From Balneolaceae bacterium (GTDB lineage: Bacteria; Bacteroidota; Rhodothermia; Balneolales; Balneolaceae), in the NCBI GenBank assembly GCA_017640605.1, contig JAEPQH010000009.1:62001-126000 (forward strand): a stretch of 64,000 nt of DNA. Reading direction: 5' to 3'. The translations under genes and the position numbers were made by a program. This document shows positions 1 through 64,000 of the stretch, piece by piece. Every line of letters starts with the position of its first letter. Position 1 is the first letter of the stretch. The notes beneath the pieces are model-generated. The model worked only from the letters and a program-made list of their open reading frames with translations, ran no database searches and had not been told where the DNA came from.

Positions 1-467
1 TGACCGATCTTCAATGGAGTAATATCTACAACAAACTCAGCAGGAATGTACTGTGGAAGTACGCGAATTCGAAGATATTTCATAGGCTGGAACAAACGTC
101 CACCACTTTCAACAACTCCACGTGCAGCACCAGTAACTCTGAACGGTACACGCAATGTTACTTTATGATTATCTGAAAGCACATAGAAATCGGCGTGGAT
201 CGGGCGATCGGTTACCGGATCAAATTCAGTTCGCTTTAAAAGTGTTTTGTACACCTTACCATCTACGGTAAGTTCTTGCAATTTGGTTTGAGACTTGCGA
301 AGAATTCGCTCTAACTCAAGTTCATCAATCGAAAAATTTACGTTTTCTTCGATTTCGGGACCGTAAAGAACAGCAGGTACACGCTTAGCAGCACGTAATT
401 CGCGATTCGCTTTTTTGCTGGTCTCGCGAAGTGTTCCTTCGATTTTTACTAATTCAGGATATGACAT
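1..467 (-). CDS. rplY: 50S ribosomal protein L25/general stress protein Ctc (3' end cut by window)
   Basis: The reverse strand encodes a protein beginning MSYPELVKIEGTLRET and running through KRVPAVLYGPE and a beta-rich segment with DFYVLSDNHKV. This is the L25/Ctc pattern: an N-terminal 5S rRNA-binding L25 domain followed by the TL5-type C-terminal domain. The reading frame is open to base 1, so the C-terminus lies outside the window. The ATG at 467 is the natural start, 17 bases after the prs stop. The pairing prs-rplY(ctc) is common in bacteria and suggests cotranscription from upstream of prs. The role, binding 5S rRNA in the large subunit, is known for the family. Confidence 0.93.
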   Translation of the reverse strand, partial: MSYPELVKIEGTLRETSKKANRELRAAKRVPAVLYGPEIEENVNFSIDELELERILRKSQTKLQELTVDGKVYKTLLKRTEFDPVTDRPIHADFYVLSDNHKVTLRVPFRVTGAARGVVESGGRLFQPMKYLRIRVLPQYIPAEFVVDITPLKIG

Positions 468-484
468 TTTTGGTTTCTGTAATG

Positions 485-1465
485 TTAATTGTCAAACAAA
501 GCACTGATGGTATCATTAGTATGAATCCGCTGAATGGCTTCTGCGAAAATATTCGCTACGCTAAGCACCTTAATTTTTTCGGATGGCTGACGTAACGGAA
601 TAGTATCACTAACTAATAATTCATCAATGGGAGAATCTTCGATGCGTTGAAATGCAGGGCCAGACAGTATTGGATGCGTACACATAGCCACAATGCTAAG
701 TGCGCCCCGCTCTTTCATAGCCGCAGCAGCGTTGGTAAGTGTTCCGGCTGTATCAATTAAATCGTCTACGATTAATACGTTTTTGCCTTCTACTTCCCCA
801 ATAATGTTCATGATCTCTGATTCGTTAGCTTTGGGTCTGCGCTTATCAATAAAGGCAAGCGAAGCACCTAACTTTTTCGCGTACGAGCGAGACATTTTCA
901 AACTACCAACATCAGGGGCAACAACTACCAGATTCTCAATTGGGTTTTTTGAGAGATGATCGATAAACACTCGGCTTGCATATAAATGATCGAGTGGAAT
1001 ATCGAAGAATCCTTGAATCTGTGCAGCGTGTAGATCCATAGTCAACACACGGTCGGCGCCGGCTTCAACCAATAAATTCGCCATCAACTTCGACCCAATC
1101 GAAACACGCGGCTGATCTTTACGATCTTGCCGGGCATATCCGAAATAAGGAATTACAGCGGTAACACGTTTTACAGATGCGCGTTTAGCAGCATCCAACA
1201 TCAATAATAATTCGATGATGTTATCGCCTGAAGGTGGGGTTGGTTGAACGATGAAAATATCTTCTCCGCGAATGCTTTGTTCGAATTTCACATACAGCTC
1301 TCCATCAGAGAAGCGCTTGAGAGTTACTTTTCCGAGCTGTGTACCATATTCTTTGGCAATAGCGCGAGCTAATGCCGGATTTGCGGTACCGGAGAATATT
1401 GCGAGAGGACTTTCCAAATTGCTAGCACTGAAAGATTCAGGATTACATAAAACAAAAGGATGCAT
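485..1465 (-). CDS. prs: Ribose-phosphate pyrophosphokinase (PRPP synthetase)
   Basis: 326 residues. It makes PRPP from ribose 5-phosphate and ATP for purine, pyrimidine, His and Trp synthesis. Visible family marks are the N-terminal IFSGTANPALA segment, FSDGELYVKF, the ATP/Mg region with HAAQIQGFF, and the PRPP-binding loop NVLIVDDLIDTAGTL near residue 228. The ATG at 1465 adds about 18 residues before the conserved IFSG start. A TTG at 1414 would give 309 residues, closer to the family norm, so the true start is uncertain. It lies between tRNA-Gln and rplY on the same strand and probably forms an operon with rplY. Confidence 0.95.
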   Translation of the reverse strand: MHPFVLCNPESFSASNLESPLAIFSGTANPALARAIAKEYGTQLGKVTLKRFSDGELYVKFEQSIRGEDIFIVQPTPPSGDNIIELLLMLDAAKRASVKRVTAVIPYFGYARQDRKDQPRVSIGSKLMANLLVEAGADRVLTMDLHAAQIQGFFDIPLDHLYASRVFIDHLSKNPIENLVVVAPDVGSLKMSRSYAKKLGASLAFIDKRRPKANESEIMNIIGEVEGKNVLIVDDLIDTAGTLTNAAAAMKERGALSIVAMCTHPILSGPAFQRIEDSPIDELLVSDTIPLRQPSEKIKVLSVANIFAEAIQRIHTNDTISALFDN

Positions 1466-1490
1466 CCCTAATCATCCTTTTGAGTATAGT

Positions 1491-1560
1491 TGCCCGGGGA
1501 GGACTCGAACCCCCACATACTGGACCAAAACCAGGTGTCCTGCCATTAGACGACCGGGCA
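1491..1560 (-). tRNA. tRNA-Gln (anticodon TTG)
   Basis: Read on the minus strand this 70-base segment folds as a tRNA. The 7-bp acceptor stem TGCCCGG/CCGGGCA is perfect. The D-arm region reads TCGTCTAATGGCAGGACA, and the anticodon loop TTTTGGT presents TTG. The T-arm loop is TTCGAGT, closed by G-rich/CCTCC pairs. CCA is not encoded directly after the acceptor. It lies 25 bases upstream of the prs start on the same strand. Confidence 0.95.
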
Positions 1561-1608
1561 ATTCAGATCGTTAACAGACTCCAAAGATAAAGAGCTATAA
1601 AAATGCAG

Positions 1609-2769
1609 TCAAGATAAAATTGCTTTATTTAGCACCTTACATTCCATACATCGTTTTTCTTTACAATAAGCATGGTATAGATGCACTGCACCAAGGTTTC
1701 CCTTTGTTTGAGTGTATAATTGCTTAGGGAAAATCGCAAACTTTTTCCGAATAGGATCGGGTACTTGTACTTTTAACTGCTGCCATTCTTCAAAAACCTG
1801 TTGCCGCAGTGTAGATGAAAATACTAGTTGGCTTAATGCAAGATGCGCTGGCAAATAAACGGTTCCGTACAAAATTTTAGAAAACCCCTGCTTGGATATG
1901 CCTGCTGTTACTAATAATTGCTGCCAATGGACGGATAACTCTTGGTCTAAAAATGAAGAAAATGCTGTTTCATGTAACGCTGTTAGAAGATGATGTAGTT
2001 GCAGAAGCCGTTGCTCGGGACGATGCGCTGGCCTTACTCCTTTTCTTGAAAATATGATGCCCGATTTCTCGAAAATTGCGTTCACAAAATGAGCATCAGA
2101 TGAAAACCCTCGTCCATCATCAGTATGAGAAAGCCAGTAGCGGGCAGCTTTTACCATAGAATCACGATTGTGTGGAATTCCCAACCCATCCGCTAAGCTA
2201 ACCATCAATGCTTGTTTCCAAGATAACGACATACCTTGTGCAGGATCATAAAAGGAGTAAAAATCTCGCACTTTCTTTTCTAAATACTCTTGCTGCGCAA
2301 TAGCGAGTTGTTCTTCAAAGGCTTCATCAGAAATGTAAGTAATGATATTAGAGCATGGCAGATGGTTTCCTTCCAGCGCGTTAATTAGCTCATCAATCTG
2401 CTTTGGGATAAAGGATCGAATATTTAGCGTGGGAATTTCATCTCCATTTTGTGTGCGTATAGGCAACACGTTTCCGGCATCTGCCACCACATGCAAAACT
2501 ACATTATTATAGTTTGTATCCGATTGATGATGGTGTGCATTCCAATCCCGAGAGTTTAAATGAATCTCAATCGCTCCGTAATGAGTTACCGCTCCAATTT
2601 GCACAGAAGCATTTACAAAATCGGGGCCGTCACTTGGGTTTAAAAAACCTGGACGCACCACAGTTACTGTTTGTCCACAAACTGTAGCTAAAGCTTTTTG
2701 TTCAATTAATTGCTCGTTCCAAATAGTATGGAGAATTCGCTCGTATTTTATTTCCTCATCAGGAAACAT
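1609..2769 (-). CDS. DUF2851 family protein
   Basis: 386 residues, soluble, with no signal peptide. The N-terminal part contains the conserved VRPGFLNPSDGPDFVNA and GAIEIHLNSRDWNAHHH blocks typical of DUF2851, a family frequent in Bacteroidota. The His-rich DWNAHHHQSD segment could bind metal, but no activity is established. A Cys/Lys-rich tail (KEKRCMECKVL) ends the protein. Its start overlaps the YtxH gene end by 11 bases, so the two are likely cotranscribed and translationally coupled. No function is assigned. Confidence 0.85.
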   Translation of the reverse strand: MFPDEEIKYERILHTIWNEQLIEQKALATVCGQTVTVVRPGFLNPSDGPDFVNASVQIGAVTHYGAIEIHLNSRDWNAHHHQSDTNYNNVVLHVVADAGNVLPIRTQNGDEIPTLNIRSFIPKQIDELINALEGNHLPCSNIITYISDEAFEEQLAIAQQEYLEKKVRDFYSFYDPAQGMSLSWKQALMVSLADGLGIPHNRDSMVKAARYWLSHTDDGRGFSSDAHFVNAIFEKSGIIFSRKGVRPAHRPEQRLLQLHHLLTALHETAFSSFLDQELSVHWQQLLVTAGISKQGFSKILYGTVYLPAHLALSQLVFSSTLRQQVFEEWQQLKVQVPDPIRKKFAIFPKQLYTQTKGNLGAVHLYHAYCKEKRCMECKVLNKAILS

Positions 2770-3046
2770 CTTTCATATCCGATTCATCAAATAATAAGCT
2801 TTCGGTTGCTTCATATAAATCCGGGATCGAACCTTTTATCTCGTGTTGAATCTTGCCCAGCCTTTTTTCGCTTTGCTCTAGAAGTTCATGGCTTTTGCCT
2901 TCTACCCAATCTTTCGCCTCGGCAGAATGCTCGCTAATCCAACGCCGGTTATCTTTCCCGCTTTGTGGCGCAACTAATAAACCCACGGCCACTCCGGCAG
3001 AAAATGATGCAAGTGCAGTAAATAGGGTGCCTAATGTTCTACTCAT
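2759..3046 (-). CDS. YtxH-like small membrane protein
   Basis: 95 residues. One N-terminal hydrophobic segment (roughly residues 8-26, ASFSAGVAVGLLVAPQSGK) is followed by a charged helical region of about 65 residues. The glycine-rich membrane helix ending in LLVAPQSGK matches the YtxH/gas-vesicle-like family, small inner-membrane proteins often linked to stress. It is first in a two-gene unit with the DUF2851 gene and divergent from the PyrR-like gene at 3171. The family match rests on the motif. The role is unknown. Confidence 0.75.
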   Translation of the reverse strand: MSRTLGTLFTALASFSAGVAVGLLVAPQSGKDNRRWISEHSAEAKDWVEGKSHELLEQSEKRLGKIQHEIKGSIPDLYEATESLLFDESDMKDVS

Positions 3047-3170
3047 GGTTCAGTTGTTTTGGTTGAGGTTAACAGTGTTAATATAATGTTTGGATTTTTT
3101 AATTTAATGCTTAAAAAACAAAATAGTGTAATAATTAATTTACCTTTCTAACCAAACAAACCGAGTTTAC

Positions 3171-3665
3171 ATGCAGCATATTACACTGATGGATCAACAT
3201 CATATTAAGCGAACCATTAAACGTCTTGCTATACAAGTATGGGAACAAATGGGCGAGGTAGAAGAGCTGATTGTATTTGGGTTGAACGAAAGAGGTTATG
3301 CGACTGCGGTAATACTTACAAAGTTCTTAGAAGAGATTAGCGATCAACGCATCCAACTTCATCAATTTCATGTTGCCGATAACGGGCAAAAAACACCCAT
3401 TCCCAATTGCACTGAAAAAGCTGTTTTAATTATTGATGATGTGATTTTCTCGGGAAAAACGATGTTCAATGCACTTTCTACTATATGCTATTCGAACGAG
3501 CCACAAATAATCGAAGTTCTAAGCCTAGTGGATCGGGGGCATCGTAAATACCCCGTACTATGTGAACTCACAGGAATATCCGTTCCGACTAAATTCGGCG
3601 AACATATCGAAGTTATTCTGGAAAACAATACGCTGCAGGAAGTTGTCCTATTCAAGAATTCTTAA
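3171..3665 (+). CDS. pyrR: PyrR-like phosphoribosyltransferase
   Basis: 164 residues. The type I phosphoribosyltransferase fold is shown by the PRPP loop AVLIIDDVIFSGKTMFNAL (about residues 84-102). LVDRGHRKYPV downstream is the hallmark of PyrR, the uracil-sensing pyr regulator/uracil phosphoribosyltransferase. Length is slightly short of the usual 180. No pyr biosynthesis gene or recognisable attenuator lies nearby, so a role as an enzyme or an unlinked regulator is equally possible. It is divergent from the YtxH gene, with a 124-base AT-rich gap that must hold both promoters. The symbol is by motif similarity. Confidence 0.75.
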   Translation: MQHITLMDQHHIKRTIKRLAIQVWEQMGEVEELIVFGLNERGYATAVILTKFLEEISDQRIQLHQFHVADNGQKTPIPNCTEKAVLIIDDVIFSGKTMFNALSTICYSNEPQIIEVLSLVDRGHRKYPVLCELTGISVPTKFGEHIEVILENNTLQEVVLFKNS

Positions 3666-3689
3666 TTAAAAACTAACTAACTATCTATC

Positions 3690-4553
3690 ATGAAACATTT
3701 TCTACTTACACTTACACTCGTATGTGTAACAGGATTATCCTTTGCACAAGAAACCATCATCATCCCCGACACCCTCGATAATGAGTGGGCAACTACCTGG
3801 GTACTTGGCTTAAATGCTTCGCAATCTACCTTTAATAACTGGGCAGCGGGTGGCCAAAATAATGTTTCTGCAACTGCTTTTACGCGTGTTAATGGTGCGT
3901 ATCGCCAAGGGAAATTCACCTACGGTTACGTATTTAATGTGCGATATGGCATCACTAATATTGAAGGTGAGGAAAGCCGAAAAACTGCCGATCGTTTAGC
4001 CATCAGACATCGTGCTGCGTACATACTTAATGAGGAAAATACCATGAACGCTTTCGCTCAAATATCATTCGTCACTCAGTTTTATGATGGCTACGACTAT
4101 TCCGGAGACGCTCGTGTTCGTATTTCAGATTTCATGGCACCCGGATATCTTTCAGAAAGTATCGGTTATGCATACACTCCTACCGATTTTGTGAGTTTTG
4201 AAGCAGGTTTAGCGCTTAAACAAACCTTTGTTAACGATGATGCACTCGTTCCGGGTTATGGTGTTGAAGCGGGAGAGAATGTATTTTCTGAAGGTGGTCT
4301 TCAACTGGCAGTCAATTTTAGTAAGGAAATCCTTACAAACGTGAACTACACAACAAGTTTCGAGACGTTTAACAACATCAATAAAAGTTTGGCAAGTACA
4401 GATGTTTCCTGGGCTAATGAGCTCACGGGTAAAATAAATGATTACCTAACCGCCTCTTTTCAACTTGAAATGATTTATGATGATGATGTAGTTGCAGATG
4501 AGCTGCAAACACGGCAAATTCTTGCAGCCGGTTTGTTAGTTAATCTCAGATAA
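3690..4553 (+). CDS. DUF3078 family secreted/outer-membrane protein
   Basis: 287 residues with a clear signal peptide (MKHFLLTLTLVCVTGLSFAQ, cleavage after about residue 19). The mature part starts with the conserved W-rich block around WATTWVLGLNASQSTFNNWAAGG, diagnostic of DUF3078. Alternating hydrophobic strands ending in a final LLVNLR suggest an outer-membrane beta-barrel. It follows the PyrR-like gene by 24 bases, and its TAA overlaps the ATG of the decarboxylase gene by one base, so all three may share a transcript. Function is unknown. Confidence 0.85.
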   Translation: MKHFLLTLTLVCVTGLSFAQETIIIPDTLDNEWATTWVLGLNASQSTFNNWAAGGQNNVSATAFTRVNGAYRQGKFTYGYVFNVRYGITNIEGEESRKTADRLAIRHRAAYILNEENTMNAFAQISFVTQFYDGYDYSGDARVRISDFMAPGYLSESIGYAYTPTDFVSFEAGLALKQTFVNDDALVPGYGVEAGENVFSEGGLQLAVNFSKEILTNVNYTTSFETFNNINKSLASTDVSWANELTGKINDYLTASFQLEMIYDDDVVADELQTRQILAAGLLVNLR

Positions 4554-5899
4554 TGCAATCAAACATTTCCCAACAATTTTCAAAAGCTCTGGACGACCTC
4601 CAACAATGGAAGAACTCGTTCGGAGCTTTTTCTTTAGATGAATCCCTGCAGGTTTATCCCGATACCTCTGCCAAAGTTTTTAACGAATTAATCGATCGAT
4701 TAAAGGGGAATTTTCCTTTTCACCATCCTGTGTACGCGGGGCAGATGCTCAAAAGTCCGCACGACATTGCGTGGGCTGCATATGCTTTAGCCAGCTCCAT
4801 CAATCCTAACAATCATGCTCTGGATGGCGGACCTCCTTCTTCCGAAATGGAAAAGGAAATCATGCCGATGCTGGCAAAGTTTTTTGGCTACGGGGATACC
4901 TTTTTAGGACATCTAACCTCAAGTGGTACTATCGGCAATCTGGAAGCCCTTTGGATTGCTCGCAAACTTCATCCAGCCAAAAAGATAGCATTCTCATCCA
5001 ATGCACACTACACTCATGGACGTATGTGCGAAGTACTTGGAATAGAATCAGAAACCATTCCTATCACACCGGATGGCAAGTTTGATTTTTCTACGATTGA
5101 GGCCTCAGAAATTGGCACTTTGGTTGTCACTCTTGGAACTACGGGTTTGGGTGAAGTGGAACCACTAGATCAAGCTTTGGCGTGGGCAAGAGAGCATAAT
5201 ATCCGCATTCATATCGATGCGGCTTATGGGGGATTTTTCCGATGTCTGAAAGATTCGGAGTTGATTGATGGCACCTCCTGGAAGTTAATGCAGGAAGCAG
5301 ACAGCATCGTGGTAGACCCCCACAAACATGGATTACAACCCTATGGTTGCGGTGCGGTGATTTTCAAGGATCCTGCTGTTGGGCGGTTTTATAAACACGA
5401 TTCTCCCTACACCTATTTTACTTCGGATGATTTACACCTCGGGGAAATCAGCTTGGAATGTTCACGCGCCGGAGCGGCAGCTGTTGCATTCTGGGCGACT
5501 TTACAGTGTTTTCCTCTTGAAGAAAATTCTGGTTTTGGACCGATTCTAGCTAAATGCCGAAAAGCAGCGATTTATGGTTATTCGTTAATCGTTGATTCGA
5601 AGAAGCTCAAGGCCTACAAAAAGCCAGAGCTGGATATTTTAACTTATTTCCCCATTCAAGAAACCACAAAAAGCATATCACAAATATCAACTTTATCAAG
5701 AAAAGTGTTTCAGAAAGGGATGGAGGACCAAAGCTTTTATTTGTCGTTGTATAAAGTATCTACGGAAGACTTTACACGATTGCATCCTGAGTTTGAACCG
5801 GATGAAAAGACCGTTACGATTTTAAGAAGCGTACTCATGCGACCGGAGCATCACGATTTTATTCCCGAATTGATTCGCAGAATTGAAAATGCTATTTAG
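4553..5899 (+). CDS. PLP-dependent group II amino-acid decarboxylase (histidine/aromatic type)
   Basis: 448 residues, the usual fold-type I decarboxylase length. Seen: HLTSSGTIGNLEAL (PLP phosphate binding, about 120-133), IHIDAAYGGFF with the PLP-pyridine aspartate at D222, and VVDPHKHGL with the Schiff-base lysine at K258. This architecture is shared by histidine, glutamate and tyrosine decarboxylases. The substrate cannot be read from sequence. The ATG overlaps the preceding stop (TAATG), implying translational coupling with the DUF3078 gene. A role in amine production or acid resistance would be inference. Confidence 0.85.
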   Translation: MQSNISQQFSKALDDLQQWKNSFGAFSLDESLQVYPDTSAKVFNELIDRLKGNFPFHHPVYAGQMLKSPHDIAWAAYALASSINPNNHALDGGPPSSEMEKEIMPMLAKFFGYGDTFLGHLTSSGTIGNLEALWIARKLHPAKKIAFSSNAHYTHGRMCEVLGIESETIPITPDGKFDFSTIEASEIGTLVVTLGTTGLGEVEPLDQALAWAREHNIRIHIDAAYGGFFRCLKDSELIDGTSWKLMQEADSIVVDPHKHGLQPYGCGAVIFKDPAVGRFYKHDSPYTYFTSDDLHLGEISLECSRAGAAAVAFWATLQCFPLEENSGFGPILAKCRKAAIYGYSLIVDSKKLKAYKKPELDILTYFPIQETTKSISQISTLSRKVFQKGMEDQSFYLSLYKVSTEDFTRLHPEFEPDEKTVTILRSVLMRPEHHDFIPELIRRIENAI

Positions 5900-5904
5900 C
5901 ATCC

Positions 5905-6768
5905 ATGGGTACTTCATTACAAAAAAGAGAATGCGCGAGTTGCGGTTTACCTTTCGAGACTCAATTTTGCCCCAATTGCGGTGAGCGCAGACTTACAGAA
6001 AAGGATTATTCGGCATTCTCTCTTGTCAATGATTTTGTAGTGGATGTGTTCAACATCGAAAACAAGTTTTGGCGAACGCTTAAATACTTTCTGATTAAGC
6101 CGGCAACCTATGTTGATGAATACATCAAAGGAGCGCGAAAGAAGTTTATCTCTCCCATCAAATTGTTCTTACTGGCGAATGCGTGGTACTTCCTTTTCCC
6201 GGCCATAAATACCTTTAAAACGTCGTGGACTACCCAGCTTGGTGGACTCCCCTATAGTTCACTAACTCTCGACTTTTTAACAAAATTTCAGATTAGTACC
6301 GGGTTGAGCGCTAGCGATTTCGCATTACTTTATAATGATGCCACCGCTGTTATATCAAAACTTTTTGTGATTATTCAACCGTTGTTGTTCGGTTTACTCA
6401 CTTATTTGCTCTACTATCGCCGCAGAACTGAAAAGCCACTAATTCATCACTTTAATCACAGCTTGGTTTTTTATGCATTCCTGCTTTTAATAGGAGTTAG
6501 TATTGCTCCAGCTACTTATAGTTTGATTGGAATTGTGTTGGAATCGGAAGCAATGAAGGACTTTCGGACCGAAGTAAACGTCACCATTTTCATATTTCTG
6601 ATTCTTAACATATTTGGCTTTTTCTTATATAAAAAGTTTTTCGCCGAGAAGTGGACTAAAGTAGTTTGGAAAGTTCTGGTATTAAACCTGCTCTTTGCTC
6701 CCCTATTACAAATCTACCGTTTTATTCTGCTTTGGATCACCCTCGGCTGGATTTGGCTTACGGTTTAA
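5905..6768 (+). CDS. DUF3667 membrane protein with N-terminal zinc ribbon
   Basis: 287 residues. An N-terminal CxxC...CxxC zinc ribbon (CASCGLPFETQFCPNCGERR, residues 10-29) is followed by the conserved FWRTLKYFLIKPATYVDEY/ARKKFISPIKLFLL block of DUF3667. About five transmembrane helices follow. It starts five bases after the decarboxylase stop, so it is last of the plus-strand run from 3171. Its end overlaps the convergent lipoprotein gene by 11 bases. Function is unknown. Proteins of this family are common single-copy membrane proteins in Bacteroidota. Confidence 0.88.
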   Translation: MGTSLQKRECASCGLPFETQFCPNCGERRLTEKDYSAFSLVNDFVVDVFNIENKFWRTLKYFLIKPATYVDEYIKGARKKFISPIKLFLLANAWYFLFPAINTFKTSWTTQLGGLPYSSLTLDFLTKFQISTGLSASDFALLYNDATAVISKLFVIIQPLLFGLLTYLLYYRRRTEKPLIHHFNHSLVFYAFLLLIGVSIAPATYSLIGIVLESEAMKDFRTEVNVTIFIFLILNIFGFFLYKKFFAEKWTKVVWKVLVLNLLFAPLLQIYRFILLWITLGWIWLTV

Positions 6769-7153
6769 TTGCTGTTACTTTAAAATTAAGTTGATTTTCC
6801 AAACATCCATGCGAGGCTGAGAGCTGAAAAAAATCTTCACCCTTATCCAATGCTGTTAACTTTATCATCGATAAATGACCGTTATCGTTAGGGTTATTTG
6901 CAAAAATAATACGTACTGCCCCTTCAACTGATAAATATGATATATCATAGATTACTCGACCCTCAGAACTAACGAATACTGGTGGATTTGTTAAATCGAT
7001 AAACAAGGTTTCCCCCACCGACATTGTAATGTCTTCGATAGGATTTTCAACGACTAGTGTATCCTCGCACCGCCCTTCTTGTGTACAACTCCACCCAGTA
7101 ATAACTACAACTAGAGATAAAATTAATAATGGATAATGAGCTTTAAAGTTCAT
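6758..7153 (-). CDS. Unrecognised small lipoprotein
   Basis: 131 residues from the ATG at 7153. A TTG at 7165 is possible, but the ATG gives a compact signal sequence. The hydrophobic leader LLILSLVVVITGWSC ends in a candidate lipidation cysteine near residue 23, although the W at -2 is atypical. The mature part is beta-rich with two further cysteines. I do not recognise the family. The start overlaps the end of the next gene upstream (7143-7970) by 11 bases, so the two form an operon and probably act together in the envelope. Confidence 0.65.
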   Translation of the reverse strand: MNFKAHYPLLILSLVVVITGWSCTQEGRCEDTLVVENPIEDITMSVGETLFIDLTNPPVFVSSEGRVIYDISYLSVEGAVRIIFANNPNDNGHLSMIKLTALDKGEDFFQLSASHGCLENQLNFKVTAIKP

Positions 7154-7970
7154 AGTTAATCCCAAATTTTATGCTATGTCGTACAAAATCATAATTGAGA
7201 GGAGTGCTAATTGAAAGCAATATTTGGAAACGACTCATCTCTTTGATAAATCCAGTTTCTATTTGGGTTACATCATCTTTGAGATTCAATGGATAGCTAT
7301 CGTCAGAAATCTTATAGCTCCCTTTAACTCTTGAAAAACTATTTAAATATTCACTTCTTACTGTAATGTTTACAGAATGCAATATATATAGTTGGTCTTG
7401 GATTTCATCAAAATCTCCAACATGTGTCCAATTATTTATACCTAAGGCTATGTCGAATTCAAGATTTTGATTTACATATACTCCACCCCTCACATGGGCT
7501 CCATATGAAAAATTTTCTTGCGCATAAGAGTCTCTATTTTCAATATCAGCAACAAAACCAGCTAAAAAACCCCACTCTCTAGGATAGTCTGGATTGGGCA
7601 TTGTTGGGAGTTTAAATCGTATCGATGTTTTGTACCAAAATGCAGAAATGTGATTGGTATAGGTGAAATCTAAACCAAGATTACCAAAAGTTGAATGTGC
7701 TGCAAGTCCACCAAATCGGGCGCCTGGATCTTTAAATTCGTAATGGGAAAAAGGTAGCGCTAATGATATAGATAATGATTTAAAGGCGATTCTTGATCTA
7801 AGATATCCAAATACAGAGCTGTGAGATATTCCTTCATCAGATCCAGATGTCTGAAAAGTAGGTTTTGAAATATCAAGTCCAGCGGAAAAGCTATATGGTT
7901 GAGCAATACTTTGTGCTTGAATGTTACTTACGGTTAATAACACCAAAAAGACAAAATTACATCTGCTCAT
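7143..7970 (-). CDS. Unrecognised exported, probable outer-membrane beta-barrel protein
   Basis: 275 residues from the ATG at 7970. The longer TTG start at 7994 would put eight residues before a good signal peptide (MSRCNFVFLVLLTVSNIQAQ). The mature sequence has alternating aromatic/polar strands (SFSAGLDISKPTF, SISLALPFSHYEF, IKFGINYEL) and ends in a leucine after a beta-like strand, typical of outer-membrane barrels. No family is recognised. It lies downstream of the aldehyde dehydrogenase, separated by a strong terminator, and is coupled to the small lipoprotein gene. Confidence 0.68.
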   Translation of the reverse strand: MSRCNFVFLVLLTVSNIQAQSIAQPYSFSAGLDISKPTFQTSGSDEGISHSSVFGYLRSRIAFKSLSISLALPFSHYEFKDPGARFGGLAAHSTFGNLGLDFTYTNHISAFWYKTSIRFKLPTMPNPDYPREWGFLAGFVADIENRDSYAQENFSYGAHVRGGVYVNQNLEFDIALGINNWTHVGDFDEIQDQLYILHSVNITVRSEYLNSFSRVKGSYKISDDSYPLNLKDDVTQIETGFIKEMSRFQILLSISTPLNYDFVRHSIKFGINYEL

Positions 7971-8025
7971 ATAAGTAGTAAAAATATCAACCAAAAACTC
8001 CTGACTGCTAGGTCAAATTTCGTTG

Positions 8026-8059
8026 CAAAAAGTAGGGTCAATTCATGAATTGATCCTAC
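8026..8059 (-). terminator. Rho-independent terminator of the aldehyde dehydrogenase gene
   Basis: On the minus strand a nearly perfect palindrome (8032-8059, arms GTAGGATCAATTC and GAATTGACCCTAC with one mismatch) is followed by TTTTTGC. It sits 17 bases after the aldehyde dehydrogenase stop. Confidence 0.85.
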
Positions 8060-8075
8060 GTGTTTTGCCTAGAAT

Positions 8076-9584
8076 TTAAACATCAAACGAAATACCCTGT
8101 GCCAATGGCAGTTCATCGCCCCAATTGATGGTATTGGTTTGGCGACGCATATACGCTTTCCAGGCATCCGATCCGGATTCACGTCCACCACCGGTTTCTT
8201 TCTCACCACCAAAAGCGCCACCAATCTCGGCGCCACTCGTACCAATGTTGATATTCGCGATCCCACAATCAGAACCATGCGCACTCAGGAAGTTTTCCGC
8301 TTCGCGCATATTCAAGGTAAACATCGATGAACTTAAGCCTTGCTTCACGCCATTTTGCAGAGCAATGGCTTCTTCTAAGGTCGAATATTTCATCAGATAT
8401 AAAATCGGCGCGAACGTCTCATCTTGTACAATCTTGTAGTGATTTTCAACTTCAGCGAGCGCCGGACGCACATAATGGCCATCGCCTTCGATTACTTCCC
8501 CACCATATATCACCTTACCGCCTTCTTTTTCGATTTGCTTCAGCGCAGCTTGCATGGTTTCTACAGCTTGCTCGTCGATTAGTGGTCCTACCAACGTTCC
8601 GGGCTCAAGCGGATCACCAATCGTAATCTTCTCATAAATACCGAGTAAACGTTCTTTCACTTGATCGTATACCGATTCGTGGATAATCAATCGTCGTGTA
8701 GAAGTACATCTTTGTCCACAAGTCCCAACGGCTCCGAATACCGTCGCTCGAATACTCATTTCGATATCGGCATTTTCACTGATGATGATGGCGTTATTAC
8801 CACCCAATTCCAAAATGGTTTTTCCTAAACGACCACCCACAGTTTTGGCCACTTCTTTACCCATTCTGATGGAACCTGTTGCTGAAATCAATGGAATTCG
8901 AGAATCGTTGGTCATCCACTCGCCCACTTCACGGTCGCCGGTTACTAAGTTAAAAATACCTTCAGGAAGGTTGTTCTCTCGTAGCACTTTCGCTACAATT
9001 TTCTGAATGGCCACGCCACACAATGGTGTTTTTTCCGAGCCTTTCCAAATCATCACATCCCCGCAAGCTGCAGCAATCATTGCATTCCAGCTCCAAACAG
9101 CAACCGGAAAGTTAAAAGCAGAAATTATCCCAACAATCCCGATAGGATGCCATTGCTCGTACATTCTGTGTTGTGGGCGCTCGCTGTGCATAGTTAAACC
9201 GTACAACTGTCTGCTTAATCCAACGGCGAAATCGCAAATGTCAATCATCTCCTGAACTTCGCCCAATCCTTCCTGATGAATTTTCCCCATCTCGTAAGTA
9301 ACCAGCTTACCAAGTGGTTCTTTGTATTCGCGAAGTTTATCCCCAATTTGCCGAACAATTTCCCCACGTTGCGGAGCCGGCATAGCGCGCCATACTAAAA
9401 ATGCTTCTTCTGCTTTGGCAACAACCTGCTCGTATTGCTCTTTGGTGGTAATACTTACATTCGCAATTTTTTTACCATCAACCGGAGTAAAACTAGCTAT
9501 TACTTCTTTGCTTTCTAAATTATGTAACCCAGTGCTGGTTCCGGCATTTACACCCTCGATGCCAAGCTTCTTTAAAAAATCCAT
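8076..9584 (-). CDS. Aldehyde dehydrogenase, ALDH7 type (aminoadipate-semialdehyde dehydrogenase-like)
   Basis: 502 residues. It oxidises an aldehyde with NAD(P)+. The catalytic cysteine is C293 in GTCGQRCTSTRRL and the general base is E259 in KTILELGGNNA. The C-terminal block GAEIGGAFGGEKETGGGRES plus SDAWKAYMRRQTNTINWG is the signature of ALDH7/antiquitin, whose members act on alpha-aminoadipic semialdehyde in lysine breakdown. The substrate is inferred from family only. It is monocistronic, ended by the terminator at 8026-8059, and divergent from the RNA methyltransferase across a 98-base gap. Confidence 0.9.
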   Translation of the reverse strand: MDFLKKLGIEGVNAGTSTGLHNLESKEVIASFTPVDGKKIANVSITTKEQYEQVVAKAEEAFLVWRAMPAPQRGEIVRQIGDKLREYKEPLGKLVTYEMGKIHQEGLGEVQEMIDICDFAVGLSRQLYGLTMHSERPQHRMYEQWHPIGIVGIISAFNFPVAVWSWNAMIAAACGDVMIWKGSEKTPLCGVAIQKIVAKVLRENNLPEGIFNLVTGDREVGEWMTNDSRIPLISATGSIRMGKEVAKTVGGRLGKTILELGGNNAIIISENADIEMSIRATVFGAVGTCGQRCTSTRRLIIHESVYDQVKERLLGIYEKITIGDPLEPGTLVGPLIDEQAVETMQAALKQIEKEGGKVIYGGEVIEGDGHYVRPALAEVENHYKIVQDETFAPILYLMKYSTLEEAIALQNGVKQGLSSSMFTLNMREAENFLSAHGSDCGIANINIGTSGAEIGGAFGGEKETGGGRESGSDAWKAYMRRQTNTINWGDELPLAQGISFDV

Positions 9585-9682
9585 TCAGTTTATTTTATTG
9601 ATTGGTACTTTAGCGATGTGAAGATAGCCATTTCGCAAAAAGAAATGTGGAATAAATTGCTTCGGCATAAACCCTACTGTCT

Positions 9683-10447
9683 ATGAAAACTGCCTCTCAA
9701 GCTCAGATAACTCTACTTAGAAAACTTAAACAACGTAAGTACCGCACCATTGAGCAAAAATTTGTGATAGAAGGCGAGCGCGCTATCGATCAAGTGATCG
9801 AAAATGGAGTGGTTGATGTGGAGGCCATCTTTCTAAAGGCTAGTAAGCTCGATCATTTTAAAGGAGTAAATAAAAAGCTGCATCTGCTCGATCACCGCGA
9901 TTTTAATGATCTGGCCGATACAGAGAATCCTCAGGGAATGCTCGCCATCTGTAAAATCCCGGAGCCAATTTCGCTGTCGCAGTTATCTACAACCAATGGA
10001 TTAATCATTGCTACCGATGCCATTCAGGACCCCGGAAACATGGGCACAATTATCCGATCAGCCGTTTGGTATGGAGCTAGTGCACTTATTACAGGCACAG
10101 GATCGGTGGATATCTACAACCCAAAAGTGGTGCGTAGTACAGCCGGTGCTACGGGAATCTTACCCTTTGTTCAAGGTGAATTAATTGACCTTTGTAGTGA
10201 ACTTAAAACTTTGGGCTGGAGCGTAATGTTGCTTGATGGCAATGCCGGAGCTGTATCGATCAGCGATGTTCCATTTCAAAATAAAACTATCCTGATTGTG
10301 GGCAACGAAGCCAATGGCATTTCCGGTGAACTAATCGATGCCGGTTACCAGCGTGTATTGCTACCAACTAAATCGCCCCAACAATATGTAGAGAGCCTGA
10401 ATGCCGGAGTTGCCATGAGTATCGCCTTGGCAATTGTTAATAAATAA
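9683..10447 (+). CDS. TrmH/SpoU-family RNA 2'-O-methyltransferase
   Basis: 254 residues. An N-terminal substrate-binding domain (KLKQRKYRTIEQKFVIEGER) precedes the SPOUT catalytic domain, whose three knot motifs are visible: DAIQDPGNMGTIIRSAVWYGA (motif 1, catalytic Arg), IVGNEANGI (motif 2) and ESLNAGVAMSIAL (motif 3). It transfers methyl from SAM to a ribose in rRNA or tRNA. The exact target cannot be told. It resembles RlmB/TsnR-like enzymes with the SpoU substrate-binding extension. Confidence 0.92.
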   Translation: MKTASQAQITLLRKLKQRKYRTIEQKFVIEGERAIDQVIENGVVDVEAIFLKASKLDHFKGVNKKLHLLDHRDFNDLADTENPQGMLAICKIPEPISLSQLSTTNGLIIATDAIQDPGNMGTIIRSAVWYGASALITGTGSVDIYNPKVVRSTAGATGILPFVQGELIDLCSELKTLGWSVMLLDGNAGAVSISDVPFQNKTILIVGNEANGISGELIDAGYQRVLLPTKSPQQYVESLNAGVAMSIALAIVNK

Positions 10448-10615
10448 GTGGACAACTCCTCCCTTATTATGCCAATGTTAAGCCATTTGAAAATCCTGCA
10501 TTAGTTTTCCACATTCGTTGCAAATGGACTTGGCTTTGGTTTAATTCAGTGAACGTTCTTTTACATACGTCATCTACAAACCCGGCGGTTACGCTCTATA
10601 AAAACCCATTTGCCC

Positions 10616-11947
10616 ATGCCGAGAAAGAAAGCAAAGAAAATTTTTGTACTCGACACCTCAGTGCTTTTATATGATTATGAAGCTGTAAGAAATTTTGAAA
10701 AAAACGACGTTGCAATACCCATTACGGTATTAGAAGAAATCGACACCTTTAAAAAAGGAAATACCGTAACCAATCTTCATGCACGTGAATTTATTCGGTA
10801 TTTAGATGGCATTTCGGATGCCAATCTTCTGCAAGACTGGATTCCTTTAAATGGTCGGAGTCACGGAAAACTAAAAGTGATCAGTAATGGGGGTGATCAT
10901 CTGGATGCTAATAAAGTATTCGGCTCCAAAAAAAATGATCATGAGATTTTAAACGCAGCTCTGAAATTGAAATCAGAAAACCCGGATCAGCCTGTGATTT
11001 TAGTTTCTAAAGACATCAACCTTAGGCTGAAAGCAAGAGCGCTTAATTTACAGGCTGAGGATTATGAAACCGTTCGCGTAAAAAATATCGACCAGCTGTA
11101 TCGGGGAAAAACAGAACTCAATCTGGAAGACCCGGCCATTATCAGCAAGTTTTATGAAAAGAACCGCATCAAACCGAAGGATGTGATGGAAGACACTCCA
11201 CCGGCCAATCATTATTATTTGATGAGAAGTCATGGCGCCTCGGCTCTTGGTTATTATAACGCAAAAACGAAGTACATCGAGGGTATTGATCAGCTGAATG
11301 CGTATGGAATCATCCCGCGAAATGCCGAACAGAACTTTGCCATGCATGCATTAATGAACCCTGAAGTAAAGCTCTGTACCGTAACGGGTTCGGCGGGAAC
11401 CGGAAAAACCTTATTGGCTTTAGCAAGTGCGCTAGAACAACGCAGCGAGTACAAACAGATTTATCTTGCCCGACCAATTGTGCCGCTTAGCAATCGTGAT
11501 ATTGGTTATCTACCCGGTGATGCCAATCAAAAAATCGATCCATATATGCAGCCTTTGTGGGATAATCTGAGTTTTATCAAAAATCAGTTTAAGGAAACGA
11601 GCAAGCAGTACAAGAAAATCGATGATATGATCCAAACTGATAAATTGCGCATTGTGCCACTGGCATATATTCGCGGACGTAGTTTATCGAATGTGATTTT
11701 TATTGTGGATGAAGCTCAGAATCTCACTCCGCATGAAATCAAAACCATTATCACCCGCGCCGGAGAAAATACCAAAATCATTTTTACCGGCGATATTTTC
11801 CAAATCGATACTCCGTATCTGGACGCGGAAAGTAACGGACTTTCCTATTTGGTTGATCGACTGCACGATAATCCTATTTACGCCCACATCAACCTTGAAA
11901 AGGGGGAACGTTCGGAGCTGGCAAATATCGCTAGTAAGTTATTGTAG
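10616..11947 (+). CDS. phoH2: PIN-PhoH protein (PhoH2-type RNA helicase/RNase)
   Basis: 443 residues from the ATG at 10616. A TTG two codons upstream is less likely. The N-terminal PIN nuclease domain begins IFVLDTSVLLYDYEA, with the metal-binding aspartate of LDTS near residue 13. The C-terminal PhoH ATPase has Walker A TGSAGTGKT (about 257-265), a switch around LARPIVPLSNRDIGYLPG, and Walker B VIFIVDEAQN. PIN-PhoH fusions act as RNA helicase/ribonucleases, sometimes tied to toxin-antitoxin control. The last 36 codons (11840-11947) have a diverged second copy at 14201-14308, so the 3' end may be recombinant. Confidence 0.9.
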   Translation: MPRKKAKKIFVLDTSVLLYDYEAVRNFEKNDVAIPITVLEEIDTFKKGNTVTNLHAREFIRYLDGISDANLLQDWIPLNGRSHGKLKVISNGGDHLDANKVFGSKKNDHEILNAALKLKSENPDQPVILVSKDINLRLKARALNLQAEDYETVRVKNIDQLYRGKTELNLEDPAIISKFYEKNRIKPKDVMEDTPPANHYYLMRSHGASALGYYNAKTKYIEGIDQLNAYGIIPRNAEQNFAMHALMNPEVKLCTVTGSAGTGKTLLALASALEQRSEYKQIYLARPIVPLSNRDIGYLPGDANQKIDPYMQPLWDNLSFIKNQFKETSKQYKKIDDMIQTDKLRIVPLAYIRGRSLSNVIFIVDEAQNLTPHEIKTIITRAGENTKIIFTGDIFQIDTPYLDAESNGLSYLVDRLHDNPIYAHINLEKGERSELANIASKLL

Positions 11948-11974
11948 GTACAATTAATAAATTTTCAGTAATAA

Positions 11975-12075
11975 GTCATTCCTGCGTAGCATGCAGTTCG
12001 AAGATTTATCGCAGGTGTGGCAGAAAACTATAGCCCTCAAATAGCTATAGATCCCGGCTTTCGCCGCGGGATGAC
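11975..12075. repeat. Palindromic interspersed repeat, long form, after phoH
   Basis: About 101 bases. It opens with GTCATTCCTGCGTAGCATGC and closes with GGGATGAC, giving short terminal inverted repeats. Inside are two hairpin-capable parts, CCTGCG...CGCAGG and ATCCCG...CGGGAT. The same element follows the phoH remnant (14330-14429) and makes up the array at 17598-18291. Confidence 0.85.
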
Positions 12076-12167
12076 CGAAAAGTGAGTGATTTTAAAATCG
12101 ACCGTCAAAAACTAATAACAAGTAATTCTTGCTGAGACGATCAAAATTTTTCTTCAAATTTAATTGA

Positions 12168-12180
12168 TTTTTTTTTTTTT
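12168..12180. other. T13 homopolymer upstream of the protease gene
   Basis: Thirteen consecutive T residues, 46 bases before the protease ATG at 12227. The tract falls where promoter spacing could matter. Length variation by slippage is plausible but not shown. Confidence 0.6.
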
Positions 12181-12226
12181 GATTCATTTACTTTACGACT
12201 AAATCAAACATAAGTAATGGGGTAAA

Positions 12227-13681
12227 ATGAAGATCAAATATTATATTATTATACTCATAATAATAGCTGGTTGCGAGGTCAACAATAATGCTAAAACTGT
12301 TGAAGATCACTTAAAAGTCGGTACACAATTAAGTACAACTGAAATATCAAGCATTATTAAGAGTTATAAGGAAAACCCTCAAATACGTGATGAGGAAAAA
12401 CATTTGTTTTACTTGGAATCTAAGATTCCTGGTTTCTCTGGGATCCAAAAAACCAAAGATAAAACAATTATTTTTATTAAAGATTTAAGTAAAAAAAATA
12501 GAAACCAATTAATCTCTAACGTTAGAAATCAAATTAGTAGTCAAGTTGCACCCAATCTACTATTCGAAGAAAGACAATTTACAATTAGTGAACTTGCTGC
12601 ATTTAGAGATTTAGTCAGCACCTTTGTTTTAGGTAATTCTGAATTTAAAGATATAGAATTTGTAGACTTAAATGAAAATAAAGGATTGATAATTATTGCC
12701 TTACAAAATAATGTCAAACCATCAGAAGTCGAAAAATTAACTGAATTTTTGATTCACGGACTTGAAATACCGAATGAGGCATTTGAAATTGAAAAAGTGG
12801 AACCTTTATTGAGTCTTGACAATAGTTTGAGTCAAAATACATTGTCTGGAAGTATAAACTCCCACAACAGACCTTTAGTTGGAGGTCTGGGCATTCAAAG
12901 AGTTAATCACGAAGGAATGTGTACCATGGGCTTTATTGCTTCATTAAATGGAGAGGATGTTTTTATCACAAATTCTCATTGCACGGATCAAATATTTAAC
13001 ACTGACTTGAATACAACATTCTTTCAAGGTTTAATAACATCATCTGATATAATAGGATCCGAATATAGCGACCCTAATACTTGGAGTTGTGGGCAAGTCT
13101 GGCCCCCCTTTCACAATTGTAGGAGAAGTGATGCAGCTGCAATAAAAATCGCACCGGGAGTCACTTTTGAAAGGGGTAAAATTGTTAGAACAGAATTTAG
13201 AGGTGATGGGGTAGATGGTTCCACGAATATAATTAACACACCTGACCCGACTTGGTCAATTGCAAAAATTGACGAAAATCCATCAACTGGTGCTTTTATT
13301 CAAAAAATTGGAAGAACTACTGGGTGGACTTCTGGCAACATCATTAATACATGTGTTGATGTTCAAAAGAGTGGCGGTTGGTGGCAAATGAATTGCCAAA
13401 CTAGAACTAATTATCGAGCTACTGGTGGAGATAGTGGCTCACCAGTATTTAGGTTTATTTATGACGAGAACGGTTGGGAACACTTAAGTTTATTAGGAAT
13501 ACATTGGGGTTCCAGTTCTTCATACAGCTATTATAGTCCCATCAGTGGGATCATGCATGATCTAGGTACTTTTTATGCTGACGATCCAAACTCTACTTAT
13601 GTAGCACCAAGTAACCCACCTGGTGGTGGTGTAATTATAGATCCTTGTATCGAAAATCCGTTAACTTGTCATGAACAATAA
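12227..13681 (+). CDS. Lipoprotein trypsin-like (S1 family) serine protease
   Basis: 484 residues. A lipobox IIIAGC puts the lipidated cysteine at C16. Residues 17-215 form an unrecognised N-terminal region, possibly a propeptide. The protease domain has a full triad: H251 in FITNSHCTD, D302 in RRSDAAAIK and S403 in TGGDSGSPVF. GRTTGWTSG resembles the streptogrisin/alpha-lytic group. Six or more cysteines in the catalytic domain suggest disulfides. A Gly/Pro tail ends at LTCHEQ. It is more AT-rich and Asn/Ile-rich than its neighbours and lies between two copies of the phoH tail, so it looks acquired. Its end overlaps the next gene by 11 bases. Confidence 0.85.
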   Translation: MKIKYYIIILIIIAGCEVNNNAKTVEDHLKVGTQLSTTEISSIIKSYKENPQIRDEEKHLFYLESKIPGFSGIQKTKDKTIIFIKDLSKKNRNQLISNVRNQISSQVAPNLLFEERQFTISELAAFRDLVSTFVLGNSEFKDIEFVDLNENKGLIIIALQNNVKPSEVEKLTEFLIHGLEIPNEAFEIEKVEPLLSLDNSLSQNTLSGSINSHNRPLVGGLGIQRVNHEGMCTMGFIASLNGEDVFITNSHCTDQIFNTDLNTTFFQGLITSSDIIGSEYSDPNTWSCGQVWPPFHNCRRSDAAAIKIAPGVTFERGKIVRTEFRGDGVDGSTNIINTPDPTWSIAKIDENPSTGAFIQKIGRTTGWTSGNIINTCVDVQKSGGWWQMNCQTRTNYRATGGDSGSPVFRFIYDENGWEHLSLLGIHWGSSSSYSYYSPISGIMHDLGTFYADDPNSTYVAPSNPPGGGVIIDPCIENPLTCHEQ

Positions 13682-14120
13682 TATGCACAATAATAATATT
13701 CCTAAATTTATCTTTTTGTTATTTGTAATTCCCTTTTTTTCTTGTGATGAAGCCTGTGACGACATATTGAAACTTGGGACTGTTTCTATAATCGACAACA
13801 ATAATGAACCGATACCTAACATATCTGTTACAATAATCAATTCTAGAAATCAATTAGAACTATGTGAAAGTATTGTTAATGAATCAAATAGGCTTTTGTG
13901 TAAGGAAAGAAATAATGAAATATCAAATACTGACTTGAGCGTTGGTGAGTATTTAGTTTTATCAACATTTAATATAACATTCGGTGATGTTGTAGACGGT
14001 GATCGATTAGAAATAAGATTTGACTATGATGAGACTTCTTATCTCGAAGAGTATATCGTTAAAGCTGACAAATGCAATCTTATTGAATTACAAGGAAAAC
14101 AAAAAATTGTGGTTGAATGA
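13671..14120 (+). CDS. Unrecognised small lipoprotein paired with the protease
   Basis: 149 residues. A leader with KFIFLLFVIPFFSC gives a candidate lipidation site near C25, followed by a CDEACDD cluster. The mature domain looks like a single beta-sandwich (TVSIIDNNNEPIPNISVTI resembles carboxypeptidase-regulatory/Ig-like folds). This is inference. The ATG at 13671 overlaps the protease stop by 11 bases. An alternative ATG at 13683 would remove the overlap. The same AT-rich composition and tight coupling suggest it works with the protease, for example as partner or inhibitor. It is the last gene before the phoH remnant. Confidence 0.7.
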   Translation: MNNNMHNNNIPKFIFLLFVIPFFSCDEACDDILKLGTVSIIDNNNEPIPNISVTIINSRNQLELCESIVNESNRLLCKERNNEISNTDLSVGEYLVLSTFNITFGDVVDGDRLEIRFDYDETSYLEEYIVKADKCNLIELQGKQKIVVE

Positions 14121-14200
14121 AAGTTGACGATTTATAATTCTCTCTCCATAATACCACAAAAAAAATAGCCTTAATTTTCACTTTTGCAGTAAATAATAGA

Positions 14201-14308
14201 CTTTCGTATCTGGTCGACCGCCTGCACAATAATCCTATTTACGCCCACATCAACCTAGAAAAAGGGGAACGTTGGGAGCTGGCAAATATCGCTAGTAAGT
14301 TGTTGTAG
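14201..14308 (+). pseudogene. Displaced, diverged copy of the phoH 3' end
   Basis: 36 codons including TAG, in frame and collinear with phoH 11840-11947. There are ten base differences: eight are synonymous and two change residues (D to N, S to W). There is no start codon, so it is not a gene. The mainly third-position differences show both copies evolved as functional phoH tails before being brought together. Similarity continues past the stop into the same palindromic repeat (14330-14429) and roughly to 14449. Confidence 0.92.
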
Positions 14309-14329
14309 GTTTGAGATTGAAGGAATAAT

Positions 14330-14429
14330 TCATTCCTGCGTAGCATGCAGTCCGAAGATTTATTGCAGGAGTGGCAGGAATCTATAGTCCTTAATTAGCC
14401 AGAGATCCCGGCTTGCGCTGCGGGATGAC
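14330..14429. repeat. Palindromic interspersed repeat, long form, after phoH remnant
   Basis: The same element as 11975-12075, from CATTCCTGCGTAGCATGCAG to GCTGCGGGATGAC. Its position after the remnant stop matches that of its partner after the live phoH stop, so it belongs to the duplicated tract. Confidence 0.85.
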
Positions 14430-14463
14430 TAGTTAAGGTGACTGATCATTGATTTATATACCC

Positions 14464-14494
14464 AAAAAAAGCTCTAACGCTTGTCATTGGAGCT
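14464..14494 (-). terminator. Rho-independent terminator of the beta-lactamase-fold gene
   Basis: On the minus strand AGCTCCAATG-ACAAG-CGTTAGAGCT forms a 10-bp stem with one mismatch, followed directly by seven T. It lies 43 bases past the stop at 14537. The AGCTCCAATG arm recurs in hairpins at 17556-17580 and 18333-18356. Confidence 0.85.
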
Positions 14495-14536
14495 GGATTA
14501 GAGTTTATGAATTCAGGTCTTGCTATATAGATCGGG

Positions 14537-16192
14537 CTAATTAGCTTTAATAAACTGTAAGTTTTTAACTCTATTGTAGGTGAGTAAAATCTGATCTACT
14601 TGTTTGATTTCATTTCGCTCAACTTTCATCAAATAATCGTAGAGAATTAGCTCGTCTTCTTGTAGGATTTCTACTTCTAATTTCTCGTTAGACAGGCTCT
14701 GATTGAACAGCATCAAAGTACCATCTTCACCTAGACTTAGCTCAAAAGTGACATCAATTTCATCGTTTATATATGTGCCGGTTAAACCAAGCAGATAATT
14801 TTTCGAAGCATCAAACTCTTTCATTTTGATGTGAGCCCTCGGTTCTTCCCCGGGATAGTACACAGTAAATTGAGCATCAGTAAAGCCAAGCTTGATGTTT
14901 TCGTTGTAATGAAAGTGAAAAATATTTCCGAATTCACGCTTTAACTCTACCGGATTATTGTTACCTATTCGCCAACTTAATTTCCCTTCGTTTGATCTGA
15001 TTCGGATGATTGAACCTTCAGGACTTTTGTACTCGCCAACGAGTTGCTCTATATCTGTATTGGCTTCATAACTTGCCGCAATCATACCGTTTTCTTTGTC
15101 AGCATTAGTATCAACTTTAGGGAGAAGAATATTTGCAATCTTATCTGCGATATAGCCGCTCCAAATCGTGCTATTATTACTCATTACCACAATGGTTAAG
15201 TCATCATCAATAAACCTTACCGTTTGTGCGTGATTAGCTCCCGTTCCCCCGGAATGATGTACTGCTTTTCTTCCCAATCTATCTTGCAACTCCAATCCGA
15301 ATCCATAATGAGTAATTTCAGAATATGCGATTGGTTTTTGGCTGATTTTCAATAGCTCGTTATTGGATGCATCGGCATTTTGAATACTTAACTCAAAGGC
15401 CAGTTGATCGGGCAGCGTCGTATACAGAAAACCATCCCCAAAAAGATTGGTGATATGCGGGTATTGCTGCCAGATTCCGTTTCCCCAATCGGCATAAGGT
15501 ATTGCCAAATCTGAAATCACGTACATGTAGTTTTTATTGAACTCCGAGTTGGGCATCCCCACTCTTTGAAAAAAGCCGGAAGAATATTCGTGAAATGGCA
15601 TCCCGCTTACTACTTCCACCAATTTCGTCATGATGGTGTAATTGGAATTGCTATACATATAATCAGAGCCGGGTGTAAAATTCAGGTCATTTTGTGTCTT
15701 CAACAACTCAAGAGCGTCCTCGTTATCCAGGCCTTCCTGTCTCCACCATGGATCCTGTTGTATGCTCATCAAATCGTAAAAGTCTCTGACTCCACTAGTG
15801 TGATTTATCAAATGCCTGATTAAGATGGAGTCGCTGATTTCAGGATAGAAATCAGGTAAATACGTTCGGAAATCATCCTGCAGATTCAGCTTTCCCTGAA
15901 GGTGTAATTCAAGCACCATCAGTGCTGTAAACTGTTTTGCGACTGAAGCAATATTAAATTTTGTATTCCGATCTACCTGCACATTGTGGTGCAAACTGGC
16001 CAAGCCCCGATATTCTTCTAGCAGAATTTCACCATCTTTAATCACACCAACGGCAAAGCCGGGGTGATCTTCATCAATTAATTCGTCTAAATAAGCTTCT
16101 ATTTCTTGTTTTTGAACCTCAGTTATTGGCTGAGCAATCAAAGATGTACTGGTAAAAACCAATAACAGTAGCACCGGAAATAATTTTGTCAT
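14537..16192 (-). CDS. Exported beta-lactamase-fold serine hydrolase (class C/PBP4*-like)
   Basis: 551 residues. The signal peptide (MTKLFPVLLLLVFTSTSLIAQ) gives periplasmic or outer-membrane export. The Pfam beta-lactamase domain (about 30-360) has the SxxK nucleophile motif S83-V-A-K86, the YxN motif Y180-S-N182 and an HHSGG motif in place of KTG. These mark class C beta-lactamase/D-peptidase/esterase relatives. A beta-rich C-terminal domain of about 170 residues follows. A true antibiotic-hydrolysing role is not implied. D-amino peptidase or esterase activity is as likely. An AraC-type regulator gene lies just upstream on the same strand. Confidence 0.88.
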   Translation of the reverse strand: MTKLFPVLLLLVFTSTSLIAQPITEVQKQEIEAYLDELIDEDHPGFAVGVIKDGEILLEEYRGLASLHHNVQVDRNTKFNIASVAKQFTALMVLELHLQGKLNLQDDFRTYLPDFYPEISDSILIRHLINHTSGVRDFYDLMSIQQDPWWRQEGLDNEDALELLKTQNDLNFTPGSDYMYSNSNYTIMTKLVEVVSGMPFHEYSSGFFQRVGMPNSEFNKNYMYVISDLAIPYADWGNGIWQQYPHITNLFGDGFLYTTLPDQLAFELSIQNADASNNELLKISQKPIAYSEITHYGFGLELQDRLGRKAVHHSGGTGANHAQTVRFIDDDLTIVVMSNNSTIWSGYIADKIANILLPKVDTNADKENGMIAASYEANTDIEQLVGEYKSPEGSIIRIRSNEGKLSWRIGNNNPVELKREFGNIFHFHYNENIKLGFTDAQFTVYYPGEEPRAHIKMKEFDASKNYLLGLTGTYINDEIDVTFELSLGEDGTLMLFNQSLSNEKLEVEILQEDELILYDYLMKVERNEIKQVDQILLTYNRVKNLQFIKAN

Positions 16193-16276
16193 GCGTCTCT
16201 ATTTGGAATTTGAATTCGCTTAGAATTTCACCATTAAATACAAATATGACGCTTCAAATCGTGATTTGATACCTAT

Positions 16277-17473
16277 TTAATCACCAGATTTCACATATTG
16301 ATTTGGTGACATCCCCATCTGTTTCTTGAATGCTCGATTAAAGGTTGATTTAGAATTGAATCCGGCGTCGATGGCGAGTGCCAACAACGTTTTAGTTTCC
16401 AATTCTCCGGCATCAATGTGCGAGATAACTTCCTGCACTCTGTATTGATTTACCCAATCGTTAAAGTTCACCCCAAAGCCTTTGTTCACAATGGTTGAAA
16501 TTTGTTTTGGATGAGTCCCAATCTGCTCTGCAATATCTGAAATTGATAACTGTGGGTTTTTAAACAACTGCTTTTCGCTCATAAGAAACACTAGATCATC
16601 TTTCGATTCTTGGGAAATATCATCCTGCTCCTTTGCTTCCGCTAATTTTACTTGATCTGCTGTTGCTGAAAATTCTAAAAGCTGATTCACTATAACACGA
16701 TCGTCAAATTGATTTGGCGCAATAAGCTGAATTTTTAACGCATGGATATAACCTCTAAATCCGATGTAAATATAAAGCACTGAAAAACAGAAATAGTACC
16801 AGAATTTATTACCAAACTCGCCCCACTCGGGATTCAGAATAAAAAACAATACCCGTAGCAGTAGTACTATCAGAAAAGCCACTAAAAAGTGCTGTACCCA
16901 GTTTACTACCAATTCATCTGCGAAGCTAATCGAGTCGTACAATGCTCGTTTATATTTTTGATAGTAGTTTATACTCAACACTAAATAAGCCACCATCGAA
17001 AATAAGCCCGCCCACTGATACCAAGGATCTAAATCCATATCCTTGCCATCGGCGTAGAAATAGTAATCACTTTGAATAACTACATCGTTTACAAACACTA
17101 CTAACATAGCCAAATTGTAGAGTATAGCCGGCAAAAAGTGATAAAATAAATCTGTGGAATTCGTTTGATTTGGGGAGAGCAACGATCGCAGGTAAAAATA
17201 TATAACCGGGCCAATCAGAAACAGCTGCTGAAAGGGGAGGTAAAATAGAATGTTCCGGGTAGATTCCTGTGCATACCATCCCGCATATCCCAGCATGAAT
17301 GGCGCGATGTACATCATACATAAAAGAATGAAGCATATTAACCATTTTGTGCTATTTCTTGCCTCTTCTCTGTGATTCCAATACAAGATTACTGATAAGA
17401 TGCCTCCGTTCAGGAAGAAGAAAAGTAACAGCGAACTGTAATCGTTAAAGCTGAATGGGATAAAATCGAACAA
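16277..17473 (-). CDS. Membrane-anchored AraC-family transcriptional regulator
   Basis: 398 residues. The N-terminal half carries about seven hydrophobic helices (LLLFFFLNGGILSVILYW onwards). The C-terminal 100 residues are an AraC double helix-turn-helix: ISDIAEQIGTHPKQIS and LLALAIDAGFNSKSTFNRAF, then KKQMGMSPNQY. Such 7TM-AraC proteins are common in Bacteroidota and sense envelope or periplasmic signals. The start is a TTG at 17473. No ATG precedes the first membrane helix in frame, so the exact start is uncertain. It is 84 bases upstream of the hydrolase gene on the same strand and may regulate it. Confidence 0.85.
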   Translation of the reverse strand: MFDFIPFSFNDYSSLLLFFFLNGGILSVILYWNHREEARNSTKWLICFILLCMMYIAPFMLGYAGWYAQESTRNILFYLPFQQLFLIGPVIYFYLRSLLSPNQTNSTDLFYHFLPAILYNLAMLVVFVNDVVIQSDYYFYADGKDMDLDPWYQWAGLFSMVAYLVLSINYYQKYKRALYDSISFADELVVNWVQHFLVAFLIVLLLRVLFFILNPEWGEFGNKFWYYFCFSVLYIYIGFRGYIHALKIQLIAPNQFDDRVIVNQLLEFSATADQVKLAEAKEQDDISQESKDDLVFLMSEKQLFKNPQLSISDIAEQIGTHPKQISTIVNKGFGVNFNDWVNQYRVQEVISHIDAGELETKTLLALAIDAGFNSKSTFNRAFKKQMGMSPNQYVKSGD

Positions 17474-17548
17474 AACGTAATGTGGGTTAGTAGCTGTCTC
17501 CTTTACTGAAAGTATGGTAAATGTTTCGAATCGACTTGATTAGTTTTA

Positions 17549-18391
17549 AAAAAATAGCTCCAACACAGAGCATTGGAGCTAGAATTAGAATTTGGTAGTC
17601 ATTCCTTAGTAAGCAGGATTCTATAGCCCTTAAATAGCCTTAGATCCCGGCTTGCGCTGCGGGATGACAACCTCAAAGCAAATCTTAATAGAATGTATGT
17701 TGGTGCTACATGAATTACGCTATCCATAACAATCGTCATTCTTGCGTAAGTAGGAATCTAAAGTCCTCAAATAACCATAGATCCCGGCATTCGCCGCGGG
17801 ATGAATAGTTAAGTTGAATGATCATTGAAATAAACAATCTTAAAGCTCCAACACAGAGCATTGGAGCTAGAATTAGAATTTGGTAGTCATTCCTGCATAG
17901 CATGCAATCCGAAGATTTATCGCAGGGATGGCAGGAATCTATAGCCCTTAAATAGCTTCAGATCCCGGCATGCGCTGCGGGATGACTTCTTCAAAGCAAA
18001 ATATTGTACAACTCTGTAGGTGCAATTCATGAACTGCAATATCCACAACAACCGTCATTCCTGCGTAGCATGCAGTCCGAAGATTTATTAAAGGGGTGGC
18101 AGGATTCTATAGCTCTTAAATAGCCAAAGATCCCGGCTTGCGCTGCGGGATGACTTCTTCAAAGCAAATCTTAATAGAGTGTATGTAGGTGCAACATGAA
18201 TTGCGCTATCCATAACAAAAGTCATTCCTGCGTAAATAAGAATCTGTAGTCCTCAAATAACTATAGATCCCGGCATGCGCTGCGGGATGACCAGTTACGG
18301 TGAATGATCATTGAAATAAACAATCTTAAAGCTTCAATGCAGAGCATTGGAGCTAGAGAAAATCCTAGATCCCCGCCTTCGCGGGGATGAC
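17549..18391. repeat. Array of palindromic repeats with conserved spacers
   Basis: No gene is seen between 17474 and 18400. This stretch holds five copies of the GTCATTCC...GGGATGAC element: 17598-17668 and 17735-17804 (short, about 70 bases), 17886-17986 and 18054-18154 (long, about 101) and 18221-18291 (short). A minimal core hairpin (GATCCCCGCCTTCGCGGGGA) lies at 18369-18388. Spacers after copies 1, 3 and 4 are homologous to each other (AAAGCAAATCTTAATAGA-like starts). Three AGCTCCAA...TTGGAGCT hairpins (17556-17580, about 17835-17859, 18333-18356) punctuate the array, and TGATCATTGAAATAAACAATC precedes the second and third. Confidence 0.9.
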
Positions 18392-18400
18392 TAAATGATA

Positions 18401-20665
18401 TCAATTCGAAAATGCGTATTGCTCTAAATACGCGTCTGCATGCTCGGGCTGTAAATGTTCAACCATATAGCGCGTTCTGATTTTACGATAATGCTGTCCG
18501 TGAGCACCTCGAATTCCATGACGATTGCCCGGATAGAACATCACATCGAAATCTTTATCGGCGCGGATTAGTGCATCAATGAGCATAATGCTGTTTTGGG
18601 GATGCACGTTGTTATCGATGGTTCCATGAATGATCATAAGATTTCCTTTCAGATTATCCGCATAGGTCATTGCAGAGCCCTCATCATAGCCGGCCTTATT
18701 TCGCTGTGGAGTATCCATATATCGCTCGGTGTAGATCGTATCGTAACTTCTCCAATCGGTAACCGGAGCGCCTGATACGCCGGCATGGAATAAATCGGGG
18801 TAGCGTAGCATCAACATTGCTGTGGCATATCCACCATAAGAGTGACCATAAACGCCCACGCGATTTTCATCGGCATAATCGCGCTTAGTTACTTCCTTAA
18901 TTACTTGGGCATAATCATCGATTTCGTAGGTGCCTAACTTTTTGTAATGCAAGGTCGCGAATTCCTTACCACGATTTCCGGAACCACGGTAATTCGCACG
19001 AACCACGATAAAACCAAGTTGAGCTAATTGCTGATATCCATCCGCATTTTTGTAAGTGCTCGTTACATCTTGGTATTCCGGTCCACCGTACAATGGCAAT
19101 ACCACCGGGTAGGACTTATTCGGATCAAAATCGACCGGCTTGTAAATAGTAGCAACCAGATCGTGTTTTCCATCCGCCGATTTGAAAATCATCAGTTCCG
19201 GTTTTTCCAGGTTATTTTCCACCACTTTTTCAACGTTGGTGCTAAGCAATGTCCTGATCTCTTTACCATCCGCTTTATGTAAGGTTGCTTCGTAGGGATG
19301 GTCAAAGCCGGTAAACAAGTCGGTATAATATTCTGCGGCATCGTTCATACTGATAGAATGTCGGCCCGGACGCTCAGTTAATTGCTTTTTATTCGATCCG
19401 TCCATATCCACCACATAAAAATGGCTCTCCAATCCCATATTGGAGTACGCGGTGTAATACACCTTGCCTTTCTTCTCATCTACATTAATGATTCCCCCCA
19501 CCGGATTTTCACCCGTTGTAAGTTGGTTGATTAACGTGCCATCAAAGTTGTAATGGTAGATGTGATTGAAGCCACTTACTTCTGAAGTCCAGATGAAAGT
19601 CTCGCCATCTTCCAGTTGAATAAAATTATCGTGCAGACTGATGTAGGCATCTTCTTTTTCTTCAAAAATTGTTCGCACCGACTTCGAGCTCAAATCGTAA
19701 GAAAGAAATTCCAAGTGATTCTGTTGGCGATTAAATCGGCGGAAGGTCAGTTCTGAACCATCATTTTTCCAAACCGGGCGAACAATGTAATTATCAGCGT
19801 GGCTGTTCGTTGGCACTTCTTCAATCTCGCCCGATGCTAAATCCACGATAAAAAGCTTCAATGTCGGATTTTCTTCCCCAGCTTTCGGATAACGCATTAG
19901 TTCCAAACCGGTTTCGAATTCAAGCTCGTGAATCACCGGATATTGAAATACCTCTACTTCGTTGTATTGCAAATAAGCAATCTTGGAATCATCGGGAGAA
20001 AACCAATAGGCGTCTCGCTCACCAAATTCTTCAGGATACACCCAGCTTGGTCGCCCATTCATTTGCTCCTCGCTTCCAACGGTTAATCGGGTTTCTTCTC
20101 CGGTTGCCGTATCCACCAAATAAAGATCATATCCTTTTACGTGTGCAAATTTTGAGTAATCATGCGAGTAGGTTCCATTCCAAAGCTGCGAAGCTTCCAT
20201 ATTACGCATCAGCTCATCGGTGTATTGGGCACGCTCCACTTCCGGTTTGATGAGCTTTCTCATTTTGCGACCATCTAATTCAAACACAAAATCCGTTCCA
20301 TCCACCGTGAAAAAGATCGCCTCATCATCCATCACAAAATCAAAATCAGAGAATGGATATGTATCCACATCACTTTCGGTTAGCTCATTATATTGATTAA
20401 TAATGGCTGATTTGGTTCTTCGATTGAATAAGCGCGATTTCTTTTCGTTGGCCGGGTTTACTTTATAAAATTCAATCGACCCATCTTCATTTTCTTCCAC
20501 TTCTAAATACCCCATATCACCCGGTAGCCAAGGCAAGGCGGGTTGACCATCGTATTGGATAAAACCGGGGGAGTTCATTTCGTTGTATAACTCAATTCCC
20601 GTTAATTGCGCCGAAAGGTTGGCACTCACAATTAGCAACAAGGCTAAAATCGAACTCTTTTTCAT
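18401..20665 (-). CDS. Exported S9B dipeptidyl-peptidase IV-like protease
   Basis: 754 residues. It has a signal peptide (MKKSSILALLLIVSANLSAQ), a beta-propeller domain (about 50-480) and a C-terminal alpha/beta-hydrolase domain. The triad is visible: S609 in GHSYGG, D684 in HGTIDNNVH and H716 in GNRHGI. The WVYPEEFGER segment carries the Glu-Glu pair that anchors the substrate N-terminus in DPP-IV. It releases Xaa-Pro/Ala dipeptides in the periplasm, as expected for a peptide-degrading marine or soil bacterium. It stands alone, with the repeat array downstream and a divergent amidotransferase upstream. Confidence 0.92.
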   Translation of the reverse strand: MKKSSILALLLIVSANLSAQLTGIELYNEMNSPGFIQYDGQPALPWLPGDMGYLEVEENEDGSIEFYKVNPANEKKSRLFNRRTKSAIINQYNELTESDVDTYPFSDFDFVMDDEAIFFTVDGTDFVFELDGRKMRKLIKPEVERAQYTDELMRNMEASQLWNGTYSHDYSKFAHVKGYDLYLVDTATGEETRLTVGSEEQMNGRPSWVYPEEFGERDAYWFSPDDSKIAYLQYNEVEVFQYPVIHELEFETGLELMRYPKAGEENPTLKLFIVDLASGEIEEVPTNSHADNYIVRPVWKNDGSELTFRRFNRQQNHLEFLSYDLSSKSVRTIFEEKEDAYISLHDNFIQLEDGETFIWTSEVSGFNHIYHYNFDGTLINQLTTGENPVGGIINVDEKKGKVYYTAYSNMGLESHFYVVDMDGSNKKQLTERPGRHSISMNDAAEYYTDLFTGFDHPYEATLHKADGKEIRTLLSTNVEKVVENNLEKPELMIFKSADGKHDLVATIYKPVDFDPNKSYPVVLPLYGGPEYQDVTSTYKNADGYQQLAQLGFIVVRANYRGSGNRGKEFATLHYKKLGTYEIDDYAQVIKEVTKRDYADENRVGVYGHSYGGYATAMLMLRYPDLFHAGVSGAPVTDWRSYDTIYTERYMDTPQRNKAGYDEGSAMTYADNLKGNLMIIHGTIDNNVHPQNSIMLIDALIRADKDFDVMFYPGNRHGIRGAHGQHYRKIRTRYMVEHLQPEHADAYLEQYAFSN

Positions 20666-20768
20666 GCTTTTTGATCTATTTATTTTAAAAACTCAAAGAA
20701 GATAGAATACGCAACATCAACAAAGAAATTTTGTTAGTTAAAACGTGTTTTGGTTTTATCTTATTTGG

Positions 20769-21500
20769 ATGAAGCCTTTTTTACTCTTACAACATCGCTA
20801 TTTGGATGAAGCCTCTGATAATGAATACGAGGCCGTTCTTGATTACGGAAATCTCCAACCCAATGAGATTGTACGAATTCGTATGGATCAGCAAAGTATT
20901 GCTGACATCAATCCTTTGGACTATTCGGGTATAATTACCGGGGGCGGACCTGCAAACATCAGCGATTCTGAAGATGAAAAATCGGACGTTCAAAAGCGTT
21001 TTGAGTATGAATTAGCTGATTTATACCCAACCATTTTCGAGCATGATATTCCTTATCTCGGTATGTGCTACGGAATGGGCTCAATCACGCGCTATTTAGG
21101 CGGTGAAGTAGGAAAGGAAAAATACAGCGAACCTGTTGGTGCAGTTACCATCACAAAAAACCAGAAAGAAAAAGATCCTCTTCTTGATGGAATTCCGGAA
21201 ACATTCACTGCGCTAGCAGGACATAAAGAATCCTGCCAACAACTTCCTGATAAAGCTACGTTATTAGCCTCTTCCGAGCATTGCCCAGTGCAGATGATTC
21301 GTTGCAAAAACAATATTTATGCCACTCAATTTCATCCCGAACTAGATGTTGCTGGCATCACACTGCGCATAAAGGCGTATAAAAATCACGGTTATTTTGA
21401 TCCTGAAAAAGCCAATGAGTTAATAGATTCGCTCCAAGAAGTAGATGTTAATTACCCGCCGGTGATTTTGAGGAATTTTGTTGAGCGTTTTAAGACGTGA
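20769..21500 (+). CDS. Class I glutamine amidotransferase-like protein
   Basis: 243 residues from the ATG at 20769. A GTG at 20745 would add eight hydrophobic residues and looks less natural. The GATase fold is shown by GIITGGGPANI, the nucleophile C100 in YLGMCYGMG, and H189/E191 in ATQFHPEL. It resembles stand-alone GMP-synthase glutaminase-domain proteins (GuaA N-terminal type), but no synthetase partner lies nearby, so substrate and partner are unknown. The TGA stop lies inside the first unit of the GACGTGA tandem repeat. Confidence 0.85.
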   Translation: MKPFLLLQHRYLDEASDNEYEAVLDYGNLQPNEIVRIRMDQQSIADINPLDYSGIITGGGPANISDSEDEKSDVQKRFEYELADLYPTIFEHDIPYLGMCYGMGSITRYLGGEVGKEKYSEPVGAVTITKNQKEKDPLLDGIPETFTALAGHKESCQQLPDKATLLASSEHCPVQMIRCKNNIYATQFHPELDVAGITLRIKAYKNHGYFDPEKANELIDSLQEVDVNYPPVILRNFVERFKT

Positions 21501-21549
21501 GACGTGAGACGTGAGACGTGAGACGTGAGACGTGAGACGTGAGACGTGA
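21494..21549. repeat. Tandem repeat GACGTGA x8
   Basis: Eight perfect 7-base units. The first unit supplies the last codon (ACG) and the stop (TGA) of the amidotransferase gene. Later units are outside the frame, so changes in copy number would leave the protein intact. Confidence 0.95.
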
Positions 21550-21857
21550 GAAAAATTTGATACAGTTCATACAAAATCAAATTCCATTTAGTTTTTTTGA
21601 AGGCTTGCGACATTCTCCCCATTAGTGGAGAAGTCCAAAGGATAGTGGTTTGAGTGGCAAAAGACGTCATTGTAAAATGTGGATAACTAGTGTAAAGCTT
21701 GTTGAAAAGAACTCTAAACCAGCACTTTTTTTTCAATTATATTGCTTTGGTTGCTGTATGATGTAATTGTTGAAGGTAGTTTTAAACATCCTGTTTTTGA
21801 AGAAACTACTTGATCATTTTGATCTAGTATTTAACCCTAAACCAAAACCATTACTAT
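21550..21857. other. Intergenic stretch without a convincing gene
   Basis: It holds an imperfect palindrome, TTCTCC...GGAGAA (about 21613-21633), resembling common Bacteroidota intergenic repeats. AT-rich sequence follows that probably contains the promoter of the small ORF at 21858. I see nothing else in it. Confidence 0.5.
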
Positions 21858-22007
21858 ATGGCAAATAAACTGACTTGGGAACACCGTTTTCAAGTCTTAA
21901 AAACTGAAGGACGCTTTAAGCGTGTATACTGGTTAGTTCCAGTACGCAAAAGGCTCGAGCCTAGAACTAAAGTTCTTGACCCGAGCCAGTTGAATCTCTT
22001 CGATTGA
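21858..22007 (+). CDS. Unrecognised small basic protein (49 residues)
   Basis: An ATG-to-TGA ORF of 49 residues beginning MANKLTWEHRFQVLKTEG and ending DPSQLNLFD, rich in Arg/Lys with two Trp. It has no signal peptide or membrane segment. It is followed 34 bases later by a good terminator (22042-22074) and preceded by a long AT-rich leader, so the transcript is well bounded. This supports a real gene or a structured RNA with a short ORF. The family is not recognised. Basic, aromatic composition is compatible with nucleic-acid binding, but that is only a guess. Confidence 0.55.
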   Translation: MANKLTWEHRFQVLKTEGRFKRVYWLVPVRKRLEPRTKVLDPSQLNLFD

Positions 22008-22041
22008 CTAGACCTCAATTTAAAGAGAATGTATAATAGTG

Positions 22042-22074
22042 ATGCAGCTTGCAGAGATGCTTGCTGCATTTTTT
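22042..22074 (+). terminator. Rho-independent terminator after the 49-residue ORF
   Basis: ATGCAGC (22042-22048) pairs perfectly with GCTGCAT (22063-22069), followed by a run of six T. Confidence 0.85.
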
Positions 22075-22184
22075 ATAGTATTTAATTTAGTGCACAGTGA
22101 GGGTTATCGCAATTCAAATAATGCTAAATTTAAAAACTTTGTGCCTTAGTGCCTTTGTTCCTTTGCCCTTCTGATCCTGTATTC

Positions 22185-22991
22185 TTACACCATACTCACA
22201 ATCTCCACATTAACCAGTTCCCGCCCCAAAAATCGCTCGGCTAATTCCTGAAAGCGTTGCGGCTGATCGCTCACGAAGCATTGAAAATTACCGCCAGTGG
22301 TATTCGAAAGATTTCTATCTACAAGTTCCTGTTTCGCAGAGGCAGCAATCGATTCTGCCGAATCGATGATGTGAATATGCTCATCGTGTAAAAAAGTCTC
22401 GATTGATTTCTTGAACAACGGGTAATGGGTGCATCCCAAAATGAGGGCATCAATTCCTGAATCTTCAAATTCACCTAGGTATTCTTCAATCACTTTTTGG
22501 GCTATTTCGTTATCTGTCCAGCCCTCTTCAGCAAGTGGCACGAACATAGGGCAGGCTTTTAGTCGGACTTTCACATGTTGGTCAAGCTGTTTTATTGCCT
22601 TTGGATACGCTCCCGAATTCACCGTTGCCAGCGTACCAATCACTGCAACTTCATTGTGAGTTTTTAACGAGACTGCCTTTTCTGAACCGGAGGTGATAAC
22701 GTCGAGCACAGGTACATCTCCCGCCATCTCTATGATCTCTTTTTTTGCCGATGCCGATACAGTATTGCAAGCTACCAAAATCATTTTAACACCTCTGTCC
22801 AACAAAAAGCGGGTAATTTCAAGCGCATACTTACGCACTGTTTCCTGCGATTTTATACCATAAGGAACCCGCGCTGTATCTCCGAAATACAGAATGTCTT
22901 CGTTGGGTAACGCCTCCATAACTGCTTTTGCCACAGTGAGTCCGCCAATACCGGAGTCAAAAATTCCTATAGGTGCCGTCTGTTTTTTCAA
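22185..22991 (-). CDS. murI: Glutamate racemase
   Basis: 268 residues. It converts L- to D-glutamate for peptidoglycan. Motifs are IGIFDSGIGGLTV at the N-terminus, the first catalytic cysteine C75 in VACNTVSA, and the second, C187, in LGCTHYPL. The conserved IGIFDSG block begins at residue 8, so the start cannot be far downstream. The only in-frame candidate is a TTG at 22991. It stands alone, divergent from the TonB-receptor gene across about 110 bases. Confidence 0.93.
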   Translation of the reverse strand: MKKQTAPIGIFDSGIGGLTVAKAVMEALPNEDILYFGDTARVPYGIKSQETVRKYALEITRFLLDRGVKMILVACNTVSASAKKEIIEMAGDVPVLDVITSGSEKAVSLKTHNEVAVIGTLATVNSGAYPKAIKQLDQHVKVRLKACPMFVPLAEEGWTDNEIAQKVIEEYLGEFEDSGIDALILGCTHYPLFKKSIETFLHDEHIHIIDSAESIAASAKQELVDRNLSNTTGGNFQCFVSDQPQRFQELAERFLGRELVNVEIVSMV

Positions 22992-23100
22992 TACTTTTGT
23001 GAGAACTTATTTTTTGCAGGAAATGTATTCATTTCTCAATGCTTAATCATCGCAACTATTGCTTTGATGTTATTTATCCAACCGAACCCTTTTGTTCCGC

Positions 23101-25182
23101 ATGCGGCTCTTACTTTTAGTTTTTTTCCTTTTTTCAATATCTAACTCCCTTTTTGCCCAATTCGAACCCGACACTCTTCAGCGCCAAATAGATGAAATTG
23201 TAGTTGTTGGCTACGAAACCAATCGAAATATTCTGGAAACACCGGTGAGCGTGGCCTTAGTAAATCCACAAACCATAACCGGATTAGATGCTTCCAGCTT
23301 ATTGTTTGGGTTAAATACGATAGCCGGTGTTCGAATGGAAGAACGAGCTCCGGGCAGTTATCGAATTTCGCTACGGGGCAGCTCCCTTCGCTCTCCATTT
23401 GGAATTCGAAATGTGAAGGTGTATTGGAATGGAATTCCGTTTACAGAACCAACAGGTACTACTTTTTTGAATTTACTGGATGTCTGGAACATGCAATCCG
23501 TTGAAGTAATCAAAGGTCCGGCCGGAAGTTTGTATGGCGCCGGAAACGGTGGTGTGTTATTGATTAACAGCACACAACCTGTACTAACCGATCAATTAAG
23601 CAGTTCTTTTTCAATAGGATCATTTGGCAGTTATTCTATCCGGTTAGCCTATCATGATGCACTCGAAAATGGGGCCATCTCCTTCAAATACTCCAATCAA
23701 CAAAGCGATGGATACCGGGAGCAGTCTTATTTAGATCGTCGGGTTCTTGAGGTTTCCGGTGAAGTGGAATATGCTGAAGGGCGTTCAATAAATGCCAACG
23801 TGTTGTTTTCCGAGCTCAACTATGGTATCCCTGGAGGTTTAAACGCCGAGCAATTTGAAGCGAATCCTACTCAAGCTCGTCCCGGCAACCGTTTTGCATT
23901 AAGCAGTGTGGATGCTGATGCAAGCATTAAACACGAAGCCTTATTATTTGGACTAACCCACGATTATCAAATTACCGATCGATTCTCAAATACCGCTTCC
24001 GCCTATGGCACTTTAAGTGATTTCGAAAATCCATTCAATCTGGATTACAAAATCGACAGCCGAAAAAGTGGAGGTTTCCGAACGCAATATACTTATGATT
24101 TTATTGCGGGTAATAGTCCCTCGGAAATTAGTTTCGGCTCAGAATATCAGGCATCGAGTTATGCGTCACGGAATTTTGAAAATGATTCATCTAAGGTAGG
24201 AGCACTAAATTTTGATGATGAACTCAAAGTAAAAAGCACCTCCTTTTATGTGAGTTCACAGCTCGATATTGGCAATAGCTGGATACTAAACGCCGGAGCG
24301 AGTTTAAATCTGCTCCGTTACGATATTAAACGATTATTTAGTGCCGATGTGGATGAATACGGCAGTACCGGACAAACTACTATCAATTTTGATACTCAAT
24401 TTGTACCCCGCTTATCGATTGCAAAGAAACTTAGTAATACTATCACTGCATTTGGCGGCATTGGCTATGGTTTCTCACCTCCAACCATTGAAGAAGTGCG
24501 GACAAATGAGGGAAGTATAAACCGAGGTCTACAACCCGAAATTGGTACAAATTTTGAGCTTGGTATTCGCGGATATGCATTTTTAGGTCGATGGGGATTT
24601 GACGCCACTACCTTTTTCTATCGCTTAAACGACAGTATTGTACAACAAGAATCGGAACGTGGAACCACATTATTTCGAAATGCCGGAAGTACCAATCAGT
24701 TTGGTCTCGAACTTAATTCATCTATTCTTTTGATTGATGATCCCATGGCATTTTTCTCAAATATTGAATTAAAAACTGCCTACACCTTTAATGATTTCGA
24801 GTTTGATGACTATCAGACAGCGGACGGTGACTTCAGCGGTAACGATCTTACCGGAGTTGCACCCAATATATTAGTGAATACGCTACTCATCCAACAAAAA
24901 GATGGCTTTTATTCTACGCTAAGCCATACATTCAATGATGAAATTCCTCTGGAAGACGATAATTCGATCTATTCAGAATCTTACCAACTAGTGCAATTTA
25001 AGCTTGGATTGAAGCAGCGTGTAGCTGAAAAATTGAATTTCGATGTAGGTTTTGGCATCGATAATCTGCTGGATGAACAATACAGCCGCGGCTTTGATAT
25101 CAATGCGTTTGGCGGCCGTTACTTCCAACCGGCTCCCGAGCGGAATTGGTTTATTACAGTACGTTTGAGTTATGAACTGTAA
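23101..25182 (+). CDS. TonB-dependent outer-membrane receptor
   Basis: 693 residues from the ATG at 23101. A TTG nine bases upstream is less likely, because the ATG directly begins a signal peptide (MRLLLLVFFLFSISNSLFAQ). A TonB-box-like DEIVVVGY follows near residue 33. The plug domain has RISLRGSSLRSPFGIRNVKV, PVEVIKGP-like VEVIKGPAGSLYG and GNGGVLLINS. The barrel ends with the usual aromatic C-terminus (WFITVRLSYEL). The plug arrangement resembles siderophore/cobalamin receptors of the FecA/PupB type. The ligand is unknown. No SusD partner is present. Confidence 0.9.
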   Translation: MRLLLLVFFLFSISNSLFAQFEPDTLQRQIDEIVVVGYETNRNILETPVSVALVNPQTITGLDASSLLFGLNTIAGVRMEERAPGSYRISLRGSSLRSPFGIRNVKVYWNGIPFTEPTGTTFLNLLDVWNMQSVEVIKGPAGSLYGAGNGGVLLINSTQPVLTDQLSSSFSIGSFGSYSIRLAYHDALENGAISFKYSNQQSDGYREQSYLDRRVLEVSGEVEYAEGRSINANVLFSELNYGIPGGLNAEQFEANPTQARPGNRFALSSVDADASIKHEALLFGLTHDYQITDRFSNTASAYGTLSDFENPFNLDYKIDSRKSGGFRTQYTYDFIAGNSPSEISFGSEYQASSYASRNFENDSSKVGALNFDDELKVKSTSFYVSSQLDIGNSWILNAGASLNLLRYDIKRLFSADVDEYGSTGQTTINFDTQFVPRLSIAKKLSNTITAFGGIGYGFSPPTIEEVRTNEGSINRGLQPEIGTNFELGIRGYAFLGRWGFDATTFFYRLNDSIVQQESERGTTLFRNAGSTNQFGLELNSSILLIDDPMAFFSNIELKTAYTFNDFEFDDYQTADGDFSGNDLTGVAPNILVNTLLIQQKDGFYSTLSHTFNDEIPLEDDNSIYSESYQLVQFKLGLKQRVAEKLNFDVGFGIDNLLDEQYSRGFDINAFGGRYFQPAPERNWFITVRLSYEL

Positions 25183-25307
25183 ACTATTCCTATAGTTTTC
25201 ATTTACTGGCAAAAAGTATGGGATAACCCTATTCTACATCAGAGTAGAGAATTGATTTTGCTCGAATTGAATATTTCTAAATCTTTTAATGAGCCTTGAT
25301 TTATTAG

Positions 25308-26357
25308 CTACTTTAAAAATCCTTTTTTCACCAACAATTCCGCATTCAAAATCGCGCCACCGGCTGCTCCTCGAATAGTATTGTGTGCCATGCAAACGAA
25401 AGAAATATCGAAGACTTCAGCTTCTCGGAGTCGCCCCATGTGTAGTTGCATACCATTTTCGTGATCGGCATGAAGGCGGGGTTGAGGGAATCGTTCTTCG
25501 TCGTGCAATTTGATAACCTGCTTTGGAGCAAAGGGCAAATCGAGCTCTGCGATTGGGTTTTCGAAACCTAAGACAGCTTCTTTCACGGCTTCAATATTAA
25601 CCGGTTTTTCAGACAGTTTAACCGTTACTGCTGCCATGTGCCCGTTCAAAGTTGGCACACGTGTACAGGTAGCTTGCACAGGATAGTCGGGAGTTTCGAT
25701 TCTGTTGTTTGCTAGCTTTCCCAGTAACTTTTGAGTTTCGGGCGCAATTTTATCTTCCTCACCAGAAATAAACGGCACTACGTTACCCAAAATATCAAGA
25801 CTTGGAACGCCCGGATAACCTGCTCCGGAAATTGCTTGCATGGTGGTAACGATCATCGCTTCGATGCCAAATGCATCATAAATCGGTTTTAGCGCTAACG
25901 AAAGTGGAACAGCTACACAGTTGGGGTTCGTCACAATCCAACCGGAGCCGTCCTCTGTGAATTTCTGAGTTTTGATTAATTCGATGTGATCCGGATTCAC
26001 TTCCGGCACCAATAATGGTACTGTTGGATCCTGCCGATAATTTTTCGCATTCGAGATAACCGGAATCCCTGCTCGGGCAAAAGCTCCTTCAATTTCGGTT
26101 GCTACTGATGAATCCAATCCCGAAAACACAAAATCCACATCTTGCATCATGTTTGGATCGCAGGGATTTACCACCATTTCAGCCACGTTTTGCGGAAGTG
26201 CAACATCTTCCACCCAATTAGCAGCCACTGCATATTTCTTACCCGCAGATCGCTCTGAAGCTCCAAGTGCTGTAATTTCAAACCATGGATGATTCTGAAG
26301 TAAACGAATAAATTTTTGTCCGACTGCGCCCGTAGCGCCAAGAATTCCGACTTTCAT
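25308..26357 (-). CDS. asd: Aspartate-semialdehyde dehydrogenase
   Basis: 349 residues. It reduces aspartyl phosphate to the semialdehyde on the way to Lys, Thr, Met and diaminopimelate. It has the NADP-binding start VGILGATGAVGQKF, the active-site C147 in VTNPNCVAVPL, AISGAGYPGVPSLD, and the substrate-binding RVPTLNGHMAAV. The sequence type is that of archaeal/fungal ASADHs (GYPGVPS, MHMG-like tail), which also occurs in many Bacteroidota. It stands alone, convergent with the TonB receptor and divergent from glycyl-tRNA synthetase. Confidence 0.94.
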   Translation of the reverse strand: MKVGILGATGAVGQKFIRLLQNHPWFEITALGASERSAGKKYAVAANWVEDVALPQNVAEMVVNPCDPNMMQDVDFVFSGLDSSVATEIEGAFARAGIPVISNAKNYRQDPTVPLLVPEVNPDHIELIKTQKFTEDGSGWIVTNPNCVAVPLSLALKPIYDAFGIEAMIVTTMQAISGAGYPGVPSLDILGNVVPFISGEEDKIAPETQKLLGKLANNRIETPDYPVQATCTRVPTLNGHMAAVTVKLSEKPVNIEAVKEAVLGFENPIAELDLPFAPKQVIKLHDEERFPQPRLHADHENGMQLHMGRLREAEVFDISFVCMAHNTIRGAAGGAILNAELLVKKGFLK

Positions 26358-26518
26358 GAGTACAATGATGAGTTTTTAATGAGTGAAGCTTAAAGATAGG
26401 CACAATGGCATTGAGCCACACAGCTTTTTTCACTTTGTGCCTTTGTAACTCTGTGCCTATCTCACTAATTCATTATCTTCACCGCTCATTTAATCACAAA
26501 TCGAAGTATTCCTGTTTC

Positions 26519-27970
26519 ATGTCGAATTTAGACAGTCTTGATAAAATTGTTTCGCTAGCCAAAGCTCGTGGCTTCATCTTTCAATCTTCTGAAATTTACG
26601 GCGGATTAAGCGCCGTGTACGATTATGGTCCATTAGGCGTGGAATTAAAGCGCAACATCCGCAATGCATGGTGGAAAGAGATGACTCAACGCCACAATAA
26701 TATTGTGGGTGTGGATGCAGCCATTTTCATGCATCCCAAAGTATGGGAAGCATCCGGACATGTGGGCGGTTTTAACGATCCGATGATCGACGACAAGCAG
26801 TCGAAGAAGCGTTATCGCGCTGATATGCTGATCGAGCAGTATATTATGAAGCTTGAAAAAGACGGCAAAGCAGACAAAGCCACTGAAATTCAGGAATTGC
26901 TGGATACCTCAGGTACTAGAAAAAGTCTTACCGAGGATTTATACGATATCATTATAGAAAATGAAATTCGTTCACCGGATTCCGGCGCCTTCGACTGGAC
27001 TGAAGTTCGACAGTTTAACTTGATGTTTAAGACTCAGTTCGGGGCTACATCTAGCGAAGAGGACGGCGTGTATTTACGTCCGGAAACAGCGCAGGGAATC
27101 TTCGTGAATTATAAAAACGTGCTGGATACCAGCCGTGTGGGCGTTCCTTTTGGAATCGCACAAACCGGAAAAGCATTCAGAAATGAAGTGGTAGCGCGTC
27201 AGTTTGTGTTCCGAATGCGTGAATTCGAACAAATGGAAATGCAATATTTTGTTGAGCCCGGCACCGATGCCGAAGCGTATGATGCCTGGAAAGAAAAGCG
27301 CATTAGTTGGCACAAGCGAATTGGTATTCGGGAAGAGAATTTGCGATTTGCAGATCATCCACAGGATAAATTAGCGCATTATGCGTTAGCTGCCGTGGAT
27401 GTGCAATATCAATTCCCGATTGGCTGGCAGGAAGTAGAAGGTATCCACAACCGATCTGATTTTGATTTGACCCAACACCAAGAATTTTCCGGCAAAAAAC
27501 TGGATTACTTCGACCAAAAAGCAGGTAAACGTTACGTGCCTTACGTAATTGAAACTTCTATCGGACTTGATCGCTGCACGTTGATGGTGCTTTGTGATTC
27601 TTACCGTGAAGAAGAAGTGGATGGCGACAAACGAGTTGTTTTAAAAATGCATCCTGAATTAGCTCCGATTCAAGTTGGGGTGTTTCCTTTGATCAAAAAA
27701 GGACCGCTGCAGGAAATCGCTCGTAAAATAGAAGCTGATCTTCGTGAAGATTACTCTGTACAGTATGACGAAGCCGGCTCGATCGGTAAGCGTTATCGCC
27801 GATTGGATGAAGCAGGAACTCCATTTTGCGTAACTGTCGATTTTGATACCATCGAGCAGGATCAGAAAGTTACTATTCGCCACCGCGATGATATGAGTCA
27901 GGTTCGCGTGGATATCGACAAAGTAGGCGATGTGATTCGGGATGGAATGAAGAATTGGAAAGCAGAGTGA
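26519..27970 (+). CDS. glyS: Glycine--tRNA ligase (dimeric class II type)
   Basis: 483 residues from the ATG at 26519. The open frame extends to 26405, but the extra 38 residues are non-conserved leader, and MSNLDSLDKIVSLAKARGF is the usual beginning. Class II motifs are visible: YDYGPLGVELKRNIRNAWW, YLRPETAQGIFVNYKN (motif 2 region), FRNEVVARQFVFRMREFEQME and IETSIGLDRCTL (motif 3). This is the single-chain alpha2 enzyme that charges tRNA-Gly. Its TGA overlaps the GTG of the next gene. Confidence 0.95.
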   Translation: MSNLDSLDKIVSLAKARGFIFQSSEIYGGLSAVYDYGPLGVELKRNIRNAWWKEMTQRHNNIVGVDAAIFMHPKVWEASGHVGGFNDPMIDDKQSKKRYRADMLIEQYIMKLEKDGKADKATEIQELLDTSGTRKSLTEDLYDIIIENEIRSPDSGAFDWTEVRQFNLMFKTQFGATSSEEDGVYLRPETAQGIFVNYKNVLDTSRVGVPFGIAQTGKAFRNEVVARQFVFRMREFEQMEMQYFVEPGTDAEAYDAWKEKRISWHKRIGIREENLRFADHPQDKLAHYALAAVDVQYQFPIGWQEVEGIHNRSDFDLTQHQEFSGKKLDYFDQKAGKRYVPYVIETSIGLDRCTLMVLCDSYREEEVDGDKRVVLKMHPELAPIQVGVFPLIKKGPLQEIARKIEADLREDYSVQYDEAGSIGKRYRRLDEAGTPFCVTVDFDTIEQDQKVTIRHRDDMSQVRVDIDKVGDVIRDGMKNWKAE

Positions 27971-28536
27971 TCAGGCTATTTACAATAGCTCTTTTATTGC
28001 TAATACTATTTCCACGAAAAGGTGTAGCACAAGTAGACACCTTAATTTTTCAACAAGTACATTATTCCTTCGAATTTCAAGATTCATCTAAGAATTTCGA
28101 AGTTAATATGAATGGTGGAATTGAATTGTTTTTCGATATTAGCGCAGTCCGTCTATTTATTCCTATTAAAGCATTAGAAAAACATTTCGATGTAAAACTG
28201 GTTGATCCGATATCGAGTCCAGCAGACTATTTTATATTTTTTGGTTTTTTAAGAGATGAGAATTCATTTTTCCGGTACCAAAAAGATCATTGGTTTATTG
28301 ATAAAAAAAGACACAATATTAACTTAAATGGTATAATCGGAAATATTCCAAACTATAATATTCCTCAAAAAGCAGAACTTAATTTAGTAAAACTTGAAGA
28401 TGATTTATATTTCAGAATGAATATTAGATTAGAACTAAAGAAATTTGAACAGGGTATTATTCAGCCTATTCCCGATAGTTTAAATAATGAAATTGCCTTG
28501 TTTATCACTTCTCAGACTAAGTGGGATTCTCAGTAA
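27967..28536 (+). CDS. Unrecognised exported protein
   Basis: 189 residues from a GTG at 27967 that overlaps the glycyl-tRNA synthetase stop by four bases (GTGA). A TTG at 27955 is the alternative. The leader IRLFTIALLLLILFPRKGVAQ looks like a signal peptide. The mature protein is beta-rich (FNIGIELFFDISAVRLFIPIKAL-like strands; IRLELKKF), loosely like a YceI-type single barrel, but no family is recognised. It shares the glyS transcript and is ended by the terminator at 28548-28577. Confidence 0.65.
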   Translation: MIRLFTIALLLLILFPRKGVAQVDTLIFQQVHYSFEFQDSSKNFEVNMNGGIELFFDISAVRLFIPIKALEKHFDVKLVDPISSPADYFIFFGFLRDENSFFRYQKDHWFIDKKRHNINLNGIIGNIPNYNIPQKAELNLVKLEDDLYFRMNIRLELKKFEQGIIQPIPDSLNNEIALFITSQTKWDSQ

Positions 28537-28547
28537 ATAATTGCTCT

Positions 28548-28577
28548 AGCTCCGATGCTCCGCGTCGGAGCTTTTTT
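28548..28577 (+). terminator. Rho-independent terminator of the glyS unit
   Basis: AGCTCCGA (28548-28555) and TCGGAGCT (28565-28572) form an 8-bp perfect stem followed by six T. It is the same style as the AGCTCCAA hairpins elsewhere in the window. Confidence 0.92.
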
Positions 28578-28628
28578 GGTCCGATTCACCGATAGCATGA
28601 AACCAAGATCAAAAATTAGTCATCCAGA

Positions 28629-28644
28629 TCCGCCAGCTGGCGGA
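28629..28644. repeat. Perfect 16-base palindrome TCCGCCAGCTGGCGGA
   Basis: A perfect inverted repeat in the 234-base gap between the glyS unit and the hydrolase gene. The surrounding CATCCAGA...GACGG and a later AGCCTCAGCATGAC (about 28770-28783) look like remnants of interspersed repeats. I see no gene in the gap. Confidence 0.7.
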
Positions 28645-28811
28645 GACGGAACTATTCGCGAAAATGGTTGAATACAATTTTGTACCTCCAAAAGTCTCAA
28701 CGCTGACAAATCTTGGAATCAGAATAAGTAAATTAAATCTATTCACCCGTTTAGATGCTTCGGCAGTAGCCTCAGCATGACTTTGAAAAGAGACTTAGTG
28801 AATAATTTGGG

Positions 28812-29879
28812 TTACTCTATCCCCTTCACCCACCTAGAAATTTCCTCCAAAAAACCATCCACAAACTCTTTGGGTAATGTGGCGTATTCAGTCACAAATC
28901 CGGTATTAGCCGGTTGAAATAAGTGATTGGCGTTTGGGAAATTCTTGTTGGTGCAGTTCATACGATCGTTAAGGCATACTTCTACGAAAACGGTTTCATT
29001 CTGAGTGGGAGTTACTTGTGTATCTTTACCTCCGAATAATGCGAGAATGGGGATCTCTAATCCCTCCAGGTCAACGGCTGGATCGTAATGTAAAAGTGAC
29101 CTCATTTGTGCTGTTTTCAATGGTGTTACTTGCGCGTTGTATTGTGCATTCGCAAACGCTTCAACATCAACAATGTATTGCCGCTGTGCTTCCGGCAACT
29201 TTGCTACTTCGCTTTCAATTAGTTTTTGATAAGCCACTTTTAGTTCGTCCCAACCTTCGTTTTCCTTCGCTGTTTTGTACGCTAATTCCTGAAATTCCAA
29301 AATGGGCTCAATATCATCGTCTGTTTTACCCGCAGCTTTTTGCATGATTATAACCTGTTCATTAATCACATCCTTCAAAGGTACTGTTGTACTAGCCATT
29401 AAGACCATTGCCCTAACACGATCATCTTTATCGGCTGTTTTGATGGATACAATGCCACCTTGTGAGTGTCCGAGTAGTATAAATTCATCGAAGAGCTCAT
29501 CTGCCTGAAACTGGAAATAATCCATAATAGCGGTTACATCATCGGCTAAAACGTCGAGTGTAGCTTCCGAAAAACTACCTGTTGAGCTACCTACTTCCCG
29601 ATCATCATATCTGAAACTAGCAATCCCTTGCTCTTTAAGGTGTTCTGCGATTAATCGAAAAGGTTTAAATCCCAATATGGTTTCGTCTCGATCCTGCGCA
29701 CCACTTCCTGTAATCAAAATTACAACCGGATCACCTTTTTCATGATTCTCGGGTAGTTCTAAGGTCCCGCCAATTTCAAGGTTACCGTTTGGAATAACTA
29801 AATCCTGAGCGTGTGAAAAGGCAGGTATCAGCATTGCAAAAAGAACTAATGTCACAAAAGCTTTATTAATACTATTCAT
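28812..29879 (-). CDS. Exported alpha/beta hydrolase
   Basis: 355 residues with a signal peptide (MNSINKAFVTLVLFAMLIPAFSHAQ). The alpha/beta-hydrolase core has the nucleophile S139 in LLGHSQGG. GSGAQDRDETILG supplies the oxyanion side, FGGKDTQVTP the acid region, and NANHLF the histidine. It resembles the peptidase S9/dienelactone-hydrolase-like exported esterases of Bacteroidota. The substrate is unknown. It overlaps the sdpI-like gene by four bases (ATGA), placing it third in an sdpR-sdpI-hydrolase operon. Confidence 0.85.
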   Translation of the reverse strand: MNSINKAFVTLVLFAMLIPAFSHAQDLVIPNGNLEIGGTLELPENHEKGDPVVILITGSGAQDRDETILGFKPFRLIAEHLKEQGIASFRYDDREVGSSTGSFSEATLDVLADDVTAIMDYFQFQADELFDEFILLGHSQGGIVSIKTADKDDRVRAMVLMASTTVPLKDVINEQVIIMQKAAGKTDDDIEPILEFQELAYKTAKENEGWDELKVAYQKLIESEVAKLPEAQRQYIVDVEAFANAQYNAQVTPLKTAQMRSLLHYDPAVDLEGLEIPILALFGGKDTQVTPTQNETVFVEVCLNDRMNCTNKNFPNANHLFQPANTGFVTEYATLPKEFVDGFLEEISRWVKGIE

Positions 29880-30538
29880 GAGGTTTGGGAGTCAAGTTGT
29901 TGAAAGATTACATACGAATAGATGACAGGCACTAAAACCAGCACTGCTATTACTACTCCAAAAATACTCCAGTATGCCACCGAATGTGAAATGGCTAGAG
30001 GTGCAATCATCATGATTAGTCCACCAGCCGTCCAAACTTTTGCAGTAATTCGGTGCGTCCGTTTCCAAACGGTTTCATTCTCCAGAGTCCATGGTGTTCT
30101 TACTCCGATAAAATAATTCTGCTTGATAGAATGCATGTAATTGCCTAAAACTAAAAACAGCATACCTATTGCAATTTGAAGGTAGATACTGAAATTGATG
30201 TCGGTTCCCAGCGACTCGGCCATGATAAATACATACATAAATACCATGAACATACTGGTTATAATTCGGATGGCAGCAATAGGTTTTTGGGTTGATTCAA
30301 TTCTCTTTTTGGGATCGATTAGCGGCAGGAATACAAGTAGTAAATAGGTGCCTAAACCGATGGCTGGAAACATAATTGCATTCACCCACTTTGGTCCCCA
30401 GTCGTCGGCTTCTCCCTGCAAGTTAAAATGAGTAGGCACTTCATCAGGGAGTTCGTCCCAGATATAAGCCGAGAAAATAAAAGGCAGTATCAATAATACT
30501 ACCACATACCATTCTTTTTTTAGCGTTTGAAGTATCAT
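29876..30538 (-). CDS. sdpI: SdpI-family (DUF1648) membrane protein
   Basis: 220 residues, six predicted membrane helices. An N-terminal DUF1648 part (LPDEVPTHFNLQGEADDWGPKW) is followed by the SdpI signature KQNYFIGVRTPWTLENETVWKRTH. In Bacillus, SdpI is the immunity protein against the SdpC toxin and also titrates the SdpR repressor at the membrane. Here no sdpC is present, so immunity or signal sensing is inference. It lies 3 bases after the sdpR-like gene. Confidence 0.87.
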   Translation of the reverse strand: MILQTLKKEWYVVVLLILPFIFSAYIWDELPDEVPTHFNLQGEADDWGPKWVNAIMFPAIGLGTYLLLVFLPLIDPKKRIESTQKPIAAIRIITSMFMVFMYVFIMAESLGTDINFSIYLQIAIGMLFLVLGNYMHSIKQNYFIGVRTPWTLENETVWKRTHRITAKVWTAGGLIMMIAPLAISHSVAYWSIFGVVIAVLVLVPVIYSYVIFQQLDSQTS

Positions 30539-30541
30539 AGC

Positions 30542-30805
30542 TCAGGAGTTTGAGTTTAATAAATTGAACAACCATTGCGTAGCCTCTTCCAGCACCGTGG
30601 TATCAAGCGAATAAGTGATAAATTGACCGTCTCGCTCGGTTGATACCAATTTTGCTCGCTTCAAAATGTCCAAATGATGCGAAATACTGGGTTTTGAGAT
30701 GTCAAACACATCCGCAATTTCACCGGCAGTCATATCTTTTTCCTTCAACAAATCCAGAATTTGTCGACGGGTTGGATCATTAAGTGCTTTAAAAAGACTA
30801 TTCAT
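30542..30805 (-). CDS. sdpR: ArsR/SdpR-family transcriptional repressor
   Basis: 87 residues, a minimal winged helix: DPTRRQILDLLKEKDMTAGEIADVFDISKPSISHHLDILKRAKLV with recognition helix KPSISHHLDILK, then the wing STERDGQFITYSL. There are no ArsR metal cysteines, matching SdpR. It is first in the sdpR-sdpI-hydrolase operon and presumably autoregulates. A candidate operator abuts its start (30804-30831). Confidence 0.88.
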   Translation of the reverse strand: MNSLFKALNDPTRRQILDLLKEKDMTAGEIADVFDISKPSISHHLDILKRAKLVSTERDGQFITYSLDTTVLEEATQWLFNLLNSNS

Positions 30806-30831
30806 TTAGATAATTAGATAACTGTCTAAAT
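30804..30831. promoter_or_regulatory. Candidate SdpR operator
   Basis: Inverted repeat ATTTAGA (30804-30810) and TCTAAAT (30825-30831) with 14 bases between, overlapping the ATG of the repressor gene. Position and symmetry suit autorepression. Not tested. Confidence 0.5.
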
Positions 30832-31309
30832 ATAGCATTCTACTTGATTGAATCAATAGTTGTTTTTTGATAGGTGATTAGGTGATTAGGTGATTAGGTG
30901 ATTAGGTGATTAGGTGATTAGGTGATTAGGTGATTAGGTGAAATGATCAATTTATTAAACCGAATTCAATCCCTTAATTAAAATCTTGAGAGCAATTTTT
31001 CAGATACTTTCAGAATCATGAATCTGTATGCTATCACTCCATCTGTCGGGTGCATACCCGGCTGATGGATTCTGGGTAAAGTGAAAAAATGCTTGCTTTT
31101 CCGACAATTCCATCACCCCGCCTTTGGCGAAATGATGGATGAGCTTTTACATTTTTCGCCAAACTATCAGAATCAAATATACTTCGTCACTCATTTTTCA
31201 CATGTCAATGCCATAAAAAATCCGACCTACGAGCCTAAGCTTTCAGACAGAAAGTTAATCGTCTGTCGTCTGTCTTCTGACTTCCGTCCTCTTACCTCCG
31301 TCCAAAATC
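30832..31309. other. Gene-free stretch upstream of the sdpR operon
   Basis: It holds the GATTAGGT tandem repeat (30876-30939), a stem around GGGTGCATACCC (31040-31051), and a pyrimidine-rich tract with repeated GTCTGTC-like units (about 31258-31305). The ORF at 31081-31347 is low-complexity and not convincing. Confidence 0.6.
30876..30939. repeat. Tandem repeat GATTAGGT x8
   Basis: Eight perfect 8-base units, preceded by a partial unit (GATAGGT, 30869-30875). The block starts 71 bases upstream of the sdpR start codon, in likely promoter-distal sequence. Confidence 0.95.
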
Positions 31310-31696
31310 TCAATCCAAATCCCGCAAATGAATATTCAACGCCTTAACGCTGATTTGAATTTCGATCATCATCATCCCCAAAGAAATAAGCAGTAGTATT
31401 AAACTTACCCCGAATAGAATTTTACCTAAAATCACCCACCCGGCAAATAAAGCTACCATGCAGAATACCGAAAGGAATAGAGATCCAATGCCTAAAAGCT
31501 GCATATTTTTTATAAGCTGTACCCTCTTGTGAAGATTTTCAATTTGGGCTTTTGCTCCTTTATCACCCGTTTGCTGATACCGTCCATGCAGAGTTCGAAT
31601 CAAATTTGCCAAAGAAAGAAAGCGATTGGTATAGGCTAAAAGAAGTAGAGAAATGGCCGAGAAAAGGAGTCCGGGTGTAGTAAGATTGAGTTCCAT
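31310..31696 (-). CDS. DUF2721 membrane protein
   Basis: 128 residues from the ATG at 31696. The upstream extension would overlap the preceding gene, and MELNLTTPGLLFSAISLLLLAYTNRF is the standard DUF2721 beginning. Three hydrophobic helices with the conserved NRFLSLANLIR and terminal IEIQISVKALNIHL. The function of the family is unknown. It begins one base after the stop of the glycosyltransferase-like gene and is likely cotranscribed with it. Confidence 0.85.
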   Translation of the reverse strand: MELNLTTPGLLFSAISLLLLAYTNRFLSLANLIRTLHGRYQQTGDKGAKAQIENLHKRVQLIKNMQLLGIGSLFLSVFCMVALFAGWVILGKILFGVSLILLLISLGMMMIEIQISVKALNIHLRDLD

Positions 31697-31697
31697 G

Positions 31698-33221
31698 TTA
31701 TTCGTAATAGAGTTTCCAGATACTAGCAGGTTGAGCTCCTGATTCAAATTTTGATCTCAAATACTCGTGAGCCGACGCTTTTTGCATTCGATACGGAGCA
31801 TACTTAAAAACAGGAACGAAAGTAACTCCGTTTTTTTCAAAGGTTACATTATCCAATAATTCCAGAAAAAGTTGATGAGACGTTGAGTAAGGTGCAGGAT
31901 ATACGGTCAGATATTCAACTTTGGATTCCCTTAATCGATCTGCGATGATTATATCTTCAATTTGATCCATATTTGAAAATCCAAGTTGGGTTGACGATTT
32001 AAATATCGTTAATGGTAAATCGGATTGAGCAATAGTTACCGCGTTATCCGACCAAACTATGGCCGTATCTGTCAGATGTTCATTCATCCACTCGCCCATT
32101 TCTATTCTGGGCTGTAAACTAAACTGGCGGTAATAGGGAATCACAAGCTGTAATAAACTCAGTGTGGTAACCATTATCAAAAACCGAGTGGTTATAAATG
32201 GCCGAAAAAAACCACGACTCCAGATCAAACAAAACCAAATTACAGTAAGCGGAAGAATCATCACCAAGTATCGAGGATCCGGATATACAATGACGGAGGT
32301 TTGAGCATAAGCGAAAAACAATAATCCCGATAAAATTAGAGTAGCTAGAAAGTAAGTGAGGGAATACTCCTTTGTACGCAGATCAACCTTTTTGAGCCAT
32401 ATAAAAGCAACGATTAAAGGAAATGCCTGTAACATCGCAAAGAATGGCAGCAACACAAATCGTTGAAAAAAGCCGGCATCTTCAGCATAAAAACCTGTAC
32501 TAAGTGTTGTGGATTCTATCCGCATCCAAAGCCAGTTTAACAAATCTCCGGTATTTAGATAACTCCACCAGCTCCAGATTGAAAGTCCGGCAATAATTCC
32601 TAGAAGTGTATAAAGCACGGCTTGCTTTCTAGAAACGATTATTAAATATCCTGCAGCCATTGTGATGTATAAAACCAGCTCATAGCGTGTCAATGTTGCC
32701 AAAAGCGCCGCTAAAAATATTACTGATTTAAGCTTTTTCTCTACCCCAATCACCCAGTAAAGAATCAACAAAGCGCCAAATCCTTCTGCCATATTCATAT
32801 AACTGAACACTATTAAATACGGCATCAGTGCTAACAAAATTCCGGCAACTATTGCCGTTTTATTACCAACCACTGTACGAACAAGCCAAGTACCTAAACC
32901 AACAATGACTACTCCCAGAAAAGAATTAGCAATGTTTAGAGTGATGAGTTTTGCAGAACCGGTAATCCAAATCACCAGACTTCCCCAGTATCTAAACGCC
33001 GGGAGCCAGGTTAAATGCCGATCCTTAAAATCGGAGTACACCCAACCATTATCGAGTGTTAGATTACTCATAATAATATTGTGATAGGAATCTCCCCAAT
33101 AGTCCTGAAATCCAATAATCAGTGCCAACGCTCTTATCAGGATCGCTGCAACTACGGCCATAAAAACAGGACGAGCCTCCAGTTCTTTCAACCAAAGGCT
33201 CGTTAATTCGGTTGATTTCAT
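31698..33221 (-). CDS. Multi-pass membrane glycosyltransferase (GT-C/ArnT-PMT-like)
   Basis: 507 residues with about 11 hydrophobic segments. An early luminal loop contains an acidic residue (FQDYWGDSYHN, about residues 38-48) in the place where GT-C enzymes carry the catalytic Asp/Glu. A DPRYLVMILPL segment near residue 316 resembles the GT39/GT83 family. A soluble C-terminal domain of about 110 residues follows. Such enzymes move sugar from polyprenyl phosphate, but donor and acceptor are unknown. It forms a pair with the DUF2721 gene. Confidence 0.7.
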   Translation of the reverse strand: MKSTELTSLWLKELEARPVFMAVVAAILIRALALIIGFQDYWGDSYHNIIMSNLTLDNGWVYSDFKDRHLTWLPAFRYWGSLVIWITGSAKLITLNIANSFLGVVIVGLGTWLVRTVVGNKTAIVAGILLALMPYLIVFSYMNMAEGFGALLILYWVIGVEKKLKSVIFLAALLATLTRYELVLYITMAAGYLIIVSRKQAVLYTLLGIIAGLSIWSWWSYLNTGDLLNWLWMRIESTTLSTGFYAEDAGFFQRFVLLPFFAMLQAFPLIVAFIWLKKVDLRTKEYSLTYFLATLILSGLLFFAYAQTSVIVYPDPRYLVMILPLTVIWFCLIWSRGFFRPFITTRFLIMVTTLSLLQLVIPYYRQFSLQPRIEMGEWMNEHLTDTAIVWSDNAVTIAQSDLPLTIFKSSTQLGFSNMDQIEDIIIADRLRESKVEYLTVYPAPYSTSHQLFLELLDNVTFEKNGVTFVPVFKYAPYRMQKASAHEYLRSKFESGAQPASIWKLYYE

Positions 33222-33263
33222 GCCGCAAAGCTAAGCCGAAATCACATAAAAGAGTAGGTACAA

Positions 33264-33791
33264 TTAATTCTGTTGAATCCCAATTACACCGCATCCAATT
33301 CTTGGTCCGGCTGCCCCTGAAGGTTGAGATTCTAGGTCATCTTCGCCACCGTGAACAATTACTCCACGACCGATAATTTGAGATAAATCAATCTCGTCAT
33401 CCACATATTCGAGCAGTGCAGTTCCATCTTCTGCAATAATATTTCCTAAATCACCCATGTGACGATTCATGTCTTCCGGTCCGGCATGCTGATTGTTATT
33501 TGGGTTAAAATGTCCGCCTGCCGAAGTACCATCATCCGCAGTGCAATCGCCATATTGGTGGATATGGAATCCATGTTTAGTTCCTGTTAACCCATTAATT
33601 TCTGCCTTTACAAGCACCCCACTTTCTGTTTGCTCAAAGTGAACCATTCCGCTTACATCGCTTCCATTTTTAGGATGAACTATTGCAACAGCTTTTTCAA
33701 ACTCTGATTGTTCAATGAGCTCCATTTCTGGTTGTTGCGCACAACCGCTAATAATGATGATGGCAGTAAAAAGTGCAATCAACTTCTTCAT
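33264..33791 (-). CDS. sodC: Cu/Zn superoxide dismutase, lipoprotein form
   Basis: 175 residues. The lipobox IISGC sets the lipidated cysteine at C17. Metal ligands are visible: H76 and H78 in HGFHIHQYGDC, H94 in GGHFNP, H102, H111 and D114 in HMGDLGN (zinc site), and H147 in GRGVIVHGGEDD. C83 and C167 (RIGCGVIG) would form the family disulfide. It converts superoxide to peroxide at the periplasmic face. It is monocistronic or loosely linked to the acyltransferase gene upstream. Confidence 0.94.
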   Translation of the reverse strand: MKKLIALFTAIIIISGCAQQPEMELIEQSEFEKAVAIVHPKNGSDVSGMVHFEQTESGVLVKAEINGLTGTKHGFHIHQYGDCTADDGTSAGGHFNPNNNQHAGPEDMNRHMGDLGNIIAEDGTALLEYVDDEIDLSQIIGRGVIVHGGEDDLESQPSGAAGPRIGCGVIGIQQN

Positions 33792-33825
33792 AAATCCTTT
33801 TTTCTTGATGTTAGTGTTCGACTTA

Positions 33826-35097
33826 CTAAAGTGCTTTTTGGCGTAATTCGTTCAACGTTTTTAGTCCGTTTATGAACGTTTGGTATTCATCGGGGTGTGA
33901 TTTTCTTAACGCTTCCAGCCGTTTTCTTGTGGTGGCTTCTCTTAAAAAAGTATTCGCGGTTTTAAAATAAATGGAGGTGAACACACTTAACCCAAGATAA
34001 ATCCAAATATAAAGCGTCGGAACTCCACTCATTAACAGGATCAGAGAAATAAGAATCCAGAAAGCTGGAAATAAAGCTAGTCCCATTACAAACTTAATGG
34101 ATGCATCAAAAGCTTTATCTTTGATTTTTTCCCTGATCATCTTCCTTACCGGTAAATACGGAATGATATTATTCACCCAACTAAATAGGTACAAAGGAGA
34201 CAGTAAAATCAATAGAAACCATGGTTTTTTACGGCCATTGATAGTCTTTACCGAAATATCATATGCATTGCTGATTTCCACCACATTTTTCCCTGCTTCG
34301 ATTTCATCTTCAGAAATAACTGTGGCTACTTTGGCTACATTTTTATTCGCAGAATCTGGGTTGAGGTAATTCGACACGTCATTTTCAAGATCGGTAAGTA
34401 CAACTTGCATCGCTGGATATTGGTCCAGGTTTGGTACATGCATCACCGTTTTCTTCATGCCCTTGGCTACATCGTTCTTTAGCTGATTGGCCGCTTTTCG
34501 CTCATCTTGTTCAAAAATCTCTTTGTAATTTTTCATTGGGATGGGCTCGCCGAATACCACACGAACTTTATTACGTGATCTGCGATGTTCTTCGTAATTC
34601 ACTCCCACCGGCAACATTTGAAGATCCATTTCCCAGTTATTTTTGGCCTCTGCATCGAATGCAATACGGGTGAAGCCTTTACTAAGTGGACGAACTCGAC
34701 GCCTCAAATCATGATTTGCCTCGGGAAAAACCAAAATTGGATGACGCTTTTTTAAATTCTCCACACATTGATCAAAAATCTCGTTGTTCTTGGTTACCGA
34801 ACTTAAACCATCACGCACTCGGTACACCGGTAACATATTCAGGCTTCTCAAAAACCAATTCATGAAAGGCGTAGAAAAAGCTCCGGCTCGAGTTAGAAAA
34901 AAGATAAACCCGGGCATTTGCGTGCATACCAGTAACGCATCCATAAAGGAATTCTGGTGATTCGGGAGAATCATAAAAGGCTTGTCTTTGGGGATGTTTT
35001 CCCTCCCAACAATTTCAATTTTTCTATAAAAAAGGGAGAGACCTGTTTTAGTGATTCCGAGCCTGAACAGGTTATACCAGAGATAATTTTTACGCAT
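33826..35097 (-). CDS. PlsC-domain glycerophospholipid acyltransferase
   Basis: 423 residues from the ATG at 35097. The TTG at 35154 would overlap the symporter gene by 65 bases, so the ATG, with an 8-base overlap, is preferred. The acyltransferase domain has ILPNHQNSFMDALL, in which His and Asp are separated by five residues instead of the usual four, and VFPEANHDLRRR in the place of the FPEGTRS motif. Two C-terminal membrane helices (about 330-390) follow. It probably acylates lysophosphatidate or a related lipid. The unusual motif spacing leaves the acceptor open. Confidence 0.8.
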   Translation of the reverse strand: MRKNYLWYNLFRLGITKTGLSLFYRKIEIVGRENIPKDKPFMILPNHQNSFMDALLVCTQMPGFIFFLTRAGAFSTPFMNWFLRSLNMLPVYRVRDGLSSVTKNNEIFDQCVENLKKRHPILVFPEANHDLRRRVRPLSKGFTRIAFDAEAKNNWEMDLQMLPVGVNYEEHRRSRNKVRVVFGEPIPMKNYKEIFEQDERKAANQLKNDVAKGMKKTVMHVPNLDQYPAMQVVLTDLENDVSNYLNPDSANKNVAKVATVISEDEIEAGKNVVEISNAYDISVKTINGRKKPWFLLILLSPLYLFSWVNNIIPYLPVRKMIREKIKDKAFDASIKFVMGLALFPAFWILISLILLMSGVPTLYIWIYLGLSVFTSIYFKTANTFLREATTRKRLEALRKSHPDEYQTFINGLKTLNELRQKAL

Positions 35098-36013
35098 TTG
35101 AAAATACTTTTTGAATACTCGCTTTGCCAATCGACCAATACCAGCCGATTGCAAAGCCCATAATTATATGCCAGATACCCCACCAAGCAGCAATTAATGC
35201 CATCCCGCCCAGCCCTTTGAAAAAATTAAAAATCAACAAAAGCCCTAAGCCTGAATTCTGAATTCCTGTTTCAATGGCAATAGATTTCCGATCGTTGAAA
35301 GCAAGCTTCAGAACAGTTGCAATGGTAAATCCACCAAGTAGAGCTAACGCATTGTGCAGAAAAACGTATCCCACCACGTACTGAACATTATCGATAAAGT
35401 TATCGAGGTTCATAGAAAAAGCCACCAAAATAAAACCGGCGAAGAAAATCACCCCAAATCCTTTAATCCATTTCGTAAGTTTTAGTGCAAGCTTTTCTTT
35501 GAAATGCCGAACCAACATCCCTAAAACGAGTGGGATTCCAAGAATGATTACCACTATTCGAAACACTTCGTAAATATCGAGACTTACTTCCCGAAGTATC
35601 TCGTTGGTTGGGCCGTACAAACTTGCCCAGAGTGTAAAATTAAGAGGCGTTGCAAAAATGGCCAGCAAAGTAGCAATGGCGGTCATACTTACCGAAAGTG
35701 CAATATTCCCTCCTGCCAGCTGAGAAAAGAAATTCGAGATATTCCCGCCCGGACAAGCAGCCACCATCATCATGCCCAGAGCAAGTGATGGGTGTGGTTC
35801 AGTAATAATCACCACTAAAAAAGTAATTGCCGGAAGAAAAATGAATTGAGAAAAAACGCCCGCCAGCGTCGATCTGGGATTCTTCGCCAGATCTTTAAAA
35901 TCCTGAATGGTGAGTTCCAACGCCACTCCAAACATGATGAAAAACAGCGATGCATTCATCACCATGAGTCCATCGTTGTTTAAATTAAGTTGAAGAGCAT
36001 CTATTTCCGGCAT
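35090..36013 (-). CDS. Bile acid:sodium symporter family transporter
   Basis: 307 residues, about nine to ten membrane helices. The SBF/BASS signatures are seen: AACPGGNISNFFSQLAGGN (first unwound helix, sodium site) and ETGIQNSGLGLLL (second). The family moves organic acids such as bile acids, pantoate or keto acids with sodium. The substrate here is unknown. Its stop overlaps the acyltransferase ATG by eight bases, so the two are coupled. Confidence 0.88.
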   Translation of the reverse strand: MPEIDALQLNLNNDGLMVMNASLFFIMFGVALELTIQDFKDLAKNPRSTLAGVFSQFIFLPAITFLVVIITEPHPSLALGMMMVAACPGGNISNFFSQLAGGNIALSVSMTAIATLLAIFATPLNFTLWASLYGPTNEILREVSLDIYEVFRIVVIILGIPLVLGMLVRHFKEKLALKLTKWIKGFGVIFFAGFILVAFSMNLDNFIDNVQYVVGYVFLHNALALLGGFTIATVLKLAFNDRKSIAIETGIQNSGLGLLLIFNFFKGLGGMALIAAWWGIWHIIMGFAIGWYWSIGKASIQKVFSNA

Positions 36014-36130
36014 TTGAACAAATTAAAAATTAAAGATGAAATATTATGAATGGACTCAAACTAATTTTAAATCTTTTATTTTGAATTGATTTCGATCTAA
36101 TTCAAAATTCATAATCCATAATTTAAAATT

Positions 36131-37114
36131 TCAGATAGAAGCGTATGGTCGCATGGCTAAATCATCAAATTCACCTAATTCTGCCTTCATTTTTCCGGTG
36201 ATGGCGATCATGGCGGCGTTGTCGGTGCAATAGGTGATATGTGGGATATGCAGTTTCAAAGATAACTCCTCCGCCAGTTTCTGCGCTTTTGCACGAAGCA
36301 TGGAATTGGCAGAAACTCCCCCGGCTATGGCAATGGATTTTACTCCAGTTTGTTGTACCGCTCGTTTTAATTTTTTGATCAACACTTCCGTAATTGCTTC
36401 CGAAATACTGGCACAGACATCATTTAGGTGCTCTTTTTTCCAATCTTCGGATTTGTCGTGCAGATAATACAATGCACTGGTTTTTAAGCCCGAAAAGCTG
36501 AAATCCAGCCCTTCTTTTAAAAGCGCTTGAGGGAATTTGTGGAATTTAGGATTTCCATCTTTCGATAACTTATCCATCACAGGACCTGCAGGATATGGGA
36601 GCCCTAGAATCTTCCCGATTTTATCGAAAGCCTCCCCGGCGGCATCGTCTCTGGTTTTGCCTAGAATTTCGTGCTCGAATGCTGCCTTAACATGCACCAA
36701 TTGGGTATGTCCGCCCGAAACAGTTAGGCAAACGAACGGAAATTCAGGCGCTTCATCGATAAAGTTAGCATAAATGTGAGCATCCATGTGATTAACGCCA
36801 ACAATCGGAATATCTCTTGAAAGCGACAATCCTTTTGCAAAACACAAACCCACCAGCAAAGAACCCATCAAACCCGGACCTTGAGTTACTGCAATCAGGT
36901 CGATTTCTTCAATCGAAATTTCGGCTTCCTTTAAGGCTTGTTCTACCGTTTGGGTGATTGTTTTTTGATGCGCACGTGATGCCAATTCTGGCACTACGCC
37001 CCCAAATTTTATGTGGATAGATTGGGAGGCAATCACGTTCGATTGCACGCCTTTATCGGTTAAAACTGCCGCAGAAGTGTCGTCGCAGGAGGATTCAATG
37101 CCTAAAATATTCAT
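36131..37114 (-). CDS. tsaD: tRNA threonylcarbamoyladenosine transferase TsaD
   Basis: 327 residues. It installs the threonylcarbamoyl group on A37 of ANN-decoding tRNAs with TsaB/TsaE. ASKHA-fold motifs are MNILGIESSCDDTSAAV, the metal-binding HMDAHIYANF, VSGGHTQLV, GLPYPAGP and AIAGGVSANSMLR. Full length for the family. It stands alone, with short AT-rich gaps on both sides. Confidence 0.96.
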   Translation of the reverse strand: MNILGIESSCDDTSAAVLTDKGVQSNVIASQSIHIKFGGVVPELASRAHQKTITQTVEQALKEAEISIEEIDLIAVTQGPGLMGSLLVGLCFAKGLSLSRDIPIVGVNHMDAHIYANFIDEAPEFPFVCLTVSGGHTQLVHVKAAFEHEILGKTRDDAAGEAFDKIGKILGLPYPAGPVMDKLSKDGNPKFHKFPQALLKEGLDFSFSGLKTSALYYLHDKSEDWKKEHLNDVCASISEAITEVLIKKLKRAVQQTGVKSIAIAGGVSANSMLRAKAQKLAEELSLKLHIPHITYCTDNAAMIAITGKMKAELGEFDDLAMRPYASI

Positions 37115-37252
37115 GCACCAAAGATAGGGGCAATTTGGCTTAGAATCTCGTTTTGAGATATAGTCTTTTGAATCGGTGGTTTAATTTGGCATTCCGAACA
37201 AGTTGTTCGATATGTAAATAAATCGAGTGGCTGATAAACCACAACTAACGGT

Positions 37253-38125
37253 TTAATTATTGCCAATGACCGGATAGTCCGACATATCAAAACTTTTTGA
37301 AGTCGATTTAGCTATAGATTTTGTCTTCATTTCGAATGACTCATTAGTTTCTTTGTTTGTAGTAGTCATTTCCAGAATAGTGCCATTCGTTGCTCCCATA
37401 GCCATACCGTTCATAAAATAGCGAGTGCTGGAATTAGCACGAACAGCGCGATCATAATCTTGAATGGACTCATTCGCTACCCAAAATTCTGTTTCAATTG
37501 TTTCTGAGGTATTTCGATAGCCGGTACATTCAATGCCCATGATAGTTTTTGAGCCTATTTGCTCGAATCCCGGTTGAATGTATTGTTCTTCGGTGGAATT
37601 ATCTGAGCTCATTTGTTGCCAATCGTAAGCAAATGAATATTTCCCTTCCTCACTTTCTGAAAGCATCACCATTATACTTCGATCGTAATCGTAAATAAAA
37701 GTGGTTTGTTCGTCCTCGGGATTCCCGGTCAAATATTTGCTGGCAGTGGATGCATTGTTCGATGAATAAAACATCTCCACGTTAATTGTTTCTTTCGTGC
37801 CTTGATCGTCGGTTGACGTCATTTCCATAATACTCATTCGATCGAAAGTGTACTTATCGGCTGTTTCTACCGAACTGTTCATCATAAAAGGCACATTGGT
37901 GCTGCCTCCATCGCTCGGATTCGAAGTTCCAAACACGGATTCCCAAGTCTTATCAACCTGTTTGTACGCGATTTCGCGCAGCTTTTCATCAACTTTTTGC
38001 TCCACTCTCTCCACTACTTTTTCTTTGGCTTTATCCTTGAGCCGGCGTAATAATTGTGCCTCAGCAGTTTGTGTAATTCCAAGAAGCAACACCCCAATCA
38101 GAAGCAGTACATTCAACTTTTTCAT
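37253..38125 (-). CDS. Exported DUF4412-like protein
   Basis: 290 residues with a signal peptide (MKKLNVLLLIGVLLLGITQTAEAQ). A strongly charged helix (RRLKDKAKEKVVERVEQKVDEKLRE, about 26-50) is probably a short coiled coil. A beta-rich domain with EYTDL-like TFIYDYDRSIMVML and GIECTGYRNTSETIETEFWV is typical of DUF4412 (LolA-like fold). Role unknown; the LolA-like fold would suit lipid or lipoprotein handling, but this is inference. Monocistronic. Confidence 0.72.
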   Translation of the reverse strand: MKKLNVLLLIGVLLLGITQTAEAQLLRRLKDKAKEKVVERVEQKVDEKLREIAYKQVDKTWESVFGTSNPSDGGSTNVPFMMNSSVETADKYTFDRMSIMEMTSTDDQGTKETINVEMFYSSNNASTASKYLTGNPEDEQTTFIYDYDRSIMVMLSESEEGKYSFAYDWQQMSSDNSTEEQYIQPGFEQIGSKTIMGIECTGYRNTSETIETEFWVANESIQDYDRAVRANSSTRYFMNGMAMGATNGTILEMTTTNKETNESFEMKTKSIAKSTSKSFDMSDYPVIGNN

Positions 38126-38251
38126 TTTACCCTATTTATAATGTTCCAATTCGGGATGAATATATTACCCAGCTTTGATCTAAACAATGTTGGTTTTGTC
38201 GTTTATAGGAGTGAGGAGTGAGGAAAAATCCTTTTCAAATTATAAATAAGT

Positions 38252-38283
38252 AAAAAGCCCCGATCTAATGACCGGGGCTTTTC
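38252..38283 (-). terminator. Rho-independent terminator of the hsp20-dnaK unit (bidirectional shape)
   Basis: AAAAGCCCCG and CGGGGCTTTT flank a 10-base loop. On the minus strand the stem ends in a T run, 40 bases past the dnaK stop. The A/T flanks on both sides would let it also stop plus-strand transcription. Confidence 0.92.
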
Positions 38284-38322
38284 AATTTCTGAATTAAATC
38301 AGTGTAGTAATTAACGAGACGC

Positions 38323-40272
38323 TTATTTCTTATCGTCGTCGTCTTCCACTACTTCGTAGTCGGCATCAACGGCACCTTCGTCTTCTTCGTCTGAAGATGC
38401 GTCTGCAGCTGGTTCTTCAGCTCCGGCACTTGCACCGCCTGCGGCATCGCCACCGGCAGCAGCTTCTGCTTGTGAAGCAGCGTAGATTTCTTGCGAGGCC
38501 GCTGTCCAAGCCGTATTTAATGCTTCTAAAGCAGTATCTATCGCATCTAAATCTTCAGCTTTATGAGCTTCTTCAAGCTTTGCAACTGCGTCCATTATAG
38601 TTGTCTTATTAGCTTCCGATATTTTATCACCATATTCTTCGAGGTCTTTCTTTGCCTTAAAGATTTGAGCATCTGCTTCATTCATCTTCTCTACACGCTC
38701 ACGGATTTTCTTATCCTCTTCTTCGTGCTCTTTGGCTGCGTTTTTCATCTTTTCGATTTCCTCATCGCTCAATCCTGATGATGACTCGATACGAATACTT
38801 TGCTCTTTGCCGGTTCCTTTATCTTTGGCTACAATGTTCAATACACCGTTGGCATCTAAATCAAAAGTAACTTCAATTTGCGGCATACCACGTGGCGCCG
38901 GTGGAATTCCATCTAAGTGGAAACGACCCAACGTACGGTTGTTGGCTGCCTGAGCACGCTCGCCTTGCAACACATGAATTTCTACCGAGCTTTGGTTGTC
39001 CGCTGCGGTAGAGAATGTCTGTGATTTTGAAGTCGGGATCGTACTGTTCGATTCGATAAGTGGAGTCATAACACCACCTAAAGTCTCGATTCCCAATGTA
39101 AGTGGAGTTACATCCAAAAGAACCACATCTTCTACATCACCGGAAAGAACACCACCTTGAATAGCAGCACCAACGGCTACTACTTCATCCGGGTTAACGC
39201 CTTTGCTCGGATCTTTTCCGAAAAATTCTTTTACCGCTTCCACAATGCGAGGAATACGAGTAGATCCACCTACCAAAATTACCTGATCGATTTCTGACTT
39301 ACTCATTCCGGCATCTTTCAAAGCCTGCTCGCAAGGAGTGATCGAACGCTTTACTAAATCATCTACTAATTGCTCGAACTTCGAACGACTTAGATCAATA
39401 TTTAAGTGCTTTGGACCGTCTTGAGTTGCAGTAATAAACGGTAGGTTGATGTTGGTTTTTTGTGAAGACGAAAGCTCAATTTTCGCTTTCTCGGCTGCAT
39501 CTTTCAAACGCTGCATCGCCATGGCGTCTTTGCGAAGATCAACACCTTCGCTTGACTTAAACTCATCGGCCAAGAAGTTGATAATACGCTGATCGAAGTC
39601 ATCTCCACCAAGGTGTGTATCACCGTTGGTTGATTTTACTTCGAATACACCATCGCCAAGCTCAAGAATCGAGATATCAAAGGTACCACCACCAAGGTCA
39701 TATACGGCAATGGTTTGATCTACATCTTTTTTATCTAAACCGTAAGCAAGTGCAGCTGCAGTTGGCTCGTTGATGATACGCTTTACTTCAAGTCCAGCAA
39801 TTTTTCCGGCTTCCTGAGTAGCTTTACGTTGTGCATCGTTAAAGTAAGCAGGCACGGTAATTACAGCCTCGGTTACTTTCTCGCCTAAATACTCTTCAGC
39901 AGTTTGCTTCATTTTTTGAAGCACCATTGCTGAAATTTCTTGCGGTGCATACTTGCGGTCGTCGATTTGTACACGTGCAGTGCCATCATCACCTTTAACT
40001 ACTTTGTATGCTACCTGCTCAGTCTCACCGGTAACTTCATTAAACATCCGTCCCATAAATCGCTTAACAGAAGCGATGGTTTTATCCGGATTGGTGATCG
40101 CCTGACGTTTTGCAGGCGCGCCCACTAAGCGCTCACCGTCTTTACTAAATGCTACTACAGATGGAGTGGTTCGTCCACCCTCTGCATTCTGGATTACTAC
40201 CGGTTCGTTTCCTTCCATTACGGAAACGCAAGAGTTGGTAGTACCTAAGTCAATTCCAATTATCTTTCCCAT
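38323..40272 (-). CDS. dnaK: Chaperone DnaK (Hsp70)
   Basis: 649 residues. The ATPase domain starts [20 protein letters not shown] and has [28 protein letters not shown] and [12 protein letters not shown]. The linker region [16 protein letters not shown] leads to the substrate domain, and the acidic tail ends in VVEDDDDKK. It refolds proteins with DnaJ/GrpE, neither of which lies nearby. A small heat-shock gene precedes it by 131 bases on the same strand, suggesting a heat-shock operon. Confidence 0.98.
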
Positions 40273-40403
40273 TGGTCTAATTTGATTTTATTTGTGCCAC
40301 GAAATCTCGAGAGCACTAAAGTTTATTGTTTTCTTGTTTTGATATTCTTTTTAGCCACATTTTTCATAACACCTTTTGTGTTTTAGTGATTTTGTGGCAA
40401 CTA

Positions 40404-40847
40404 TTAATTCACTGGAATACTGGTAGTGTCTTTCAGTTTATCTGATTTCGGCATAGCCACTGTTAGTACTCCATTTCTGAACGAAGCGCTGATTTCAGCT
40501 GCATTCACATTTTCCGGAAGTGCAAAAGAGCGAGCAAAAGCCCCGCGCTTTCTTTCCTGACGCTTAAATTCTTCGCCCTCGCCTGCTTGTATATCCCTTT
40601 CACCTTTTATGGTGAGCACATTGTTTTTGAGTGCAATTCCGATCTCTTTCTTGGCCAGCCCTGGTAAGTCGATCTGAACTTTGTATTCAGCTTCGCTTTC
40701 CAAAATGTCGCAGTCGGGGGCAAAGTCTTTATCATCGTGTGTAAGAGGAACTACCTTTTCAACAAATTGCTGTATGTCTTTTCCAAGTTTCGAAAGGTGT
40801 TTCTCTATCTCTATTCCAAATTCTGTGAAGTCTCCCATGGCGCTCAT
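40404..40847 (-). CDS. Small heat-shock protein Hsp20/alpha-crystallin
   Basis: 147 residues from the ATG at 40847 (a second ATG three codons in is possible). The alpha-crystallin domain spans about 45-145: YKVQIDLPGLAKKEIGIALKNNVLTIKGER, then SFALPENVNAAEISASFRNGVLTVAMPK. The A-x-x-x-n-G-V-L motif is present and the C-terminal I-x-V (SIPV) anchors oligomers. A holdase that binds unfolding proteins, upstream of dnaK on the same strand. Confidence 0.94.
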   Translation of the reverse strand: MSAMGDFTEFGIEIEKHLSKLGKDIQQFVEKVVPLTHDDKDFAPDCDILESEAEYKVQIDLPGLAKKEIGIALKNNVLTIKGERDIQAGEGEEFKRQERKRGAFARSFALPENVNAAEISASFRNGVLTVAMPKSDKLKDTTSIPVN

Positions 40848-40919
40848 GTTCGTTTAAATTCGAACTTAAATAAGCAAGCACAATGCCAATGGAGTCTATC
40901 ACATACTGACATGACTAAT

Positions 40920-40936
40920 TGACAATCGAATTGTCA
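40920..40936. promoter_or_regulatory. Inverted repeat upstream of hsp20
   Basis: TGACAAT-CGA-ATTGTCA, a 7-base perfect inverted repeat 73 bases before the hsp20 ATG. It is not the CIRCE element. A regulatory role is only positional inference. Confidence 0.35.
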
Positions 40937-41053
40937 GGCAAGGATGAATTAGGAATAGGGGAATTAGTAATTAGTGCCACAGGCATCGCTATGTAAGACT
41001 ACACACTTAATCAGTCATTCTTCGAGTGCTTTTGTGTTTTCGTGTCAAGAAAA

Positions 41054-41238
41054 CTACTCTTCAGACAACGACTCCAAATCCTTCCAAAAGCTTGAGTAAC
41101 TCAAGGCAGCACTTTCGGCGGCTTCGATTTCGGAAGCTTCTTTTCCTTTGATAGCTAGAATTACGGAGCCCATTGCAATCCTGACATCATGGAAGGAATC
41201 GAACTGAGCGGATTGAAGGTAAAATCCCTTAACGGACG
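41054..41238 (-). pseudogene. Displaced, decayed copy of the aroA 3' end
   Basis: On the minus strand this encodes about 60 residues, with FDSFHDVRIAMG near the middle and SFWKDLESLSEE then TAG at the end. The last 49 residues match the AroA C-terminus at 37 positions. The catalytic-region DHR has become DVR and there is no start, so it is non-functional. Similarity continues about 30 bases past the stop (TTTTCTTGxCACGAAA-like on both). It begins right after the Fic stop at 41254. The arrangement intact aroA - fic - remnant mirrors the phoH locus. Confidence 0.9.
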
Positions 41239-41253
41239 ATGAGTTTTAGTCTA

Positions 41254-42390
41254 CTAGTAAGACAGTATTCGTTTGAGTTCAGTATTCAAATAATAATGTT
41301 TTCCGTGAATGGTTCTTTTCTCTAGCAATCGCATTTCAACCATTTTGTTTAAGTAATCTCTAGCAGTATTTTCTGAATAGATTCCTTTATTTGTTAAGTG
41401 ACTTACCTTTGTGAAAGGCTGAGTAAATATTGCTTCAATTAGGTCATCAGGCCTTCGTATTTCTGAATTCTTTTTTAAGAGCTCCAACATGTCTTCTTTC
41501 ACTGCTAAAATATCTGTGATTTTATCGAAGGTTAATCGAGAAGTAAACTCTACCGCTCTAAGCATATACAAAAGCCAGCTCTTCCAATCACCTTTCTGTG
41601 AAACTCCTGCAAGTAAATCAAAATACTCCTGCCTGTGGTCCATGATATATCTACTCAAAAATAAAATGGGATTATCCAATAACCCATTTTTGCATAAAAA
41701 GTGGATCATCATAATTCTTCCGGTTCTTCCATTCCCATCAGAAAAAGGATGTATCACTTCAAGTTGATAATGAGCCACAGCTAGTTTCAAAAGTGGTTCA
41801 TCAGGGATGTTTATACTCCCATTTAAAAAATCAATTAGATTGTCCATTTTTCGCTCCACAATCCCCACTCCTCTTGGTGGTGTATACACAGCTTTACCAG
41901 CATTAGGTCCACTCCCTCCCTGTCGAATGTATACTCTTGACACTGGCGATCTATACCTCTCAGTAGTCTCCTTAATCTCATTAAAAACCAGCACAAAATA
42001 ATCTGTGTCGAAGTTATTATGTTCATCCAAGTAATGATACCCTCTCCATAGTGCTTCTATATACCTCAACACCTCTTTTGCTGTACCTTGTTTTAGCTCA
42101 CCCGATTTACCTTCACTATATGCTTTGTATAACTCATCTTCTGTTGTAAATATGTTTTCAATAGCACTTGAATCCTTAGCCTCTTGTAATGTGATCGTGT
42201 TTACTAATATTCCTTGATTAGGAATCGCTATACTTCTACCATTTAATAAAGCTAATGCCTCCTTTGCCTTACCTAGCTGTTTGTATACCTCTAAATCCAA
42301 AAAAATCTCCTCTTCAAGTGGGAGTTCTGGCAAATCATTCCACGGAATACTTCGGTCTGGATTTATCGGATATAATGAATCTTTCTGCAT
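41254..42390 (-). CDS. Fic-domain protein, class II with N-terminal inhibitory motif (AMP transferase type)
   Basis: 378 residues. An N-terminal helical domain (DUF4172-like) carries the autoinhibitory motif S74-S-A-I-E78-N79. The Fic core is complete, with H214-PFSDGNGRTGR225, so it should be catalytically able. The AVYTPPRG flap lies just before. The C-terminus (about 295-378, KVSHLTNKGIYSENTARDYLNKMVEMRLLEKR) is a winged helix. Family members transfer AMP to protein hydroxyls, often onto themselves or gyrase-type targets, and some autoregulate. The gene is cargo between aroA and the aroA remnant, with repeated motifs upstream (42403-42485). Confidence 0.9.
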   Translation of the reverse strand: MQKDSLYPINPDRSIPWNDLPELPLEEEIFLDLEVYKQLGKAKEALALLNGRSIAIPNQGILVNTITLQEAKDSSAIENIFTTEDELYKAYSEGKSGELKQGTAKEVLRYIEALWRGYHYLDEHNNFDTDYFVLVFNEIKETTERYRSPVSRVYIRQGGSGPNAGKAVYTPPRGVGIVERKMDNLIDFLNGSINIPDEPLLKLAVAHYQLEVIHPFSDGNGRTGRIMMIHFLCKNGLLDNPILFLSRYIMDHRQEYFDLLAGVSQKGDWKSWLLYMLRAVEFTSRLTFDKITDILAVKEDMLELLKKNSEIRRPDDLIEAIFTQPFTKVSHLTNKGIYSENTARDYLNKMVEMRLLEKRTIHGKHYYLNTELKRILSY

Positions 42391-42402
42391 TAATTAATCT
42401 AA

Positions 42403-42485
42403 TTTTTAATGTTTACCCCTATTCCGATCTCAAAATAGGTCATTGGAATCATATAAACATTAAAAATTTTGATTTTTAATGTTTA
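42403..42485. promoter_or_regulatory. Three copies of a 13-base motif upstream of fic (candidate operator)
   Basis: TTTTTAATGTTTA occurs exactly at 42403-42415 and 42473-42485, and inverted (TAAACATTAAAAA) at 42454-42466. The first copy starts 12 bases before the fic ATG (read on the minus strand); the inverted pair is separated by six bases. A fourth degenerate copy (TTTTTAAGGTGTG) starts near 42543. A plausible site for the winged-helix tail of the Fic protein. Confidence 0.65.
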
Positions 42486-42618
42486 ATCGAAAAACGACCT
42501 TAAAGCTCATCCTTCTGAGCAGGCAAACATCAATAAAATCGATTTTTAAGGTGTGCTATCCTGCCAAAGCTGCTACATCCTACCAAAAACTTAGGAATTA
42601 AATATAAATCGCTATTGA

Positions 42619-42666
42619 GTCATTCTGAGTCACGCCGAGGCGTGGCGAAGAATCCAGACGGATGAC
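42619..42666. repeat. Palindromic intergenic repeat between fic and aroA
   Basis: It runs from GTCATTC to GATGAC and contains CACGCC-GA-GGCGTG. It is similar in plan to the array elements (GTCAT...ATGAC ends) but with different inner sequence. The remainder of the 42391-42709 gap holds the fic motifs and nothing else recognised. Confidence 0.75.
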
Positions 42667-42709
42667 TTCTAACTATTTTTAGTACGTTTGTGATTTCGTG
42701 GCAAGAAAA

Positions 42710-43999
42710 CTACCCTTCAGCCAACTTTTCCAAATCACTCCAAAAACTAGGATAGCTTACTGCTGCGCTTTCGGCGGCTTCGATTTCGGATTCTTCTTTT
42801 CCTTTTAGGGATAGGATGGCTGAAGCCATAGCAATACGGTGATCGTGGAAAGAATCGAACATCCCGTTTTCGAATTCAAAATCCGGATTGCCTCGGATAA
42901 CTAATCCATCTTCCATTTCTTCATACACTCCGCCTACCGCATCCAGCATTTTAGCGATGGCCATAATGCGATCGGTTTCTTTGTGGCGAAGTTCTTCTGC
43001 TCCGGATATGATTGAGGTTCCGTCGGCAAACATCATGGCAACGGCTAAAATGGGGAGTTCATCAATGCAGTTCGGGATCAGCGCCGGGTCCACATCAATT
43101 TTTCTGAGCTGGGCGGTTCGCACGATGATATCACCAGCCGGTTCAGCGCCTTCTTCATGTTGATTTTCGATGGTAATGTCGGCGCCCATCTGTTTTAAAA
43201 TGGTTAACAGTCCTGTTCGAGTTGGATTCAATCCTACATTTTCCAACCTGATTTCGGAGTCGGGCATAATCGATCCCGCCACTAACCAAAAAGCTGCAGC
43301 AGAGAAATCTGCCGGTATAGTATAACTTTGGTTCGGGATTTTATTTTTTAAGGATGCACTAATCACTCGCTTCCCATCTATAACTTCCACTTCAAGATTG
43401 AGCAATCGTTCGGTGTGATCCCTGCTCGGAACAGTTTCAATCACTCGTGTAGGAGTTTCTCCAAATAATCCCGCCAGCAAAATGCATGATTTCAACTGTG
43501 CACTAGGAATGGGTAATTCGAAATCGATGGGTACAAAAGGATCCTCGCGGGTTACAAATAACGGGGCGTATTTTCCATTACGAGCCAAAATATGCGCTCC
43601 CATACTTTCTAGTGGATCAATAATCCGTTTCATGGTTCTTGCAGAAAGTGATGGGTCACCTATTAAATACACCGAGGAACCTGAGCCTACCAAAACGCCT
43701 GAAAGTAACCGCATGGCCGTTCCTGAATTCCCGCAATCGAGTTCGTCGGATAAAGGTTGAATGCCATATCTGCCGCGACCTTCAACCACTACTACATCAT
43801 CAAGTTGTGTAACTTCGGCTCCTAATAATTCCACACAATTCAACGTACTTTGTGGATCTTCGGCCGGGGAATAATTTTTAATAACAGACTTCCCATCATG
43901 CAACAACGCAAAAATAGCTGCTCTTTGTGAAATCGACTTATCCGGTGGGGGAGTAATGGTTCCGTTTAACGAAAATGCAGGGGCAATTTTTTTGATCAT
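42710..43999 (-). CDS. aroA: 3-phosphoshikimate 1-carboxyvinyltransferase (EPSP synthase)
   Basis: 429 residues. It joins PEP to shikimate 3-phosphate in aromatic amino-acid synthesis. Motifs are PDKSISQRAAIFALL, LDCGNSGTAMRLLSG, SAQLKSCILLAGL, the central NCIDELPILAV and LRHKETDRI, and the C-terminal FHDHRIAMA. The protein ends SFWSDLEKLAEG. A decayed second copy of the last part lies at 41054-41238 beyond the Fic gene, so the tail of this gene may be recombinant. It is not clustered with other aro genes here. Confidence 0.96.
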   Translation of the reverse strand: MIKKIAPAFSLNGTITPPPDKSISQRAAIFALLHDGKSVIKNYSPAEDPQSTLNCVELLGAEVTQLDDVVVVEGRGRYGIQPLSDELDCGNSGTAMRLLSGVLVGSGSSVYLIGDPSLSARTMKRIIDPLESMGAHILARNGKYAPLFVTREDPFVPIDFELPIPSAQLKSCILLAGLFGETPTRVIETVPSRDHTERLLNLEVEVIDGKRVISASLKNKIPNQSYTIPADFSAAAFWLVAGSIMPDSEIRLENVGLNPTRTGLLTILKQMGADITIENQHEEGAEPAGDIIVRTAQLRKIDVDPALIPNCIDELPILAVAMMFADGTSIISGAEELRHKETDRIMAIAKMLDAVGGVYEEMEDGLVIRGNPDFEFENGMFDSFHDHRIAMASAILSLKGKEESEIEAAESAAVSYPSFWSDLEKLAEG

Positions 44000-44262
44000 C
44001 CTGTTCGATGTGAGTATTTAACAACGAAAGACGAAGGTAGGGAATTTATTGTTTCGGTTTTTATTAATCGTTAATCGTGATTCGTTAATTCTAATTCATT
44101 GCCACAAATGCACGAAATCACGGAAAAGTAGGACGGTGTTTTTTGTTATTCGTTAATCGTGAATTGTCTGAACTTAACATTATCTAGCGGACTGCTTTTG
44201 TAAGCTCGACAGATAAATCCACATGAATAAAGAATGCACAATTACTCTACCTAAACTTTCCT

Positions 44263-44844
44263 TTACTCAAAATTCCAATATTGCGTAATCGCAATTTCTC
44301 TTTTCCCTGGTGATAGTTTGGCTCTTAAGTACATTTGTTCATACGCCCACACAGCCTCAAAAAACAGGAAAGATGTACCATAAACCATTTCTTCCTGTGG
44401 TTCTTGATCAACAGAGACAGGCTCTCCAAATTGATTTGTGAGTATAGCAACAGTCTCCTTGAATTTTTTTATGAAGTCCCTATTTATTTCACTGTTTTCA
44501 TCATATCCATATCCCAAGCTTTCAAGATTTAAATCATAGCTAGCACATCTTATTATCTCATCATCGCCCGTAAAATAATATTCCGAACTAAACTCGAACT
44601 CTTCTTGACGAATAAATCTTTTCGGTTGTTCTAGGCGATGGTTTGCTGCTGGTGGACAAAGCTCTTCAGAAATTCGGTAAGAAACTGATGGATCGTCTTG
44701 AAACATGTTTGCTTGATTCAATTGCTCAAGTGCATAAACATTTCTCAATGTATTTGTCTGATTTTTTAAGAGAATTCTCTGAGCAAAAATTTCTGGTGTA
44801 AAAAGTAGAGTAATTATAAAAATGGAAATAGTATTAAATGACAT
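44263..44844 (-). CDS. Unrecognised exported protein
   Basis: 193 residues with a signal peptide (MSFNTISIFIITLLFTPEIFAQ). The mature protein is charged and mixed alpha/beta with two cysteines (EELCPPA, IIRCASY) that may pair. No family is recognised. It is monocistronic, between aroA and the TPR gene, with about 263 and 287 bases of gene-free AT-rich sequence on its sides, including degenerate CACGAAATCAC-type repeats near 44098-44130. It could be lineage-specific accessory sequence. Confidence 0.6.
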   Translation of the reverse strand: MSFNTISIFIITLLFTPEIFAQRILLKNQTNTLRNVYALEQLNQANMFQDDPSVSYRISEELCPPAANHRLEQPKRFIRQEEFEFSSEYYFTGDDEIIRCASYDLNLESLGYGYDENSEINRDFIKKFKETVAILTNQFGEPVSVDQEPQEEMVYGTSFLFFEAVWAYEQMYLRAKLSPGKREIAITQYWNFE

Positions 44845-45131
44845 CTAGCTAGTGATTATTTCGTTCAAGTGTGTTGAATTTAGTACTTAAGTCAATGATT
44901 CAACAAATAAATCTAAACTAGATAAGATCCTAAAATTGAATACTCAGGATAATCTGAAAATTTTGTTGGTCATTCGTCGTAAATCGTTCGTCATCTACGA
45001 ATCCCAAACCTGGTTCAAGCGTCCGCTTGGACATAATCAAACCGCACAATCGGAGAATTACTCAAAGCTGGAACATTGGAGCTTGTTTGAAAATTGGATT
45101 TTCCGAATTTGGAATTTAACAGATTCTCATT

Positions 45132-48131
45132 TTACGAATCCCCTGTTCGATCGATCAAAGCTTGAGCTCGTTGAGCCGCTTCTGTTCCTGAATAAAACTC
45201 GACGATTTCATTCAGAATAGCTAAAGCATCCCCTCGATTTCCCAACTGAATGTTGCATTCGGCCGAATGATACATCGCCAATGCTACCCAAGTATCAAAT
45301 GCTTCGAACAATACTTTAACTCGAGCATATTCTGCGATGGCTTCTTCCATATTACCTTGCACTTGTTCGAGTCGACCCAAATAAAACTGTGCTTCTGCAC
45401 CGATGTCTGTAGTGTTTCTTTCAGCTATCGGTTTTAAAATGATTTGTGCTTCTTCGAACTTTCGTTCTGCCAATGCAACTTTGCCAAGTCCAACGCTCGC
45501 TGCTTCGTTATTCGGATTAATTTGAAGAGCCGATTCATACTCACTGCGAGCAATTTCATATTTATTTTGGCCCAGACTCGCATTCGCCATCCCAATATAT
45601 GCCTCTTGAGCAAAACGACGTTCTTTTTGCAACAAATCGCTGAAGTATTGATGCGAAGTTTCGTACTCATCCAATTCATAAAAGAGCAAACCAAGCGAGG
45701 TTAACGCAGCAGGCACCTGATCATCGTTTGGATAATCATTCAACACTGTTTGATATGCCGTAATTGCGCGATCAGTTTGTCCCATTTGTTGATAGGCTAC
45801 TCCTAAATTCATGTACGCTTCCGGGGCAAGAGCATCTGAATTTGTAACGCGCAAATACTGACGAAATTCACGAATTGCTCCTTCATAATCACCGGTTTGC
45901 AACACAGTTTCTGCTTGGCGATATCGGAGTCGGTCTGCCGTAGATGATTGAGGATTATCACTTAAAAATTCTTCAAGAATTACTGAACTACTATCTGTTC
46001 CACCTGCCGACAGCTGTGCATATTGAATTCCATTAATTGCTTCGATGATGTATCGCGATCGAGGATAATCTTCCAGTACTTTTTGATAAGCTTCTACCGC
46101 ACGATCGTATTCACCGGCATTATAAAATGCATCTCCAATGTTATACTGCGCGCGTGCGGCCCAATCGGTGCCGGGATAGCGATTAATCACCGTCTGAAAC
46201 TCTTCAATCGCCTGCGAATAGTTTGAAGTATTCAAATAAATATATGCCACATTATACTGCGCTTGCTCTCTCAGATTACTAAATGGATAAATCCGTAGCA
46301 TTCGTCTGAAATTGCTTACTGCCTCAAACGTTCTGTTCGATCGATAGTAGGAATTCGCTACCTGAAACATCGCATAATCACCACCCGGTTCGGCGCCAAT
46401 AGCTTTGTTGTAAAAACGGATGGCATTTCGGTAATCACCCAATGCATAATAGGCATCTCCAATTCTCAGTTGGGTATCTACATCGTACGGATATAAAGCT
46501 ATTGGAGGTGGATTGTAATTATTCAGAAAATCTTCGAGAGGACCCACAGCTAACTCATAATCGCCGGTTTTGAAGTAGCTCCATCCCAACGAATAACGAG
46601 CAGCTCCAATCATTTCGTGGTTCGGATAATTATCTACAAATAACTTAAATCTCTTTGTAGCATCCCCAAATTGATCGAGTTTGTAGTAGGCATCTCCGCT
46701 CCAAAAAAGTGCTTCAGCACCGAGCTCGCTGGTCGGCGCTTCTGCGTACACGGCCTCAAATATGGGTTGGGCTTGCTCATACGCTTGATTTCGAAACAAA
46801 ATCCATGCTTTTTGAAAACGAGCTTGTCGACGAAGCGCCGGATCAATATTGGCTACTTTTTCTGCTTCTTCAAATGCTTGAGTCGCTCTGGTAAATTCAT
46901 TATTTGCGAAAAAAGCTTCTCCTAAGAACGTATAGATCTTGCCCGGATCATTAAACTCGTCCTGATTGCGCACCAAACTCAGCATTATTTCGATGGCTTG
47001 ATCATAATTACCGGCTTCAAACGCAGAAATTGCCCATTCGTAATAAGCTTCTTCAACCCAAAAACCTGTTTTAAATCGTTCACCAAACTCTGCAAAGGTT
47101 TCCATCGCCCGGCGATAATTACCACCTAATTTGTGGTTAATAGCCTCGTAATAAAGTGCTTTTCGAGATAATTCATCATTTCCTCCAACAGCTTTTTCGA
47201 ATGATTGTGCCGCCCAGTGATAAATCTCCTGTCGATTATACAACCAGCCCAATCCATAATGTGCAGGTGCTTCACGATCGGTGCCTTCGGTTAAGCGAAT
47301 GTATTGGAGGTAATCTTTGGTGGCTTCATCGAAATTGCCCAAATAGTTATTGGCTTCTGCCATTAAGAATAATGCCTTAATTTTGGATTCATCATCCAGA
47401 AAAATCATCTGTGCGTCGAGTGCTTCTATCGCTTCGGCATATCGGGCTTGTTGATAATAAGACTCTCCCAGAGCGGTTCCTACCCGACGAGTAACAGGAT
47501 CGTTTGGGTAACGTTCTTTCAACAACTCGAAGGCGATGGCTGAAGAATCGTATTCGTTTTCGGTGAGGTACAATCTACCCCGTGCATATAAAGCATCTGC
47601 CGCCCATTCAGATTCGGGGTAATCGTCGGCTAACTTCATGAAGTAATAGCGTGATTGTACGTAATCTTGCTTCTCAGCAGCTGCTTCTGCAACCCAATAG
47701 GTAGTTTCGGCAGCTTTGGTGTTTCCCATCCAAGATTCTATAGCCTGATTATAATAGGCAATGGCTTGATCGTACTCACCTTTTGAAGTAAATCGATGCC
47801 CTAGATCTTTAAGCAAAATCACGGATAAGTCACTACCGGGATATTCTAAAATAAATTGTTGGTAATAATGCTCAATATTAACTGAGTCGGCTCCTGTTTT
47901 TGCCCGGGCGAGATAATAGTTTGCAGAAATTAAGAGCTCATGTTGTTCATTCTGCTCAATGAAATCAGCGAATGAAGAAGTGGATTCTTCAAAATATCCT
48001 TTTTCGTAAAGGCGTAATCCTTCTTCATATAGAAAATTGGTAGAGGGTTGTGTTGCCTGTGCAGAAATGACGGCAGGCACAAACAATAGTATGAGTAAGT
48101 ACAGGAGGCTTCCGGGAGTAACGAAGCGCAT
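45132..48131 (-). CDS. Exported tetratricopeptide-repeat protein (999 residues)
   Basis: A signal peptide (MRFVTPGSLLYLLILLFVPAVISAQ) is followed by about 950 residues of consecutive TPR-like helices, for example YDQAIAYYNQAIESW, YNIGDAFYNAGEYDRAVEAYQKVLEDYP and YMNLGVAYQQMGQTDRAITAYQ. The spacing suggests 20 or more repeats. No enzymatic domain is seen. Probably a periplasmic or outer-membrane-associated scaffold; aerotolerance (Bat) operons often include TPR proteins, and this gene is last in a run headed by a BatA-type gene. Partner unknown. Confidence 0.88.
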   Translation of the reverse strand: MRFVTPGSLLYLLILLFVPAVISAQATQPSTNFLYEEGLRLYEKGYFEESTSSFADFIEQNEQHELLISANYYLARAKTGADSVNIEHYYQQFILEYPGSDLSVILLKDLGHRFTSKGEYDQAIAYYNQAIESWMGNTKAAETTYWVAEAAAEKQDYVQSRYYFMKLADDYPESEWAADALYARGRLYLTENEYDSSAIAFELLKERYPNDPVTRRVGTALGESYYQQARYAEAIEALDAQMIFLDDESKIKALFLMAEANNYLGNFDEATKDYLQYIRLTEGTDREAPAHYGLGWLYNRQEIYHWAAQSFEKAVGGNDELSRKALYYEAINHKLGGNYRRAMETFAEFGERFKTGFWVEEAYYEWAISAFEAGNYDQAIEIMLSLVRNQDEFNDPGKIYTFLGEAFFANNEFTRATQAFEEAEKVANIDPALRRQARFQKAWILFRNQAYEQAQPIFEAVYAEAPTSELGAEALFWSGDAYYKLDQFGDATKRFKLFVDNYPNHEMIGAARYSLGWSYFKTGDYELAVGPLEDFLNNYNPPPIALYPYDVDTQLRIGDAYYALGDYRNAIRFYNKAIGAEPGGDYAMFQVANSYYRSNRTFEAVSNFRRMLRIYPFSNLREQAQYNVAYIYLNTSNYSQAIEEFQTVINRYPGTDWAARAQYNIGDAFYNAGEYDRAVEAYQKVLEDYPRSRYIIEAINGIQYAQLSAGGTDSSSVILEEFLSDNPQSSTADRLRYRQAETVLQTGDYEGAIREFRQYLRVTNSDALAPEAYMNLGVAYQQMGQTDRAITAYQTVLNDYPNDDQVPAALTSLGLLFYELDEYETSHQYFSDLLQKERRFAQEAYIGMANASLGQNKYEIARSEYESALQINPNNEAASVGLGKVALAERKFEEAQIILKPIAERNTTDIGAEAQFYLGRLEQVQGNMEEAIAEYARVKVLFEAFDTWVALAMYHSAECNIQLGNRGDALAILNEIVEFYSGTEAAQRAQALIDRTGDS

Positions 48132-48159
48132 GTGCGGATGTTGAATTTCGAGTTAGCTT

Positions 48160-48822
48160 TTAGATATCAAGATAACGAATTAGTTCGTCAGCTCGCTCGC
48201 TTAAATCCCTTTCCATCGTTGCACTACTTACCTGCGAAGTAACAACATATCCATAGCGTTGTAATGTGGAACACACATTTGAAGAATCTTCCATATTCAA
48301 CTTTATAGATACTCGATAAAATCCGTAGTTATCATTTGGTTGTTCAACAGCTACACCCAGAACTTTAGCCTGCTCGGTTTCGATAAGGCGGATGACTTCT
48401 GTGAGTGTGAAATCGTACGGCATCATTTCGATCGTGATCACCGATCCAAAAGATTCCAGATTGAACACATCGCCCAGGGCTTGTAGTACTTCCCGCTTTT
48501 TTATCACGCCAACAAAACGTTGTTCGTGGTCTACTACCGGGAGTATAAATTGCTCATGGGCGAGCATGGTTCGTGCTGCTTCAAATAAGTGCTGACTTTC
48601 AGGGATTGATATGTTGTCCTGAAGCGACAATGCCGAAATTTTTAATTCTTCGTTATCTGCTTCAATCAACGTATCTAACGAAACCATCCCAATTAGCTCC
48701 CCATCATTAACCACCGGAAAACGGGTGACAAACAGTAAATCCAACTTCGTTAGCGCAAGGGCTACCGAGTCGGTTACTTTGAGCGGGGTAATATTTTTGT
48801 CGATGATTTCGTGTACAAGCAT
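48160..48822 (-). CDS. CBS-pair protein with C-terminal ACT-like domain
   Basis: 220 residues. Two CBS motifs (about 8-60, VVNDGELIGMVSLDTLIEA; and 65-125, VVDHEQRFVGVIKKREVLQAL) form a Bateman module that senses adenosyl nucleotides. The last 80 residues (VAVEQPNDNYGFYRVSIKLNMED) look like an ACT-type ligand domain, as in AcuB-like proteins. It starts two bases after the hflX stop and is 28 bases from the TPR gene, so it sits inside the operon. The regulated target is unknown. Confidence 0.83.
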   Translation of the reverse strand: MLVHEIIDKNITPLKVTDSVALALTKLDLLFVTRFPVVNDGELIGMVSLDTLIEADNEELKISALSLQDNISIPESQHLFEAARTMLAHEQFILPVVDHEQRFVGVIKKREVLQALGDVFNLESFGSVITIEMMPYDFTLTEVIRLIETEQAKVLGVAVEQPNDNYGFYRVSIKLNMEDSSNVCSTLQRYGYVVTSQVSSATMERDLSERADELIRYLDI

Positions 48823-48824
48823 GA

Positions 48825-50114
48825 TTACATAACCTGACTTTCAGCCCCAATAGTATCTAACAAATGAGACAATTGCTTAAAATCTTTTTTAGCGATTCTG
48901 AATGAAACTTCCACGTTGTTGCCAACATACTTCTCATTTAGAACGTTTGCGTGTTCGTGGATAAATGCAATCGCTTTGTATTTACTTATCGGAATTGAAA
49001 TAGTTCGGCTTAAGTAATCGTCTTCAATCAGCGCTTCGATATTTTGTTCCAGTTCTGACAAACCGATTCCGCGCTCGGCTGAAATAAAAATTGCTTCCGG
49101 ATACTCATCTTTCATCATCACCACTTGCTCCTGATCCATCATGTCTACTTTATTAAGAACAAGCAGCGTTTTTGTATTCGTGGCTTCGATTTCTTTGAGC
49201 GTTTTTTCTACCACTTCGATGTATTCGTGTGCCATAGTGGAAGAACCGTCCACAACGTGTAACAGAATGTCGGCTTCACGAACTTCATCTAAGGTAGATT
49301 TGAAACTCTCAATTAAATTATGCGGGAGTTTTCTAATGAATCCTACCGTATCGGATAGCAGAACTTCATGATTTTCAAGTTCGTGTCGACGAACCGTTGA
49401 ATCCAATGTGGCAAAAAGTTTATTTTCGGCCAGTACATTGGTCTCAGTAAGGGCATTCATCAAGGTTGATTTACCTGCGTTGGTGTAACCGACTAACGAG
49501 ATTCGAATCATCCCCTCTCTACCTTTACGTTGAGTAGTTCGTTGGCGATCGAGTTTTTCTAATTTCGATTTAAGGGCTGCAATTCGTTGGCCAATAATTC
49601 TTCTATCGGTCTCAATTTGAGTTTCACCGGGCCCTTTGGTTCCAATTCCACCACTTTGGCGCGAAAGGTGCGTCCAGTATCGGGTAAGTCTGGGAAGTAA
49701 ATATTGGAGCTGAGCCAATTCTACTTGTGTTTTAGCGGCGGCAGTCTGGGCACGGGATGCAAAAATATCCAGAATTAATGCACTACGATCGAGTACTTTG
49801 GATTCTGTTCCCGCTTCAATATTTCTGATTTGCGTGGGGGAAAGGTCATCATCAAAAATAACCGTTTTGATGTTCAGCGCTTTCATCTGCCCTTTCAATT
49901 CTTGCAGCTTTCCCTTTCCAACATAAGTGCTTACGTCAGGATTATTCCTGTTTTGAAGCACTTTTTCAACGGTATTTCCTCCGGCAGTATCGGTGAGCAT
50001 TTCCAGCTCATCCAAATATTCTTCGGCTTGTTTTCGTGTGGTGTTAGGTCCGTAAAGACCAACCAACATTACTCTTTCTTTGTTTATATCTGTGTTTTTA
50101 ACGTCGTCGAGCAA
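48825..50114 (-). CDS. hflX: Ribosome-associated GTPase HflX
   Basis: 429 residues. The N-terminal HflX domain (GLYGPNTTRKQAEEYLDELEML; KVLDRSALILDIFASRAQT), glycine-rich linker (RQSGGIGTKGPGETQIETDRR) and GTPase domain with G1 GYTNAGKSTL, G3 DTVGFIRKLPHNLIESFKST and G4 LNKVDM are complete. HflX splits or rescues stalled ribosomes. The start is a TTG at 50114, supported by AGAGG six bases upstream. It lies in the middle of the BatA-to-TPR operon. Confidence 0.94.
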   Translation of the reverse strand: MLDDVKNTDINKERVMLVGLYGPNTTRKQAEEYLDELEMLTDTAGGNTVEKVLQNRNNPDVSTYVGKGKLQELKGQMKALNIKTVIFDDDLSPTQIRNIEAGTESKVLDRSALILDIFASRAQTAAAKTQVELAQLQYLLPRLTRYWTHLSRQSGGIGTKGPGETQIETDRRIIGQRIAALKSKLEKLDRQRTTQRKGREGMIRISLVGYTNAGKSTLMNALTETNVLAENKLFATLDSTVRRHELENHEVLLSDTVGFIRKLPHNLIESFKSTLDEVREADILLHVVDGSSTMAHEYIEVVEKTLKEIEATNTKTLLVLNKVDMMDQEQVVMMKDEYPEAIFISAERGIGLSELEQNIEALIEDDYLSRTISIPISKYKAIAFIHEHANVLNEKYVGNNVEVSFRIAKKDFKQLSHLLDTIGAESQVM

Positions 50115-50123
50115 TAAATCCCT

Positions 50124-50708
50124 CTAATCTTCTTGAATTTTCCTGAAATCAATATCGGGCAGTAAATCACTTTCCATTCTTGATTTCAGCTTTAAAGATA
50201 CCACTTTTTGAAATGCTTTGCGTTTTGTAGCAGGAACCACAATCCGCAATTGTTTATAGCCTTTTGTTAAAGCTTTATCCATTTCTGAGTACGTAAATGT
50301 ATACTCACAACCGGCTAATGTTTCTTTTTCTACAAAATCCAGAATCTGAAACCATGGAATTGTTTGTGATGGTTCATTAATGTTTTTTACGATGCCGTAA
50401 TCAGTGATATAGTGTTTAGAGGCCAGATAACTTGATATAAACCACATACCACCAATCCAGACGTAGGCCGCAAAAAAGCCAAAATTCCTGGTGTCTTCGA
50501 TCAGATACACAATCATCCCTAAGGTTGTGATCAAACCCAGAAATACTGTAGCAAAAAGTGGATAGCCTCTCAGTTTTCCAGCCCGCCAACTCAACCGTAC
50601 ATTTCTCAGTCGTAGCTTATTCTGAAAAGAATACGCGGCTAATAAAGTGGAAGCGATCGTGAATAACACAATCACGCTTTGAAAAAATAGTAACAGAATT
50701 TCTTTCAT
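50124..50708 (-). CDS. Unrecognised membrane protein with PH-like cytosolic part
   Basis: 194 residues. Three hydrophobic helices (about 5-25, 50-70, 76-94) precede a soluble tail that looks like a bacterial PH-type domain (ITDYGIVKNINEPSQTIPWFQILDFVEKE). No family name is certain. Its ATG overlaps the end of the BatA-type gene by four bases and its stop lies ten bases before hflX, so it belongs to the same operon and probably acts at the inner membrane. Confidence 0.65.
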   Translation of the reverse strand: MKEILLLFFQSVIVLFTIASTLLAAYSFQNKLRLRNVRLSWRAGKLRGYPLFATVFLGLITTLGMIVYLIEDTRNFGFFAAYVWIGGMWFISSYLASKHYITDYGIVKNINEPSQTIPWFQILDFVEKETLAGCEYTFTYSEMDKALTKGYKQLRIVVPATKRKAFQKVVSLKLKSRMESDLLPDIDFRKIQED

Positions 50709-52804
50709 ACGTTGGATGATTCTGTTTTATAAAACGCAGCTATCAGGCTTTCAATTACTAAGAAAACTAATCCCAACCACATAAACCAATTCCAAATTTC
50801 GCGCCCAAAACCTGACGCAATGACTTCATTATTGAGATTAGTTTCGTCAATTTCATTCACGGCTACTAAACGTGCATTTTGAGAAATTGATTCAAATGTG
50901 GATTTATCCATGCTATAGAAATCGCTTTCGTTTCTTGGAAAGTTTACTGCAACATCTATCGTTTTCGTTTCATCGTTGATGGTTACAAAACCGGGCTGCC
51001 AGTTTTCCGCTTCGTAACTTATGGTGGTTCCTAATCCCGTGTTTCTGCTTTCCGGAATAATTTCCTCATCGTTTTTTGTGATGCGCACCGTGTTAGCGTC
51101 TACATCCCCTGAAAAAGAAAATGGCTGGCCCAACTCATGAGTTAATAACCCACCAGCATCCGAAGACGCCACATACATCAACGATCGATAAAAGAAAGGA
51201 GCAAACAATGGCTTAACCGAGAAATTTGACCATTCAACACCGGTCCCAATCGAAGAAATTAAAATTCTTCCCTCGCCGAACTGCTTCTCTCGAATTAAAG
51301 GATCGCCAGAGTTCAAGCTAATTAAATCAAATCCACCGGGTGAATTGGAAACCCTTAGCTTGTAGTAATAGAAAATGTCAGGATTGGCTACCCGAATCGG
51401 ATTTTCGCCATCAGCTTCAAATAACTCGGTAAATATTGGATGATCTTCCTGGATTTGAGTGCCTTTTGCGATGGAATTAAATGAAGCAAACTCTCCAATT
51501 ACCGATTGAAATTGACCAACATTAAATTGTTGTAGAAAGGCATTATAGTTTTGAATATCACCCTGTTCAGAGGGGAAAAACATCAAACCACCACCGTTTT
51601 GTATAAATTCTTGCAACCGGGGAAGTATAAATGCCGGAATTGAAGTAAGTCCATCGAGTATGATGGCTTCTGTGTTTTGGTAATCCACCGATTCGATATC
51701 GTTGAGGGTGACACGTTGATAGTTTAGAGTCGCATCATTTTGATTGGAGGCATTGAGAACTAAATTCGTATACGATATTTCGGTAGGTGCTGCATTCGGA
51801 TCGGTTACCCAAACAATCGAACGACTTTCAGGAACGAGTAACGAAAAGTAATAGCTATTGTCTGCCGTAAATTCATCGCCTTCGATGCGAACGGCACCTT
51901 TCAACGTTCCTATCTGCGATGGAATAACTTCGAACGAATAGGTTTGAATACCATCAGCGGGAAGAGAAACTGAATATTGGCCCGCTATTCGCCCATCTAC
52001 TTCTAAGGTAATAAACTGATTGGATACAGGTACATCAGCATCGTTTTTTACTTCAACAGAAACGGTTACCGGAAGTCCTCGCCCAATCATTGTACTCGAC
52101 GTCGACACATCTAAAATTCGGGTGTTTTGAACGGCAACATCCCCAAGATTAAACATGGTAATCGAAATAGTTTCTGAAAGATCAAGCTCGTCTAACTCAG
52201 AAAATTGACTTTGTTGCCCATCGGTAATCAAAAATATGTGTTTATTTTGATAGGGTGACTCTTCCAAAATACCGGAAACGGTTTGCATTCGCTCGATTGC
52301 ATAGTTCCCTCCATCAGAAATAGCCGCTTCTTCTGTTCTTCGAAGTAATTGACTATGCCCAATGATACTATTAAAAGTAGCTTCGCCATTCGTAGTTTGA
52401 ATTATAAAACGGTCGCTTTCTTTCGAGGAAGCTTCGATGGTTTCGATAATAGATTTGGCTTGCTCAAAAAGCGGTCCATCTTGCCCAATACGCTGCATAC
52501 TAATACTGTTGTCTAACACAATTACATTTAATGATGGCGCATTGTTATTTCCGGTTGAAACCCCCGGCGGTAAAAAAGGACGGGCAAGCACTAAGGCCAA
52601 GCAAGCAACAGCCAGTAATCGAATAAATAATAACAGGTACCGTTTTATCTGTATCTTACGGATGGTTGTTTTTTGCAGCTCCTTAAAAAAAGCGAGTGTA
52701 GAAAATGCTACTTTTTGCGGTCTTTTAAGGTTTAACAGATGAATTATTAACGGCAGACCCACGGCAGCAACGGCAAATAAAAATAGAGGACTTAAAAAAC
52801 TCAT
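50705..52804 (-). CDS. BatA/aerotolerance-type membrane protein with VWA domain
   Basis: 699 residues. The N-terminal BatA module is typical: FLSPLFLFAVAAVGLPLIIHLLNLKRPQKVAFSTLAFF, then the second helix LLLFIRLLAVACLALVLARPF. A von Willebrand A-like domain begins VIVLDNSISMQRIG, with the MIDAS-like DxSxS. A beta domain and GATase-like region follow (about 330-520), and a C-terminal helix (WFMWLGLVFLVIESLIAAFY) anchors the protein. Such proteins sit with Bat/MoxR systems. No MoxR ATPase is nearby. First gene of a five-gene unit. Confidence 0.85.
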   Translation of the reverse strand: MSFLSPLFLFAVAAVGLPLIIHLLNLKRPQKVAFSTLAFFKELQKTTIRKIQIKRYLLLFIRLLAVACLALVLARPFLPPGVSTGNNNAPSLNVIVLDNSISMQRIGQDGPLFEQAKSIIETIEASSKESDRFIIQTTNGEATFNSIIGHSQLLRRTEEAAISDGGNYAIERMQTVSGILEESPYQNKHIFLITDGQQSQFSELDELDLSETISITMFNLGDVAVQNTRILDVSTSSTMIGRGLPVTVSVEVKNDADVPVSNQFITLEVDGRIAGQYSVSLPADGIQTYSFEVIPSQIGTLKGAVRIEGDEFTADNSYYFSLLVPESRSIVWVTDPNAAPTEISYTNLVLNASNQNDATLNYQRVTLNDIESVDYQNTEAIILDGLTSIPAFILPRLQEFIQNGGGLMFFPSEQGDIQNYNAFLQQFNVGQFQSVIGEFASFNSIAKGTQIQEDHPIFTELFEADGENPIRVANPDIFYYYKLRVSNSPGGFDLISLNSGDPLIREKQFGEGRILISSIGTGVEWSNFSVKPLFAPFFYRSLMYVASSDAGGLLTHELGQPFSFSGDVDANTVRITKNDEEIIPESRNTGLGTTISYEAENWQPGFVTINDETKTIDVAVNFPRNESDFYSMDKSTFESISQNARLVAVNEIDETNLNNEVIASGFGREIWNWFMWLGLVFLVIESLIAAFYKTESSNV

Positions 52805-52915
52805 TATGGGGTCAAAAAATATTATTTTAGGGGAATTTCAGTGCTGGAACAAAACTACATAATCAGAACTACCGATATACAATAATATTCAAAAAAGCGG
52901 CCTATTATTCCATCT

Positions 52916-55555
52916 ATGCAACGTACTGTTCAATCAATCATTACCTTTTTTTGCATCATACTTTTTCTGGGATGCAACAGTGTAAAAAAGCAAAGCTGGG
53001 AGTATTTAATTCCGGGTGAAACCACATTCGTTATTACGCCAAAAACCAGTGTTCAAGTTTCTAATATTGGTAATACCGATTATGCTTCCATTTTAGACGA
53101 CTTAACCCCTGGAGCTATTCAGCAGCTTGGTGAACTACCAGACAGTATTCTATCTAAACTTAGTTTAAAGGGACTTGCACTGTACCCGGCTTCATCCACA
53201 ACCTCTCAGTTTATCTGGATTGCTGAAAGTACTTCAGATATCGATGAAGTTGCTCCTTCGTTTTATGAACCGTTTGAACAAAATTATTACAGCTTTAACG
53301 GACTCACCGTACATAAAATAAATTTTAACGAGACGTTGATGTATGCTGCACAAATTCATCAATGGGTAATTTTTTCTGAATCAAGTCTAGCGGTAGAAAG
53401 TGCACTTCGCACGTACTTAGGAATCCAATCTGGAATTAATTTTGAGCAAACCCCTGAACCGGGAACATTAACTCTTAATACCGCAGAGCTAGATCTATGG
53501 GTTCAGCAGTTTATTAATGTGGGGTATCGTCCGCAGATTATGGGTTCGTTTGATGGATTTGCACCCTCTAAACTTACCTTTTCTACCGAAGAGAATATTT
53601 CCTCTGGATTTGAACTTCGTGGGGTAATTCCTGCAATAGATTCCTCGAAATCAGCGTTAGTTAAGTCGCTAAGTACTATAAATACTCCCATCATTTTAGA
53701 TCGATACATTGCAGGAAATGCGGCTGCTTTTTCATTACACAGAAATCAGCCAATGTTGGTCCCAGATCGAACTACCGTTTCAGAATTCAAGCTCGATTCG
53801 CTTCTTTTCTCGGATCCTGAACTGTATCGTGAGTTAGCGCTTTCCTTAGAAACAGAATTTGGAATCGTTGCTTTTCCTGAATCCGGACTTTTAACGGATG
53901 GGGAGTATTTATACCTCAGAAATCTTGAGAATTCGGTATTGTTAAGATCCCGGTTACAGCAGTTTGCTGATGAAGGAATAGTAATACAGCAGGGCAACTC
54001 TTTTTATGTGAAAAGTAAACTCCTAAGCGCCCTGATAAGTGGAAATATGAGTTTATTTACAGATTTCTACCTCGCATTTTCTCAAGATGTAGTAGTGATG
54101 GCTAAGCGACGTGGACTTGCTGAAAGCGTTGATGCCGATCGTACACGCCGCCGAACGGTTTATTATGATGATACTTTCCGATCTGCTAAAAATGAATATC
54201 CAGAAGGAGTTAGTGGTTTCGCATGGGTAAACTCCGATGATTTTCTGAAGTTTCTTGATCCATTGATGATGCGAGGCACTCCACTAAATGGGCTTATTGG
54301 TGTGTATGATGTTTTGACAATGGGTTTTACTCAAAACATCAACAAATCGGTCAATTTTACCTTTAAATCGGTAACCGAAGAAGGATCCACCCAACCTTAC
54401 GACGAACTTTGGGTATTACCGTTGTTAAGTGAAGAACTAACCGGACAGCCCGTTTTAGGAAACATTGTTGGGAATCGATCAGACGAAATTATCTTTTCAA
54501 CAACAACCGGTAGAATAGAAGCGGTGGCTTTTGATGGCACTTCGGTAATGCAGGCCCAAACCAACGATGGAGATGTGCCTATTGGGAGTCCGGTTTTGTA
54601 TGATTGGTATGGAAATGGACAACCGGTTATTCTGCAAGCGGCAGGTTCAAAAGTGTACGCATGGAATGAATCGGGCAGAGCCTTACCACAATTCCCTATT
54701 GAAATTGGAGAACTAATTAGTGCTCCTATTGTCGTTTCAGATGTGTCGCGTAATGGAATTCCAGAAATTATAGTGCCCACCGAAAATCGAAAAATCCATG
54801 TGGTTGATGGTCGAGGGCAGAATCTGAGAGGATGGCCACAATTTACAAGTGCAGTTACGCGCCACGCTCCACTACATACTCAAGTTGATGGCGAATGGTC
54901 GGTTTGGGTAGTTTCTCAGAATATTTTGCACAGTTGGCAAAGAAGTGGAGCCGTTCGTGCCGGTTATCCTACCTTCATCAATGCCGCGTTTAACACCACA
55001 CCAACAATATTTGAGGATAAAATTCTTGGTGCAGGCTCAGATGGATATGTGTATGCCATCGGACAGAACCCAGGATTTGCCGATTCATTATCGATTAGTG
55101 TTCAAATGGACAGCATTGCCATTAAATCGCTGTATGCCACAAGTAGCCAATTGAATAAAATTACGGTTGAAGAAAATATTTTACTTCGCGATAGCTCTGG
55201 ATTTTATCGATCTGATTTGTATCTGGCACAAAGTGTAAACGGCTCGATTTTGATGTTTAATCCGGCCGGAAAACTTGAAATCACTCATAATCTTGGACAA
55301 CCATCTTCTGCAACAATGTCTCCTCAAATTCTTGATATAAATGGAGATAATCGGGATGAAGTTATTGCACTTGCTGATTTCGGCCGCTTATTTGCTTGGG
55401 AGATTTTGACAGGCCGTCGGATTTTCAGTATCCCAACTTCGGGAATGGAATATCCAATTATTGCTGATTTGAATAAAGACGGATTGTATGAATTAATTGC
55501 TCAAACCCGAGAAGGTTTGCGTTGCTGGACGATCAATAAAGCAGAAAATAATTAA
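52916..55555 (+). CDS. Large lipoprotein with C-terminal FG-GAP/beta-propeller-like region
   Basis: 879 residues. The lipobox ILFLGC puts the lipidated cysteine near residue 20. Residues 30-500 form an unrecognised alpha/beta region. The C-terminal 370 residues hold repeated propeller-like blades with VSDVSRNGIPEIIVPTENRKIHVVDGRG, PQILDINGDNRDEVIALADFGRLFAWE and IADLNKDGLYELIAQT, the D-x-N/D-x-D/N calcium loops of FG-GAP/VCBS repeats. Probably a surface or periplasmic binding protein. Divergent from the BatA unit across 111 bases, so the two may be co-regulated. Function unknown. Confidence 0.75.
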   Translation: MQRTVQSIITFFCIILFLGCNSVKKQSWEYLIPGETTFVITPKTSVQVSNIGNTDYASILDDLTPGAIQQLGELPDSILSKLSLKGLALYPASSTTSQFIWIAESTSDIDEVAPSFYEPFEQNYYSFNGLTVHKINFNETLMYAAQIHQWVIFSESSLAVESALRTYLGIQSGINFEQTPEPGTLTLNTAELDLWVQQFINVGYRPQIMGSFDGFAPSKLTFSTEENISSGFELRGVIPAIDSSKSALVKSLSTINTPIILDRYIAGNAAAFSLHRNQPMLVPDRTTVSEFKLDSLLFSDPELYRELALSLETEFGIVAFPESGLLTDGEYLYLRNLENSVLLRSRLQQFADEGIVIQQGNSFYVKSKLLSALISGNMSLFTDFYLAFSQDVVVMAKRRGLAESVDADRTRRRTVYYDDTFRSAKNEYPEGVSGFAWVNSDDFLKFLDPLMMRGTPLNGLIGVYDVLTMGFTQNINKSVNFTFKSVTEEGSTQPYDELWVLPLLSEELTGQPVLGNIVGNRSDEIIFSTTTGRIEAVAFDGTSVMQAQTNDGDVPIGSPVLYDWYGNGQPVILQAAGSKVYAWNESGRALPQFPIEIGELISAPIVVSDVSRNGIPEIIVPTENRKIHVVDGRGQNLRGWPQFTSAVTRHAPLHTQVDGEWSVWVVSQNILHSWQRSGAVRAGYPTFINAAFNTTPTIFEDKILGAGSDGYVYAIGQNPGFADSLSISVQMDSIAIKSLYATSSQLNKITVEENILLRDSSGFYRSDLYLAQSVNGSILMFNPAGKLEITHNLGQPSSATMSPQILDINGDNRDEVIALADFGRLFAWEILTGRRIFSIPTSGMEYPIIADLNKDGLYELIAQTREGLRCWTINKAENN

Positions 55556-55845
55556 AGATCATTTTCAAGTGGTTTACGTTTCACATGTCGGATTGACGCT
55601 ACTAATATCTTATTAGTTGTAAAAGTGTAAATCACTCTATAGTTTTCTTCAACGATCAACTCGCGTGCTAGCGTCGAATTAAGTTCGGGAACAACTCTAC
55701 CCATTTCTGGAAACTCAATCAATTTCGCCAGTTGGTCATCTATTTCTTGAATTAGTGCGAGTGCTGAAGAAGGATTATCCTTACTAATATATTCAATTAT
55801 AGCAATGGCATCAGCGTTTGCTTGCGATGACCACTCGATGTTCAT
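55552..55845 (-). CDS. RelE/ParE-superfamily toxin
   Basis: 97 residues. The fold is shown by IEWSSQANADAIAIIEYISKDNPSSALALIQEID, LIEFPEMGRVVPEL and the terminal ENYRVIYTFTTNKILVASIRHVKRKP. ParE-type members poison gyrase and RelE-type cleave mRNA. The sequence alone does not decide, though the RHVKRKP ending resembles the ParE/RelE-like YoeB neighbours. Its ATG overlaps the antitoxin stop by four bases. It ends tail-to-tail with the lipoprotein gene with a four-base overlap. Confidence 0.87.
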   Translation of the reverse strand: MNIEWSSQANADAIAIIEYISKDNPSSALALIQEIDDQLAKLIEFPEMGRVVPELNSTLARELIVEENYRVIYTFTTNKILVASIRHVKRKPLENDL

Positions 55846-56123
55846 GAAATCAGCTTAGCCTTTAAATTCTTCATTACTTCCTGATGAGGAATAGTAACTC
55901 CACTTTCCGATTCTTTATGTGCTAGCTCGATTGCATTTAATATATCTTGTTGAACCATTATTTCTTCATAGTCTGCAACGCTTAAAATTACACCGGCACT
56001 TCTTCCATTTTGTGTAATTACAATCGGCTCTCTTTGATTGTTGATGTATTCGAGTATCTCTGAAGCATTTGTTCTAAACTCAGATATGGGCCTAATATTC
56101 TTTTCTATATTGATTCTTTTCAT
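55842..56123 (-). CDS. Phd/YefM-family antitoxin
   Basis: 93 residues from the ATG at 56123. The upstream TTG (56150) would run through the palindrome that is the likely operator, so the ATG is preferred. The N-terminal DNA-binding part (KNIRPISEFRTNASEILEYI) and QNGRSAGVILSVADYEEI are the Phd/YefM pattern. The C-terminal helix (residues 60-93) should clasp the toxin. It is first in the toxin-antitoxin pair and expected to repress its own promoter. Confidence 0.88.
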   Translation of the reverse strand: MKRINIEKNIRPISEFRTNASEILEYINNQREPIVITQNGRSAGVILSVADYEEIMVQQDILNAIELAHKESESGVTIPHQEVMKNLKAKLIS

Positions 56124-56147
56124 ACCAAATTCATACTTAATTCGGTA
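56123..56147. promoter_or_regulatory. Palindromic operator of the toxin-antitoxin pair
   Basis: TACCAAATT and AATTCGGTA (one mismatch) flank a seven-base spacer, directly before the antitoxin ATG on the minus strand. The location fits Phd-type autoregulation. Confidence 0.6.
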
Positions 56148-56159
56148 CAATATAAATAA

Positions 56160-57062
56160 TTAGTTTAAAATATCAGCTAAGGCTTCTTCCAGATCATCAT
56201 ATCGGAAATCGAAGCCTTGCTCTTGTAACACTTTAGGCTTCATTCGGATGCTATCCAAAATGGGCTTTGCCCCTTCACCATACATAATTTGAAGAGCAAT
56301 TTTTGGTACACGGAACAGTACCGGTCGGTTCATTACATCCCCAAGAACATCCGCAAATAGATTCATAGTCACCGGTTCGGGGGCACATACATTATAAGCA
56401 CCCTCAATGGTTTCATTTTGGATGGGAAAAAGCAACGCATTGATCAAATCCTCGCGGTGAATCCAACTCATGTATTGTTTTCCATCGCCTACCGGTCCTC
56501 CTACAAAAAACTGAAAAGGTGGAATCATTTTTTCCATAGCCCCACCGTCTTTTTCGAGCACGATTCCAATTCGTGGATTAGCTACACGTACTCCTATTTC
56601 AGTAGCTTTCTGAGCTTCAGCTTCCCAATCTACACACACCTTAGCTAGAAAATCGTCAGCGGCTGGATCATTTTCTGTTTTTATGGAATCTCCACCATCA
56701 CCATAATAGCCGGAAGCTGAGGCGGAAATAAAAAGCTCTGGCTTTGTTTCAGCTTCGCGCATTGCATCAACAAGCGTACGGGTACCTTCAATTCTGCTGT
56801 TGTAGATTTTCTTCTTAACCTCATCCGACCACCGTTGGCTGAATACATTTTCGCCCGCAAGATGAATTACGATATTGGCCTCATTCATGGCGGAAACCAA
56901 ATCACCATCCCAGGCAATAAATTGCTGATTTTTTGCCTTTTCGTCTTCGTATTTGTTTGGACGCCTGGTAACGATGGTCAAATAGTGCCCTTCTTGAAGT
57001 AATAATCTTCGGAGTTCTTTGCCAATAAATCCGGTGCCACCGGTGAGTAGAATGTGTTTCAT
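56160..57062 (-). CDS. TIGR01777-family epimerase (SDR, YfcH-like)
   Basis: 300 residues. The Rossmann start is HILLTGGTGFIGKEL. The family signature WDGDLVSAMNEANIVIHLAGENVFSQRW and SASASGYYGDGG (active-site Tyr pair) are present, then PRIGIVLEKDGGAMEKM. The terminal DUF1731 part has PKIALQIMYGEGA and FDFRYDDLEEAL. The reaction is unknown; the family is a common nucleoside-sugar-epimerase-like group. Located 56 bases downstream of cdsA on the same strand. Confidence 0.9.
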   Translation of the reverse strand: MKHILLTGGTGFIGKELRRLLLQEGHYLTIVTRRPNKYEDEKAKNQQFIAWDGDLVSAMNEANIVIHLAGENVFSQRWSDEVKKKIYNSRIEGTRTLVDAMREAETKPELFISASASGYYGDGGDSIKTENDPAADDFLAKVCVDWEAEAQKATEIGVRVANPRIGIVLEKDGGAMEKMIPPFQFFVGGPVGDGKQYMSWIHREDLINALLFPIQNETIEGAYNVCAPEPVTMNLFADVLGDVMNRPVLFRVPKIALQIMYGEGAKPILDSIRMKPKVLQEQGFDFRYDDLEEALADILN

Positions 57063-57117
57063 AAAGAGGCCTTTATTCAGATAAACTTAAAGAAATACTC
57101 TAGCATTTCTTTCAGAA

Positions 57118-57933
57118 CTAGAAAACACCTATTTCTTGAAAAATTTGCAAGCTAACGAACACTACCGGCGCTGCAAGTAATAACGCATCAAAACGATCGA
57201 AGAAACCGCCGTGCCCGGGTAGAATAGTAGATGAATCTTTAATATTTGCCCGTCGCTTTAGTTTACTTTCCAGCAAATCACCAATCGGGCCAAATGTTGC
57301 CACGAGTATGGTAATAGGAACAACTAAAGTGAAGGTGATTGGCATGTCTAATGGGAACAAGAAATAAACAATAGAAGCTCCTACCAAACTGCCCACGTAG
57401 CCAAAAAAGAATCCTTCCCATGTTTTTTTGGGGCTGATTTTTGGAGCAAGCGCTCGTTTACCGAATGTCTTGCCTCCGAAATAAGCAAAAACATCGCTGC
57501 CCCAAACCATAAAAATCAGCATCATGCTAAGTACAAAGCCGTCGGTTCCTTCCCCCATTTGATTAATCAACATAAAACAGAGCAAGCCTAAGGGTGCGTA
57601 AATTCCAGCGAAAAGAGAAGAAGTTAATTTTGAAAATACTACCTCAGCTTGGTTAAAGGTTTGCACCGATAAGAATAGCACAAGTATCCCAACTCCAATT
57701 TCGAAAGCAAAGGGCAGATTGGGGGAAAGCATAATCCAAAGACCTAAAGTGTAAGGAAAGAGCGCATCAGTTGATTGACCACACTGTTCGAGTATTTTCA
57801 TCATTTCCTGTATGATGAAAAATCCAATAATTACCATCATGCCTTGAAAAAACCAGCCACCTAACCATGTAATCCAGATAAATAAAGCCGCAGCCGGAAC
57901 AGCAAATAATATCCGTTGAAGTAAATTATTCAA
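57118..57933 (-). CDS. cdsA: Phosphatidate cytidylyltransferase
   Basis: 271 residues from a TTG at 57933. This start is supported by AAGGAG at 57940-57945, six bases upstream. A start at 58056 would overlap the DUF2007 gene by 130 bases and add 41 basic residues unlike CdsA. The protein is polytopic with the signature SPKKTWEGFFFGYVGSLVGAS and GDLLESKLKRRANIKDSSTILPGHGG. It makes CDP-diacylglycerol from phosphatidate and CTP for phospholipid synthesis. Overlap with the preceding stop is eight bases (TTGAATAA), implying coupling. Confidence 0.9.
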   Translation of the reverse strand: MNNLLQRILFAVPAAALFIWITWLGGWFFQGMMVIIGFFIIQEMMKILEQCGQSTDALFPYTLGLWIMLSPNLPFAFEIGVGILVLFLSVQTFNQAEVVFSKLTSSLFAGIYAPLGLLCFMLINQMGEGTDGFVLSMMLIFMVWGSDVFAYFGGKTFGKRALAPKISPKKTWEGFFFGYVGSLVGASIVYFLFPLDMPITFTLVVPITILVATFGPIGDLLESKLKRRANIKDSSTILPGHGGFFDRFDALLLAAPVVFVSLQIFQEIGVF

Positions 57934-58219
57934 CCGAATCTCCTTCTTCGTCTTCCGGGAATAACGGCTCAGCTTCCTCCAATTCTTTGAGCGCTTTACG
58001 AGCTTTCTTTTCAAACTCAACAGGCACGTACAAGTAAATGAGTGCCATTTCGCCAATTTGCAAGCTGTATGCTGTATCTCGCTTCGATAGAATGTTGGAT
58101 GGAATCTTGAGATTACTCAAGTAATTCTTGGCCATATCAACTTCGTACTCGGTTCCGCTTTCAAGTACACATACCCAATTATCTATATCGTTGGGCTTAG
58201 GATGTTCAAATAAACTCAT
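57926..58219 (-). CDS. DUF2007 putative signal-transducing protein
   Basis: 97 residues with VCVLESGTEYEVDMAKNYLSNLKIPSNILSKRD, the DUF2007 pattern, and an acidic tail (EEAEPLFPEDEEGDSVE). The family is small and of unknown function. It overlaps the CPBP protease gene by four bases and the cdsA start by eight, so it is embedded in the lipid/envelope operon and may act on its products, which is inference. Confidence 0.82.
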   Translation of the reverse strand: MSLFEHPKPNDIDNWVCVLESGTEYEVDMAKNYLSNLKIPSNILSKRDTAYSLQIGEMALIYLYVPVEFEKKARKALKELEEAEPLFPEDEEGDSVE

Positions 58220-59166
58220 GCCGTGTGGTTAGGTTTCATTCTATACAATAGATAAATCAAAGCGGAAGATACAATAATACTTAAAAGAATGAGTAACCAA
58301 GGCATTTCGGTTTCGGGAGTGATAGTTTGCTCCAGCATTTCGGGATAAAATGAACTCGCAATTACCTGTCCACCATTATTAATGAGATGGGCAACCATAG
58401 CAGGAATTAAACTATCGGAAATATAAGTAACGTAAGCGAGGATAACGCCAAGAAAAGCAAGTGGCAGAATATTTGTTATTTGCAGATGGTATGCGCCAAA
58501 AATGAACCCAGACACAAGGATAGCCATCCATATTCCGCCACTCTTTTCTAATGATCGCTGTACGTAACCGCGATACATGATTTCTTCGCAAATTGCGGGT
58601 ACAAAACCGATGTGAATAATGCCCATGATTAAAGCATTATCAGATTTCAGGAACTTTGTAATCATTTCCATCATCGATTCCTGCATTTCTACCATAAAAT
58701 CGGGGGCCGGAACAAACGAGTTTAACCAACCAAGAAATGTTACGGTTGGGAAAACGGCCACAATCAAAACTGCAGATATACCCGTAACCTGCCAAACATT
58801 GTTTGATAATTGAAGTCGCAGAAATTTATTTCTTTCACCTTTTACAGCGCTTAATTTCACGATCAAAAGAGTACCAAGTGCCATCACTAATACTTGCCCC
58901 GATGTGTTTGCCCAAAACAATAGGTCAACGTTTTCGGCAAGCGAAGTCATGATGGCTTGTATATCAGATAGATCGGGCGCGGTAAGGACTGCCCCTACGG
59001 CTCCAACGATAGCACCTACCAGATTAAAGCCAACAAATGCCACTAATACCCACACAATGGCCATTAGCCAGTGAGCGAAGCCATTTCTCTCAACAAAAGG
59101 AAGAGGTTTTGGAATAGACTGATCGTTTAACACTGATTCTTCTGCTTGGTTAGTAACCTCTTCCAT
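58216..59166 (-). CDS. CPBP intramembrane metalloprotease
   Basis: 316 residues, about eight membrane helices. The CPBP/ABI motifs are visible: CEEIMYRGYVQ (Glu-Glu-xxx-Arg), FGAYHL (Phe-xxx-His) and HLINNG (His-xxx-Asn), which line a metal-binding membrane active site related to Rce1. Substrates include prenylated or signal-anchored peptides in other groups; none is known here. It lies between DUF4199 (29 bases) and DUF2007 (4-base overlap) genes. Confidence 0.88.
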   Translation of the reverse strand: MEEVTNQAEESVLNDQSIPKPLPFVERNGFAHWLMAIVWVLVAFVGFNLVGAIVGAVGAVLTAPDLSDIQAIMTSLAENVDLLFWANTSGQVLVMALGTLLIVKLSAVKGERNKFLRLQLSNNVWQVTGISAVLIVAVFPTVTFLGWLNSFVPAPDFMVEMQESMMEMITKFLKSDNALIMGIIHIGFVPAICEEIMYRGYVQRSLEKSGGIWMAILVSGFIFGAYHLQITNILPLAFLGVILAYVTYISDSLIPAMVAHLINNGGQVIASSFYPEMLEQTITPETEMPWLLILLSIIVSSALIYLLYRMKPNHTA

Positions 59167-59194
59167 ATTGTCTGTTTTACTCGATAGTTAAATT

Positions 59195-59746
59195 TTAAAA
59201 TTCTTCTTCTTTAGCAAAAACTTTGGCACCAATAATTCCCGAAATCATATTCAGAATACCAAGAACTACAATTCCAATTCCTAATCCCCATAATAAGGTG
59301 CTCATCGAGCCTGGTTCTGGAATAAAATTTAATGCCATTTCGAATTGCTCCGCCGGAAGATTTTGTGCTTCTAAATTGCGAACCGACCAATCATAAACAG
59401 CCTGATTTAATTCCGGATCTACCACATATTGCCAGATTAAACTAATAACAGTGCTGATTAATGTTCCTACTACACCGGTAAAAAAACCTACCAATGCCCC
59501 TTTTCCAATCGGAAAGGTGATTTCGTTTTCTAATGCGTAATGCCGAACTGCAAAAAATCCACCAATAGCTCCGGCTAAACAAGCAAAGGTTCCAATTCCT
59601 TGTGCAAGATTAAAGCTAGAACCAACCGGCTCGCTGCTTATCGTCATATACTGGCTAATAATTCCTAATACCGACATTATTAAACCGATTATTAATGCCC
59701 CAATCATTACTGAAGGCCAGTAACTAGGTTGTGCTTGTTGTTCCAT
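59195..59746 (-). CDS. DUF4199 membrane protein
   Basis: 183 residues with about four membrane helices, a central loop of roughly 40 residues with EFEMALNFIPEPG, and a C-terminal helix (GLGIGIVVLGILNMISGIIG). Length and helix-loop-helix plan match DUF4199, a small Bacteroidota/Balneolota membrane family of unknown function. Its start overlaps the DUF2085 stop by 23 bases, so the two are coupled. Confidence 0.7.
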   Translation of the reverse strand: MEQQAQPSYWPSVMIGALIIGLIMSVLGIISQYMTISSEPVGSSFNLAQGIGTFACLAGAIGGFFAVRHYALENEITFPIGKGALVGFFTGVVGTLISTVISLIWQYVVDPELNQAVYDWSVRNLEAQNLPAEQFEMALNFIPEPGSMSTLLWGLGIGIVVLGILNMISGIIGAKVFAKEEEF

Positions 59747-60224
59747 AAGTATCCTCCGTTAAAGTGATTTTTTTAAAAAATTCATCGGCTAAAAATAGCA
59801 TTATTGATAGCCCAAATAGTGCCCCTAATACAAATCTGCTGTGCAAAGTATTGGAATAAATTCCTGTTGCATTAGCTAATACATCGGCAAAATTGATGAT
59901 TATTGACGTGGCCAAAAATGCTAAACATCGAGTTCTGTTCAAAAACCGAATGTTAACAACTAATGGAGCAATCAATAAACCAATAAATAGCGCGGTATAA
60001 ATTCCAAAACAACGTGCACAAACAGCCATCGAGACACTATTGACGCTGTACGAACGAAATGCATCTTGGTGACAAACTAAATGAAAAATTTTATACTGCC
60101 ACGAACTATTTGATATTGTTTGTCCGAACAAGCCCGGCCCAACCGCTGAAACTACAAAAAAGCAGGTTACGATAAGTAAGAACCGATATAAACCTATGTT
60201 AGAGCGATTTAGGTTGAGATTCAT
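59724..60224 (-). CDS. DUF2085 membrane protein
   Basis: 166 residues, four membrane helices. The conserved FHLVCHQ and CARCFGIYTALF block carries the Cys/His set typical of DUF2085 (CHQ...CxRCxGIYxG), probably a metal or redox site. Function unknown. It overlaps the DUF4199 gene and starts eight bases after the thioesterase stop. Confidence 0.85.
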   Translation of the reverse strand: MNLNLNRSNIGLYRFLLIVTCFFVVSAVGPGLFGQTISNSSWQYKIFHLVCHQDAFRSYSVNSVSMAVCARCFGIYTALFIGLLIAPLVVNIRFLNRTRCLAFLATSIIINFADVLANATGIYSNTLHSRFVLGALFGLSIMLFLADEFFKKITLTEDTYGTTSTT

Positions 60225-60231
60225 GAGCTGG

Positions 60232-60672
60232 CTACTTGAAAATTGCCTGGTTCATTTTGTCGAGAAAAAACTGTGGTGCACGAATCGGTCGGCGCGATTC
60301 TGCGCTCATAAAACAGAGCGTTACTTTCCCCAGCACACATTCTTTTTGGGTGCTCTGAGAAATCACTTTGTAGTAGGTGATTAATCGAATTCCCGGTTTA
60401 TCGTAAATCAGGACTTTTATGTGCACGGGTTCGTCGTATTGCACTGGGTTTTTGAACGATAGTTCAGCGTCAATAACCGGCAACATGATGCCATCGTCTT
60501 CCATATCCTTGTAAGTGATTCCGTAAGAACGAATCATTTCGGTTCTGGCTACTTCAAAGTAATTAAGAAAGTGACCATGATACACCACTCCCATTTTATC
60601 AGTTTCTCCATATCTGCTTCTAAGTGGATAGGAAAACTCGATAAGTGGGTCTGAATCGGGAAATGAAATCAT
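60232..60672 (-). CDS. Acyl-CoA thioesterase, YbgC/4HBT family
   Basis: 146 residues, a hot-dog fold: SRYGETDKMGVVYHGHFLNYFEVARTE contains the 4HBT active-site Asp (ETDKMG) and VYHGHFLNY, followed by FKNPVQYDEPVHIKV. It hydrolyses short or medium acyl-CoA. It starts one base after accA, so it is coupled to fatty-acid synthesis in this operon. The exact acyl chain is not predictable. Confidence 0.88.
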   Translation of the reverse strand: MISFPDSDPLIEFSYPLRSRYGETDKMGVVYHGHFLNYFEVARTEMIRSYGITYKDMEDDGIMLPVIDAELSFKNPVQYDEPVHIKVLIYDKPGIRLITYYKVISQSTQKECVLGKVTLCFMSAESRRPIRAPQFFLDKMNQAIFK

Positions 60673-60673
60673 T

Positions 60674-61627
60674 TTAGGCCTTTTTGAAGGAACCCATGGC
60701 CGAGTACTTTTTGATGCGTTGCTCTACCAGCTTTTCGGGCTTCATTTTCGAAAGTTTTTTCAGGCTTTTTTGGATCTGATCTTTTACTGCTTTAGCGGCA
60801 GCTTCGTAATTTCGATGCGCACCGGAAGTAGGCTCTTTTATCACGCCATCAATTACTTTCAGCTCAACAAGATCGGGCGCTGTTAATTTAAGAACAGAAG
60901 CTGCTTGCTCCTTATAATCCCAGGTTTTCCAAAGAATGGATGAACAAGATTCAGGAGAGATTACTGAGTACCAGGTGTTTTCCATCATGTATACTTCGTT
61001 ACCCATGCCGATACCAAGTGCCCCGCCACTTGCTCCTTCACCAATTACGATTGTCACGATTGGCACCTTAAGTACTGCCATTAATTTCAGGTTTTTAGCA
61101 ATTGCCTCGGCCTGTCCTCTTTCTTCGGCCTCTAAACCCGGAAATGCGCCCGGTGTATCTAGTAGCGTTATTACAGGGATATTGAATTTCTCTGCAAGTT
61201 TCATCAATCGATAAGCTTTGCGATAGCCTTCGGGGTTCATCATACCAAAATTACGGTATTGTCGACTTGCGGTATCTCGTCCTTTTTGTTGACCAATAAT
61301 CATTACGGTATGGCCATCCATTTTAGCCATTCCACCCACGCAAGCTTTATCATCAGAGTGATAACGATCGCCATGTAATTCGACAAACTCGTCGGTCATT
61401 AACTCGATATAATCGAGTGTGTATGGTCGGTCAGGATGGCGGGCTAATTGCACTCGTTGCCATCGGGTAAGGTTAGAGAATATACTCTCTCTGAGTTTAT
61501 CTACTTTTCTGCGAAGGCTCTCTACTTCTTTATTTAATACACCGTCGCTTGCAGTGGATAGGTTCTCCAATTCTTCGATCTTTTTTTCGAGATCAGCAAT
61601 TGGTTGTTCAAAATCTAAATATTGCAT
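60674..61627 (-). CDS. accA: Acetyl-CoA carboxylase carboxyltransferase subunit alpha
   Basis: 317 residues, normal length. Together with AccD it moves CO2 from biotin to acetyl-CoA. Seen: the N-terminal coiled region ([14 protein letters not shown]), [60 protein letters not shown] and [17 protein letters not shown]. It heads the operon running from accA to the TIGR01777 epimerase on the minus strand. Confidence 0.97.
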
Positions 61628-61681
61628 GATTGTATTCTACTGTTTAGAGCGGTCTCTAATCGGTTTAAAATTTTTTCGGTG

Positions 61682-62410
61682 TTATAAAGCGCCAAAAATA
61701 CTGCGAACTTTTAACGCCCAAACTCGCCACATTGCCTCGCGCACAATTTTCTTCGACATTTTGGATACTCCTTCTTCGCGTTCTCTGAAGATAATAGACA
61801 CTTCCTTCAACTTAAAACCTGCTTTCCATGCTCTGAAGTGTAATTCGATCTGAAATGCGTATCCATTTGAGCGAATATTATCTAGTGATATGTTTTCAAT
61901 AACACTACGGTGAATGCATTTAAAACCTGCTGTGGTATCAAAAATTGGTAAGCCGGTAATAGATCGAGCATAAATATTGGCGCCATACGATAAAATCAGT
62001 CGGCTAAGCGGCCAGTTTATGATGCTAATCCCATTGCAGTATCGAGAACCAATTGCCAAATCGGCCGATTCTGAGCGTACTTCTTTGATCAATCTGGGAA
62101 TGTCGTTCGGATCGTGCGAAAAATCTGCATCCATTTCGCAGAGATACTCATAACCTTGTTCTAAGCCGTATTTAAAACCAGCGATGTACGCGGTACCTAA
62201 TCCCTGTTTGCCGCCTCGTTTAATAAGATGAATTCGTCCGGGGTAAATTACCCGCAAATCGCTCACAATCTGTGCCGTACCGTCAGGTGAACCATCATCA
62301 ACCACAAGAATATCTAGTTGTTCTTTCAGCCCAATCAGGGTGTCAATCATCCGGCGAATATTACCGGCTTCGTTATAAGTGGGGATGATTACAAGCGCTC
62401 TGTCTTTCAC
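61682..62410 (-). CDS. Polyprenol-phosphate mannosyltransferase-type GT2 (DPM1-like)
   Basis: 242 residues. The GT2 nucleotide-sugar fold shows IPTYNEAGNIRRMID, ILVVDDGSPDGTAQIV, CEMDADFSHDPNDIPRL (DxD metal site) and SITGLPIFDTTAGFKCIHRSV, diagnostic of dolichyl/polyprenyl-phosphate mannose synthases. It lacks the C-terminal membrane helices of longer relatives. It starts with GTG at 62410, directly after the stop of the glycosylphosphotransferase gene, and probably supplies a lipid-linked sugar in the same surface-glycan pathway. Confidence 0.9.
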   Translation of the reverse strand: MKDRALVIIPTYNEAGNIRRMIDTLIGLKEQLDILVVDDGSPDGTAQIVSDLRVIYPGRIHLIKRGGKQGLGTAYIAGFKYGLEQGYEYLCEMDADFSHDPNDIPRLIKEVRSESADLAIGSRYCNGISIINWPLSRLILSYGANIYARSITGLPIFDTTAGFKCIHRSVIENISLDNIRSNGYAFQIELHFRAWKAGFKLKEVSIIFREREEGVSKMSKKIVREAMWRVWALKVRSIFGAL

Positions 62411-63820
62411 TTATTGCCCCTTACCTTTAACCATCGTAAGAATGGTATTAATCAAGATTTTCATATCCATCATAAGTGAAATATTCTCTACATAGTAAAG
62501 ATCGTACTTGGTTTTTTCCTTTACATCTGCGAGCGATTCGTCGTATTTCCATTTTACTTGTGCCCATCCTGTAATACCAGGACGAACTCTAAGCCGGCGT
62601 GTATACAATGGGATTTGCACTTTAAATTGATCCACAAAATGAGGGCGCTCCGGTCTTGGTCCCACTAAGCTCATCGATCCACTTAGCACATTAAGCAATT
62701 GAGGCATTTCATCCAGCCTAAGTTTACGTAGCCAATAACCAACCTTTGTTACACGCGGATCATTTTCAGTAGCCCACATCGGTCCAGAATCTGCTTCGGC
62801 ATCCTGCTTCATTGTGCGGAACTTAAACATGGTAAAGGTTTTACCATTTCTACCTACTCTTTCTTGAGCATAAATTACTGGCCCTTTTGAAGTCAATTTG
62901 ATGATGATAGCAATCACCAAAAAAATAGGTGCTCCCAAAATGAGCACTGCAATTGATACAAGTATATCCATTAAGCGTTTGATTGCGCGCTCCCAAAGTG
63001 GCATTGGTTGTGGGGAAATTTCAATAAACGGAAGCCCGAATATTTGATTCGTTTTATTTAATCCGCTTACTAACTGATGGAAATCCGGCAATAGCTTTAG
63101 AGTAATATCCGGTTTATCAACTTTTGAAATTACCTCAACGAGTTCTCCTCTTCGATCCGGCTCGATAGCCACTAATACATCCTGAATTTGATTTTTGTTG
63201 ATGATGTCATCGATATCATCCAAATGCCCGATTACCTGATCAGCTTCGATCCCTGTTTCCGGTTCCGGTGATTTACCATTCACCTGTACATATCCCATCA
63301 CATCCATGCCTAGGGTACGGTTTCTCATAAGATCATCGTATGCAACTTTTGCATTATAGCCTGTACCAATAATCACTGTGCGGTGAAGACCTTTCCCGCG
63401 GCGAGCATAGAAACGCTGCACTGTTCGAATCACGAAACGGTTTAATGCACTAATACTGAAGGTAAATCCCCAATATAAAAGCACGAGAATCTTTACCTTT
63501 TCGAATGCTTCGTTTGAGCTGATATCGAGCAAGAAATACAGCATAAGCGAGCCTAGCGCTGTTGATTTCAGCACTTTGAAAAATTCATCTAAGCGAGAAA
63601 CCAGGTAAAGTTTTTTATAGAGTCCAGTAATTACGAACATGAACACCCAGTAGAAACTTAGAACGATTCCTACCGATGCAAAATTGGTATCGTACGCCCG
63701 TAAAATCTCGTTTATCGAATCGGTATAATTGTAGTGGAAGACAAACCATCCAGCAAGAACAATCAAATAGTCCATAACGCTGGTAAAGATTACTTCCCTA
63801 TATCGCTTAATGCTGCTCAA
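62411..63820 (-). CDS. Undecaprenyl-phosphate sugar-1-phosphate transferase (bacterial sugar transferase)
   Basis: 469 residues. Five N-terminal helices, a CoA-binding-like Rossmann domain (RTVIIGTGYNAKVAYDDL) and the C-terminal PssE/WbaP-type domain with KRLMDILVSIAVLILGAPIFL, YAQERVGRNGKTFTMFKFRTM, KLRLDEMPQLLNVLSGSMSLVGPRPERP and RVRPGITGWAQV. It starts exopolysaccharide or O-antigen repeat-unit assembly. Start is TTG at 63820, backed by AAGGA five bases upstream. Divergent from tgt. Confidence 0.93.
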   Translation of the reverse strand: MSSIKRYREVIFTSVMDYLIVLAGWFVFHYNYTDSINEILRAYDTNFASVGIVLSFYWVFMFVITGLYKKLYLVSRLDEFFKVLKSTALGSLMLYFLLDISSNEAFEKVKILVLLYWGFTFSISALNRFVIRTVQRFYARRGKGLHRTVIIGTGYNAKVAYDDLMRNRTLGMDVMGYVQVNGKSPEPETGIEADQVIGHLDDIDDIINKNQIQDVLVAIEPDRRGELVEVISKVDKPDITLKLLPDFHQLVSGLNKTNQIFGLPFIEISPQPMPLWERAIKRLMDILVSIAVLILGAPIFLVIAIIIKLTSKGPVIYAQERVGRNGKTFTMFKFRTMKQDAEADSGPMWATENDPRVTKVGYWLRKLRLDEMPQLLNVLSGSMSLVGPRPERPHFVDQFKVQIPLYTRRLRVRPGITGWAQVKWKYDESLADVKEKTKYDLYYVENISLMMDMKILINTILTMVKGKGQ

Positions 63821-63904
63821 GAAATTCCTTTTGAATCATTAAATTCCAAGCTTTGAAAATAAGCATTTTCTTAAAGGCTACATAACCAAGAAAAAGAAGT
63901 TCAT

Positions 63905-64000
63905 TTGTATACACTTAAAAAAAACTGCCCGGCAACAAAAGCACGCTTAGGAACATTAAAAACCGATCATGGCGATATAGAAACACCCATTTTTATGCCT
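63905..64000 (+). CDS. tgt: tRNA-guanine transglycosylase, N-terminal fragment (cut by window)
   Basis: 32 codons open to the window end. The frame reads TKARLGTLKTDHGDIETPIF then MP, the standard beginning of Tgt, which swaps guanine-34 for preQ1/queuine in tRNAs. The start is probably a TTG at 63905 (MYTLKKNCPATKARLG-like); no ATG lies nearby in frame. GAAG is seen about nine bases upstream. Assignment rests on a short but characteristic segment. Confidence 0.85.
   Translation, partial: MYTLKKNCPATKARLGTLKTDHGDIETPIFMP

Follow-up and report, generated by a model that had tools for sequence, protein, structure and literature searches.

Fic AMP-transferases of the Sofic type have been reported as abortive-infection toxins that protect against phages (PMC12249575). 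In Yersinia pseudotuberculosis, CccR, a Fic toxin with a C-terminal helix-turn-helix, represses its own promoter through palindromes (PMC9755527). Two routes of gene movement are also relevant here: homology-facilitated illegitimate recombination, exemplified by the swapping of effectors next to vgrG (PMC11751169), and insertion with long target duplication, which has been described for restriction-modification genes (Nobusato et al. 2000, as cited in PMC3154945). Little is documented on how single defense genes move when no obvious mobile element carries them.

The window, i.e., the entire stretch of 64,000 nucleotides that was analyzed, comes from a Balneolaceae genome of 3.74 Mb in 34 contigs and contains a clear scar of gene mobility. 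On the minus strand, an intact aroA gene is followed by fic, a remnant of the aroA 3' end, hsp20 (40404-40847), and dnaK (38323-40272); the features of this locus are listed in Table 1. The nearest congener is G001; the AroA proteins of the two genomes are 91% identical. Neither the kind of event nor the kind of gene is new; of interest are their combination, the prior divergence of the relic, and the conserved operator.

Table 1. Features of the aroA-fic-hsp20 region (positions in the window)
Feature	Position	Strand	Evidence
Intact resident aroA (EPSP synthase, 429 aa)	42710..43999	-	PF00275, E 2.4e-98; TIGR01356 above cut-off
Live aroA 3' end plus 29 bp past the stop, the copy matching the remnant	42681..42860	-	blastn block, 140/180
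Short intergenic element with palindrome	42617..42660	.	Loose copies of a part at two further genomic sites
Possible distal Fic operator, imperfect palindrome ACCTTAAAAATcgATTTTATTGATGTTT	42525..42556	-	Sequence; similar sites in L091, L092, and L094
Predicted main Fic operator: perfect 14-nt inverted repeat TAAACATTAAAAAT/ATTTTTAATGTTTA with 4-nt spacer	42454..42485	-	Inverted-repeat search
Predicted proximal operator half-site TAAACATTAAAAAT	42402..42415	-	Alignment and inverted-repeat search
Fic gene, 378 aa: Fic_N + Fic + SoFic-like_C; HPFSDGNGRTGR at residue 214, SSAIEN at residue 74	41254..42390	-	
Decayed aroA 3' end with DVR for DHR and, near its start, a 1-nt deletion; includes 29 bp beyond the stop	41025..41226	-	
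hsp20 with the DNA upstream of it, native sequence beyond the insertion site	40404..40889	-	blastn, 88.5% over 486 bp to congener L005

The Fic protein consists of the Fic_N, Fic, and SoFic-like_C domains, which cover its whole length in this order, each with a Pfam score above the gathering threshold. The catalytic motif HPFx[D/E]GNGRxxR and the class II N-terminal inhibitory motif [S/T]xxxE[G/N] are both intact. Along with this domain arrangement and these two motifs, the likeness to Sofic extends to the closest solved structures, which are SoFic-type, and to a match with the PADLOC SoFic model at 3.8e-97. The score against the NCBIfam SoFic equivalog NF046030 is 298 bits, under the cut-off of 550 bits, so the protein is a SoFic relative rather than a strict SoFic orthologue. 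It also differs from Sofic in having an upstream operator array and, judged from the ORFs alone, no clear AS1-like antitoxin gene downstream. The gene is a solo Sofic-type fic gene, and by analogy with this family its toxin-like product probably serves in phage defense. Among the genes of the window, its GC3 of 0.32 is low but not outlying. The region 3' of fic contains only very short ORFs, and the 39-aa one on the same strand (41054-41173) is part of the aroA relic. It is located directly 3' of fic, where the Escherichia coli Sofic has a 47-aa antitoxin gene, which is probably a coincidence.

The earlier note regarded fic as the only cargo. It is indeed the only inserted gene, but about 170 bp of predicted operator DNA (42391-42560) came along with it. 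The array combines the palindrome CAWACATTAAAAATnnnnATTTTTAATGTWTG with TTAAGG boxes. The palindrome, which occurs once in the whole genome, lies about 93 bp before the start codon, and this distance is kept at -92 to -94 in the members of the Fic clade that have the array. The array is found in 17 of the 19 members of this clade, including two of the three copies on Hymenobacter plasmids, and occupies the same upstream position in L091-L105 and L111-L113 (Balneolaceae and Hymenobacter). It is missing in all 11 paralogues (about 40% identity), and only about 0.0003 of shuffled sequences match it. This conservation within the clade and absence from the paralogues indicate that fic probably represses itself through the upstream palindrome and that the operator and fic probably travel together as one unit. 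CccR, with palindromes in its own promoter, provides an experimental precedent for the operator reading (PMC9755527). The two are likened by their architecture; the secretion link of CccR has no counterpart seen at this locus.

Beyond fic, the aroA end occurs a second time, from ~57 codons before the stop to ~29 bp after it. In a blastn comparison, the live 3' end aligns with positions 41025-41204 in one gap-free block of 180 nt (140/180 identical; E 4e-39), so that fic is bracketed by a long direct repeat of its target (180 nt, 78%). With a DNA profile of the aroA tails of relatives (E 1.6e-31), the remnant can be followed across a single 1-nt deletion as far as about 41226, and it is the sole significant match of this profile among 55 regions downstream of aroA. 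These results confirm the repeat described in the earlier note and its count of 37 matches among the last 49 residues; the DHR of the EPSP synthase site does read DVR in the remnant, which is non-functional. The same note had the remnant starting immediately after the fic stop. It does lie close by, but recognizable homology begins only about 26 nt after the stop: these 26 nt align with aroA no better than shuffled sequences do. The reported similarity of some 30 bases past the aroA stop is likewise present, as 29 matching bp, but it adds only weak evidence because it is partly shared with a short sequence that is weakly dispersed in the genome. Exact matches of that sequence are confined to the two aroA ends, with 10 looser ones elsewhere.

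That post-stop sequence, TTGNCACGAAANCACAAA (41025-41048 and 42681-42704), has its approximately 10 loose recurrences in intergenic regions of other contigs.

Comparison of the aroA loci shows that both congeners and nearly all other relatives have the aroA-hsp20-dnaK gene order with neither fic nor a comparable remnant. A search of 129 genomes of the order with the aroA-tail profile gave no convincing second aroA end outside the present genome; matches in other genomes at E > 0.01 were counted as chance. These comparisons, suggested by the earlier note, support an insertion in which fic entered between aroA and hsp20 and left behind a non-functional aroA 3' end. The alternative that this note had named, a whole-gene duplication of aroA with internal deletion, would predict intermediate forms, and none is seen in the 129 genomes. 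The same junction contains other cargo in some close relatives. G002 and G034 have short ORFs there, whereas G007 has the gene of a secreted CotH/lamin-tail protein of 990 aa and two further genes, one of them resembling, by its sequence, a D12-type DNA methyltransferase. Past the gene for the secreted protein, G007 has a 41-nt stretch that is similar to an aroA end and reads WEDLEKLFQKE-stop (L107, ~10170-10235). This stretch matches the G007 aroA tail with an E value of 2e-5 but is not significant by the profile (E 0.35), and it is taken as a hint rather than as an established scar.

The source of the remnant was addressed by a placement test with the approximately unbiased (AU) criterion on 8 sequences, using relatives with a full-length aroA. 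All placements outside the clade of the resident aroA and G001 are rejected (p-AU < 0.03), which rules out a distant lineage as the source, whereas the three placements inside this clade (sister to the resident gene, sister to G001, and on the stem) tie. On the question raised in the earlier note, whether the remnant is closer to the aroA of some other lineage than to the resident gene, the remnant groups with the resident gene and that of the nearest congener, with no preference between the two. It is not a fresh copy either. Over the 46 comparable codons, the remnant and the live tail differ at 7 first, 6 second, and 21 third positions; for the resident gene and G001 these numbers are 6, 3, and 21. 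The third-position difference of 21/46, equal to that between the resident and its congener, rules out a recent local duplication and is far from the few synonymous changes that the earlier note would have expected of one.

The best explanation, to which we assign about an even chance, is that a solo, self-regulated Sofic-type Fic unit entered the aroA-hsp20 junction by recombination anchored in the aroA 3' end, the two tails being formerly functional alleles. It is consistent with the fic-free junction of relatives, the identity of the remnant as an aroA tail, and the presence of the Fic unit elsewhere in relatives. A less probable explanation, still to be taken seriously, is an insertion with long target duplication, in which the aroA 3' end was copied in place as the Fic unit inserted and the outer copy then decayed. 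As far as the principle is summarized for restriction-modification genes (Nobusato et al. 2000, cited in PMC3154945), the locus shares with it the single-gene cargo, the long direct repeats that bracket the insertion, and the empty site in close relatives, but its repeats seem more diverged than the decay of a fresh duplicate predicts. A similar look is displayed by a fic relative in G081 (L097), a genome of another genus, which is bracketed by a 436-bp, 97% identical, intergenic direct repeat (3963-4396 and 6176-6611). The full repeat occurs only twice in the G081 genome, with only fragments in 7 of the 9 genomes of its genus, and this fic resembles a more recent insertion with long target duplication. 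A fic relative bracketed in this way, by a repeat unrelated to the one at aroA, suggests a recurring style of insertion.

The distribution of changes along the codon bears on these two explanations. A tail that was dead from its formation is expected to change at a nearly equal rate per site at all codon positions. The remnant and the live tail differ at 21 of 46 third positions but at only 13 of 92 first and second ones, too uneven for such a tail: the dead-on-arrival model is disfavored at p 0.034 in a likelihood ratio test, or at p 0.015 when some change in the live gene is allowed, which is a marginal result from 46 codons. Most of the divergence thus seems to have accrued under selection, while both sequences functioned as aroA. 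This pattern leans towards recombination of diverged alleles, or towards an old functional tandem copy, over duplication in place.

The second of these options, an old tandem aroA copy (a paralogue or xenologue) that long remained functional and lost its 5' part at the fic insertion or by deletion, would account for divergence under selection and for a split of the remnant and resident at about the time of the congener split. Nevertheless, it appears improbable, as no tandem aroA or larger remnant is found in the 129 genomes of the order or in the 59 nearest relatives. Some elements supply a replacement tail for the gene into which they integrate, as does prophage e14 at icd. Site-specific integration of such an element at the aroA 3' end, with subsequent reduction to fic alone, has the fitting geometry of a full gene on one side and an orphan 3' end on the other, and could draw on the G007 junction with its different cargo and, behind the first gene of this cargo, a possible aroA-end scar, but it is very improbable, given that the locus has no detectable integrase or attachment core and no tRNA nearby and that the G007 scar is not significant by the profile.

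Under the preferred explanation, recombination anchored in the aroA 3' end, the unit of operator DNA and one gene, about 1.3 kb, would have entered the junction in one Balneolaceae lineage. DNA of a sister lineage of the same clade would have recombined within aroA on one side and been joined non-homologously on the other, so that one tail completes a working aroA and the displaced tail decays beside hsp20. The remnant side is continuous with the native DNA upstream of hsp20, a slight indication that it is the native end that was displaced and survives as the remnant. Such an event would resemble homology-facilitated illegitimate recombination in that a conserved gene provides, with its 3' end, the one homologous joint and the other joint is non-homologous, and would differ from it in the survival of the displaced 3' end at the aroA locus. 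Against this explanation stand the small number of comparable codons, the marginal rate argument, and the lack of a clear breakpoint: third-position identity to G001 is 0.50 for aroA, with no clear change along the gene, and 0.47-0.70 for the neighboring genes. A donor that has aroA next to a Fic gene of this clade is not known, and the locus carries no integrase or other mobility gene, with only fic between the live aroA and the remnant. From what is known of the family, the Fic protein would be an autoinhibited AMP-transferase that represses fic by binding the upstream palindrome with its C-terminal winged-helix domain and that acts as an abortive-infection toxin once repression is lifted or a phage activates it.

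Members of this Fic clade, 58-77% identical to the protein described here, are found at other loci in Balneolaceae and on Hymenobacter plasmids (about 60% identity for the latter). The nearest ones (77% and 74%) belong to genus g6, where both genomes have fic at one common locus beside a different gene. The present genome has that flanking gene too, on a different contig from fic. It does not mark an original fic locus there, as the only close Fic match in this genome is the one next to aroA. Short repeats that flank the Fic relatives in L092, L096, L102, and L103 were rejected as target duplications for being short or multi-copy.

A broader reading is that the operator-plus-fic units of this clade spread as mobile units reduced to a minimum. 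Lacking an integrase, they would gain a homologous foothold at the 3' end of a host gene and would regularly leave behind long repeats or diverged relics of gene ends, which would make this a recurring route for the mobility of single defense genes. The cases that can be cited are the aroA locus, the repeat in G081, and the possible scar beside other cargo in G007, and we consider this generalization unlikely. The locus itself keeps one joint of such a move, and comparison with relatives allows its gene-end relic to be dated. The conserved operator leads to a testable prediction that a widespread Fic clade represses itself which, if true, would explain how a toxic gene enters new hosts. In G081, a second, distant fic gene is located just outside the 436-bp repeat (L097).
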